43,931 nucleotides of DNA from Candidatus Gastranaerophilales bacterium (GTDB taxonomy: Bacteria > Cyanobacteriota > Vampirovibrionia > Gastranaerophilales > Gastranaerophilaceae): NCBI GenBank assembly GCA_947594025.1, contig CANQDZ010000010.1, forward strand, positions 1 to 43,931. The letters are read 5' to 3'. The translations under genes were made by a program, and so were the position numbers. Positions 1-43,931 of the stretch are shown here, one piece after another (the first letter of the stretch is position 1; every line of letters starts with the position of its first letter). The notes below the pieces were generated by a model, which was not told the origin of the DNA, made no database searches, and saw only the letters and a list, made by a program, of their open reading frames with translations.

Positions 1-1920
1 AGCAACGAGTTTGACGATTTTTCTTCCCCTATACCTGATACATACTCCGAGGCAGGCGAAGAAATAGAGAACCCTCCCTTAGGTGATGAAGAACAGGTGC
101 AAGACGAGCAAGATGAAGGAACATCTGCGGCGGGCGGAGTTCAAGCTTCAGGCGGAACCGTACCTCAAGAAGAAGATATTGCTTCTTCGACTCCGATTGA
201 GGAAGAAAAAGACGAGCAAATTGAAGAAAAAAAAGATGAGGTAAAAGAACAAGTTAACAAAGCGAAAGAAAAAGAAACCTCCTCTAAAGATGAAACGAAA
301 AATAAAATTGATTTATCCGAGTTTAACTCAATAATAAATTCAAGCTACGGATTAAGAACGATAGCCGGCAGACTCGGACGAGGAACGCTGTTTGATAAGC
401 TGGACGTAAATCATGACGGATATGTTACAACGGAAGAACTTAAAAAATACGCAGGTATAAACGGCTCCATTAATAATCTTAGCGCATCGGATTTAGAAAA
501 ATATTTTAACGGTGCCTTTGAAGATGTATTAAATGAAGAAACTAAAACTTCATCAACATCAAACGATGAAAGCAGTGCAAAAACTTCAAATACACCTCGG
601 GTTAGCTCAAGTGCTCAAACTTCAGCATCAAGGGTTAACACTATCGCTTCATCCGCAGGCGTAACAAGCAATAATAATGCTGCAAAGGTTTCTGACGATA
701 AAAACAAAGTAAGTATTGACGAGCAAATAGCTGAATTAAAAAAACAAAAAGACGAAAAAACTCAAGAACTTGAGACTAAAAAAGGTGAGTTAAATGCCGT
801 AAACAGCGGCGAAGACAGCGAAATTAAATCACTTCAGGAAAGCGTAGATGCCGCAAAAGAACAATATGACAAAGCTTGTGACGAGAGCTTAAATCCTTTT
901 GTCAAGATAATTAAAAAACAACAAGACCACAACGAGGAGGCGCTTAAGGCTGATGAAGAAAATATAACACAAGCAAATGCCGATATCACGGATTTTGAAA
1001 GCCAAAAGTTCAACCTTCAAGGTGAAATGTCATCCCTTAAAAACAACTTAAGTGCTTTAAACAGTTCCTTAAGCAATTTAAATTCAATTGAAGTTACCGA
1101 TTCAAATAAATCGGACCTTCAAGCAAAGAAATCTGAAATTAACAGCAAAATATCTGCCGTAAAAGAACAGATAACAGCTAAACAAACTGAACTTGATAAA
1201 GTTAATGCCGCACTCGAAAAAAGAAAGGGCGAACTTGCGGAATACCAAAAATCCAAAAGCGAACATGAAGCTTTAAGAACAAAGCTGGATGAAAGGATGA
1301 AAAAATGGTGCAATAAGGAAATTAAGCAAGCTCTTGAAGTATATGAAGCGGCGCAAGCCGAACTTGAAAGCAAAAAGGCTGAAAAAACAAGTACTATACA
1401 AGCTGAGATATCAGAAATTGAAGGACAAATTACAGAGTACAACAGTAAAATAGAAGAACTTGAAGCCCAAAAAATTGAACAGGAAAACCAATTCTCAGCC
1501 CTTGGCATGATTAATCAAAAAACAGGTGATGCGCTTGCCGCAAGCGGTATACAACGCTATGGAAATGCATCGGCTACGGGACATTGTGCAAGAGGCGTTT
1601 CAGAAGCTATTAACGATGTTCTCGGTTATTATCCGGGTAAAAACGGCAACAACTATGATGATTTTCTGGAAAACAGCAGTGATTGGAAAGAAGTCACGGG
1701 CGAAATTAAAAGCGTGGAAGATTTGTCTAATCTTCCGGCAGGCGCGGTTGTTTCTTGGGATTCATACGGTACGGGCGCTTCTGCAATATACGGACACGTT
1801 TACATTTCAGACGGCAAAGGCGGCGAAGTCAGCGACTATTACAGCAAAGATGCGCTTAGTTCAAATATCAGACGTCAAAACACAGGCGGAAAATACAGAG
1901 TATTTATTCCGATTGTATAA
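1..1920 (+). CDS. EF-hand, coiled-coil, CHAP-like cysteine peptidase/amidase (5' end outside window)
   Basis: The frame is open from base 1 with no stop and no convincing start, so this is the 3' part of a longer gene; a GTG at 97 is only an in-frame valine. In order one sees an acidic Glu/Lys-rich stretch, one canonical EF-hand loop (DVNHDGYVTTEE, nt 403-438), a Ser/Thr-rich linker, a long coiled coil rich in Glu, Lys and Gln (about nt 710-1500), and a C-terminal domain of about 130 residues. That domain has Cys in GHCARGV (nt 1585-1587) and His in YGHVYISDG (nt 1795-1797), the Cys-then-His order of CHAP/NlpC-type peptidoglycan hydrolases. It probably acts on cell wall or as a surface protein, but the signal peptide would lie outside the window. 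The hydrolase call rests on motif spacing; the EF-hand is clear. Confidence 0.7.
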   Translation, partial: SNEFDDFSSPIPDTYSEAGEEIENPPLGDEEQVQDEQDEGTSAAGGVQASGGTVPQEEDIASSTPIEEEKDEQIEEKKDEVKEQVNKAKEKETSSKDETKNKIDLSEFNSIINSSYGLRTIAGRLGRGTLFDKLDVNHDGYVTTEELKKYAGINGSINNLSASDLEKYFNGAFEDVLNEETKTSSTSNDESSAKTSNTPRVSSSAQTSASRVNTIASSAGVTSNNNAAKVSDDKNKVSIDEQIAELKKQKDEKTQELETKKGELNAVNSGEDSEIKSLQESVDAAKEQYDKACDESLNPFVKIIKKQQDHNEEALKADEENITQANADITDFESQKFNLQGEMSSLKNNLSALNSSLSNLNSIEVTDSNKSDLQAKKSEINSKISAVKEQITAKQTELDKVNAALEKRKGELAEYQKSKSEHEALRTKLDERMKKWCNKEIKQALEVYEAAQAELESKKAEKTSTIQAEISEIEGQITEYNSKIEELEAQKIEQENQFSALGMINQKTGDALAASGIQRYGNASATGHCARGVSEAINDVLGYYPGKNGNNYDDFLENSSDWKEVTGEIKSVEDLSNLPAGAVVSWDSYGTGASAIYGHVYISDGKGGEVSDYYSKDALSSNIRRQNTGGKYRVFIPIV

Positions 1921-1938
1921 TAAATAAATAATGTATAC

Positions 1939-1966
1939 GGGCTTTGAGATTGTCAAAGCCCTTTTT
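1939..1966 (+). terminator. Rho-independent terminator after the CHAP-like gene
   Basis: Perfect 9-bp stem GGGCTTTGA / TCAAAGCCC with a 5-nt loop (1948-1952) followed by a T-run, 19 bases past the stop at 1920. Confidence 0.9.
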
Positions 1967-2010
1967 ATATATAATTTTGTTTAAATGACGGCTTATAATC
2001 CTTTTACTTC

Positions 2011-2039
2011 TTAACAACTCTAAGGTTTTAAGCTATAAT
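2011..2039 (+). promoter_or_regulatory. Sigma70 promoter for the helicase-nuclease gene, leaderless geometry
   Basis: TTAACA (2011-2016), 17-bp spacer, TATAAT (2034-2039). The ATG at 2046 follows after exactly six bases, so the expected +1 coincides with the start codon. No Shine-Dalgarno sequence is present. Confidence 0.8.
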
Positions 2040-2045
2040 ATTTTT

Positions 2046-5000
2046 ATGGTCGATTTAATTGAAAAGATTGCAAAAAAGCCCATTACTCCTAACCAAAAAC
2101 AACAAGAGTGCATTAATTCCTTAAAAGGAATTTATATGGTTCTTGCAGGGCCGGGTACGGGTAAAACGTTTACTATTACACACAGAATTAAAAATATGCT
2201 CGAAAAGGGCGTTAACCCCAATAAAATTTTGTGCCTTACTTTTTCAACGGCTGCATCCGATGAAATGAAAAATCGTATCGTAAAGCTTACGGGCGACAAG
2301 GCTTCTCAAATTAAAGTTTACACCTACCATGCTTTTTGTAACGACATAATTACTCAAAATCCTTCGATTTTTAATATGACATCTAATTTAAAGATAATAA
2401 AACCGACTCAGGAAATTGAGCTTATGAAACGTGCCATAGACAGGGCAGAGCTTGAATTTTATGTTGCGCCGAATGCTGCGAAATACTTTTTTGCAAAAGA
2501 CCATATAACAACCGTTTCAAACTTGAATAAAGAGAGATTAAGCAAAGAAAAATACGACGAAATTTTGTCTGATACACTTGTCAAAGAACTGAAAGAGCTT
2601 GAAAATGAAAAATATATTTTAGAGCAGGAAGGCAAAAGGATTACCAAAAAATTAACAGATGCGATTGAAAAATTAAAAAAAGATATCGGAAAAGCGAAAG
2701 AGGTTTGGAAATTAAAAGAACTCTATCAGGAAGAAAAAAGGAAAAACGATTACATTGATTTTTCTGACATGATAAATTTTGTTTTGGACGAATTTGACTC
2801 AAATCCTAAATTCTTAAGTCAAATCGCCAACGGGTATGATTATATACTGGTTGACGAATATCAAGATACAAACGAGCTTCAAAACGCACTTATATTTGCT
2901 TTAACAGATTACATGAAAGAAAAAAATGTTTTTCTTGTTGGTGATGATGACCAAATTATCTTTGGTTTTCAAGGGGCAAAGGATGACAATCTTGAAACAT
3001 TCAGAAAGCGTTATCCTGAAACGCATGTTATTTGTTTAAATGAAAATAACCGCTCAACTCAGCAAATTCTTGATTTGAGTTATGAGCTGATGAAGCAGAA
3101 TAAAACAAGAATTGAAGCAAACCCCGTTTTTAAAAACGATAACATTTCAAAAAAGCTAACCGCAAAAAACCAAGATATTTTGGCGAACGCAAGAAAAGTT
3201 AAAGAGTGGCATTTTAAAGATAATCTTCAAGAAATAAACGAGATTATAAATGATATTGATATATTAATTAAAACACAGCCTTCCTTGAAGCTCAGTGAAA
3301 TTGCCGTACTATCAAGAGAAAGAAGCTATATTTCAAAGCTTGCAGGCATGTTGAAGGCAAGAAATATACCCTATCAGGTTGATGAAGGAGTTAATATTTT
3401 TAATATAAGGTCATCAATTCTGGTTTATTATTATATGAAAGCTCTGATAAATCCAAAAACAAACGGAGAAAAACTTTTTGCACTTTTATCTTCCGAACCG
3501 TTTGCGCTTGACATAGATGACTACACAAAAATTTTTAACGAGTCAATTTCCGTAAGCAAAAAAATAAGAAAAGATTTTATTTCTTTAATGCGAGAGAGAA
3601 AAGACTTCAAAAATCAAGAAAAAGTCGATAAATTTTTAAACACTTACGATTATCTTAAAACTTATATTCAAACAAATAATTTGAGAAATTCCGTTGTTGA
3701 AATTATAAACAGAACGGATATAATAAAATTTTTCTTTGAATGTGAGCTTAATCTTGTTGATAATGTTGAAGGGATAAAAACCTTGATAGACGAAGCCGAA
3801 TCTTATATGGATATTGATAAAACGGCATCCCTTCAAGATTTTGTGAAGTATTTAGACGAATCTGTCGAAAACGAAATAGGCATTGAAACAAGCAAACAAA
3901 CCGCCGTTCAAAATGCAATTCAGCTCTTAACCTATCACGGTTCGAAAGGGCGCGAATTTGCATACGTCTACATGCCAAACCTCATAGCAAAAAAATGGGA
4001 AGAATTTAAGGGAAGACCAAACCAATACAAACTTATAACCGACGTTCAAAAGGATGATGATATAAAAGATAGCGAGCTTTTAAGGCTGTTATTTGTCGGG
4101 ATGACAAGAGCAAAATATAATTTAACCTTATCTTTTGCGGATTTTGTTGACGGCAAGGCGGAAACTCTTACTAAATACATTGCAAACCTTGAAAATGTCG
4201 ATATCGAAAAAAGATATTATGACCTTGAAAATGAAGATTATTTAAAGCAATATCAAAGGTCTGTTTCAAATGAAGTTTATAAAAATAAGGAAGCTTTTAA
4301 GAAGATTATTGAATATCAAATTTCAAAATTGGAGTTGAGTCCCTCAAGACTGAACGATTATCTTGAATGTCCGAGAAAATTTCTGTATTCAAGAATTATG
4401 GAGTTTGATATAGAAGAAAAAAATTCCGACGCTTCAAATTTTGGTACGGCAGTTCATAAAGTGATTGAAAATGCCGAGAGAATGAAACTAGATGCGGGTT
4501 TTTATCCTTCTTTAGATAAAATGCTTGAAGAATTTGATTATATGATAAATCATACACGCTTCTCAAGCGAGGCAGCAAGAGAAAAATCCTTGAGCAACGG
4601 TAAAAAAATGATTAAGGATTATTATAGCGAATTGACTGATATATCAGGCGATAAACTCTATGCGGTTGAGGCAAAATTCGACGAAATACATTTAGATGAT
4701 TGCAAGTTGTCAGGTAAAATTGACAGAATTGAACTTAATAACGACGGCACATATTCTCTTTACGATTATAAAACAGGACAGCCCGTGTACTCATCTCAGG
4801 TTGAGGCGGGTAAATCCGAAGAAAGATATTACAGACAGCTTTGTTTTTATAAGTATGCCTGGGAGAAAAAGACGGGACAAAAGGTTTCCGATGTATGTTT
4901 GATTTACCTCAGAGATACATCTAAAAACGTAAGAAAGTTTTTAGGCGAACGGGATATCGATTTTATTAAAAATTTAATTGCAGAAACACATAAAAATATC

Positions 5001-5090
5001 GAAAAAATGAACTTCGAACCTATTGAATACGTTAAAGACAAGTGTGGACGCTGTATGTATAACAAAATTTGCAGGCTGGATATAATATAG
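2046..5090 (+). CDS. UvrD/PcrA-like SF1 helicase fused to an AddB-type PD-(D/E)XK Fe-S nuclease
   Basis: A 1014-residue protein. The N-terminal half is a superfamily 1A helicase: Walker A GPGTGKT (35-41), Walker B VDEYQDT with D270/E271, helicase motif HGSKGREF and motif VI-like VGMTRAKYNL. The C-terminal 250 residues are a RecB/Cas4-like nuclease: C775 in LECPRKF, GTAVHKVIE, D893 in GKIDRI, and D907/K909 in YDYKTG. C1000, C1003 and C1009 complete a C-x224-C-x2-C-x5-C iron-sulfur staple as in AddB. A role in double-strand-break or stalled-fork processing is inferred. It resembles a one-polypeptide helicase-nuclease rather than a two-subunit AddAB; no partner gene is adjacent. It probably has its own promoter at 2011-2039, and the VWA gene begins directly after its stop. 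Confidence 0.9.
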   Translation: MVDLIEKIAKKPITPNQKQQECINSLKGIYMVLAGPGTGKTFTITHRIKNMLEKGVNPNKILCLTFSTAASDEMKNRIVKLTGDKASQIKVYTYHAFCNDIITQNPSIFNMTSNLKIIKPTQEIELMKRAIDRAELEFYVAPNAAKYFFAKDHITTVSNLNKERLSKEKYDEILSDTLVKELKELENEKYILEQEGKRITKKLTDAIEKLKKDIGKAKEVWKLKELYQEEKRKNDYIDFSDMINFVLDEFDSNPKFLSQIANGYDYILVDEYQDTNELQNALIFALTDYMKEKNVFLVGDDDQIIFGFQGAKDDNLETFRKRYPETHVICLNENNRSTQQILDLSYELMKQNKTRIEANPVFKNDNISKKLTAKNQDILANARKVKEWHFKDNLQEINEIINDIDILIKTQPSLKLSEIAVLSRERSYISKLAGMLKARNIPYQVDEGVNIFNIRSSILVYYYMKALINPKTNGEKLFALLSSEPFALDIDDYTKIFNESISVSKKIRKDFISLMRERKDFKNQEKVDKFLNTYDYLKTYIQTNNLRNSVVEIINRTDIIKFFFECELNLVDNVEGIKTLIDEAESYMDIDKTASLQDFVKYLDESVENEIGIETSKQTAVQNAIQLLTYHGSKGREFAYVYMPNLIAKKWEEFKGRPNQYKLITDVQKDDDIKDSELLRLLFVGMTRAKYNLTLSFADFVDGKAETLTKYIANLENVDIEKRYYDLENEDYLKQYQRSVSNEVYKNKEAFKKIIEYQISKLELSPSRLNDYLECPRKFLYSRIMEFDIEEKNSDASNFGTAVHKVIENAERMKLDAGFYPSLDKMLEEFDYMINHTRFSSEAAREKSLSNGKKMIKDYYSELTDISGDKLYAVEAKFDEIHLDDCKLSGKIDRIELNNDGTYSLYDYKTGQPVYSSQVEAGKSEERYYRQLCFYKYAWEKKTGQKVSDVCLIYLRDTSKNVRKFLGERDIDFIKNLIAETHKNIEKMNFEPIEYVKDKCGRCMYNKICRLDII

Positions 5091-5984
5091 ATGATGAAAA
5101 ACAAAAAAATACAGACGATTTTAATAATTTTACTGTCTCTTGCGGCTTACGGGACAACATATACAATAAAAGATAACGGAAAAGTGTATTCTTCGTCAGG
5201 CACTCAAATTCAAAGCCGGACCACTAATTATTACAATACATACACACCAAACAATTACGTTTCAACGAATGCCGTTCGCAAAGGAACGGCTGATGCCATT
5301 GAAATTGTTATGGATTTTTCCGGCAGTATGGTTGATTGGATTGATATCGCAAAGCTTACCATGACATCCGTTGTAGCACAAATATCCCCTCAAACCCTCG
5401 TCGGTTTTAGAGTATTCGGACAAAATACAAATAAGGCTGCAACAGGACAGGTTCAAAGTATAGTGTCAACTAAAGATAAGAAAGGGAAAACAGTCTACAA
5501 GGCATTAACCGGAAAACATTTGACACAATCAGGTGCTTGTTCTGCAACCGAGCAGGTGTCATCCGTCGCGCCTGCTGATGCTTCAAGACTTATAGCAGGT
5601 ATGAACACGGTTGATATAGGCGGCTCAACTCCCATGGTATTAGGTCTGCAAAAAGCTGCATACGGCGATTTTTCTCATCTTACCGAAAATATGAAAAAGA
5701 AAATTATATTAATTACGGACGGTGGTGAAAATTGCGGGGGTGACCCTTGTTATTTTGCAAAAACACTTATGAGGCAAAGGTCGGATATAACAATAGACGT
5801 TATTTTGGTTGCCTCAAATTCAAACAGGCTTCAATGTGTAACCAAGGCTACAAATGGCAACTTCTATAAAACAAAAAATCTTGGCGACTTTTCAAAGACT
5901 CTTGTACAATCAATGACAACAGATGTCTTTGATGCTCAAGACAGTGTTCAGCAGGGTCAAGGATATGAATTTATCCAAGACTGA
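5091..5984 (+). CDS. Secreted von Willebrand factor A (VWA) domain protein
   Basis: A 297-residue protein with an N-terminal hydrophobic signal sequence and then a VWA domain with a complete MIDAS. D75, S77 and S79 are in DFSGSM, a Thr lies in GGSTPMVLGL, and the Asp is in ITDGGENCGG. Several cysteines (ACSATE, NCGGDPC, LQCVT) suggest disulfides in an extracytoplasmic compartment. It is expected to bind a ligand through a metal ion; the ligand is unknown. The ATG abuts the stop of the helicase gene, followed by a second ATG at 5094. A TATAAT at 5081-5086 overlaps the end of the helicase gene, so it may be transcribed separately. It is convergent with the 6002-9808 gene, with only 17 bases between them and no terminator. 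Confidence 0.85.
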   Translation: MMKNKKIQTILIILLSLAAYGTTYTIKDNGKVYSSSGTQIQSRTTNYYNTYTPNNYVSTNAVRKGTADAIEIVMDFSGSMVDWIDIAKLTMTSVVAQISPQTLVGFRVFGQNTNKAATGQVQSIVSTKDKKGKTVYKALTGKHLTQSGACSATEQVSSVAPADASRLIAGMNTVDIGGSTPMVLGLQKAAYGDFSHLTENMKKKIILITDGGENCGGDPCYFAKTLMRQRSDITIDVILVASNSNRLQCVTKATNGNFYKTKNLGDFSKTLVQSMTTDVFDAQDSVQQGQGYEFIQD

Positions 5985-6001
5985 AAAGACCACGACGATT
6001 T

Positions 6002-9000
6002 TTAGTGAAATCTTGCGTCCCTTTTTGCACTGATTTGACCTTTAGTCGGTACATAGAAATTTAAAACGGTATCATCAATAGTGATATCTTCGCCATTTTG
6101 AGTAACAATTTTGCCGTCTTTAACTTTGTACACAACATCATCATCAATAAATTTACCGTATTTTTCGCTGTATACTTTTCTAAATAAGGTTGTGCCTTCT
6201 TCAAGCGGAGAGCTGCCGTTGTCATCTCTTATCATAATTTCTTTTGTACTTGTTTGTGCGCTTGTTCCTTTAAAATCTTTTGCGGATTGATTTCTCGGAA
6301 TATTGTAGTTTGTTACAACGCTTATTGTTTTAGAACCTTTGTCATCATATTTGAAAATCGGCCATAATTGAAGTGTCGGATTAACAAGGGCTTTTTCGAT
6401 AGTTCCTTCTTCAAGCATTTTTCTAAAGTTTTCATGGTTATTGTTGCTTCCGTCTATATGGAATGTGTTTTCAATTGAGCTGTCAGAGAGGTCATTATTA
6501 TCAATAAAACGTCTTAAAGCTTCAACTCCGCCATTTTCAAGTATTTGGCTTACCATATAATTTAACGCGCCCATATTTGTACCTTCAGGGAAGCTTGCAC
6601 CTGATGAATCACTTACATTTAGCGAAACAGGATAACCGTTTCTTGTTGCGCTCATACCGGGTTCTTTATATAAACCTGATATTGCATTCATTTTCTTATA
6701 ATATTGTTTGTATCCTTCTTTTTCTTTCATTTCGTGGAGTATGGGGTTTCTGTTTCCTAAATACATATTTTTAGAAGGAGTTTCGTATCCTGTTTGTGCA
6801 AACTCAGTGCCGTTATAAAGTGTAGGAATGCCGGGGATTGCGTTCATCATTTCCCATAAGCCTTCTTGCATCTTCATAGGATTTTTCATCATTGTATAAT
6901 GTATTTCTTGCAGTTTAGAACCGTCTTCATCTTCAACGCCGGCCATTCTTATAAGGTCTTTTATTGTGACTTCATAAGGAAGATAGCCGTATGCATTAGC
7001 TCTTTTTAAGCTGTATTCGGAATTTTTGTCCTTTTGTCCGTTAGCTAAATACTTAACTGCTTCTCTGAGTTTTACTTTATCATCTTCGCTCAAATTTGCT
7101 TCATTAATTGCTTTTAACATTGCATCGGCAACCGCAATAGCTTTAGCAGAAATCCAAGCATAGTCATCTCTGCCGCCTGTTATTTTTGTTGCAAGGTCCT
7201 TATACTCCTGAGGCGCCTCAGATAGCGGGGCATCCTCTTTAAAGCCTGTTTTGTCGTTAAACAAGAATAATTGCATATCCAAAGGCAATGTATGCAAAAT
7301 GGTTGGTTTGTCGTGGTTATTTGTAAACGAGTGGCTCAATATAATTGCGTTTGCTTGGTTTTTATCAATAAATTGATCAACATTGCTCTTTAAAGCGTTT
7401 ATATTTCCTGCGCTGCCTGCTCTGTTGTATCCGTTTTCAGGGTCGACTCCCACAAATGCGGACAAGTTATTAAAATACGTAGAGTAGTTAGAACTTGTTG
7501 TTGAACCTGTTTCTGCCAAAAAATGCTGTTCAAGTTCGTCAGGATCCATGCCCGTGATGTCAAATTGTGCCTTTTCCGGATTATCGCTGTAGAATTCCCA
7601 CAAGTTTGTAATTTCTGAAATGATGTAAGCGGACGGGTTATAATCTTTTACGTTTTTGATAAATTCGCCCCAGAATTCTTTAACACCGCCTTTTCCGTTC
7701 CAAACATCATTGAAAGAAACACCGTTTTGGCTTCTTACCGCATCAAGGTCGCCTATATCTTTTGCGGCGTCAAATCTCCAGTTTAAACCGCCTTTGGCTT
7801 GCAATATAAGTGAATCTGCAACCCTAAAGTCCTCAAGCGATACATGGTTAAGCGCCTCTTTTGCCTTAAGTATCAAGTCTTGTTTGAAATAAATGTCGTC
7901 AAGAGTTTTATCAAGTCCTTTGTTTATATATTTAACAACTTGCTCTCTTTCATCGGCAGGTGTTGAAGGGGTGTGGGTAAGCATTGAATTCAATGTTACC
8001 TGCTTCAATTGAGCCAGATTAATATTGCCGTCTTCATCAATTGCTTTTTTATTCATTGCGTTCGCAAAAAGACTTCTCAAAATAGTGTTTGATAATGTTT
8101 TAACCGCATATGTTTTATATTCTTCATTGTTTTCAAATTCTTTTGGAATTGCATTTGTTATAACTTCATCAACATATTTTGTTAAAATATCTTGCACTTC
8201 ATTATTCAAAAATTCATTTTTAAATTCTTTCTGCAAGAATATTGCGCTTAATTCAGGACTTGTTTCCATTGATTGCATAGGAAATTCGCTTACATAGTCT
8301 GATACGGTTTTATTTTGTCTTAAAATGTTAGATTCTGCCACACCGCTAAATGCAACAAGCGTGTCATAATCAATATCATTTTTGGAAGCAATTTCTCTTT
8401 TCTTTTCGTCTCTTGATTGAGCCGTTCTTAAAAGTATGTCTGATTGAACCATTTCTGTCCAGTACGATGCAACCCCGTAGAGGTAATTTCTTGCATCTTT
8501 AAATCCTTTTTCCGTTCCGGGTTTTGGATTTGAAAGGTTCATTTTAATGATGTCTGAGTTGCCGTCCCAATATGTTGCACCTGAAGCATTACCTTTTGTT
8601 GAAATTTTATAGTTTGGGAAGGTCAAGAAGTTATCAAGGTCTTTTATGTCCTTGCACAGCATTGATTTTTTAGAACCAAATTCTTTTAATTTAGGGTCAT
8701 CGGGAGAAATTTCAAAATAAAACGGCTGAATTGAATCTTGGTGTGTTGTGATATCATAATGATCTTTTGGATTTGGAGTATCATAAGACGTTATAAGTTT
8801 ATCAGAGCTTATCTGTCTCGGGCTTGAAAGCCTGTCATCATAAAATTGGATATATGTTGCTTTTGACTTATCATAGTTTTCACCTTTTGGGTTAACAAGC
8901 CTTATACCTATATGCTTAAATGCTTCTGACTCATCATCGGCAACATCGTCAGGCAAAATGCCGAGTGAAGGTTTCGCATCAATTTTAAGCATATTGTGCA

Positions 9001-9808
9001 AAGGTGATAATTTGCCCCATTTTAGTACGTGCTGAACCATTGGCGACTGCAAACTTTGTGAAGTAAAAGCGCCGTCTGCAACGTAACCTTTTCCCTGTTC
9101 AAATAATTTCCAGTTAAAATCTTTAAAATCTTGCATATTGCCGCATTGATATGAGTTGTTAGGCCAATATTTATGCGAAGATGTAGGGTCAACACCAATA
9201 TCCGGCGTACTTATAATATATCTGTAAGGTTCAAATTCATCCGTGTTATCAAGAAGATAAATTAAACTGCCGATAGAACCGCCAAGTTTGTTAAAATGGT
9301 TTCTTACAAAATTAGGGTCAGAATTTAATTTTTTTGTTTTTGAATCATATTTGCCTTCAGAGTCAATAAATACATGATACATTGAACCGCCCGCAGGCGT
9401 AATACCTTCATTTTGTCCGCGCACAACCATATTCCATTTTGTATCGCCGACAAAACCTGATCTTGATTTATCAAGAATTACCGATTTGTTTTGCTTATCA
9501 TCTATAATCTTGTATCTGTAAGCATAAGCGTCGGTAAATTCGTCTTGGTTAATATCAAGTACATCTTGCCCGTTAAAATTGTATGACCTGACATTTTCTT
9601 TGTCCCAAACCCATTTTTCGCCTTTTTTAACCTTAGTTAAATCTGCAACTTCAAGGATGGCTGTTTCCCCGCTTTTTAATGAAACGGGAAGTATAAAACG
9701 CTCAACGGCATTGTTCATGTCGTCATATTCAGGCTTTGAGCCTGTAAAGCTTATTTTCTTGTTTTCAATTGGCTTAAAGCCGCCATTGTTGTTGATAGAA
9801 AATGTCAT
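6002..9808 (-). CDS. Very large divergent GH13 alpha-amylase-family protein
   Basis: A 1268-residue protein, far longer than a usual amylase (450-700). GH13 signatures are visible in the C-terminal half: nucleophile D680 in LNWRFDAAKDIGD, acid/base E732 in YIISEITN, and H832/D833 in SFTNNHDKPT. A conserved-region-I equivalent (VADGAFTSQS) keeps the Asp but lacks the usual NH. Hydrolysis or transglycosylation of alpha-glucans is expected; substrate unknown. The N-terminus (MTFSINNNGGFKPI, then ISFTGSKP) is not a signal peptide, so the enzyme is probably cytoplasmic or exported by an unknown route. It starts behind a Shine-Dalgarno AAAGGA. A TATAAT on the minus strand (9839-9834) in the 34-bp gap to the upstream GH13 gene may give a second promoter. 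Confidence 0.8.
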   Translation of the reverse strand: MTFSINNNGGFKPIENKKISFTGSKPEYDDMNNAVERFILPVSLKSGETAILEVADLTKVKKGEKWVWDKENVRSYNFNGQDVLDINQDEFTDAYAYRYKIIDDKQNKSVILDKSRSGFVGDTKWNMVVRGQNEGITPAGGSMYHVFIDSEGKYDSKTKKLNSDPNFVRNHFNKLGGSIGSLIYLLDNTDEFEPYRYIISTPDIGVDPTSSHKYWPNNSYQCGNMQDFKDFNWKLFEQGKGYVADGAFTSQSLQSPMVQHVLKWGKLSPLHNMLKIDAKPSLGILPDDVADDESEAFKHIGIRLVNPKGENYDKSKATYIQFYDDRLSSPRQISSDKLITSYDTPNPKDHYDITTHQDSIQPFYFEISPDDPKLKEFGSKKSMLCKDIKDLDNFLTFPNYKISTKGNASGATYWDGNSDIIKMNLSNPKPGTEKGFKDARNYLYGVASYWTEMVQSDILLRTAQSRDEKKREIASKNDIDYDTLVAFSGVAESNILRQNKTVSDYVSEFPMQSMETSPELSAIFLQKEFKNEFLNNEVQDILTKYVDEVITNAIPKEFENNEEYKTYAVKTLSNTILRSLFANAMNKKAIDEDGNINLAQLKQVTLNSMLTHTPSTPADEREQVVKYINKGLDKTLDDIYFKQDLILKAKEALNHVSLEDFRVADSLILQAKGGLNWRFDAAKDIGDLDAVRSQNGVSFNDVWNGKGGVKEFWGEFIKNVKDYNPSAYIISEITNLWEFYSDNPEKAQFDITGMDPDELEQHFLAETGSTTSSNYSTYFNNLSAFVGVDPENGYNRAGSAGNINALKSNVDQFIDKNQANAIILSHSFTNNHDKPTILHTLPLDMQLFLFNDKTGFKEDAPLSEAPQEYKDLATKITGGRDDYAWISAKAIAVADAMLKAINEANLSEDDKVKLREAVKYLANGQKDKNSEYSLKRANAYGYLPYEVTIKDLIRMAGVEDEDGSKLQEIHYTMMKNPMKMQEGLWEMMNAIPGIPTLYNGTEFAQTGYETPSKNMYLGNRNPILHEMKEKEGYKQYYKKMNAISGLYKEPGMSATRNGYPVSLNVSDSSGASFPEGTNMGALNYMVSQILENGGVEALRRFIDNNDLSDSSIENTFHIDGSNNNHENFRKMLEEGTIEKALVNPTLQLWPIFKYDDKGSKTISVVTNYNIPRNQSAKDFKGTSAQTSTKEIMIRDDNGSSPLEEGTTLFRKVYSEKYGKFIDDDVVYKVKDGKIVTQNGEDITIDDTVLNFYVPTKGQISAKRDARFH

Positions 9809-9842
9809 TTTTGTTCCTTTTGTTTACGCTTTAATTATACTA

Positions 9843-11729
9843 TCAGTTTAAGTATTCTTGTTGTAAAACATTCTGCGGGTTTGATAAAGTTTGGATATCT
9901 TTATCATCTATTTCAAATACGCAAGCTCTGCTTGCACCAAGTTCAACAGTTACATTGCCGTTCTTATCATTTTGGAATTTGCATTCTTCACCATAACTCG
10001 GCATTAAGTTTTTGAATTTTTGCTCGGCTGACAAACCGGGTATTGTGATTGTTCCGCCAACCGTTTTGTTTACGTTCCTGTTACCTATAAATACAAGAGT
10101 CTTGCCGTCTTTATGTCTCGCAAAAGATATAATTTCAGGGTTATTTGTAGGTAAAATGATAAATGAACCTTTTGTTATAACATCTTGTGCATTTTTCATC
10201 TCAAGTCTTACTTCACCGTTTGAAACTTCGTTATATTTGTTGTTTCTAAGGGCAAAAGCACTTTTTATTGCAGTTGATATTTCAGGGTGGTCTCCGCCAG
10301 GTTTTCTTGATTTATTGAAGATATCAAGTTTGCCTGCGTGAACGAAGCATTCGTTGTTATCTGTTTCCGTATCTTTAACGGTTGCGCCTTTATAAGGATA
10401 AATGTATGTATCGCCCGTTTGAGAGCCGTCTACCATATAAGGATTTACTTGAGGAAGCATACTTTGTAATATTGTAGTAAACATTACCCAAGGAGCTCCG
10501 CCGTATAACATTGGTGAATAATCGTCGTGAGTTGCAAATGAGCCGATTAATGACTTGGGTTGACCAATCTTATTGTTCATGTCGATATTTTCTTTTACAT
10601 ATTTGTAAAGGTCTTCATTTGTTGTCCATTGGTTGAAGATATGATATTGACCGTAATATGTATCAAAACCAACCTCTAACAGTTCTTGAGGTCTATCGTA
10701 CGGCATATTTAATTGAGGTGAGGCGTCTTCGTGGGTGTACGTTTCTGCAAGCCAAGCAAATTGAGGGTCTTTTGCATGAGAGTAATTTATAATTACATTC
10801 CAGAATTCAACGGGTTTTGCTCTGCCAACGTCAGCTCTAACACCGTCAAAGCCGAGTTCAACGCACATATCAACAAATTTCTTGTGAAGATCTAAAACAT
10901 CATTATTTAAAGTACGTGTTTGTTCGTTTTCAAACGGTTTTAGCATTCTGATATCTTGCCAGCCCTGCGGAACCTTTTCTTTTCCGTTTGAATCAGTTGC
11001 CATCATTGTGGGATTTTTGATACTGAAATCAACACTTGCACAAGACGGAAGGTCAAGCATAACTTTTATACCGCGCTTGTGGCATTCGTCAATGTAATAT
11101 TTGCATTGAGCAAATGCAACTTCAGGGTCATTTTTATCCATTTTAACAAGCTTTTTGCCTGTTTTTTGTTCGTACAATTTTTCAATTTGCGCTCTTGCTT
11201 CGGCAGGAGGATTTTCGTCTACAAGTTCAGGGTCTATGCTTAAGAAATCACTTGGTGAATATAGAGAACCTGCCGTACCAAATGCCTTTGTTTTGCCCGG
11301 CGGGTTGATTGGTAAAACGTGTTGAGTGTTGAAGCCGAGATTTACCATTTCATCAAGTCTTTCAACTGCGTTTACAAAGTTTCCGCTAACTTCATTACCT
11401 TGGATTAGTCCGTTTCCGTCTGTATCTTGAGCATTCATTGTTCTTGGAATAACTGCCAAGATATTAGCTTTATTTGAAGTTAACATTTCTTTTAAATCAT
11501 TTTTATAACCCTGAACTCTTGATTGAGCCTCTGTCACGCCTGCTGCAGACACGGTCGGAACTATTTGTCTGGACATTGCAAGTGCCGTCTGTGAAACCAT
11601 AGGGTTATATTCATAGTTTGGCAGGGCCGGTTGTTGTTGCACGGCAGGTGGCTGCGGCGCAGGTTGTACGCCTTGTTTGTTTAACATATTCATTAGTGCA
11701 GGACTTATTGGTTTACCGTTTTCAATCAT
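9843..11729 (-). CDS. GH13 alpha-amylase-family protein with an EF-hand-like calcium loop
   Basis: A 628-residue protein. A Pro/Gln-rich N-terminus is followed by an EF-hand-like loop DTDGNGLIQGNE (102-113) and a GH13 barrel: region I GIKVMLDLPS, nucleophile D300 in GVRADVGRAKP, acid/base E329 in WLAETYTH, and H401/D402 in FATHDDYSP. A C-terminal beta-sandwich-like segment (about 530-610, LVFIGNRN to ACVFEID) fits amylase domain C. All three catalytic acids are present, so it is probably active on alpha-glucans. No signal peptide is seen. Its ATG overlaps the upstream stop by 4 bases (ATGA), so it is translationally coupled to the membrane protein gene. The calcium loop may replace a classical amylase calcium site; this is inference. 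Confidence 0.82.
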   Translation of the reverse strand: MIENGKPISPALMNMLNKQGVQPAPQPPAVQQQPALPNYEYNPMVSQTALAMSRQIVPTVSAAGVTEAQSRVQGYKNDLKEMLTSNKANILAVIPRTMNAQDTDGNGLIQGNEVSGNFVNAVERLDEMVNLGFNTQHVLPINPPGKTKAFGTAGSLYSPSDFLSIDPELVDENPPAEARAQIEKLYEQKTGKKLVKMDKNDPEVAFAQCKYYIDECHKRGIKVMLDLPSCASVDFSIKNPTMMATDSNGKEKVPQGWQDIRMLKPFENEQTRTLNNDVLDLHKKFVDMCVELGFDGVRADVGRAKPVEFWNVIINYSHAKDPQFAWLAETYTHEDASPQLNMPYDRPQELLEVGFDTYYGQYHIFNQWTTNEDLYKYVKENIDMNNKIGQPKSLIGSFATHDDYSPMLYGGAPWVMFTTILQSMLPQVNPYMVDGSQTGDTYIYPYKGATVKDTETDNNECFVHAGKLDIFNKSRKPGGDHPEISTAIKSAFALRNNKYNEVSNGEVRLEMKNAQDVITKGSFIILPTNNPEIISFARHKDGKTLVFIGNRNVNKTVGGTITIPGLSAEQKFKNLMPSYGEECKFQNDKNGNVTVELGASRACVFEIDDKDIQTLSNPQNVLQQEYLN

Positions 11730-14188
11730 TTGTTATTCCCCGCCTTATTGTTTTCAGGATATTCTTTTTTGATGTTGCCAAATAATGGCTGTACAAGGAG
11801 CGTGACTGCTGCTAATGCAATTGTACCAGTTACAAAGATTTTTTTCCATATCTTATTATTATTTAAAGATCTGGCAATTGTTTTAATCTGACTTGCGAAG
11901 TTTGAAGCGCCAAGATAAGTTTCTTTGCTGATTGAACCTTCTTTTGTCATAAATTCTATTGCTTTTTCAATGCCTTCAGCTGCTTGCTTTGAAACACCTT
12001 TTTCAATATCGTAAGCGTTTTTATCAAACACGATATCTCTAAATATTTTATAAGCATTCGGCATACCAAATTTGTTTGCCGCATTTGAGGAACTGCTGCT
12101 ATAAATTGCTTCTCTTGCAAGTTTTGTAAGCTGTTCAATTGAAAAAGCTTCACTTACAAGACCGTTGTCTTTAAATGCTTGTGCTAATTCACCACTTTGA
12201 ATTCTTCTTTCAAGACCTGACATCAACAATAATTTTGATTTGAATGTTTCAATATTTGTTGTGCCCGTGCCTAAGAATGATTTTATTGAATTAACAAGAC
12301 TGCAGCTTTGTTTTCCTTCGCCAAGCATTGCTTCCATTAAGCCTTTGAATTTTGAACCTTGAGCAACATCTGAAGATATAGAAGAAGCATTATCCGTTAA
12401 CGATTTAACGACATTTGCAACTTCATCGGGAGTTTGAACCTTTCTGTACAAATCTTCAATGAATGTTTTATATTCGCCTTGATTTTGTGCTTTACCTTTA
12501 AAGAAGTCTTTCAAAACTTCCGGTACTTTTACTTGAGGATTTTCTGAAATAAGAGCTCTGATTTGTCCGTCAGTTAATCCCATTTCTTTAAATAGAGTAT
12601 TTACCGTATCCATATATTCTTTTGTGTATACGGATAAGCTTCTTTCACCTGCTACGGGATTTACCAATTTCATGAATTTGGCAACTTTTGCTCTTGTATT
12701 TGCGCCTAATTCTCTGTCAAATGTTTTTATTGTTTCAATAAATTCGCTGTTATCAACTTTTACATTTTCAAGAATTTGTTCAACTTCTTTTTGATTAAAT
12801 TGTGCGGGATTAGATAACAATTGTCTTACTCTGCCTATTGTTAAGGGTCCGTCACCAAGCATATTTTTAAGTTGTTCTTGAGTAAGAGTTTTTGCACCAT
12901 TTGCTGATTTTAGAGGAACTTGTCCTAAAATATCAAATAAAGTTTGTGCGTTAACTGAATTATGTTTTAGTTTTGCAACTTGTTTTGGGTCGCATCCTAA
13001 GCTCAACAATTCTTTCACAAGCTGAGAATGTGTGAAGCCGCCCCCAAGTTTTTTAGAAAGAGCTTGAATTTCTTCTTTGCCCAGAGCTTCCATTCCTTGA
13101 GATTTAACGTTAAGTGAAGATAAAGCCTTTAATAAATCTTCACTATCGTAGGATGCGCTATTTTTGTATAAAGATTTTAATTCATCAACAAGTGCCGTAT
13201 TTGACTCAAATTCAGCAATAACTTTTAAGTCATCGGCATTTTTAAATTCTTGGCTTAGGCTTGAAAGTCCAAGTTTTGAAGCTAATTCATCAAAGAAGTT
13301 TTCACCCAAAACGCCCTTTTGATGTCCTTCAAATAATTTATTAAGCTCTGCTTGAGATTTTGAAATTTCACCGCTTTTTGCTTGGATTGAATCAATGTAC
13401 GATTTAACGCCATTTGCCTCTGTTAATTTCCTAACTTTATTGAAGTCGCTTTTAATAATTCCTTTTTCTATATAAGGCTCTGCAACACTGCATGCCATAG
13501 ATGTCATAAGAGGCGTTGCAAATCCCGCAGTTGCCATCCAGAGAGTTCTGTTTTGAAGTGCGGTTTTTTGCATTTTTCTTTTGATTTTTTCTTCCCCGTT
13601 AGGACTATTTATATCAATACCCGTATTTTTGCCTATTTCCGTAAGTTCTTCTTTTGAATATATATCCCAAGGAAGGAATTGGTTATCCAAGAAGAAATCT
13701 TTCTTTTCTCCTTGAGCGCTTATATATTTTTTATCGATGTCAAATCCGTGAACCAATTTTGCAGGAAGATTTATGAATAATTTAGGCCAAGCAGCCATAG
13801 AAGTTAAGAAAGTTGCCGCACCTACAAATTCCATAACGGCTGTCTTTTTGTTTTTAGCATTTAGCGCAAGGAACGCAGCAATTAATGCGGCTCCAACCTT
13901 CATACCGATATCATTTATTCTTCCAAGCTGAGTATCATTTACGTCAGCGGTTTTAACGGCTTTTACAAAGTTTGCACAATCTTTTCCCGTGTCTTTGATT
14001 GCATCGGTTTGTCTTTTTATAAAGTTATCGTTAACTAATTTCGCCTTTGCTTCATTTGGTTTTGCTTCGTTTGCACGAAGTTTCAAATTTTCGTACACGT
14101 AATTTAAATCCGCACCGTTTTGATTAGCGTTTGGATTTCCGCTTTGAATTCTGTTTCTTAGAAGTGGGCTCATAGCTGAATTATTCAT
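11726..14188 (-). CDS. Large membrane protein of unknown function, paralogue of the next gene upstream
   Basis: An 820-residue protein with no family I can name. Predicted membrane segments lie near 94-138 (two), 215-240 and at the C-terminus (about 785-805); the middle 500 residues are soluble, helical and Lys/Glu/Leu-rich. The N-terminal 240 residues align by eye with the 395-residue neighbour: a WPKLFINLPAKLVHG block against TPKIVHTALKHSTG, FLPWDIYSKEEL against FYRVDLLTKDSE, and KTALQNRTLWMATAGFA against ATALDNITKYIVAATGVA. The ATG shares one base with the preceding stop (TAATG), which marks an operon. Being co-transcribed with two GH13 enzymes suggests a membrane scaffold or envelope role around glucan metabolism, which is unproven. 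Confidence 0.75.
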   Translation of the reverse strand: MNNSAMSPLLRNRIQSGNPNANQNGADLNYVYENLKLRANEAKPNEAKAKLVNDNFIKRQTDAIKDTGKDCANFVKAVKTADVNDTQLGRINDIGMKVGAALIAAFLALNAKNKKTAVMEFVGAATFLTSMAAWPKLFINLPAKLVHGFDIDKKYISAQGEKKDFFLDNQFLPWDIYSKEELTEIGKNTGIDINSPNGEEKIKRKMQKTALQNRTLWMATAGFATPLMTSMACSVAEPYIEKGIIKSDFNKVRKLTEANGVKSYIDSIQAKSGEISKSQAELNKLFEGHQKGVLGENFFDELASKLGLSSLSQEFKNADDLKVIAEFESNTALVDELKSLYKNSASYDSEDLLKALSSLNVKSQGMEALGKEEIQALSKKLGGGFTHSQLVKELLSLGCDPKQVAKLKHNSVNAQTLFDILGQVPLKSANGAKTLTQEQLKNMLGDGPLTIGRVRQLLSNPAQFNQKEVEQILENVKVDNSEFIETIKTFDRELGANTRAKVAKFMKLVNPVAGERSLSVYTKEYMDTVNTLFKEMGLTDGQIRALISENPQVKVPEVLKDFFKGKAQNQGEYKTFIEDLYRKVQTPDEVANVVKSLTDNASSISSDVAQGSKFKGLMEAMLGEGKQSCSLVNSIKSFLGTGTTNIETFKSKLLLMSGLERRIQSGELAQAFKDNGLVSEAFSIEQLTKLAREAIYSSSSSNAANKFGMPNAYKIFRDIVFDKNAYDIEKGVSKQAAEGIEKAIEFMTKEGSISKETYLGASNFASQIKTIARSLNNNKIWKKIFVTGTIALAAVTLLVQPLFGNIKKEYPENNKAGNNK

Positions 14189-15375
14189 TAGCTCACCTCA
14201 TATTCTTTTGTTTTGTCGACTTCTGATTTCATAGTGTTTGGATTTGATTTGAATTTGACGGTTGGAATTAACCAGTTTAGGAACATAGAAACCGCAGAAG
14301 CTATAATTAAAGCTTTTCCCGCGTGTTTTCTAATTGTGTCAAGATTGATGTTTTTAAGATTTTTAAGACTTTCTGCTATATTAATATTTTTAAGATTTCC
14401 AAGTTTTTTGCTAAAGTTTTCAGCCAATCCTGAAATACTTAGTTTGCCGTTTTTAAGTTGTTTAAGTTTAGAACCTTTGTTTGCAACATGCGCCGTATTA
14501 TCTCCTGTCCATAGTTGTTTGAAGCCGTCTTTGAGTGCTTTTCCTATTGAGGAGAATGTACCTTTTATGTTTTCTTTACTTGTCGGTTTCAAGATTTGGA
14601 CATTGCCGAATGCCGCTCTTGAACCAAGTGCAACACCTGTAGCTGCAACAATATATTTTGTAATGTTGTCAAGAGCCGTTGCTCTTGCAATTAAGTCGCG
14701 GATTTTGCCGTCAGCTATTTGGTTCGAAGCTTTCAATTCGCCTTTATATCCTGCTTTTCTTGCAATTTTTTCATTGTAGGCATCCATATTACCGTAATTC
14801 ATTTCTGAATCTTTTGTAAGCAGGTCGACTCTATAGAAATCTTTTGATGCGAACACTTTTGAATATTGTGTTCTTAATTTTCCTTTTTCCTCTCCGTTTT
14901 CAGGTAATTCGTTGATTTTGTTTGCGTAATACATATCAAGATTTACGCCGGTACTGTGTTTTAAGGCTGTGTGTACAATTTTTGGAGTGATAACTTTAGC
15001 AAGTCCGTAAAGGATGACACCTGCCGCAAATTGTTTTCCGCCAAAGCCTGCTGCTTTTGCATCTTGAGCGTTAAACTTGCAATTTGCAAGGTTATAAAGG
15101 GCGATTAAAGTAGCACTTCCTATAAAGCTTGCTGCAGAACCAAGTGATAAAAATTCGTGAAAATCGCTGTTTTTTGAACCCTTAAATCCCTTAGGAAAAT
15201 ATGTGGTGAAATTTTTTGCAAATTTATAAGCCCCGACTTTCACACCTGAAAGCGGACCTTGTTTATAGATATGCGACTCAGTGTGATAAAACTGAGCCTT
15301 CTTATCCTTATCGGATGAAATGTAATATCCTGTTTCAGGAATATTATTCATGCCTGTAGCGCTAATATTTTGCAT
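14188..15375 (-). CDS. Membrane protein of unknown function, first gene of the GH13 operon
   Basis: A 395-residue protein with hydrophobic segments near 78-97, 113-135, 240-260 and 350-372. It has a short N-terminal region (MQNISATGMNNIPETGYY) and a Lys-rich helical stretch with repeated LKNLKNIN-like units near 315-345. It shares a core with the downstream 820-residue protein, so the two are probably tandem duplicates that diverged, the second gaining a large insertion. The start has Shine-Dalgarno AAGGTGAT five bases before the ATG; a weak -10-like TATATA lies about 30 bases upstream. Function unknown. Confidence 0.75.
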   Translation of the reverse strand: MQNISATGMNNIPETGYYISSDKDKKAQFYHTESHIYKQGPLSGVKVGAYKFAKNFTTYFPKGFKGSKNSDFHEFLSLGSAASFIGSATLIALYNLANCKFNAQDAKAAGFGGKQFAAGVILYGLAKVITPKIVHTALKHSTGVNLDMYYANKINELPENGEEKGKLRTQYSKVFASKDFYRVDLLTKDSEMNYGNMDAYNEKIARKAGYKGELKASNQIADGKIRDLIARATALDNITKYIVAATGVALGSRAAFGNVQILKPTSKENIKGTFSSIGKALKDGFKQLWTGDNTAHVANKGSKLKQLKNGKLSISGLAENFSKKLGNLKNINIAESLKNLKNINLDTIRKHAGKALIIASAVSMFLNWLIPTVKFKSNPNTMKSEVDKTKEYEVS

Positions 15376-15527
15376 TAATCACCTTAAAAATCACCAGTCT
15401 ATATACTAAAAGACGCTTAAATAAAAAAAATTGCATGATTTTTGGGTATTTTTTTGCATTTTTTACATATCTTAATAATCTGAAAAAACAGGCATAGCAA
15501 ACGAAAAAAGACTATTAACGCTAAAAA

Positions 15528-16493
15528 TTAGTTTAGGCTGACCTCATATCTTCCGCCCACAAATTTAACTTTAAAATTTAAAATCTCACCCTTATATCCG
15601 GAAGGCGGAGCCTTAAATGTTGAGGTTGTATTTAAAGAGTAAAATATTGCATCGTCAAGTTGTTCATTGTTTGATCTTTGAGTAAAAGTTTTATTCGTAA
15701 GATGTCCGCTGCTTTCAACTTTAAAAGATACAATCCCTATTCCGTCCCCTTGAATTTGAGTAAAATCAATTTTTGAAAACAACAAATTTCTAAGACCGTT
15801 TTTATACAGCTTAAGTTCTTGCGCGCTTGCTTCTTTATTTGCTGAATTTAAGTTTGCATTTGTTTTTTGAACGTTATCATTTTGAGATTTGATTGCGGGT
15901 TTTAACTGCAAGTTAGCTTGTGTATTTGTACTCGTTTTATCTTGAGCCGGTTTTGATTTTTCAGGTTTTGTGCTTGATGTTTTTATTGCTTGTTTATTGG
16001 CGTTATTTGAAGTGTTTACTTTTGCATTCTTGGAAGTCGTCTTATCAGAAGCAGTTTTTGAAGGCGTTTGAACCTTGACGGGGTTTATTTTGTTTACGAT
16101 ATTTTTAACAATATCTTGTTTCTTTTCTTTTATTTCTTCCTGAACAGGCGTTTTAACAACAACGGGGGCGTCGTCCCAAATTTCGTCAATATCTTTAATT
16201 TTAACTTGTGATACCTCTTTTACTTCTTCAGCAATTTTAATTTCTTCTTCTGAATTTCCGACAAAGATTAAGGATAAAATTGATAAGACAATGCAAATAA
16301 CAAAGATTGAAACAGAAATCGGGTCAAGGCTCTCTTTAATTCTTTCAATAAAGGGGTACCTTTCTTCAAAAGTTCTTTTATAAGCTTTTTCTTCCGTTTT
16401 TTGTTCTATAATTTCTTCAAAAACGTCATTTCCGCAGTCGCAAAAATTCGGCTTAACTTTATATTCGCTCTGGCATTCTGTGCATTTAAACAT
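15528..16493 (-). CDS. Zinc-ribbon, single-TM protein with TonB/TolA-like C-terminal domain
   Basis: A 321-residue protein. An N-terminal zinc ribbon (CTEC near 4-7 and CDCG near 18-21) is followed by a cytoplasmic stretch, one membrane helix (about 56-76, SVSIFVICIVLSILSLIFVG), a long Lys/Thr/Ser/Asn-rich linker and a C-terminal domain of about 85 residues. That domain reads GIGIVSFKVESSGHLTNK and then LDDAIFYSLNTTSTFKAPP, as in TonB/TolA C-terminal domains. The topology fits an inner-membrane protein reaching across the periplasm. There is no ExbB/ExbD here, and the linker lacks TonB's proline richness. It is the last gene of a six-gene operon; its ATG shares one base with the preceding stop. 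Confidence 0.75.
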   Translation of the reverse strand: MFKCTECQSEYKVKPNFCDCGNDVFEEIIEQKTEEKAYKRTFEERYPFIERIKESLDPISVSIFVICIVLSILSLIFVGNSEEEIKIAEEVKEVSQVKIKDIDEIWDDAPVVVKTPVQEEIKEKKQDIVKNIVNKINPVKVQTPSKTASDKTTSKNAKVNTSNNANKQAIKTSSTKPEKSKPAQDKTSTNTQANLQLKPAIKSQNDNVQKTNANLNSANKEASAQELKLYKNGLRNLLFSKIDFTQIQGDGIGIVSFKVESSGHLTNKTFTQRSNNEQLDDAIFYSLNTTSTFKAPPSGYKGEILNFKVKFVGGRYEVSLN

Positions 16494-17299
16494 TATCTTG
16501 TGACTTTTTCTATATCATTATAATCTGATGGTGTACTATATTTTGTTGTACCTTTTGACATTTTCCAGCTGCCTGAGAAAAAGTTTGATACCCTTTCAGA
16601 GCCTTTTGGAAAGTCTAAAATACTTTTTCCCTGATAACTTCTTATAACGGGTGCTATATATTCAATAGCGTAAGGCGTATATTTAGGAGTTGTGGAGTAT
16701 GTATTTATATTAGTTATTCTACCATACTTGTCAACCGTAAAAGAAAATTTAAAGATAATACCTTCAGGAATGTAAGGCATTTTAACGTCTTTCATAAGGC
16801 TATTTTGAATTTTTGAATGCCAGATGTTCCACGCAATAAGTTCTTCTTGTTCAATTTGTTCCTGCGTTTTTTGTGTTTTTTGCGTTGTTTGAGTGCTTAC
16901 CACAGGCTCGGGCGCCTTAACTGTTGTTGTCGTCTGCGTTTTGCTTGATAGATTTGTTTTTGTTTTATTATCCGCACTTTTTGACATTGAATTTTTTGTT
17001 TGTTTAGACACCGCATTATCGGTTTTTTTTGAAATTTCTGTTTTTGTTTCCTGTTTAGATTGGTTTTTAACCTCTTTTTTTACAACTTTGTTTTCATTTT
17101 TGGATATTTCTTTTGAGGGAATTACCTTGACCTCTTTTATAACAGTTTTTTCTTGCTCTTTTTGATTGTTGTTTTCAACCGTTACATAGCTATTGTCATA
17201 AATTTGGATTTTATTGTGCATAGCAGGCTGTTTAACCCCGATAATAAGGGTTAAAACAACCAAAATTGCTATAAAAGTTTTAATTAAAACATTAAACAT
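16493..17299 (-). CDS. Single-TM protein with Lys/Thr-rich linker and TonB-like C-terminal domain
   Basis: A 268-residue protein. An N-terminal membrane anchor (about 5-24) is followed by about 110 residues of Lys/Thr/Gln/Ser-rich linker and a C-terminal TonB-C-like domain (IIFKFSFTVDKYGRITNINT, then PYAIEYIAPVIRSYQGKSIL). Same architecture as the following gene but without a zinc ribbon, so the pair is probably paralogous. It is separated by 2 bases from the FHA-like gene. Expected role: a periplasm-spanning connector between the inner membrane and an outer-membrane or wall partner. The partner is unknown. Confidence 0.75.
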   Translation of the reverse strand: MFNVLIKTFIAILVVLTLIIGVKQPAMHNKIQIYDNSYVTVENNNQKEQEKTVIKEVKVIPSKEISKNENKVVKKEVKNQSKQETKTEISKKTDNAVSKQTKNSMSKSADNKTKTNLSSKTQTTTTVKAPEPVVSTQTTQKTQKTQEQIEQEELIAWNIWHSKIQNSLMKDVKMPYIPEGIIFKFSFTVDKYGRITNINTYSTTPKYTPYAIEYIAPVIRSYQGKSILDFPKGSERVSNFFSGSWKMSKGTTKYSTPSDYNDIEKVTR

Positions 17300-17301
17300 T
17301 C

Positions 17302-18915
17302 TTAATCTTTATCGACTTTGGATAAAAGCTCATCGCAAGCGTATGCGTCAAATTTTGTTTGACTCAGCATATATGTTTCGGCAATCAATAATGCAGTCGG
17401 CACAAGAGCTGCAACAAGGCTCAAGAACAAACCTTTAAGGTCGCCGCCTATTTCTTGTCCAAAATATGATACGTTCATTGAAAATTCAATAACGATGATT
17501 GAAAGACCTATTGCAAAGGATCTTCTTGCATCAATATTTAATTTTCTAATGCCTTCAAGTCCGTATATTTCAACACCATGCTGCATAAAATTGCTGAAGC
17601 CGTCTTGCTTAATAACATTTGAGCCTTGAATTTTCTTTAAGCATAAAAAGGCATTTACAAACGCAAAGAATGCAAAAATTATCATAAACGCGGAAAGCAC
17701 CAAAAACACGGGGCTAAATCTTAAGCCTGAAACCCTTATCCAGCCTGCAGCTTCAGGGAAGCACATTGCAAGAGTGTTTGAAACACCGTATGCCAAAAAC
17801 GGAGCAGTTAAAATACCCAGTATGGTTTCACCTGCAGATTTAATTTGAAGCATAAATAATTTGTCTTTAATGTTGTTGATTTTCGTTTTAGATAGGCTGT
17901 TTATAAACCTTTCAATCCATTGACCGTAGTTATTTAAAACGGCTTCAAAATCTTCTCTGTATTGTATCTTATCAAGCTGTGTCTGACATTCCGTGCTATT
18001 GTGTTTAAAATATCCTGTTGCCATTGAAAGTGTTACGGTTGTAAGCACAAAGAACAATGAAATTAATATTGCGAAAGGAGCAAAACCGTTTGGCGCAATG
18101 TAATATAAAACATTTATGAGGTATATTGCGCCAAAGAACAGTGTAGGTAAAAACAGCATAAATTTTTCCGCAATTATGCTTGTGCCGTTACCTTTTCCGC
18201 CCTTATTCTGCAAGTATAAAAACACCCCTTGTTTTAACATTAAACCTACCGCGTAAATTATAAGCGCATAAATAAATATTAATTTTAGGTTTGTTGGCAT
18301 TTGAATAACATTTTCCGCCTCAGACAAAGGAAGTCCCGTTAAATAATTTGAAACACCAAAACTGAGCAAAAACGATGCGAACAATAAACCTATATGAAGA
18401 ACAATTCCGCCTTTTGAATTCATGGAGAGTTTTTTCTCAAGGTCGCTTATTTGAGATGAAATCTGCTTTATGACCGAGACTCTTTTTGCTTCGATATCTG
18501 ATTTTTGTTTCTCTATTTTAATTTTTGCGTCAGTTATGGCGCCTGAACCGTAAAGGTTTTGCATATCTTCTTTTGTAAAATCCCGTGACGCAATTGAAGA
18601 TACGGAATTTGAGGCTTGCAAGCTTTCTTCCGCAACTTTAATTGTTATAAAGTTATCGCTGTCTTTAACCGTAATTTTTATAACTTTGTCTGCTTCAATC
18701 CTTGGCGCTAAGGGTTCGCCTTTAAATAAAAGATTTGGATTATTAAAAGGATTTATTATTGTAAAACCATGAGTATCGGGGTTATATTGAACGGTAAGCA
18801 AAAAGTCAAAGCCAAAATCAACCTTGAGATTGCAGTTTGCACTGTTTCCTATATTTACAAAATCATTTCCCGTAAATGTTTTTTCGCCAAATGGTGTATG
18901 TATTGTGAAAGCCAT
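17302..18915 (-). CDS. FHA-like domain fused to a multi-spanning membrane protein
   Basis: A 537-residue protein. The first 100 residues look like a forkhead-associated beta-sandwich (FVNIGNSANCNLKVD, then LLTVQYNPDTHGFTIIN). The usual FHA Gly-Arg and Ser-His pairs are degenerate, so phosphothreonine binding is doubtful. A short coiled coil (about 130-165) follows, then about eight membrane helices from residue 170 to the end, with a soluble loop of about 65 residues near 310-375. The ATG has a good Shine-Dalgarno (AAGGAG), 9 bases after the VWA gene. It is probably the membrane core of the six-gene complex, with the FHA-like domain in the cytoplasm. Confidence 0.65.
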   Translation of the reverse strand: MAFTIHTPFGEKTFTGNDFVNIGNSANCNLKVDFGFDFLLTVQYNPDTHGFTIINPFNNPNLLFKGEPLAPRIEADKVIKITVKDSDNFITIKVAEESLQASNSVSSIASRDFTKEDMQNLYGSGAITDAKIKIEKQKSDIEAKRVSVIKQISSQISDLEKKLSMNSKGGIVLHIGLLFASFLLSFGVSNYLTGLPLSEAENVIQMPTNLKLIFIYALIIYAVGLMLKQGVFLYLQNKGGKGNGTSIIAEKFMLFLPTLFFGAIYLINVLYYIAPNGFAPFAILISLFFVLTTVTLSMATGYFKHNSTECQTQLDKIQYREDFEAVLNNYGQWIERFINSLSKTKINNIKDKLFMLQIKSAGETILGILTAPFLAYGVSNTLAMCFPEAAGWIRVSGLRFSPVFLVLSAFMIIFAFFAFVNAFLCLKKIQGSNVIKQDGFSNFMQHGVEIYGLEGIRKLNIDARRSFAIGLSIIVIEFSMNVSYFGQEIGGDLKGLFLSLVAALVPTALLIAETYMLSQTKFDAYACDELLSKVDKD

Positions 18916-18924
18916 TTTTTCTCC

Positions 18925-19593
18925 TTATCTTCCTATTGCATCTAAAATTTTTCTTGAAACTTTATCTATCGCATATTGTGAAGCTACGATAAGTTTTGTT
19001 TCTCCTAAAATCGGAGAAAGTTTTTCCTTAACCAAATCCAATTTTTCGGGGTGTGCGTATAAAAATGCCATTGATATCTCAGGAATTTGCTCTTGGACTT
19101 TTTTTACATTATCGGGAAGTGTATCCCAATTAATTTGTTTGTCGGCAGCACCCTCATTTTCAAGGTCACCCACAACAATTACTGACGGAACGTAGCCTTC
19201 TTTTTTCATGGTAAGAGCGTGCGAAAAAGCTTTTTTTAAACCTTCTCCGTATGCCGTTCCGTAATCTTTTTCGTCAAGCTTTGCAAAAGCATCAAATGAC
19301 TTTGTAATTGCTGAAGTTTCAAGCGGTGAACCTTCATAAATTAAGTATGATTTTTCAGAAACTTTTAAGATTTTTATTTCATCTTCAGGGTCTAAGATTT
19401 TGCACAGTTGTCTTATAAATTTTATCTGCTCGGGCAGGTTTTTTTGATTTGAGGCTGATGAGTCCACTACAAATATAACCGCAGCCTTTTTAAAATCATC
19501 GGGTTTAAAATTTTTAAGCCCGCTCCAGAGGAGTTTTCCAAAAAAGCATACAGCCAGTATTATTAATCCTAAAATTATAAGTTTTTTATTCAT
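18925..19593 (-). CDS. Membrane-anchored VWA-like protein
   Basis: A 222-residue protein. One N-terminal membrane helix (about 4-22) leads into a VWA-like Rossmann domain. DxSxS is present as DSSAS in AVIFVVDSSAS, and VIVVGDLENEG takes the place of the usual TDG strand, so the second MIDAS acidic position is altered but an Asp remains. It most likely faces the periplasm. It lies between the glycine-zipper gene and the FHA-like gene with 9-base gaps on both sides and Shine-Dalgarno AAGGAGAG. VWA plus FHA gene pairs are common in bacterial assemblies, but this set does not match one I know. Confidence 0.7.
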   Translation of the reverse strand: MNKKLIILGLIILAVCFFGKLLWSGLKNFKPDDFKKAAVIFVVDSSASNQKNLPEQIKFIRQLCKILDPEDEIKILKVSEKSYLIYEGSPLETSAITKSFDAFAKLDEKDYGTAYGEGLKKAFSHALTMKKEGYVPSVIVVGDLENEGAADKQINWDTLPDNVKKVQEQIPEISMAFLYAHPEKLDLVKEKLSPILGETKLIVASQYAIDKVSRKILDAIGR

Positions 19594-19602
19594 ATTCTCT
19601 CC

Positions 19603-20307
19603 TTAGTATAAAAATGAAATGCTTAGAGGTTTTTCAAGAGTGATTTCTATTTCCGTATAGGCGGGAATTTCCGCATCAACTCCTTTTTCCGCGCCTGACA
19701 TAATAATGCCTGAGCCTGCACCGACCCCTGCCCCTATTGCCATTGCTTTGCCTATTGAATCACTGCCGCCAATCAGAGCGGTAAGAAGACCCGCAAATAA
19801 GCCAAACGCCGCACCTGCTACAACTTTGCCCGCAGCATTTGACAATTTGCCCGTTGAATCAACCTTGAAATCAACTTTTTCCGCTTGAATGTTATATGTT
19901 CTGCCGTCAGGCGTCACAATTTGAGTGAAATTTATTTGAACGGAACCGTTTCTGTATGCATAAGTTGCGTGATTTGCCTTGGATAATGTGCCGTAAACAA
20001 CGCTTCCTTGAGATGCTATAACTCTGTTTTCAAATATCCAATCTTTTGTTAAAACGGCCGTAACGTTATCACCTTTGTTTGCGGTTGCCGTGTTTATCGG
20101 TGTTCTTAAGTAAACACCAAACTTCTCTCCTGCTGATATTTTGCCGATATAACCCTTAAGCGTATCTTCTGATATCTCATTTGCGGAAGCTGCCTCGGTC
20201 GTGTTGTCAAAAATGTATTTTTTGAGTTCAACCTGTTGTTCGTCGGCTGCGGCAAGAGGTGCAAATATAATTATTGTTGAAAGAATTATACTTAAAATTT
20301 TTTTCAC
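19603..20307 (-). CDS. Exported glycine-zipper protein with TrbI/VirB10-like beta fold
   Basis: A 234-residue protein. N-terminal signal peptide ending near AAADEQ. A beta-rich central domain follows (RTPINTATANKGDNVTAVLT, then VIASQGSVVYGTLSKA), reminiscent of TrbI/VirB10 C-terminal domains. Next is a glycine/alanine-rich zipper (about 165-205, VVAGAAFGLFAGLLTALIGG and GAGVGAGSGIIMSG), and the C-terminus is IPAYTEIEITLEKPLS. It is expected to sit in the periplasm or outer membrane and possibly oligomerise. The start is GTG, overlapping the preceding stop by 4 bases (GTGA), which supports translational coupling. Confidence 0.7.
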   Translation of the reverse strand: MKKILSIILSTIIIFAPLAAADEQQVELKKYIFDNTTEAASANEISEDTLKGYIGKISAGEKFGVYLRTPINTATANKGDNVTAVLTKDWIFENRVIASQGSVVYGTLSKANHATYAYRNGSVQINFTQIVTPDGRTYNIQAEKVDFKVDSTGKLSNAAGKVVAGAAFGLFAGLLTALIGGSDSIGKAMAIGAGVGAGSGIIMSGAEKGVDAEIPAYTEIEITLEKPLSISFLY

Positions 20308-20561
20308 TTTTGCTTAAGCTCCGTTGTAGTGGTTGTTTGGATAATGGTTGCAGAACCGTCCCCGTTTATTTTTAATACTTTTTCGATAACATTCAAGTTA
20401 AAAGGCTTTCTTGTTTTCGGTTGAATTACAAAAGTCATTAAACTAAATATGGCAAGGACTAAAATAACTGCAGTCAGCGCCATTTTTACAGTCCATTTTG
20501 CAATGGAAATTACTAAAAACAACAAAACTATAAAAAGCACCGCGGCAACTATATAATTCAT
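20304..20561 (-). CDS. Small membrane protein, first gene of the six-gene envelope operon
   Basis: An 85-residue protein. Two closely spaced hydrophobic helices (about 3-22 and 27-48) are followed by a short polar tail ending in Thr/Gln/Lys. No family recognised. The start has Shine-Dalgarno AAAGGA; a -10 TATAAT on the minus strand (20587-20582) gives a leader of about 15-20 bases. Its position at the head of the operon suggests an accessory subunit. Confidence 0.7.
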   Translation of the reverse strand: MNYIVAAVLFIVLLFLVISIAKWTVKMALTAVILVLAIFSLMTFVIQPKTRKPFNLNVIEKVLKINGDGSATIIQTTTTTELKQK

Positions 20562-20581
20562 ATTAAATTCCTTTTAAAATT

Positions 20582-20587
20582 ATTATA
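20582..20587 (-). promoter_or_regulatory. -10 element of the six-gene envelope operon
   Basis: TATAAT on the minus strand, 21 bases upstream of the ATG at 20561. A TTTATT sits 17 bases further upstream as a weak -35. Unlike the leaderless starts in this window, a Shine-Dalgarno follows. Confidence 0.5.
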
Positions 20588-20673
20588 GACTTTTTTAGAT
20601 TTTAAATAAAGATAAGCGTTACAATATTTAACAAAAATGCTCGATATTTCTTATCGAAATTTATTTTGCGTTT

Positions 20674-20711
20674 ATTTATATTATCCGATTGGGTAATATA
20701 AATTTTTTTTA
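20674..20711 (+). terminator. Strong orphan rho-independent terminator in a divergent intergenic region
   Basis: A 13-bp stem with one G-T pair (20674-20686 with 20691-20703), GATT loop, and a run of eight T at 20703-20710. On the plus strand there is no gene upstream of it; the flanking genes diverge. A smaller hairpin TCGATA/TATCGA (20641-20657) lies just before. See the sRNA finding. Confidence 0.8.
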
Positions 20712-20778
20712 ATTTTAATAACATGTTTTTGTTTAACTTTGTTCATTTTATATGTCCGTATGTGGCATAGCGTGTTTG

Positions 20779-20784
20779 TAAAAT
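20779..20784 (+). promoter_or_regulatory. -10 element with leaderless geometry
   Basis: TAAAAT, six bases, then ATG at 20791. No clear -35 at 16-18 bp. Confidence 0.5.
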
Positions 20785-20790
20785 TAAGGC

Positions 20791-21189
20791 ATGAGGAAAA
20801 GACTAAAAATTTTAATATTTCTGTTGTTTTTCGCAATACCCTTATCTTTAGGAAAACATGTATACAAAGAAGCCCATTATCAGCAAGTTTGGTGCAGCAA
20901 TAACAAAGGAATTCCGGAATACAAAAATGCCGACAAGACAAGGGTTGATTGCCTTACAAAAACTCATGCGGTTGAGTTTGATTTTGCACCAAAATGGGCT
21001 GAAAGTGTTGGACAGGCGCTTTATTATTCAATGGTGACAGGCAAACGGGGAATGGTTGTACTCATTTTGGAAAATCCTCAAAAGGAGTGCGTTTATCTGG
21101 AAAGAGTAAAATTCATGGCAAAAAGACTTAATTTCGATGTTGATTTTATGACTTTAGATTCCCTGACAAAGTGCAAAGAACAGAATTGA
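20791..21189 (+). CDS. Small exported PD-(D/E)XK nuclease-like protein
   Basis: A 132-residue protein with an N-terminal hydrophobic signal or anchor (about 5-20). The body has RVDCLTKTHAVEFDFAPKWA followed by ESVGQALYYSMVTGKRGMVV. An Asp, a beta-strand E-x-D and a following Lys, then a Q-x-x-Y/Y-S helix, match the PD-(D/E)XK layout (Asp in RVD, Glu-x-Asp in EFD, then K/E-x-x-Q). Four cysteines (WCSN, VDCL, KECV, TKCK) suggest disulfides outside the cytoplasm. A periplasmic or secreted nuclease is inferred, not shown. The 3' end overlaps the convergent permease gene by 36 bases. Confidence 0.7.
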   Translation: MRKRLKILIFLLFFAIPLSLGKHVYKEAHYQQVWCSNNKGIPEYKNADKTRVDCLTKTHAVEFDFAPKWAESVGQALYYSMVTGKRGMVVLILENPQKECVYLERVKFMAKRLNFDVDFMTLDSLTKCKEQN

Positions 21190-22455
21190 CAAAACAAACA
21201 AAATCCAAATGCCGATATTGTTTTCTTTATTTCTGCCGTTAATAAGCTTTAACAGGGGATACAAAATAAAACCTGCAGCCATTCCGACTCCAAAATTGCT
21301 TGTAAATAATATAAGCAAAATCATTGTAAGTGCAGGTAAATATTCGGTATAATCCTCGTAATTAATTGATGACAGGCTTGTTGTCATAAAAATACCAACC
21401 ATAATCAAAGCAGGTGCGTACGCATAAACGGGAACTATACTTAGTACGGGTGCAAAAATTAAAGATATCAAGAATAAAGCACCCACAACGACTGACGTGA
21501 GTCCTGATTTTCCGCCGGCTTCAATTCCCGCAGTGCTTTCTGCGCAAAAACCTGAGGTTGTTGTACCTAAAATTGAAGCTAATATTGAAGATATTGAATC
21601 TACAAGCATGGGTTTTTCTATTTCGGGAAGTTTGTGGTCTTTATCTAAAAGATTTGCCTTGTATGCAATCCCGATTAAAGAGCCCATAGTATCCGTAAAC
21701 ATAAGAACAAAAAACGTAAAAATTAAAATAAGACCTTTTGGATTTAAAAGCCCCTGAATATTAAGTTTTAAAAATGTCGGTTCAATTGAGGGAATTGAAA
21801 AAGACAGGATATGCCCGGGGAGTTTTACATCCCCCGTAATAATTCCTATGACCGTTACGGATATAATTGATATTAAAATTGCGGATTTAACTTTTAATGA
21901 AGTTAAAATCATCATCATTAAAATGCAAATAAGCGCCATAATCACATGTGTATTTGATAAATCGCCCATTATTAAAGAATTGTTTGAGATTTGAACAAGA
22001 CCTGTTTTTTCCAGTCCCGCAAGGATTAAAAAGAGCCCGAGTCCCGCAGTGAAGGATAATTTAAGCCCCGATGGTATTGAATTTACAAGCCAGGGGCGAA
22101 TTTTTAAAAGGGTTAAAATAAAGAATAAAAGACCACATACAAATATTGCGCCAAGTGCCGCTTCCCACGTGAAATCCATAATTTCGACAACGGTGTATGT
22201 AACAAATGCGCATTCTCCAAGATAGGGAGCAAGTCCAAAGGGTCTTTTTGAAAATAAACCGTTTATTAGTGAGCCAACCCCTGCAACAAGTGCGGTTGCG
22301 GTAAAAACAGAACCAAAATTTGCGCCTGCCGTTGATAAAATCATGGGTATTAAAATTAAAAGATATGCCATTGTGGCAAATGTTGTGCTTCCTGCAACAA
22401 GCTCCGTTTTTAGGTTAGTTCCAAGCTTTTCAAATTCAAAATATTTTTTTATCAT
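21154..22455 (-). CDS. NCS2/AzgA-family purine permease
   Basis: A 433-residue protein with 12-14 predicted membrane helices. It begins FEFEKLGTNLKTELVAGSTT, typical of the AzgA/PbuG branch that imports adenine, guanine or hypoxanthine with protons. Also typical are LVAGVGSLINGLFSKRPFGL, FTDTMGSLIGIAYKANLL and STAGIEAGGKSGLTSVVVGA. The usual APGMGLNAF motif reads APYLGECAF here, so substrate preference may differ. The ATG is preceded at six bases by TAAAAT (leaderless geometry). It overlaps the convergent nuclease-like gene at its 3' end. Confidence 0.88.
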   Translation of the reverse strand: MIKKYFEFEKLGTNLKTELVAGSTTFATMAYLLILIPMILSTAGANFGSVFTATALVAGVGSLINGLFSKRPFGLAPYLGECAFVTYTVVEIMDFTWEAALGAIFVCGLLFFILTLLKIRPWLVNSIPSGLKLSFTAGLGLFLILAGLEKTGLVQISNNSLIMGDLSNTHVIMALICILMMMILTSLKVKSAILISIISVTVIGIITGDVKLPGHILSFSIPSIEPTFLKLNIQGLLNPKGLILIFTFFVLMFTDTMGSLIGIAYKANLLDKDHKLPEIEKPMLVDSISSILASILGTTTSGFCAESTAGIEAGGKSGLTSVVVGALFLISLIFAPVLSIVPVYAYAPALIMVGIFMTTSLSSINYEDYTEYLPALTMILLILFTSNFGVGMAAGFILYPLLKLINGRNKENNIGIWILFVLSILFFALCQGI

Positions 22456-22461
22456 ACACAG

Positions 22462-22491
22462 ATTTTATCACACCTGTTCTTATTATGTAAA
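22462..22491 (-). promoter_or_regulatory. Promoter of the permease gene, leaderless geometry
   Basis: On the minus strand: TTTACA (22491-22486), 18-bp spacer, TAAAAT (22467-22462), six bases (ctgtgt), ATG at 22455. No Shine-Dalgarno. Confidence 0.7.
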
Positions 22492-22580
22492 TTTTTATTA
22501 AAATAACTCTTATTTTTCTAAAGTGTGAAATTTATCATGTCGTTAACATTCACATAGTAGGAAAATATGAGGGTCCGAAA

Positions 22581-22745
22581 ATGAATTATTTTGAAGATTT
22601 AGCAGAAGAAAGTTTGATGATTGAATTGGGACAAATGCCCAACAATTTTGTTCTTGAACAGATGTACGAAAACAATGTTTTAAAAGAAGAACAAAAAGAA
22701 GTTCAAATGTTTCTTAATATGTGTCAAACCTGGTCTTGGGCATAA
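22581..22745 (+). CDS. Small ORF, 54 residues, unknown function
   Basis: It begins MNYFEDLAEESLMIELG and ends MFLNMCQTWSWA: acidic, with five Met before the Trp-x-Trp-Ala end and no membrane helix. Support for being real: a possible promoter TTAACA (22543-22548), 17 bp, TATGAG (22566-22571), and a weak purine-rich GAGGG 10 bases before the ATG. Codon use resembles the neighbours, and it fills an otherwise empty gap. The 3' end overlaps the convergent kinase gene by 22 bases. No homologue recognised. Confidence 0.5.
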   Translation: MNYFEDLAEESLMIELGQMPNNFVLEQMYENNVLKEEQKEVQMFLNMCQTWSWA

Positions 22746-23257
22746 TATTCTTTGATACATTGAATTAAAGGCTTTAGCGCTTCAGATAGCGTATCCATAT
22801 CGTAACTGTTGTCAATGACGTAATTCCAGCCTTCGTAATTATCAAGCGAGGTTTCTGTTAAGTCATTTTCATTTGTGATAGTTCCGCGCGCGCTTCTTGC
22901 CTCTTTTGCGGCTTCAACCCTGAGCAAAAATGCTCCCCGTTCTTTAAAAACTTGAAGTTCGTGGACAACCCTTATATCAGGGACAATGATATCTTCTTCC
23001 GTTTCAAGAAGTTTATAAAGCCAATAATTCGGGTCTTTGCTTCTTCCTAAATTGCCGAGTTTAATAAGATTATCTCTGTATAAATGCTTATTTTTCTCAA
23101 TTTCTTCCAAGGTAAGATTATTTTTTCTGCCATATTCAAGCTTTATGGCATCGCCTATCCCTATTCTTTTAAAGTTTGGAAATTCTTTGAGTAATAATTT
23201 TGCAACCGTATCTTTTCCCGAATACTGTTTGCCTGAAATTACCATTATTTTTTTCAT
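22724..23257 (-). CDS. P-loop NMP-kinase-like protein resembling animal-type phosphomevalonate kinase
   Basis: A 177-residue protein. Walker A-type GKQYSGKDTVAKLL (9-22) matches the GKRKSGKDFV loop of the animal-type phosphomevalonate kinase and dNMP-kinase fold. Later blocks also agree: IKLEYGRKNNL, LIKLGNLGRSKDPNYWLYKL, VPDIRVVHELQVFKERGAFL, RVEAAKEARSARG, then TSLDNYEGWNYVIDN. The substrate could be a nucleoside monophosphate, dephospho-CoA-like molecule or phosphomevalonate; no mevalonate gene is nearby. It starts 8 bases after the small 23266-23535 gene, so the two form an operon. Confidence 0.65.
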   Translation of the reverse strand: MKKIMVISGKQYSGKDTVAKLLLKEFPNFKRIGIGDAIKLEYGRKNNLTLEEIEKNKHLYRDNLIKLGNLGRSKDPNYWLYKLLETEEDIIVPDIRVVHELQVFKERGAFLLRVEAAKEARSARGTITNENDLTETSLDNYEGWNYVIDNSYDMDTLSEALKPLIQCIKEYYAQDQV

Positions 23258-23265
23258 GAAAAAAC

Positions 23266-23535
23266 CTATTCTATATCCAAATCAGCGTTTGGAGACAGGT
23301 TAACCGCAACTTCCGCAACAAGCTTTGACAACTCATAACCGCTTATCATAACTTCTAAAATAAGCTGTGCATTAATTAAAAAGCTTTCTTTAAATTCCAT
23401 GGTTTCAGGGTCCAAGACCTCAAATTCTATGAAATCTTCTCCCACATATTTAATACGCCCAAATTCTGCATCTGCCGCCCAGCGCAAGAATACTATTGCT
23501 TTTTCAAGGGCTTTTAGTTTTTGTATCATCCTCAT
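23266..23535 (-). CDS. Small conserved-looking protein of unknown function
   Basis: An 89-residue protein with an N-terminal amphipathic helix (MRMIQKLKALEKAIVFLRWA), then a beta-rich block IKYVGEDFIEFEVLDPETM and a helical end. No cysteine and no signal peptide. It is probably transcribed with the downstream kinase-like gene. The start carries a strong leaderless promoter. Function unknown. Confidence 0.65.
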   Translation of the reverse strand: MRMIQKLKALEKAIVFLRWAADAEFGRIKYVGEDFIEFEVLDPETMEFKESFLINAQLILEVMISGYELSKLVAEVAVNLSPNADLDIE

Positions 23536-23541
23536 ACTTAT

Positions 23542-23569
23542 ATAATATTCATAATTGTCTAAAAGTCAA
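23542..23569 (-). promoter_or_regulatory. Promoter with leaderless geometry
   Basis: On the minus strand: TTGACT (23569-23564), 16-bp spacer, TATTAT (23547-23542), six bases (ataagt), ATG at 23535. It is divergent from the fumarase promoter at 23586-23614. Confidence 0.75.
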
Positions 23570-23585
23570 ATCTATTGAGCCGATA

Positions 23586-23614
23586 TTGTTACATTTTGTT
23601 TTTTTAAGTATAAT
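23586..23614 (+). promoter_or_regulatory. Promoter of the fumarase gene, leaderless geometry
   Basis: TTGTTA (23586-23591), 17-bp spacer, TATAAT (23609-23614), six bases (ttgcat), ATG at 23621. This favours the ATG over a TTG six bases upstream. Confidence 0.8.
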
Positions 23615-23620
23615 TTGCAT

Positions 23621-24922
23621 ATGGCAGGCTTGGTTTTTAATACGGATAAACTATATGACCTTATATACAAAATGGCGCATGATGCAAATATATATTTGCC
23701 AAAATGTGTATATGAAAATATTAAAAAATGTAATTTTGACAAAAATATAAAAAATGAAATTATAAAAAATGCTTATCTTGCTGAAAAGAAAAAACGCCCG
23801 TTATGTCAAGATTGCGGACAGGTGGTTGTATTTTTGGAGGTCGGGCAAAATATAAAACTCGAAGGTGAATTTATAGACGATATCATAAATAAAGCGGTAA
23901 GCGCCTCATACAAGGATAATTTTTTTAGAAAATCCGTTGTTCTGGATGCGTTTCGTGAGAGAGAAAATACAAAAACAAACACCCCCGTCATCATCCACCA
24001 TAAAATAATTAAAGAAGACAGGATAAATATTTTGCTTTCCTTAAAGGGTGGAGGGGCAGAAAATACATCTCAAATAAAGATGTTTAACCCGACTGCATCA
24101 GAGGACGAAATAAAGGAATTTGTAAAGAAGGCGGCAGAAAGTGCAATTAAATATTCTTGCCCTCCGATAAGCGTGGGTGTCGGAATCGGAGGAGTGTTAG
24201 AAACGGCTTGTACACTTGCAAAAAAAGCTTTATTTGAAGGGGAAAGGTATGACTTAAATATGGATGGCGTTTTTGACGCACATATCCTTACGACATCTAC
24301 TCATATTGCAAATATGCCCGTATGCGTGAATATAAATTGCCACAGTTCAAGATTTAAGCGCGCAAGTATAATATTTGAGGGTGAAAATTGCACCGTTGCT
24401 TATGAAAACGACAAGGCGGATTTGGAAGATGTAAAAATAAATACCGATTACAGAACCCTGAACACCGATAATCTTGAAGAATTTAAAACTCTTAAAATCG
24501 GAGATAAAATTCTTCTTTCAGGTACAATTTACACGGCACGAGATGCCGCCCACAAAAAACTCGTTGAGCTTATAAATAACAATAAAAAACTGCCCTTCGA
24601 TTTAAAAAATTCTTTTATATTTTACGCAGGTCCCGCTCCTAAAAAAGAGGATGAAATTATAGGACCCGTTGGACCTACCACTTCAAAGAGAATGGACAAA
24701 TATTCTGAAATTTTGTATAAAAAAGGGGTCTTTGGGACAATAGGCAAGGGTGGAAGAGAGGTAAACCGCGGGCTGTATTTTACGGCAACCGGCGGTGTTG
24801 CCTGTCTTTTACAGGATTGTGTATTGAGTTCAGAGCTTGTCGCATTTGAATACTTAGGTACTGAAGCCATTTATAAGCTGAATGTTAAAAATTTACCGTT
24901 AACCGTTAAACACAAGGAATAA
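23621..24922 (+). CDS. Class I fumarate hydratase, alpha and beta domains fused
   Basis: A 433-residue iron-sulfur hydro-lyase, expected to interconvert fumarate and malate in the cytoplasm. The alpha part shows LCQDCGQVVVFLEVG (C62, C65), KGGGAENTSQIKMFNP and CPPISVGVGIGG, then VCVNINCHSSRF. The beta part (from about 285) shows LLSGTIYTARDAAHKKLVEL, FYAGPAPKKEDEIIGPVGPT and FGTIGKGGREV. In many bacteria the two parts are separate (TtdAB-like); here they form one chain. Tartrate dehydratase is the alternative. The ATG at 23621 is chosen because of the promoter spacing. It is followed by a thioesterase gene 11 bases downstream. Confidence 0.88.
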   Translation: MAGLVFNTDKLYDLIYKMAHDANIYLPKCVYENIKKCNFDKNIKNEIIKNAYLAEKKKRPLCQDCGQVVVFLEVGQNIKLEGEFIDDIINKAVSASYKDNFFRKSVVLDAFRERENTKTNTPVIIHHKIIKEDRINILLSLKGGGAENTSQIKMFNPTASEDEIKEFVKKAAESAIKYSCPPISVGVGIGGVLETACTLAKKALFEGERYDLNMDGVFDAHILTTSTHIANMPVCVNINCHSSRFKRASIIFEGENCTVAYENDKADLEDVKINTDYRTLNTDNLEEFKTLKIGDKILLSGTIYTARDAAHKKLVELINNNKKLPFDLKNSFIFYAGPAPKKEDEIIGPVGPTTSKRMDKYSEILYKKGVFGTIGKGGREVNRGLYFTATGGVACLLQDCVLSSELVAFEYLGTEAIYKLNVKNLPLTVKHKE

Positions 24923-24933
24923 AGGAAGCTGAT

Positions 24934-25338
24934 ATGACGCATCAATTTAAAACAAAAGTTTACTACGCGGATACCGATGCCTACGGTGTTGTTTGGCATG
25001 GAACATATATAAGGTGGATGGAACAGGCAAGGACGGAATTTTGCACTGAAAACGGATGCAGCATGGAGTGGATTGAAAGTTCCGGATATATTATTCCCGT
25101 TGTAAATATAAACGTTAAATATAAACAGAGTGCAAAGCTTCATGACCCGTTGATTGTTGAAACCAAAGTATCCAAAATCAGAAGATTTGCCATGACATTT
25201 AATCAGGTTATAAAAAACGCTGAAACGGGCATGGTATATGCGGAAGGCGATGTTGAAGTTGTGGCGGTCGATGCGAAAACCGGAAAACTGTGCAGAACCA
25301 TTCCCTTAAAAGAACTTGAAAGGCTTATTGAAGTATAA
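24934..25338 (+). CDS. YbgC-type 4-hydroxybenzoyl-CoA thioesterase-family protein
   Basis: A 134-residue hotdog-fold protein. The signature VYYADTDAYGVVWHGTYIRW contains the catalytic Asp (D15) of the DTDAxGVVxHxxY motif, followed by MEQARTEF. Expected to hydrolyse short acyl-CoA thioesters in the cytoplasm. Shine-Dalgarno AAAGGA lies 7 bases before the ATG. It is downstream of the fumarase and probably co-transcribed. Its stop overlaps the convergent recJ gene by 14 bases. Confidence 0.85.
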   Translation: MTHQFKTKVYYADTDAYGVVWHGTYIRWMEQARTEFCTENGCSMEWIESSGYIIPVVNINVKYKQSAKLHDPLIVETKVSKIRRFAMTFNQVIKNAETGMVYAEGDVEVVAVDAKTGKLCRTIPLKELERLIEV

Positions 25339-27655
25339 GATTTTTGATTTCATCAATCGGCGCATTATTTATGAAGTTTTTAAATTCCATTATTTGATTA
25401 AATTCATCCGATAAAACTTCATACATGGTGTTTGCCCTAAAAGCTTCATCAGAGATAGGTTTTATGTATTCAAGTGTTTGTTCGTTCAAAACCGCAATGC
25501 TTTTTTCTCTGTCAAAAATCTCGAGTGCCACTTGGACAAATTCTTTTGTAACTCCAAGAATATCTGCCATTTTTTGTATATCAATATGCCCCTCTTTTTT
25601 ATTGTGTGCATATTTCGCCATGCCTGAAATTTTCTTTATATAATTTGAAATTTCAGGGTTAAATTCTTCCTTCATAAAATGAAATTTTTGATAATTCTTG
25701 TTGCTTATAATCTCTTTAAATTCTTCAAGAGTCGGAGGATAGTCAAAAAACATTATACCGTCATTTTGAGGGTTGGAATTTTTCATTTTATTTATTATGT
25801 TATCTTGATTTTTAAGCTTTTCAAGGGTTTCCGATTTTTTAAGATAAACTTCAAGAAATACGTTTTGACGGCTTAAATATTCATCAACCTGCGGAATTAT
25901 TTGTGTTTTCATTCTGTGGTCAAACAGTTTGATTTCATTTTTACTCTCAACATAAACATCCTCAAGCTCTAATTGAATAGTTTTTATTCCGTTAAATACA
26001 TTTAATCTTGGGGAAAATAAGATATCAAAGTCCTCTGTCGCCGGCTTAAACTTATCATGCCCCCACCAAACGCAATGAAGATTAACTTCTCCTTTTTTAC
26101 ATTCAAGCTTCAGGTGCTCACCTTCTTTTCCCACAAATTTGTGGGAAAGATATTTAACATCTTTAATACAGAAATTTGGTGCAGGGTTCATTTCGCCCGT
26201 GGGCTCAAGGGCTTTAATATCATCTAAAAGACTATCCTTTATCTCGCTTTCTTCAAGCTCCATATCAACGTCAATGGTTTTTTGAGGCTTCACATCAGGG
26301 TACATTTCCTTAAATGTATTAAGGATTTTAATCTTCATATCATCAAAGGAAATAACTTTGCTGTCGAATGAGAAGCCGCCTGCAAGCGCGTGCCCGCCGT
26401 AACCTGAAAAATTTTCTTTAAGAGAGGTTAAAACCTCGTAAACATTGTATTCTTTAGGACTCCTTATCGAACATCTTATGGTGTCATCATCTTCATTTTT
26501 TGTCATTAAAAACACGGGTTTTGATGTTGCTTCAACAATGTTTGATGCCGCAATTCCTATAATTCCTATATGCCAATCCGGATTATATTCAACAATTACC
26601 TGATTTTTATCGGAACGCGCTTTTTCTATGATTTCAAGTGTCATATCAATACAAATTGATTGACGTATCTTATTAAAATGATTTAGAGTTTGAATTGTCG
26701 TTTCAAAATTATTCGGATTAATCTCGGATAAAAGTTCAAAAGGTGCTTTAACGTCGGACAATCTGCCCATTGCGTTAATCCTCGGTGCAAGAATAAAGGC
26801 AACATCCGTGCTTGTGATATCGCTGGTTTTACCGCACATTTCAAATAGTTTTGAAATACCTTTATGAACTTTTTTATTTATTAAATCAAGCCCGAGAGAA
26901 ACAATGGTTCTGTTTTCGTTCATTAGAGGTGCGACATCTGCAATTGTGCCTACGCATGCAAGACATAAAAGTTCATCATCTATATCTTTTAAAGAGGGAT
27001 AAACGGTTTTAAGGGCGCATGCAAGTTTGTATGCAACCCCGACTCCCGCAAGATAACATAAGGATTTTGTATCTCTTAAGGATAAATCATCATCAATTGT
27101 GCCCGCCGCATTTGCATCAATTATTGCATAAGCCTTAGGGACATTTTCTTCTGCCTTATGGTGGTCTGTAATTATTAAATCAACTTTAAAGCTTTTTAAA
27201 AGGTCTGCCTCTTTAATATTTGAAATTCCGCAGTCAACCGTTATCACGAGTTTGATTTTCTCTTTGCTTATATATTTAATAAGCTCGGATGAATTAAGCC
27301 CGTGCCCCATGTCTTTTCTGTTTGGAATAAAGTATGTAAAATCAGCATTGAGTTTTGAAAACACTTTGTACAAAAGTGCGGAAGAAGTGACGCCGTCTGC
27401 GTCAAAATCACCCCAGATAAGGATTTTTTCTTTATTATCAACCGCCTCTTTAATTCTATCAACTGCACGCTTCATGTCTAAAAATCCAAAAGGATTTACA
27501 AAAGGAATTTCTCTCGGATTTAAAAAAAGTTTGGCATCTTCTTTGGTTTCAATTCCTCTGTTTGCAAGCAGTTTTGCTAAAACAGGACTTTTAACGTATT
27601 CTAAAAGCCCTGTTTCAACTTTATTATCTTTAATTTTCCAGTTGTTTTTATTCAT
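25325..27655 (-). CDS. recJ: Single-stranded-DNA-specific exonuclease RecJ
   Basis: A 776-residue DHH phosphoesterase, expected to degrade ssDNA 5' to 3' in recombination and mismatch repair. Motif I is GDFDADGVTSSALL (D83, D85), D141 is in VDCGISN and DHH is at 164-166 in ITDHHKAEE. DHHA1-type GGHALAGGF lies in the middle and an OB-fold-like region with LHCVWWG near 510. The last 200 residues form an extra C-terminal extension beyond E. coli RecJ (577), as in Firmicute and cyanobacterial versions. The ATG shares one base with the upstream stop (TGATG). Confidence 0.92.
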   Translation of the reverse strand: MNKNNWKIKDNKVETGLLEYVKSPVLAKLLANRGIETKEDAKLFLNPREIPFVNPFGFLDMKRAVDRIKEAVDNKEKILIWGDFDADGVTSSALLYKVFSKLNADFTYFIPNRKDMGHGLNSSELIKYISKEKIKLVITVDCGISNIKEADLLKSFKVDLIITDHHKAEENVPKAYAIIDANAAGTIDDDLSLRDTKSLCYLAGVGVAYKLACALKTVYPSLKDIDDELLCLACVGTIADVAPLMNENRTIVSLGLDLINKKVHKGISKLFEMCGKTSDITSTDVAFILAPRINAMGRLSDVKAPFELLSEINPNNFETTIQTLNHFNKIRQSICIDMTLEIIEKARSDKNQVIVEYNPDWHIGIIGIAASNIVEATSKPVFLMTKNEDDDTIRCSIRSPKEYNVYEVLTSLKENFSGYGGHALAGGFSFDSKVISFDDMKIKILNTFKEMYPDVKPQKTIDVDMELEESEIKDSLLDDIKALEPTGEMNPAPNFCIKDVKYLSHKFVGKEGEHLKLECKKGEVNLHCVWWGHDKFKPATEDFDILFSPRLNVFNGIKTIQLELEDVYVESKNEIKLFDHRMKTQIIPQVDEYLSRQNVFLEVYLKKSETLEKLKNQDNIINKMKNSNPQNDGIMFFDYPPTLEEFKEIISNKNYQKFHFMKEEFNPEISNYIKKISGMAKYAHNKKEGHIDIQKMADILGVTKEFVQVALEIFDREKSIAVLNEQTLEYIKPISDEAFRANTMYEVLSDEFNQIMEFKNFINNAPIDEIKNLILQ

Positions 27656-28380
27656 CAGTTTCTTCTTAAATTAGAAAGAAGTCTTAAAAATTCAATGTAT
27701 AACCAAACAAGAGTTACCATTAAACCCATTGCTCCGTACCATTCAAAATAGCTTGGTAAAAAGCCTTGAGAACCTCTTTCAATAAAATCAAAGTCTAAAA
27801 TTAAATTCATTGCGGCAATGACCGTTATAAAACCTATAACAAAAACATTGTTATATGCATTTGTAAAAGGTGCCAAAAATTGAATATGGAAAAATGAGGT
27901 AATAAAAACAATTAAGTAAAATATTGCAATTGATATTGTTGCAGTTATAATAATTTTTCTGAATTTATCGGTTGCTCTTAAAACCTGAGTTCCATATAAA
28001 AAAAGCATAACGCCAAGAGTTACCATTGTGGCGCATACTGCCTGAATTACAATTCCGTTGTATAAGCTGTTATATACCGCAGAAATTCCGCCGAGTGCAA
28101 AACCTTCCGCCAGTGCATAAATTGGCGCAAACACGTTTGATATTTTTGGATTAAATGACGAAATAAGAACCGATATAAAACCAACGATAAGTCCGCCATA
28201 CATAAACATTGCTGCTTTATCCGTAAAACCCGTAAGAGTTAAATTCCAAGTGTATAACGCACTAACTAAAGCAAGAATAAGCAAAATTGCCGTTTTTGCA
28301 ATACTGCCTTTAATTGTCATTTGTCCTTCGCTTAAAACGGCTTCTTGATATATACTGTCTTTAAACATGGGATTAGACAT
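27655..28380 (-). CDS. Bax inhibitor-1/YccA-family membrane protein
   Basis: A 241-residue protein with seven hydrophobic helices and the family C-terminus DFDFIERGSQG followed by WYGAMGLMVTLVWLYIEFLR. YccA in E. coli modulates FtsH; others are proposed calcium channels. The start is taken at 28380 (MSNPMFKD) because a perfect AAGGAGG precedes it by 6 bases; an in-frame ATG 21 bases upstream lacks that. A minus-strand promoter is at 28440-28412. It is translationally coupled to recJ. Confidence 0.88.
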   Translation of the reverse strand: MSNPMFKDSIYQEAVLSEGQMTIKGSIAKTAILLILALVSALYTWNLTLTGFTDKAAMFMYGGLIVGFISVLISSFNPKISNVFAPIYALAEGFALGGISAVYNSLYNGIVIQAVCATMVTLGVMLFLYGTQVLRATDKFRKIIITATISIAIFYLIVFITSFFHIQFLAPFTNAYNNVFVIGFITVIAAMNLILDFDFIERGSQGFLPSYFEWYGAMGLMVTLVWLYIEFLRLLSNLRRN

Positions 28381-28411
28381 AAAAACCTCCTTATTAAACA
28401 ATATGCTAATT

Positions 28412-28440
28412 ATTATACAACATATTTGTTGTAAAATAAA
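28412..28440 (-). promoter_or_regulatory. Promoter of the BI-1/YccA-recJ operon
   Basis: On the minus strand: TTTATT (28440-28435), 17 bp, TATAAT (28417-28412), with a leader of about 25 bases carrying AAGGAGG. It overlaps the divergent coaE -10 region. Confidence 0.55.
28432..28437 (+). promoter_or_regulatory. -10 element of coaE, leaderless geometry
   Basis: TAAAAT, six bases (aaagat), ATG at 28444. The -35 is weak (TTATTA, 16 bp upstream). Confidence 0.5.
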
Positions 28441-28443
28441 GAT

Positions 28444-28998
28444 ATGATAAAAATAGGTATCACAGGTAATATCGGCTCGGGCAAGAGCATCGTTGAAGAC
28501 ATTTTAATCAAAAAAGGATTTAAAACGCTTTGCGCGGACAGAATTTCTCATGATGCATTTGAAAATAATGAAATTATAAAAAAGCAGATTTATGAAATAT
28601 TCAAGACAAATGACAGACATGAAATAGGAAATATTATTTTTAAGGATAAGAAGAAAAAAAGAGAGCTTGAAGATATTCTTCACCCCGTAATCAAAAAGAT
28701 AATTGAGGCTGAGTTTAAAAATTCAAATGAAGATAAAATATTTGTTTTCGTGCCTTTATTATTTGAGGCAAAATACGAAGATATATTTGATAAAATCATT
28801 CTGGTAAGCGCAAATGAAAAGCTTAGGCTTCAAAGAATTATAAAAAGAAACAATTACGAAAAAGAACACGCACTAAACAGGATAAAATCTCAAATGAGCG
28901 AAGATAAAAAGATTGATAAATGCGATTTTATCTTAAAAAACGAAGGCAGTTTTCAGGATTTGGAAAAAAATCTTGAAAAAATTTTAGGCAAAATTTAA
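28444..28998 (+). CDS. coaE: Dephospho-CoA kinase
   Basis: A 184-residue P-loop kinase that phosphorylates dephospho-CoA in the last step of CoA synthesis. GITGNIGSGKS (5-15) is the nucleotide loop. ADRISHDAF, LEDILHPVIKKII and VPLLFEAKYEDIFDKIILV are CoaE family blocks, and LRLQRIIKRN carries the lid arginines. Length is normal (about 200 in E. coli). It is divergent from the BI-1 gene. Confidence 0.93.
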   Translation: MIKIGITGNIGSGKSIVEDILIKKGFKTLCADRISHDAFENNEIIKKQIYEIFKTNDRHEIGNIIFKDKKKKRELEDILHPVIKKIIEAEFKNSNEDKIFVFVPLLFEAKYEDIFDKIILVSANEKLRLQRIIKRNNYEKEHALNRIKSQMSEDKKIDKCDFILKNEGSFQDLEKNLEKILGKI

Positions 28999-29007
28999 AT
29001 TTTAATG

Positions 29008-29013
29008 TAGAAT
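29008..29013 (+). promoter_or_regulatory. -10 element with leaderless geometry
   Basis: TAGAAT, six bases (actatt), ATG at 29020. A TTAGGC 18 bp upstream inside coaE is a poor -35. Confidence 0.45.
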
Positions 29014-29019
29014 ACTATT

Positions 29020-29295
29020 ATGAAAAAGTTTTTCACAATCTTAATGCTTGTTATTACAGCTTCACCCGTATTCGCAATAAATTACGGTATGTATAAACCT
29101 GAAACGGAATACGGTCTTATTGACGGGTTTAAACTTAATTTTGGTTCGAGAGAAGAAGGCAAAAAATGGATTGAACTTAAATCCGAAACCGAAGATGAAA
29201 AAAGAAGACTTGAAAAAGAAAAAAACAAGCCAAAAGAGGAAATTGACGAAAACGAACAATATCGCTTTATGAGGGACGGAATTATCCCGTATTAA
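29020..29295 (+). CDS. Small exported charged protein
   Basis: A 91-residue protein. A clear signal peptide (MKKFFTILMLVITASPVFA, cleavage near 19) is followed by a Tyr/Gly-rich stretch and a highly charged Glu/Lys helix (about 45-75) ending FMRDGIIPY. No family recognised. It is 21 bases after coaE and may also be reached by readthrough. Confidence 0.65.
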   Translation: MKKFFTILMLVITASPVFAINYGMYKPETEYGLIDGFKLNFGSREEGKKWIELKSETEDEKRRLEKEKNKPKEEIDENEQYRFMRDGIIPY

Positions 29296-29324
29296 AAAAA
29301 ACCTGTTTACGGGGGGTAAACAGG
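29294..29324 (-). terminator. Rho-independent terminator of the methyltransferase gene
   Basis: Perfect 9-bp stem CCTGTTTAC / GTAAACAGG (29302-29310 with 29316-29324) and a G5 loop. The run of A at 29294-29301 becomes a T-run on the minus strand, so it terminates the gene ending at 29351. Confidence 0.85.
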
Positions 29325-29350
29325 ATAGTTTCTAGGAAGTATTAAATCTT

Positions 29351-30226
29351 TTAAGCTATTTTTTGGAATATCATAATGTATTCGTGTTCAAAGATATAAA
29401 ATCCGCCGTTTAGCGCTCTATATCTCCAAAGATTTGCCGTTTTTCCTTTAGCTTTTTCGTTGCCGGTTATGTTTTTAACGATTGTTGCCTTGCAGGTAAA
29501 ACCAACTTCTTCCATTCTTCTAAGGCATTCAAATCCCAGAGGAATAAATCTTGAATTTGCATATTTGTCGCCTATAATTAAGGCTGCAAATCTTCCGTTT
29601 TCAAGCAAGTCATAACCGTTTTTTGCAACCGATTCAAATAAATCATAAAATTCTGCAGTTGACCCACAATTAGATAAGTCGTTTTTATCGTTGCTGAATT
29701 TTATTATATCGTCATAAGGAGGGTGAAGCACCAAAAACTGTGCGTAATCTTCGCCCATAACCTTTAATCTGTCCTGCACCTTTGGTACAATGTCTGCGTT
29801 TGCGCTATCCGAGCATATTATATTTACGTTTTTAACCAATTGTTTTGGAGTAAACTTATTACTTACGTAATCAACCATTTTTTGCTGGAGTTCGACACCT
29901 ATTGCACGGCGCCCCATATTTAAAGCTTCAATGCCTGAAGTACCCGAGCCAAAGAACATATCCAAAACAATATCATTTTTCTTCGTAAAACGTTCAAAAA
30001 GTTGTGTTGCAATCTGCGGAATATAGTTTCCGTGGTAATCATAGCTGTGTCCGTTTGTTTTTTCGCGTGAAGCAAATTCCCAGAAGGTTCCCGTTTTGAT
30101 GTGGGAATAATCTTTCCAGTTGTTTAAGTCGATATCGTTGTACGATTTAGTTTTAGGACTCTTTGGAGCCTCAACGACCCTCAACGGCTTTTCAACTATT
30201 TGCTTTTTTAGATTACCTCTTGCCAT
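29351..30226 (-). CDS. Solitary DNA (N4/N6) methyltransferase
   Basis: A 291-residue Rossmann methyltransferase. AdoMet motif I is LDMFFGSGTSGIEALNMGRR followed by IGVEL; catalytic motif IV is LVLHPPYDDIIKFS, with His where Asp, Asn or Ser is usual before PPY. Motif I precedes motif IV, and there is no obvious separate target-recognition domain. The start MARGNLKKQ at 30226 is preferred over a TTG at 30256; a TATTAT lies nine bases before it. No restriction endonuclease is next to it, so it is an orphan enzyme. Target site unknown; an RNA substrate is not excluded. Confidence 0.8.
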   Translation of the reverse strand: MARGNLKKQIVEKPLRVVEAPKSPKTKSYNDIDLNNWKDYSHIKTGTFWEFASREKTNGHSYDYHGNYIPQIATQLFERFTKKNDIVLDMFFGSGTSGIEALNMGRRAIGVELQQKMVDYVSNKFTPKQLVKNVNIICSDSANADIVPKVQDRLKVMGEDYAQFLVLHPPYDDIIKFSNDKNDLSNCGSTAEFYDLFESVAKNGYDLLENGRFAALIIGDKYANSRFIPLGFECLRRMEEVGFTCKATIVKNITGNEKAKGKTANLWRYRALNGGFYIFEHEYIMIFQKIA

Positions 30227-30290
30227 GATATGTGAATAATAAATTATTTCAGGCAAAATTAAATCGTAGATATAGATGAGATTTTAAATT

Positions 30291-32942
30291 TTAAGGCTCA
30301 ATAACCACAAATACGTAAGGTTTGTTGAAATATTTATTTGCAACGGTTAGGACATCATTTTGAGTGGTACTTTTAATGAGTTCTTCGTATTCTTTCAAAT
30401 AATCTACACTGCGGTTAAACACACCATAGACATTTAAAAGGGCTGCCTCATCCGAGTTGGTTTCAAGTGACAGAAGAAGCTGACCCATAATTTTATCTTT
30501 TGCATATTGAAGTTCTTCTTTTGTGACGTATTCCGTCTTGATTGTATTAATTTCATCAAGCATACCTTTTTTAGATATTTCAATGTTCTCGGGGTTCGTG
30601 CCTATGTATGTCATAAACACGCCGTCTAAATAAAATTGGCTGATGCTTGAACCCACCGCATAAGCAAGACCTTGATTTTCCCTTAAACTTTTAAACAGCC
30701 TCGAACTCATACCGTTTCCTAAAATTGCGTCAATAATTTGCAAAACGGCTCTGTCTTTAGTGTTAAACATGCTGCAGGTTTTATAGCCTAAAAACAGCCA
30801 AGATGTATTTACGTTTTGTTTTTTAACGGCTTTCTCCACATTTTCTTTTGGTCTGTATTTTTCATCTTTAATTTTTGTAAGTTCAATTTTATTTTTGCTT
30901 TCCCCTTTAAAAATTGAATTTAGAGAAGAAAGCATTTTGCTTTCGTCAACATCACCCACTATTGATACAACCATATTTTGCGGAGAGAAAATATTTGCAT
31001 AAAAATCAACAATATCCTGCTTGTTAACTTTATCAATATTTTCAAGTACTATTTGAGAGGTGTTTCCGTATATTGTTCCTTGAAAAGCTTCTTTTTTAAA
31101 ATTATCGGTGCCGAGCGCTATAGGGTCATCTTTAACGTTTGCAAGCTGCAATTTGATTTGAGCCCTGTTTTTTTCTATATCTTTTTCGTTAAAAACAGCG
31201 TTATTTGCGGTTTCATACAATAATGTAAGTGCATCTTCAAGTTCATTTTTTGTTGTTATAAGTCCGATTGAAAAACCATCGGGACTTGACGAGTATGAAA
31301 GCTTTATTCCTCTTTCATCGAGAAATCTTGAAATGTCATCTCTTGAATAGGACTTTGTGCCGTCCTTAACGGTTAATGATGCAAGGTTTGTCAGAGCTAT
31401 TTTTGTATTTTTAGCATCATATAAAGATTTTATATTCATTGCAATTATAGAGTTATCAGTGTTTTTTCTTATAATTACAATCATTCCGTTTTCAAGCTTG
31501 TATTTTACGGTGTTTGAATTTTTATCCAAAATTTCATATTTTGGAGTTTGACCGTACAAATTCACTTTTTTTAATTGAACTTGCTCTTTGTTTTGTGCGA
31601 TTTCCGTTTCATCTTTTTGATATTTCAAAATGTCTTTTTCTTCAAAGTTTAAAGGCAAAATGGTTGAAACCACGTTTCTGTCATTTATAAGATATTTATT
31701 TGCGACGCGTTTAACATCATTTACCGAAACTTTTTCTATGTTGTTCACGTAGTTTTCGTAAAAGCCCGTTCCCTTATAAAATATCGAAAGATAGCCAATT
31801 GTATCAGCTATATTTTCATTTGACTCTCTTTCATAATAACTTTCCGTCTTAATGTAATTTTTTGTTTTGTTCAATTCATCTTTTGTAATTCCGTTTTGTT
31901 TTATATTTTCTATTTCTTCATATATTTCACCTTCAACAAGCTCAGCGTTTTGAGGCTTAAATGTTGAAATTATGTTGAAGCTTCCGCCTTCTCTCATCAT
32001 TTCGTATCCTGAGCTTATTGAATTTACAAGTTCTTTATCTTCTTTTATTCTGTTTAGTCTTGAGCTTTTATATCCGCCCAAAATTTCAGACAGGACATCG
32101 AGTGCAAATATTTCTTTTTTGCTTATATTTTTTGGAACAGGATATACAATTGACATATACCCCAGCTCTACATTTTGTTTATCGGTTATTCTTTCTTGTT
32201 TTTTGGGCGGTTGAATTTTCGGATATTGTTTTTTTGATTTTTTCCCTTCTTCGTCCCTTTTAAAATAATTTTCCACAAGTTTCATTGCATGAGCGCTATC
32301 AACATCTCCGACAATAACCGTTGTCATTTCTGAGGGGTTATAGTTTTCCGCATAAAAATTTAAAATTTCTTCCCTTGTAATATTTTGAATAATATTTTCA
32401 TTTCCGATGACGGGGCGCTCATAGGGGTGACCTTTATACAAGAGTTTGGCTCCGTTTTCATACATTATTCTGTAAGGGGCGTCTTTACCTTTTGATATTT
32501 CTTCAATAACAACAGAACGTTCTTTTTCGAATTCTTTTCTCGGTATCATCGGATTAAGGAGCATATCCGCGTGAAGATCGAGTGCTTCTTCGAAATATTC
32601 TGACGGTATTGTTATATAGTAATGAGTAAAATCTTTGCTTGTGGCAGCATTTGTGACTCCGCCCCTGCTTTCAATTTTTTTGTCAAATACGCCTGTCGGA
32701 TTGTTTTGAGTTCCTTTAAAAAATAAATGCTCCAGAAAGTGAGCAACGCCTGAATTTTTTTCATTTTCATCAATTGAACCCGTTTTAATCCAAGTGTCAA
32801 TTGTCACAATCGGATTTCTTTTAACCTCTTTAATTATTACATTTTGCCCTGAAGGCAGAGTTTTTGTCTTAAATTCACTCGCAAAACATGCAGTTACGGC
32901 GATTGATAATAAAACCAAAAGGCTTAATACTTTTTTATTCAT
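30291..32942 (-). CDS. Exported M16-family zinc metalloprotease, two-domain
   Basis: An 883-residue protein with an N-terminal signal sequence (about 1-22). The first M16 unit carries the inverted zinc motif HFLEH (H68, E71, H72) in SGVAHFLEHLFFKGT and the distal Glu (E148) in ERSVVIEEI. The second unit (about 460-880) lacks HxxEH but keeps the Arg/Tyr substrate-binding element, SSRLFKSLRENQGLAYAVGS. It is expected to degrade peptides in the periplasm as a clam-shell enzyme. Shine-Dalgarno AAGGAG. Divergent from dnaA. Confidence 0.9.
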   Translation of the reverse strand: MNKKVLSLLVLLSIAVTACFASEFKTKTLPSGQNVIIKEVKRNPIVTIDTWIKTGSIDENEKNSGVAHFLEHLFFKGTQNNPTGVFDKKIESRGGVTNAATSKDFTHYYITIPSEYFEEALDLHADMLLNPMIPRKEFEKERSVVIEEISKGKDAPYRIMYENGAKLLYKGHPYERPVIGNENIIQNITREEILNFYAENYNPSEMTTVIVGDVDSAHAMKLVENYFKRDEEGKKSKKQYPKIQPPKKQERITDKQNVELGYMSIVYPVPKNISKKEIFALDVLSEILGGYKSSRLNRIKEDKELVNSISSGYEMMREGGSFNIISTFKPQNAELVEGEIYEEIENIKQNGITKDELNKTKNYIKTESYYERESNENIADTIGYLSIFYKGTGFYENYVNNIEKVSVNDVKRVANKYLINDRNVVSTILPLNFEEKDILKYQKDETEIAQNKEQVQLKKVNLYGQTPKYEILDKNSNTVKYKLENGMIVIIRKNTDNSIIAMNIKSLYDAKNTKIALTNLASLTVKDGTKSYSRDDISRFLDERGIKLSYSSSPDGFSIGLITTKNELEDALTLLYETANNAVFNEKDIEKNRAQIKLQLANVKDDPIALGTDNFKKEAFQGTIYGNTSQIVLENIDKVNKQDIVDFYANIFSPQNMVVSIVGDVDESKMLSSLNSIFKGESKNKIELTKIKDEKYRPKENVEKAVKKQNVNTSWLFLGYKTCSMFNTKDRAVLQIIDAILGNGMSSRLFKSLRENQGLAYAVGSSISQFYLDGVFMTYIGTNPENIEISKKGMLDEINTIKTEYVTKEELQYAKDKIMGQLLLSLETNSDEAALLNVYGVFNRSVDYLKEYEELIKSTTQNDVLTVANKYFNKPYVFVVIEP

Positions 32943-32960
32943 AATCTCTCCTTATTTTTA

Positions 32961-32988
32961 ATTATGACACGTTTAATTATTTTGTAAA
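32961..32988 (-). promoter_or_regulatory. Promoter of the M16 protease gene
   Basis: On the minus strand: TTTACA (32988-32983), 16 bp, CATAAT (32966-32961), short leader with AAGGAG. Confidence 0.6.
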
Positions 32989-33037
32989 TAATATAAAAGG
33001 ACAGACTGCAGGTTGATTGAAATAAATTTTTTTGTAA

Positions 33038-33043
33038 TATAAT
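33038..33043 (+). promoter_or_regulatory. -10 element of dnaA
   Basis: TATAAT ends 15 bases before the ATG at 33059. Candidate -35 hexamers (TTGATT 19 bp or TTGAAA 15 bp upstream) are off-spaced. Confidence 0.45.
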
Positions 33044-33058
33044 TAAGAGACAGATTTT

Positions 33059-34447
33059 ATGAGCAAGGAAGAAAACAAAATTCAAGAAGAATGGCAGCGC
33101 GTTTTGGATATTTTATCGGATAAAATACCTGAAAGCTCTTATCTGCCTTGGATTTCAACTCTAAGGGCAACCGAATTGCTATCCGATAAACCTGAAAAAC
33201 TCATCTTAAAAAGTAATCAAGCCTTTGGTATTCAAATTATTAAACAAAAATATTTAAGCGACATAAAAGATGCTATCTTTGAAGCTGCAAACTTCAAGCC
33301 TGAAATTGATATTATATTCGAACAAACAAATGTAAAAAAAGCGGTTAAGCCCAAAGAAGCTCCCTCAAAAGAGGCGATTTTAATGAAGGAACAGATAGAA
33401 AATCTTAAGCAGATGCATTCTTTCTGCGGCTTAAACCTTAAATTCACTTTTGATAATTTTGTTGTAGGTGAGAACGCAAAACTTGCATATAACGTGGCTC
33501 GTGCGGTTGCAGAGGCACCGGGGCAAAAATATAACCCTCTGTTTATATACGGTTCAATAGGTATAGGCAAGACTCATCTTATGCAGGCGATAGGGCACAG
33601 CGTACTTAAAAATTTTCCCGATATGAAGATTAAATACACTAAAGCGGAAGAATTTATGAATCAATTAATTGATTCGATAAGAAGTGCCGACGGTACCTCT
33701 AAAATGCGTAAATTTAGAGATATGTACAGAAATGTGGATGTCCTTTTAATTGACGATATCCAATTTGTAGAAGGTAAAAAAGCGACGGAGGAAGAAATTT
33801 TTAACACATTTGATGCGCTTTTTCACGCGGGAAAGCAAATAGTATTTGCATCCGACAGACCGCCAAGTGCATTTACTCATACGCCTGAAAGACTAAAAAG
33901 CAGATATGAATGGGGTTTGTCCGTTGATATTTTGCCTCCTGATTTTGAAACAAGGGTTGCAATCGTCGAAAAATATGCACAAAGAAGCAATTTTGAAATC
34001 TCAAGAGAAATATCTTCATTTTTGGCTGAAATATATGACAAAAATGTAAGAGAACTGGAGGGCGCATATAACAAAGTAAGCGCATGGGCCTCAATAAACG
34101 GCGAAAAATTGGATTTAGAAAAAGTCAAAAAAATTCTTGATTGGGAAAATTATAGAAAAAAAGTAACGGTTGAAAACGTTATTGATAAATGCGCTCAATA
34201 TTATGACGTTGAAAGCAAAGACATTAAAGGCTTATCGCGTTCAAAAGATATTGCAAGAATAAGACAAATTGCGATGTATCTTGCAAAAGAAATGACGGAT
34301 ATGAGCTTGCCCGTGATAGCAAGAGATTTTGAAAAAAATCATACAACCGTTTTGTATGCTTGGGAAAAGGTTAAAGAACAGGCAGAACAAGACAAAGAAC
34401 TTAAAAAGCGCTTAAAAGAGATTGAAAAGTTTATTAAAACAAACTAG
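33059..34447 (+). CDS. dnaA: Chromosomal replication initiator DnaA
   Basis: A 462-residue AAA+ initiator that binds DnaA boxes and opens oriC. Domain I is at 1-90 (EEWQRVLDILSDKIPESSY), with a short domain II. Walker A is GSIGIGKT (165-172), Walker B is LLIDDIQFV (D232, D233) and the sensor block is IVFASDRPPSAF. The domain IV signature is NHTTVLYAWEKV near the C-terminus. Length is normal. No dnaN follows and no DnaA boxes are obvious in the 116-bp upstream gap, so the origin is probably elsewhere. Its stop shares the palindrome CTAG with the convergent gene's stop. Confidence 0.97.
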   Translation: MSKEENKIQEEWQRVLDILSDKIPESSYLPWISTLRATELLSDKPEKLILKSNQAFGIQIIKQKYLSDIKDAIFEAANFKPEIDIIFEQTNVKKAVKPKEAPSKEAILMKEQIENLKQMHSFCGLNLKFTFDNFVVGENAKLAYNVARAVAEAPGQKYNPLFIYGSIGIGKTHLMQAIGHSVLKNFPDMKIKYTKAEEFMNQLIDSIRSADGTSKMRKFRDMYRNVDVLLIDDIQFVEGKKATEEEIFNTFDALFHAGKQIVFASDRPPSAFTHTPERLKSRYEWGLSVDILPPDFETRVAIVEKYAQRSNFEISREISSFLAEIYDKNVRELEGAYNKVSAWASINGEKLDLEKVKKILDWENYRKKVTVENVIDKCAQYYDVESKDIKGLSRSKDIARIRQIAMYLAKEMTDMSLPVIARDFEKNHTTVLYAWEKVKEQAEQDKELKKRLKEIEKFIKTN

Positions 34448-35295
34448 ATTTTCATCTTTATTACTTTATTTGTTTCCTGTTCGCTTATGTATAAGTAGCC
34501 GTTTATAACAGCTAAACAATACGGTTTAAGAACTTTTGTAATTATAAAAGGCGCACCTTTTGGAGATACCTTTAGAATGTTTCCTTTGCCGTAATTTGCA
34601 ATGTAAACATTATCTTCTTCATCTATTGCAAGACCTACGGGACCCTGCAAAACATTTTCAGAAACATAAATGCTTTTTTGACCAAGCGGGTCTATCTTGT
34701 AGACTCTGTTTTCGCCGTAGCTTGCAATAAAAATATTTCCTTTTTTATCCCCTACAATTCCTGAAGGAGCGGGAATACCTTCTATATCCTGTGTGGTTTT
34801 TGCTCCTTCAATAGTTGTTTTATCTGCTTCTAATTGTTTTTTCTCCGCTTCGGCTAAAACCTCTTTTTGTCTTTTTATGACTTTTTCTTTTGCCTCTTGT
34901 GCTTCTTGATAAAGCTCGCTTGAAGGAGGAATTTTTGCATAATAACTTATTGAACGGCTTAAATATCCTTTTTTATACAAAAGTTCGCCAAGCATATAGC
35001 AGCTGTCATAATCGTTTGGCTCATATTTAACCGCAAGCTCGTAGTTTTTGATTGCTTCATCGATATTATTTAAAGAGAGATAAACTTGTCCTAAATTGTA
35101 ATAAGCTTCATAAAAATCAGGGTGAATGGCTACGGCTTTTTTAAATGACTCAACGGACTTATCATATTCATCATTTCCGTAAAACTCTATACCTTCATTA
35201 TATGCCTTAATTGCCTCAGAATTAATAGGTTCCGCACTTATATTAAGCACACAAAATGACAACAAAAAAAATAAAGTAAAAATAATCTTTTTCAT
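34444..35295 (-). CDS. Exported TPR and NHL-type beta-propeller protein
   Basis: A 283-residue protein with a signal peptide (about 1-21). Three tetratricopeptide repeats (about 27-130; KAYNEGIEFYGNDEYDKSVE, YYNLGQVYLSLNNIDEAI, CYMLGELLYKKGYLSRSI) are followed by a Lys/Glu-rich helix (about 135-170). Then come NHL/SMP-30-like blades (PSGIVGDKKGNIFIASYGEN, PVGLAIDEEDNVYIANYGKG). Only about three blades are present, so the propeller is incomplete or oligomeric. A scaffold or ligand-sensing role in the periplasm is inferred. Confidence 0.8.
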   Translation of the reverse strand: MKKIIFTLFFLLSFCVLNISAEPINSEAIKAYNEGIEFYGNDEYDKSVESFKKAVAIHPDFYEAYYNLGQVYLSLNNIDEAIKNYELAVKYEPNDYDSCYMLGELLYKKGYLSRSISYYAKIPPSSELYQEAQEAKEKVIKRQKEVLAEAEKKQLEADKTTIEGAKTTQDIEGIPAPSGIVGDKKGNIFIASYGENRVYKIDPLGQKSIYVSENVLQGPVGLAIDEEDNVYIANYGKGNILKVSPKGAPFIITKVLKPYCLAVINGYLYISEQETNKVIKMKI

Positions 35296-35301
35296 GCTAA
35301 A

Positions 35302-35310
35302 ATGATACCA
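35302..35310 (-). promoter_or_regulatory. Extended -10 promoter with leaderless geometry
   Basis: On the minus strand TGG-TATCAT (TGn extension, 35310-35302), six bases (tttagc), then ATG at 35295. No -35 is needed with an extended -10, and none is obvious. Confidence 0.6.
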
Positions 35311-35350
35311 TAGTTTTTAAAAAAATACCATAAATTGTAAAGGAGATAAA

Positions 35351-36541
35351 ATGAGACAATCACAAAGGCTTGATAGAATTCCACCTTATTTATTTGCAAG
35401 AATAGACGAAAAAATAGCAAAAGCAAAAGCGGAAGGAATAGATATTATTACTCTTGCAATTGGTGACCCCGATACTCCGACGGTTCAAAACGTTGTTGAC
35501 AAAATGCATACGGCAATTGATAATCCGAAAAACCATGATTATCCGCCCTATGACGGTACTCAGGAATTCAAAAAAGCCAGTGCGGATTGGCTAAAAAGAA
35601 GATTTGGCGTAGAGCTTGACTATAAAACACAGGTTCTTGCAAATATCGGTTCAAAAGAAGCAATTGCTCACGTTTTCTTTGCATACGTTGATGCGGGCGA
35701 TTATACGCTATGTCCTGACCCCGGATATCCCGTTTATCAAAATGCAACTATTCTTGCAGGTGGTATTCCTTATTCTATGCCTCTTTTGGCTGAAAACAAC
35801 TTTTTGCCCGATTTTGATAAAATCCCCGAAGATATTGCAAAAAAGGCAAAAATTATGTTCCTAAACTATCCAAACAACCCGACAGGTGCCGTTTGCGATT
35901 TGGATTTTTACAAAAAAGCAGTTGCTTACTGTAAAAAATACGATATTTTATTATGCTCAGACCAAGCATATTGCGAAATGACATTTGAAGGTTACAAAGC
36001 ACCCTCGGTTTTAGAGGTTGAAGGAGCTCAGGATATTGCAATAGAATTTTTCTCACATTCAAAATCATATAATATGACGGGATGGCGTGTCGGATTTGTT
36101 GCAGGCAACAAAGATGCAATTAAGGCGCTCGGCACAATTAAAAATAATATTGACTCGGGCGTATTCAAAGCAATTCAGGAAGCGGCGGTTGAAGCATATA
36201 ATACTCCAAAAGAAAATATTGAAAAGTTAAATAAAATGTATCAGGAAAGAAAAGAGGTTATGGAAGAAGGCTTGAGAAAGCTCGGCTGGAATGTAAAACC
36301 AAGCAAAGCGACATTTTATTTATGGCTCCCGACTCCAAAAGGTTTCACATCCGAAGAATTCGTAACCGAAATGCTTGAAAGAGCGCATGTTGTTGTACCG
36401 CCGGGAAACGGATACGGCAAATACGGCGAAGGATTTTTTAGAATTGCACTCACAAAGGATGTTGCAACAATTAAAGAAGCGCTTTCAAGAATGGAAAAAG
36501 CGGGTATTTCATACAATATGGAGAAAACGGCAGTATGCTGA
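35351..36541 (+). CDS. dapL: LL-diaminopimelate aminotransferase (PLP, fold type I)
   Basis: A 396-residue class I/II aminotransferase. Family blocks include MRQSQRLDRIPPYLFARIDE, ITLAIGDPDTPT, GSKEAIAHV, PDPGYPVY and NYPNNPTGAVCD. The PLP lysine is K238 in SHSKSYNMTGWRVGF. These match DapL, which converts tetrahydrodipicolinate directly to LL-diaminopimelate, the route used in cyanobacteria and plants for lysine and peptidoglycan. Another aminotransferase specificity cannot be excluded. Shine-Dalgarno AAGGAG. The 3' end overlaps tsaD by 7 bases. Confidence 0.85.
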   Translation: MRQSQRLDRIPPYLFARIDEKIAKAKAEGIDIITLAIGDPDTPTVQNVVDKMHTAIDNPKNHDYPPYDGTQEFKKASADWLKRRFGVELDYKTQVLANIGSKEAIAHVFFAYVDAGDYTLCPDPGYPVYQNATILAGGIPYSMPLLAENNFLPDFDKIPEDIAKKAKIMFLNYPNNPTGAVCDLDFYKKAVAYCKKYDILLCSDQAYCEMTFEGYKAPSVLEVEGAQDIAIEFFSHSKSYNMTGWRVGFVAGNKDAIKALGTIKNNIDSGVFKAIQEAAVEAYNTPKENIEKLNKMYQERKEVMEEGLRKLGWNVKPSKATFYLWLPTPKGFTSEEFVTEMLERAHVVVPPGNGYGKYGEGFFRIALTKDVATIKEALSRMEKAGISYNMEKTAVC

Positions 36542-37518
36542 TTTGCGGTATAGAATCAAGTTGTGACGAAACCGCATGCGCCATTGTCGAAGACGGCAGG
36601 CATGTGCTGTCAAGCGTGGTTGCGTCTCAAATTAAAACGCATATGCAATTTGGTGGCGTTGTACCTGAAATAGCTGCAAGAGAACATCTCGAATCGATAA
36701 ATTATGTGATTGACGAGGCTTTTAAAAAAGCAGGTATGAGACCGAGCGAGGTTGATGCTTTTGCTGCAACTATGGGACCGGGGCTTGTGGGTTCCCTGCT
36801 TGTTGGTGCAAATGCCGCAAAGACGATGTCTTTAGTTTATAAAAAACCATTTATTGCCGTTGATCACCTTCAGGCGCATGTGTGCGCTAACTTTATCGAT
36901 ACAAAAATAGCTCCTCCCTTTTTGTGTTTGCTGATAAGCGGAGGGCATACTCAGCTTATAAACATAGCAAGCTTTGACAGACAAAAAATAATTGCGGAAA
37001 CAATAGACGATGCAGTAGGCGAAGTTTATGACAAGGTTGCAAGACTTTTGGGACTTCCTTATCCGGGAGGGGTTCTGCTTGATAAAACCGCACAGAAAGG
37101 TAATCCTCATGCGTTTGAACTCCCCATAGCTCATGTTCAAAAAAATGAATTTAGTTTTTCAGGACTAAAATCGGCAGCTGCAAGACTTATTGAAAGCTTT
37201 GATAAGAAAAATGTTCCGGTTGAAGATATATGCGCAAGTTTTCAATATACGATTAAGGAAACTTTATTTAGAAAAACCGTTGATTTCGCACGTGAACTCA
37301 ACTATGACACAATAGTTCTTGCAGGCGGTGTTGCCGCAAACAGCGAAATCAGAAGAAGTTTTTCAGAACTTCATGAACCTCAAAACGGAGGTTACATTAT
37401 AAACTTTCCGGAAATGGCATACTGCACCGATAACGCTGCAATGGTTGCGTCATGCGCCTATTTTAATCCGATAAAAAGTCATGACAGTTTAACTATGGAA
37501 GTTTATTCAAGAATTTAA
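36535..37518 (+). CDS. tsaD: tRNA N6-threonylcarbamoyladenosine transferase
   Basis: A 327-residue Kae1/TsaD ASKHA-fold protein that transfers threonylcarbamoyl to A37 of ANN-decoding tRNAs with TsaB/TsaE. GIESSCDETACAIV is at the N-terminus. Metal-binding histidines are in AAREHLESI and VDHLQAHV. Nucleotide motifs are LLISGGHTQLI, PYPGGVLLDK and FSGLKSAA, with LAGGVAANSEIR near the end. Length is normal. It starts inside the dapL stop (ATGCTGA), so it is translationally coupled. Confidence 0.95.
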   Translation: MLICGIESSCDETACAIVEDGRHVLSSVVASQIKTHMQFGGVVPEIAAREHLESINYVIDEAFKKAGMRPSEVDAFAATMGPGLVGSLLVGANAAKTMSLVYKKPFIAVDHLQAHVCANFIDTKIAPPFLCLLISGGHTQLINIASFDRQKIIAETIDDAVGEVYDKVARLLGLPYPGGVLLDKTAQKGNPHAFELPIAHVQKNEFSFSGLKSAAARLIESFDKKNVPVEDICASFQYTIKETLFRKTVDFARELNYDTIVLAGGVAANSEIRRSFSELHEPQNGGYIINFPEMAYCTDNAAMVASCAYFNPIKSHDSLTMEVYSRI

Positions 37519-37553
37519 TCATCCTTAAGATATGTAAATGGTTTTACTCAAAT

Positions 37554-37581
37554 TTGATATCATATTTTTTTAAGATATAAT
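37554..37581 (+). promoter_or_regulatory. Promoter of bamA
   Basis: TTGATA (37554-37559), 16 bp, TATAAT (37576-37581). The ATG at 37621 lies 39 bases after the -10, giving a leader of about 33 bases without a clear Shine-Dalgarno. Confidence 0.7.
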
Positions 37582-37620
37582 TTTATTACACCACTGATAT
37601 ACAAAAACAGACGAATCTTA

Positions 37621-39510
37621 ATGAAAAAGATAAGTAAAACCGGAATACTTGGGATATTTATTTTTGCATTTTTACTAATGCAAAACGTTTGTTATGCGAT
37701 TGAGGATAGTAATATCGAAAGACCCGAGATGACCGAAGAAGAAATGGCGGCATCAGGCGAGGTGTACGTTAAAGATATTGAAGTTGTCGGAAATAATCTT
37801 GTAAATAAAGATTTTATCTTGAGCCAAATGACTACAAAGCAAGGTTATGTGTACGATAAAAAAGTTATTGTATCCGACCTCAATAAAATATATAAAACGG
37901 GCTTTTTTACTCAAAAGATAAGAGCAATTCCTCTAACAAGCGAAGATGACCCAAACATAACCTTAAGAATTATTGTTGAGGAAAATCCCCCCATTAAAGA
38001 ATTTACTCTCGAAGGAAACAACGTTGTTGACGACGGCGAAATTTTAGCAATTCTACAAGGGCTGGAGGGTATGCCTCAAAACGTTAATTCCATAAATCAG
38101 GCGATAGAGCAGATACAAGATTTATATTCAATCAAAGGTTATATTCTATCCCGCGTAACCGTTGTACAGGATGACCCTGACGGCGTTGTAAACATTGTTA
38201 TTAACGAAGGCATTATTCAGGATGTTGTGGTTGACGGCAACTACAAAACAAAAGACTTCATTGTAAAAAGAAATATGCTGCTTCAACCGGGCACCGTGTA
38301 TAACGAAAACACAACAAGGAGCGATATATTAAAGCTTATGGGAACACAAGCCTTTAGTGATGTTACCCGTGATATAGAAATGGACCCTGAAACGGGCGAA
38401 TATGTCGTAAATATAAACTTAGAGGAGCAAAGAACCGGTAAAATATCAATTGGTGTTGGTATTGATTCGTCATCCGGTTTCTTTGGCTCCATCGGTTTTG
38501 GCGAAAATAACTTTAGAGGTTTAGGACAAAAACTTAACCTTAACGTTATGGCAGGTACGGGTGTCTTGATGAGTGACGAGAGTATATTGAGCCGTCCAAA
38601 CTATCAGGTTGAGTTATCATTTTTGGAACCATATTTTAAAAGTGAACGCAACTCTATAGGATACAGAGCATACTTTAGAAGTTTAGGAAGCTATCAGGTT
38701 CCCTTATCAATTGAACAAAAAATCGGACTTGAAGGAACTTTGACAAGAAGGTTTAGCTCTTATAAAAACTTAATGGGAAGCATAAGCTTTGGTGTTGAAA
38801 ACGTAAACATGAAGGAAGGCGACGATTATAAGATGAAGCAGTTATATGCTTATCATAATATTCCGTGGTCAAGACGTGAAGAACAACTTGAAGGAGGTTT
38901 CTTTATAAGGTTAACTCCCACACTTGTATATGATACAAGAGATAATGTTATTAACCCCCGTCGCGGCGGTATTGCAAGCTTGAGCTTCGAAGAAAACATA
39001 AATTTATCCGATATATCTCATACATTTGGTAAACTCAATGGTGTAATTAAGAAATTTATCCCCATGGGAAGAAAATCATCTTTTGTCTTAACTGCTAAGG
39101 CGGGCGGTAATCTTCACGGCACAATGCCGGAATTTGCGGCATACAGAATGGGCGGCCCTTATTCTGTCCGCGGTTTCAACATTTCAGAGGTCGGTACAGG
39201 TACAGGATTTGTTATGGGTTCAGCAGAATTTAGAATTCCGCTTCCTTTCATCGACAGACTTACAACAAATTCATTCTTAAACAACATAAGAATTGCGGGT
39301 TTTGTTGATGCGGGTAAAATCTTCTCATCTACTTTAACCGATACGCTTTATGACAGACCGGGATACGCAATTTCAGCCGGCGTCGGACTCAGATTATTTA
39401 TACCGGGACTTGGACCTGTCAGCTTCGATTATGGTATACCGCTTACAAATACAAAAGGTGTTGACAGAAAGAACGGTTTCTTTACGTTTGGCATGGGCGA
39501 CATGCTGTAG
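37621..39510 (+). CDS. bamA: Outer-membrane assembly factor BamA (Omp85), three POTRA domains
   Basis: A 629-residue protein with a signal peptide (about 1-28, cleaved near CYAIED). Three POTRA domains follow (about 47-122, 125-198, 199-272; VKDIEVVGNNLVNKDFILSQ, KEFTLEGNNVVDDGEILAIL, VVDGNYKTKDFIVKR), then a 16-strand barrel with the hallmark GGPYSVRGF. It inserts beta-barrel proteins into the outer membrane. Three POTRAs rather than the five of proteobacterial BamA resemble cyanobacterial Omp85. The C-terminus is GMGDML, not the usual terminal aromatic. The next gene is another envelope protein. Confidence 0.9.
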   Translation: MKKISKTGILGIFIFAFLLMQNVCYAIEDSNIERPEMTEEEMAASGEVYVKDIEVVGNNLVNKDFILSQMTTKQGYVYDKKVIVSDLNKIYKTGFFTQKIRAIPLTSEDDPNITLRIIVEENPPIKEFTLEGNNVVDDGEILAILQGLEGMPQNVNSINQAIEQIQDLYSIKGYILSRVTVVQDDPDGVVNIVINEGIIQDVVVDGNYKTKDFIVKRNMLLQPGTVYNENTTRSDILKLMGTQAFSDVTRDIEMDPETGEYVVNINLEEQRTGKISIGVGIDSSSGFFGSIGFGENNFRGLGQKLNLNVMAGTGVLMSDESILSRPNYQVELSFLEPYFKSERNSIGYRAYFRSLGSYQVPLSIEQKIGLEGTLTRRFSSYKNLMGSISFGVENVNMKEGDDYKMKQLYAYHNIPWSRREEQLEGGFFIRLTPTLVYDTRDNVINPRRGGIASLSFEENINLSDISHTFGKLNGVIKKFIPMGRKSSFVLTAKAGGNLHGTMPEFAAYRMGGPYSVRGFNISEVGTGTGFVMGSAEFRIPLPFIDRLTTNSFLNNIRIAGFVDAGKIFSSTLTDTLYDRPGYAISAGVGLRLFIPGLGPVSFDYGIPLTNTKGVDRKNGFFTFGMGDML

Positions 39511-39574
39511 CTTAATCAAAAAAATAAAACCAAAAAGAACCGTCACGGCATTTATTTCTAATTTTTACATACAC

Positions 39575-39603
39575 TTGACATTATTTCATATTCAAAGTAA
39601 TCT
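39575..39603 (+). promoter_or_regulatory. Candidate promoter of the fusion-channel gene
   Basis: Perfect TTGACA (39575-39580), 17 bp, weak TAATCT (39598-39603). Confidence 0.5.
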
Positions 39604-39604
39604 A

Positions 39605-39637
39605 TTTTTGAAAATGACATAGGTCTGTTTTCAAAAA
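39605..39637 (+). repeat. Perfect inverted repeat at the ribosome-binding site
   Basis: Ten-bp arms TTTTTGAAAA (39605-39614) and TTTTCAAAAA (39628-39637) with a 13-nt loop; the second arm runs into the Shine-Dalgarno AAGGAG (39636-39641) of the gene at 39647. Confidence 0.7.
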
Positions 39638-39646
39638 GGAGAAGGT

Positions 39647-42091
39647 ATGAAAAGATTTTATGCGGCGTCTGTGGCGATGCTGTTTTTGGCAGCTTTTGTG
39701 TTTATGCCCGCGGCTTTTGCTATTCAAAACACAAAAAGCGTACAAACAAAAAAGAGTGTAAAAACTGCGCCGTCAGTTGAAATTGCATTTGTTTTTGATA
39801 GCAATGCGGAAAAAACCGAGCAAATTACAAAAGAGTACAGACCCATAATATCAAAATCATTGCTTCCCGAATACAAAGCGGTATTTTCAGATGATTTAGT
39901 ATTTAAAGGCGACTGGACCCAAAAAGGTTCAATAGAAGCTGCAAATAAAGCACTTCAATCAAAAGCAAAAATTATCATATGTTTTGGATATTGGTCAGGC
40001 GAGTATCTGAAAAATAAGAAGGACAAAACAAAAAGTGTTATCATTGTTGACCAGTATGCAATCAGGGGTTTTAGCGATAAGTTTTTTAACCCCGTTCAAC
40101 AATCCGTTAACGATTTTGTTGTATTCCAAAGAATTATGCCAAGTCTTGGAAAGACTGCAATTCTGTTAAACGAAAGAGTTTATAATTCAAGAAACGACTG
40201 GTATGCTCTTGCGGAGAAGGGATTTAAAGAAAAAGATTGCGATATCGATTTTGTTATCCTCCCGGTAAACAATAACATAACGCAATCCTTAAACGATATT
40301 CCGGATGATGTTCAATCAGCATACATAACGCAGGTTTATAACCTTACTCTTGCAGAAAGACAAGAGCTTTATGAAGGGTTGAAGGAAAGAAAAATAGCCT
40401 CTTTCTCATCAATGGGACAAGATGACGTTGAAGCAGGTGCGCTATTTGGTACATCCACTCAAGATTTAGACCAAAAACTTGCCGAAATGGCTTCATTTAG
40501 CATTAAAAATGTAATCAAGGGCGGTGTTGTACAAAGCAGACCCGTTGTTATTACCGATAACAACGTTCTTTACTTTAATGAGGACACGGCAAAAGCGATT
40601 GGTTATCAACCGCACATAAGATTGCTGAAAAGCGTTGTTGTAATTTCAAAAGAAAGACCAAAAGAGCTTGATTTATCGTATGTATTCAAAACTTTTGAAG
40701 ACCGAAACTTGTCCGTGCAAAGAAAGAAATTTTTGGTCAGCGCAGCAAGAAGATCACTTGCAAGCGCTTACTTAAGATATTTACCCTCCGCACGTGTAAG
40801 CCTTGGCGGACAATGGTACAACGGAGATTATGCATATTCTTATCAAGATGTTCCGACAAAAGCCGGAGCAGTCACGTTTGGTGTTGATCAGGTAATTTAT
40901 TCACCTGACCTTGTCACAAACATCATTGTTAAGCACAAAAGAGTGAAATTTGATAAGGCGGAAAAAGTTCTTACGGAACAAAACTTAGAGCTTGAGGTTG
41001 CCCAGCTATATGTTGAAACCTTAATGCTTAAAAACAAAATTGATGTTCAGGAAGAATATGTTAAAGAAGTCAGGGACAATGTTGCGATTGCAAAAACAAG
41101 AATGCTGTCGGGTTTTTGCGGAAAAGAGGAAGTTCTCAGGTGGACAGGCGAATTAAATAAGGCGGAAGAAGAACTTCTTGTCCTAAATGCAGCATACGAT
41201 AATATGAAAATACATATTAGCCAGATGTTATATTCCGATCAAACACTTGATTATTCACTTAAGGCGCTTACAACGGATGACCCTTCATTTTTCTTGTCAG
41301 ATATAAATTTGATTGACCACATAAGAACGCCTGAAAAAATCAGCCAATTAACTCAAATGCTTATTAAAGCCGCCATTGTTTTAGCTCCCGAAACAACAAA
41401 ACTTAAGGCGGCAATTGCAATGAAAAAGGCAGAAATGGCAAATTATGCACAAAAATTCATTCTTCCAAACGCTAAAATCAGCTACGAATATACTAATCAA
41501 TTTGGACGTGAGTTACCTTATTATGATTACATTTCAGGCAATATCCCAGGTGTAAACGGACTTAAACAACTAAGATACACGTTTGGCGACGGCTCCATGA
41601 ATGTATTAAACGAAAATTCCCACAGATTATTCATCGGTGCCGAATGGAGACCGATTGAAGGCGGTACAAAAATTGCCGAAATTGCAAGATGCAAATCCGA
41701 ATTAAATGAACTTCGTGCATACTTGGACGAGGTTGAAACCGAGATTGAAATGTCAATCAGATCGGTTGTTAATCGTGCCGTTGCAAGATATCTTTGCATT
41801 GAAAGAGCATACAGGGCAATGTTTGCAGAGGAAGAAAACTACAAAATGGTTAAAGCTAATTACCTTAAAAATAAAGCAACAATTGCTCAAACACTCGACG
41901 CTCTGCAAGTTGCAAACAATGCAAAACATGAAGCTAAAAATTCCCAGTACGAATTTTTTAAAGAATTAATATGGGTACAAAGAGCGCTGGTATCTGTTAA
42001 CTGGCAAAATGCAAGTGAAGACTCTAAAAACTTCATTAAAAATTTAGGTCAGGTATTACCTGCGGAAAAGGATATAGACGTTAGTCTTTAG
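39647..42091 (+). CDS. Fusion of an ABC-type substrate-binding domain with a TolC-like outer-membrane channel
   Basis: An 814-residue protein with a signal peptide (about 1-26). Residues about 45-345 look like an ABC_sub_bind/periplasmic-binding-protein type 1 fold: VEIAFVFDSNAEKTEQITKE, AKIIICFGYWSGEYL, a hinge near PSLGKTAILLNERVYNSR and VEAGALFGTSTQ. Residues about 360-800 are TolC-like, with long alternating helices (KAEKVLTEQNLELEVAQLYV, AIAMKKAEMANYAQKFILPN), the first beta stretch YLPSARVSLGGQWYNG, and an internal repeat of that pattern near ILPNAKISYEYTNQFG. Export or sensing at the outer membrane is inferred. The two domains are usually separate proteins. The 3' end overlaps the convergent gene by 11 bases. 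Confidence 0.82.
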   Translation: MKRFYAASVAMLFLAAFVFMPAAFAIQNTKSVQTKKSVKTAPSVEIAFVFDSNAEKTEQITKEYRPIISKSLLPEYKAVFSDDLVFKGDWTQKGSIEAANKALQSKAKIIICFGYWSGEYLKNKKDKTKSVIIVDQYAIRGFSDKFFNPVQQSVNDFVVFQRIMPSLGKTAILLNERVYNSRNDWYALAEKGFKEKDCDIDFVILPVNNNITQSLNDIPDDVQSAYITQVYNLTLAERQELYEGLKERKIASFSSMGQDDVEAGALFGTSTQDLDQKLAEMASFSIKNVIKGGVVQSRPVVITDNNVLYFNEDTAKAIGYQPHIRLLKSVVVISKERPKELDLSYVFKTFEDRNLSVQRKKFLVSAARRSLASAYLRYLPSARVSLGGQWYNGDYAYSYQDVPTKAGAVTFGVDQVIYSPDLVTNIIVKHKRVKFDKAEKVLTEQNLELEVAQLYVETLMLKNKIDVQEEYVKEVRDNVAIAKTRMLSGFCGKEEVLRWTGELNKAEEELLVLNAAYDNMKIHISQMLYSDQTLDYSLKALTTDDPSFFLSDINLIDHIRTPEKISQLTQMLIKAAIVLAPETTKLKAAIAMKKAEMANYAQKFILPNAKISYEYTNQFGRELPYYDYISGNIPGVNGLKQLRYTFGDGSMNVLNENSHRLFIGAEWRPIEGGTKIAEIARCKSELNELRAYLDEVETEIEMSIRSVVNRAVARYLCIERAYRAMFAEEENYKMVKANYLKNKATIAQTLDALQVANNAKHEAKNSQYEFFKELIWVQRALVSVNWQNASEDSKNFIKNLGQVLPAEKDIDVSL

Positions 42092-42635
42092 TCTCAAGCT
42101 GCCGCATTTCAAAGTAAAGGGATTTTCTTACATAAATGTGGCTTACAAAAGATAATACCGCAGAGCGAAAGCTCTCGAACAAAGGAGTTTTCTTAGATGC
42201 GGACACCTGTTCGATTTGAGAAAACTTTCTTGTTGCAAAGGTAGTGTTCAGTGCATTTTCAAGTTCGTTGCAAAAGTAATTATACGCTACATCTTCAGGA
42301 TATTGTTTTAACGCAATCTTAATTAAATTTGCAATATCGGGTATGGGGAGAATTTGTTTTAAAATTCCAATTACAATTAAATTCATCATATGTATCTTGG
42401 TATATTTTTTCTTAATCGGAGGTAATATAATTTTCTTTTGTACGTAGTTATTTATCATCGAGGGAGTCAAGTATTTTTCCTCTCCGGGCATCACAAATTC
42501 ATTCAAGTATTTATCAAGAAAAAATATTAACTGCTCCATATACAAGCCAAAGTCACTGAATTCATCATATCTTGGAAGTTTATATTGAGCTAACCTTTTT
42601 GCTACTTCTGTGTCTTCAAAAAATATTTCTTTCAT
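42081..42635 (-). CDS. DUF1836-family protein, probable transcription regulator
   Basis: A 184-residue protein. The core LTPSMINNYVQKKIILPPIK, then KYTKIHMMNLIVIGILKQIL matches DUF1836, mostly known from Firmicutes and resembling a MerR-like winged helix. No signal peptide or membrane helix. It is divergent from the pilin-like gene with a short shared control region, so it could regulate it; inference only. It has a leaderless promoter. Confidence 0.75.
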   Translation of the reverse strand: MKEIFFEDTEVAKRLAQYKLPRYDEFSDFGLYMEQLIFFLDKYLNEFVMPGEEKYLTPSMINNYVQKKIILPPIKKKYTKIHMMNLIVIGILKQILPIPDIANLIKIALKQYPEDVAYNYFCNELENALNTTFATRKFSQIEQVSASKKTPLFESFRSAVLSFVSHIYVRKSLYFEMRQLETKD

Positions 42636-42641
42636 ATCTAT

Positions 42642-42670
42642 ATTTTAATTTAAATAAAATATTTTTTCAA
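42642..42670 (-). promoter_or_regulatory. Promoter of the DUF1836 gene, leaderless geometry
   Basis: On the minus strand: TTGAAA (42670-42665), 17 bp, TAAAAT (42647-42642), six bases (atagat), ATG at 42635. The cleanest example of the pattern. Confidence 0.8.
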
Positions 42671-42724
42671 TTAGATTATCTGTTTTTTAAAATCAGATTA
42701 TGAAATATATTGATAGCCCTCGTC

Positions 42725-42752
42725 TTGAAAAATTTAGAAAAACTGCTATAAT
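42725..42752 (+). promoter_or_regulatory. Promoter of the pilin-like gene
   Basis: TTGAAA (42725-42730), 16 bp, TATAAT (42747-42752). It lies downstream of an in-frame ATG at 42700, so the transcript starts near 42759 and the ATG at 42790 must be the start. Confidence 0.7.
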
Positions 42753-42789
42753 CAAAATAGAAACTCGGTTGGATACAGGAGTATATTCC

Positions 42790-43659
42790 ATGAAAAAGTA
42801 CACGGCGTTTACACTGGCAGAGGTGTTGATTACATTAGCAATAATTGGTGTTGTTGCAGCCTTAACAATACCCACGGTCATTACAAATTATCAAAAGAAA
42901 ATGTACGTAACCCAGCTTAAGAAGTCATACAATATGTTTACAAACGGCTTTAGAACAATGATGGCAAAAGAAGGGGTTACAAAGTTATCTGATACTGCTC
43001 TGTGGGCGAAAATGCCTGAAAATTCGTCGGTTTTTTATCAAAGTCAATTATTCGACGAAAGCGGTCAGAATTTTAAAACCGAATTCGAGAAAACATTTAA
43101 AATTATTTCATTACAAAACAGCAGTAATTATTTAAAAAACTACGATTCAAAAATAGAAGCGCTTAACGCAAAAGTGGAAGATGAACCACCAGGCTCCATT
43201 TCTTGGTTTTTTATCAGTTCATTCAGAAGTAATTTTGTAGTTTTAGCCGACGGAACGACACTTGAGTTTAGCTTATATAAACAACCGCAAACGGCATCAT
43301 GCGGAGGTCAAAAGTGTAGAAGCCTGAGTGAATTTCGAAAAAGCAGAAATACTTCTTCAAAATTTTGGGAATACGTTGGCACGATTTCAATTGACGTAAA
43401 CGGAATAAAAGGACCAAACAAACTAGGGCGCGATTATTTTAACTTTTTTATAAGCAACGACGGTTCTTTAGTTCCTGATAATGGAATAGAATATGCAATT
43501 TATTCAGGAAAAAATAATGATTACAAAAAAAATATAACATACTGGAACAGTGAAGAAGGTTCTTTGGACAAGAATAATAATTGCTCTACTAAGAACAAGT
43601 CATTTGGTTACGGCTGTGCCGCCCGCATTATGGAAGAAAGGTGGGAGATGAAGTACTAA
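42790..43659 (+). CDS. Type IV pilin/pseudopilin-like protein
   Basis: A 289-residue protein. The N-terminus is MKKYTA|FTLAEVLITL followed by AIIGVVAALTIP, a prepilin-peptidase leader with Ala instead of Gly before the cleavage site and Glu5 conserved, then the hydrophobic polymerisation helix. The C-terminal part is polar with cysteines (ASCGGQKCRS, NNCSTKNKSFGYGC) that may form disulfides. A minor pilin or secretion pseudopilin is expected. The start at 42790 is chosen over an in-frame ATG at 42700 because of the promoter at 42725-42752, the Shine-Dalgarno CAGGAG and the leader length. No other pilus gene is in the window. Confidence 0.85.
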   Translation: MKKYTAFTLAEVLITLAIIGVVAALTIPTVITNYQKKMYVTQLKKSYNMFTNGFRTMMAKEGVTKLSDTALWAKMPENSSVFYQSQLFDESGQNFKTEFEKTFKIISLQNSSNYLKNYDSKIEALNAKVEDEPPGSISWFFISSFRSNFVVLADGTTLEFSLYKQPQTASCGGQKCRSLSEFRKSRNTSSKFWEYVGTISIDVNGIKGPNKLGRDYFNFFISNDGSLVPDNGIEYAIYSGKNNDYKKNITYWNSEEGSLDKNNNCSTKNKSFGYGCAARIMEERWEMKY

Positions 43660-43665
43660 AGAGCT

Positions 43666-43698
43666 TAATTTCTTAAGGTCTATGACCTTAAGAAATTA
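43666..43698 (+). repeat. Perfect 15-bp hairpin after the pilin-like gene
   Basis: TAATTTCTTAAGGTC, loop TAT, GACCTTAAGAAATTA. No T-run follows, so it is not a standard terminator. It directly precedes the tandem repeat array. Confidence 0.9.
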
Positions 43699-43700
43699 GG

Positions 43701-43931
43701 ATGGCTTCGCCCATAACATTTGATAGATTTATCTTAAAACAGATAGTTCTCGATATTGATTTAGGGAGGCCGTGCCTTTATCATTTGATAGATTTATCTT
43801 AAAATTAGATAGTCCTCGATATTGATTTAAGGGGGCTGAGTCCTAAGGCTTGAAAAATTTATCAGAAACAACCTTCAATATTAACTTAGGGGCTGCGCCC
43901 ATAACACTTTACACATCCGTGTTATACCCCT
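43701..43931 (+). repeat. Degenerate tandem repeats of about 65 bp, running off the window end
   Basis: Four units near 43701-43766, 43767-43833, 43834-43890 and 43891-end. Units 1 and 2 share CATTTGATAGATTTATCTTA and TCGATATTGATTTA at a 65-base offset; unit 3 is diverged and 7 bases shorter; unit 4 is cut by the window. Each unit begins with a small GGC-NNN-GCC hairpin (triloops TTC, CGT, TGC; unit 3 degenerate). No ORF. This is the whole content of the last 272 bases apart from the hairpin at 43666-43698. Confidence 0.75.

Follow-up and report, generated by a model that had tools for sequence, protein, structure and literature searches.

The Gastranaerophilaceae carry a conserved, family-restricted envelope system that links VirB10-like, TonB-type and VWA proteins, a combination found in no described system, and that includes an eight-TM protein family without a recognised fold. 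We identified it in a 43,931-nt stretch of DNA (the window) from a 1.51-Mb, 98.9% complete genome of the Gastranaerophilales. These relatives of cyanobacteria are common in the gut, and the open PMC literature that we searched says little about their envelope or their life at the surface. Domain folds, predicted TM segments and co-inheritance back the trans-envelope machine proposed in the first-pass annotation, without proving it. The version that we favour, tentatively, is that the proteins form a trans-envelope complex that holds a VWA surface protein much as the Glt system holds CglB, while standing outside Glt itself.

The block is a minus-strand run of six packed open reading frames, A–F, from position 20561 to 15528, all present where the first-pass annotation had placed them. 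Its six-gene set is real; the full set is larger, with a seventh part, G, on the plus strand outside the interval that it covered. The features of the locus are as follows.

A, 20304–20561, minus strand: small membrane protein; sequence and profile comparison (hhalign) with E.
B, 19603–20307, minus strand: exported protein with a VirB10/TrbI-type beta-domain and a glycine-zipper two-helix segment; Pfam, AF2 and structure search.
C, 18925–19593, minus strand: N-terminal TM anchor and predicted periplasmic VWA domain with intact MIDAS; Pfam VWA_2 and residue conservation.
D, 17302–18915, minus strand: cryptic FHA domain, predicted cytosolic, and eight-TM domain; AF2, Foldseek and alignment.
D, FHA-fold domain (residues 1–95), 18631–18915, minus strand: AF2 model, Foldseek and residue scan.
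D, eight-TM domain (about residues 165–520), 17356–18423, minus strand: AF2 model and Foldseek.
E, 16493–17299, minus strand: one TM, a Lys/Thr-rich linker and a probable TonB-like C-terminal domain; hhalign to F.
F, 15528–16493, minus strand: zinc ribbon, TM at residues 61–79, Lys/Thr-rich linker and TonB_2 at residues 247–311; Pfam and conservation.
G, 5091–5984, plus strand: secreted VWA protein whose MIDAS reads DxSGS, with four invariant Cys; neighbour clustering and homologues.

The intergenic distances from A/B to E/F are −4, 9, 9, 2 and −1 bp; B starts with GTG and overlaps A by 4 bp, and E and F overlap by 1 bp. Spacings within this range (−4 to 9 bp) suggest that A–F form a single transcription unit. 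Promoter and terminator consensus scans of the block gave scores no higher than those of shuffled sequence.

Several lines of evidence show that the genes travel together. First, the order A-B-C-D-E-F recurs around D homologues, collected on 46 genome contigs, in tens of genomes at about 35–80% protein identity, and is thus conserved far beyond chance. Synteny covers 45+ loci, with the block in dozens of Gastranaerophilaceae genomes, so the neighbourhood check suggested by the first-pass annotation found the genes together in relatives rather than scattered. The block is complete (ABCDEFG) at 16 loci and otherwise reads CDE (8), BCDE (5), CDEF (4), BDEFG (4), BCDEF (3) or some other set (6), with some of these tallies cut by contig ends. 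Almost all loci share a core of D, E and C, each of them predicted to be membrane-anchored. Subtypes without B, C, F or G occur at L018, L020, L026–L040 and other loci.

Second, the parts share their distribution. Among 59 relatives, C and D occur in the identical 27, with one spurious D hit left out; full-length F with its zinc ribbon is confined to D-positive genomes, as is full-length G (11 of 11). Pairwise distances between the parts correlate (r 0.56–0.88, reached by 0 of 500 permutations), which shows co-inheritance; plain vertical inheritance would also give such values, so that co-evolution and species history are inseparable in them. The left-out hit (genome G043, E 2.4e-4), which would have placed D in another family, is an unrelated protein whose match vanishes with a profile.

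Third, in a sample of 289 genomes from the class, D was found in 138, in some of genus g52 as the FHA-like domain only, and all genomes listed with a D match belong to the Gastranaerophilaceae. The block is missing from nearly all class genomes sampled outside this family and from many near-complete genomes within it; some genomes hold two or three copies of D. One of the 27 genomes with both C and D (G051; 66% complete, 3% contamination) belongs to another family and carries the block, probably as a binning artefact or contamination. We take the block to be private to the Gastranaerophilaceae, uncultured and non-photosynthetic relatives of cyanobacteria that are represented here by metagenomic assemblies only. 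The nearest named relative of D, at 79% identity, comes from the metagenome-assembled genome Cyanobacteria bacterium SIG30, and many others from Candidatus Gastranaerophilales.

D is the most conserved large protein of the block. Foldseek assigns residues 1–95 of its AF2 model (pLDDT 82, built with 32 homologues) to the FHA fold with probability 1.00, the best match being Rv1747 FHA-1 (target-normalised TM-score 0.75). The FHA-like, eight-helix description in the first-pass annotation holds for the fold and the helix count, although Pfam FHA matches 0 of 32 homologues; it needs the correction that the canonical phosphothreonine (pThr)-binding Arg/Ser/His residues are unconserved. As the Arg after Gly (position 24) is absent in 32 of 32 homologues and no conserved His was found in stretches 20–43 and 52–67 of the same alignment, the domain is probably a protein-binding scaffold rather than a phosphopeptide reader. 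Stand-alone 99-residue FHA-like domains related to that of D, with no membrane domain, lie beside an efflux-type gene set in genus g52 (L114, positions 5021–5320; L115, positions 5039–5338; also L108 and L109).

The eight-TM domain of D gave no confident fold match to solved structures with Foldseek, and sequence searches of solved structures with D, C and B returned nothing usable. Its two 4-TM halves are weakly similar (hhalign E 1e-4), weak evidence that the domain may have arisen by duplication of a 4-TM unit. The halves, residues 125–318 and 319–530, each carry a GVSN motif, located close to where TM1 and TM5, respectively, finish. Five acidic or polar residues in the predicted membrane helices are invariant: E362, E476, N480, E512 and T513.

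The proposed periplasmic and outer-membrane parts agree with the first-pass description. B, there called a TrbI-like glycine-zipper protein, has homologues that match Pfam TrbI (12 of 24, best 4e-8) and Gly-zipper (up to 14 of 24). Its AF2 model matches TrwE/VirB10 (Foldseek E 2.1e-7), and every one of the 22 PDB hits with E under 1e-3 is a protein of VirB10 type; the beta-domain of the model is confident and the glycine-zipper segment of low confidence. C is, as proposed, a membrane-anchored VWA protein: it scores above the Pfam VWA_2 cut-off (1.7e-6), and the MIDAS residues D44, S48 and D143 are invariant in 27 of 27 homologues. From its N-terminal charges and TM, the VWA domain is predicted to be periplasmic. 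The two helices described earlier for A correspond to a pair of hydrophobic stretches readable in the window sequence, but the majority of homologues are shorter and have just one. A shares a TM and P-x-M-H-K segment with the N terminus of E (hhalign E 1.2e-9), suggesting that it is a shortened relative of E.

Both of the TonB-like proteins that had been proposed find support, F by its own Pfam match. F exceeds the Pfam TonB_2 cut-off (24.7 versus 22 bits), TonB_2 is found in 23 of 24 homologues, and the zinc ribbon (C4, C7, C18 and C20; CxxC...CxC), predicted to be cytosolic, is invariant in 24 of 24. E has no meaningful Pfam match; its own TonB-like character, supported more weakly, comes only from a profile–profile comparison in which its C terminus matches the TonB region in F (hhalign E 5.8e-6, probability 85%). 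The suggested profile search for TonB_C, FHA and VWA domains thus returned TonB_2 in F and VWA in C above cut-off, and no Pfam FHA in D. Membrane topology throughout the block is taken from hydropathy and is supported less firmly than the domain assignments.

Neighbour clustering brought out G, a family of about 304 residues encoded convergently on the opposite strand directly after F in 21 other loci, with an N-terminal signal peptide evident on inspection of its sequence. Many loci, those of subtypes CDE, BCDE and CDEF, have no G next to the operon, so that it cannot be the sole ligand of the complex. The BDEFG subtype lacks the membrane VWA protein C and keeps G, and a VWA protein is thereby retained. 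In the window, G is split from F by four minus-strand genes at 6002–15375, an insertion found in this genome only among the loci seen; these genes are large and of no assigned function. We rejected them as block members: none of the four has relatives near the block elsewhere, and relatives of one, dn1 (14188–15375), sit at other sites in most genomes, its family being widespread in the order.

In the assembly that we favour, D would be an inner-membrane hub whose FHA fold serves as a cytosolic scaffold. A, C, E and F would be single-span arms with periplasmic parts that reach toward the outer membrane and end in the VWA domain of C and, on long linkers, the TonB-type C termini of E and F. B would be a VirB10-like ring protein on the outer-membrane side, and G an exported VWA ligand, putatively an adhesin, at the surface or in the outer membrane. 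E and F could then grip or pull B or G through their TonB-type domains, tying adhesion outside mechanically to D and the cytoplasm, as CglB is held by Myxococcus Glt. Synteny, the co-occurrence of C and D, the confinement of G and F to D-positive genomes, the folds and the distance correlations all support this reading; from them we infer that the parts assemble physically, that B sits at the outer membrane, that G is exposed at the surface as an adhesin, and that force is coupled between the parts. Several points weaken it. The window copy of G has no lipobox, and CglB is a lipoprotein; G is absent at many loci; the glycine-zipper model is of low confidence; and VWA, FHA and TonB domains are present in many unrelated systems.

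The same parts could instead be read as an export apparatus for G or for other proteins of the envelope, with B as the gate in the outer membrane and D with C, E and F as the gate in the inner one. The VirB10 fold of B, the TonB_2 C terminus of F with its TonB-like counterpart in E, and the location of the gene for the secreted G next to the block would fit such a role. However, domain searches of the block found no secretion ATPase, VirB4/VirB11, VirB7/VirB9 or secretin, the signal peptide of G appears ordinary by sequence inspection, and relatives of B also precede TonB–ExbBD operons and are present in several copies per genome with no known link to export. We consider export improbable.

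A second question for the trans-envelope complex that we favour is its energy source. The absence of ExbBD, an ATPase or a secretion core, noted in the first-pass annotation, is true of the block, which contains no ExbB/ExbD or other MotA/ExbB family member, but ExbB, ExbD and TonB are encoded elsewhere in the genome. The single MotA/ExbB family member of the source genome sits in a TonB operon on another contig, in the order B paralogue, TonB, ExbB, ExbD, ExbD and a large AsmA/TamB-like gene (names other than ExbB assigned by eye). This operon occupies L112 positions 6887–14017 (genome G000, contig C2, about 72.9–80.0 kb). ExbB-family genes are present in 59 of 59 relatives. In 25 of the 29 genomes from the order, ExbB has a B paralogue at a distance of about 2 kb, and this proximity ties VirB10-like B proteins to TonB-type transducers; the pairing of a VirB10-like glycine-zipper protein with TonB–ExbBD may stand in for TonB receptors. 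A search of the source genome for a TonB-receptor plug found none, which makes classical nutrient uptake unlikely.

The housekeeping TonB of this genome has the S-x3-H element and lacks the full S-x3-H-x6-L-x3-S pattern; the Ser-x3-His start belongs to the motor-docking motif described in PMC12204202. The SHLS docking pattern is absent from the TM of all E (29) and F (24) homologues, and a His lies within or next to that segment in 3 of 29 and 1 of 24, respectively. Given this difference, the block would be powered indirectly, not powered, or powered through D; with no ExbB/ExbD in the block, force generation is left unexplained, which counts against the reading that we favour. One way out is that D is itself a new proton- or ion-conducting motor that takes over the role of ExbBD and energises E and F. 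Such a motor would fit the invariant residues in the predicted membrane helices, the weak internal duplication and the missing ExbB/TolQ docking His in E and F, but D resembles no known channel or motor in sequence or fold, and those residues may be structural; we regard it as the least probable of the alternatives. A broader version, an undescribed machine in which D stands in for ExbBD/TolQR as the motor and either drives or gates arms of TonB type that act on a VirB10-like outer-membrane ring and an exported VWA adhesin, is doubtful, although less so.

Equally doubtful is a Tol–Pal-like integrity or tethering complex, in which TonB-type arms and the VWA domain would bind outer-membrane or peptidoglycan partners and so keep the envelope together or sense its stress, with G as a periplasmic accessory and no adhesin. 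The TonB-type C termini on long linkers, the failure to find a TonB-dependent receptor in the source genome, the predicted membrane-anchored core shared by almost all loci and the subtypes that do without G would all suit a tether. A general integrity role should, however, be universal, and many near-complete members of the family lack the block; the separate TonB–ExbBD operon and the ubiquity of ExbB relatives also count against it.

Searches of Pfam, NCBIfam, PHROGs, PADLOC, solved structures and open PMC literature tied the block to no known system, in line with the first-pass view. The closest comparison for the holding complex that we favour is Agl–Glt of Myxococcus xanthus. GltG combines FHA and TonB domains (PMC3169522), GltG and GltJ are TolA/TonB-like (PMC5349195), and CglB is a VWA adhesin kept at the surface by Glt (PMC13104615). 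Both systems have an FHA domain in an inner-membrane component (D in the block), TonB-type C termini on single-TM proteins, a trans-envelope layout (in the block, a proposal) and a VWA protein presented outside, CglB in one and, putatively, G, which is predicted to be exported, in the other. Unlike GltG, which fuses FHA and TonB domains, the block places FHA on the separate eight-TM D and TonB_C on F; it has no recognised AglRQS-type motor or TPR proteins GltD/GltE/GltI, and adds the VirB10-like B and a window copy of G that is not lipobox-bearing. Without an AglRQS-type motor or an FHA–TonB fusion, membership of Agl–Glt fails.

Other systems share single parts. F, and probably E, follow the TonB/TolA plan of TM, long linker and TonB-type C-terminal domain, but the block has no motor, their TM segments lack the SxxxH docking site, no receptor plug was found in the source genome, and F has a cytosolic zinc ribbon. 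C resembles the vWA force transducers of PMC12204202 as an inner-membrane-anchored, periplasmic VWA protein, but is not beside tolQ and has neither their SHLS His nor their transpore Asp (TM His in 1 of 27 homologues, Asp in 0 of 27). B shares the fold of VirB10/TrbI from type IV secretion, but consists of the C-terminal domain only; other type IV secretion parts go unrecognised in the block, with no VirB4/VirB11 ATPase or VirB9 found in the six genes by Pfam or NCBIfam. SjdR of Anabaena (PMC8262864), by description a TM protein from a cyanobacterium, combines GltJ/TonB-like features with an N terminus in the cytosol, but it is short and has no VWA or FHA partners described.

Three further candidates were rejected. 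PADLOC matches to defence systems are weak and confined to the low-complexity linker of F. For a phage origin, PHROGs gave a single match, of the VWA region of C to a family of unknown function (1e-5), the rest being insignificant. Weak hits to the Bacteroidetes T6SS (TssR_VWA in C, 0.022; TssO in three D homologues, best 0.054) come with no other T6SS parts. Elsewhere in the window, the plus strand encodes at positions 97–1920 a large protein whose match to EF-hand falls slightly under the Pfam cut-off (best 1.5e-5).
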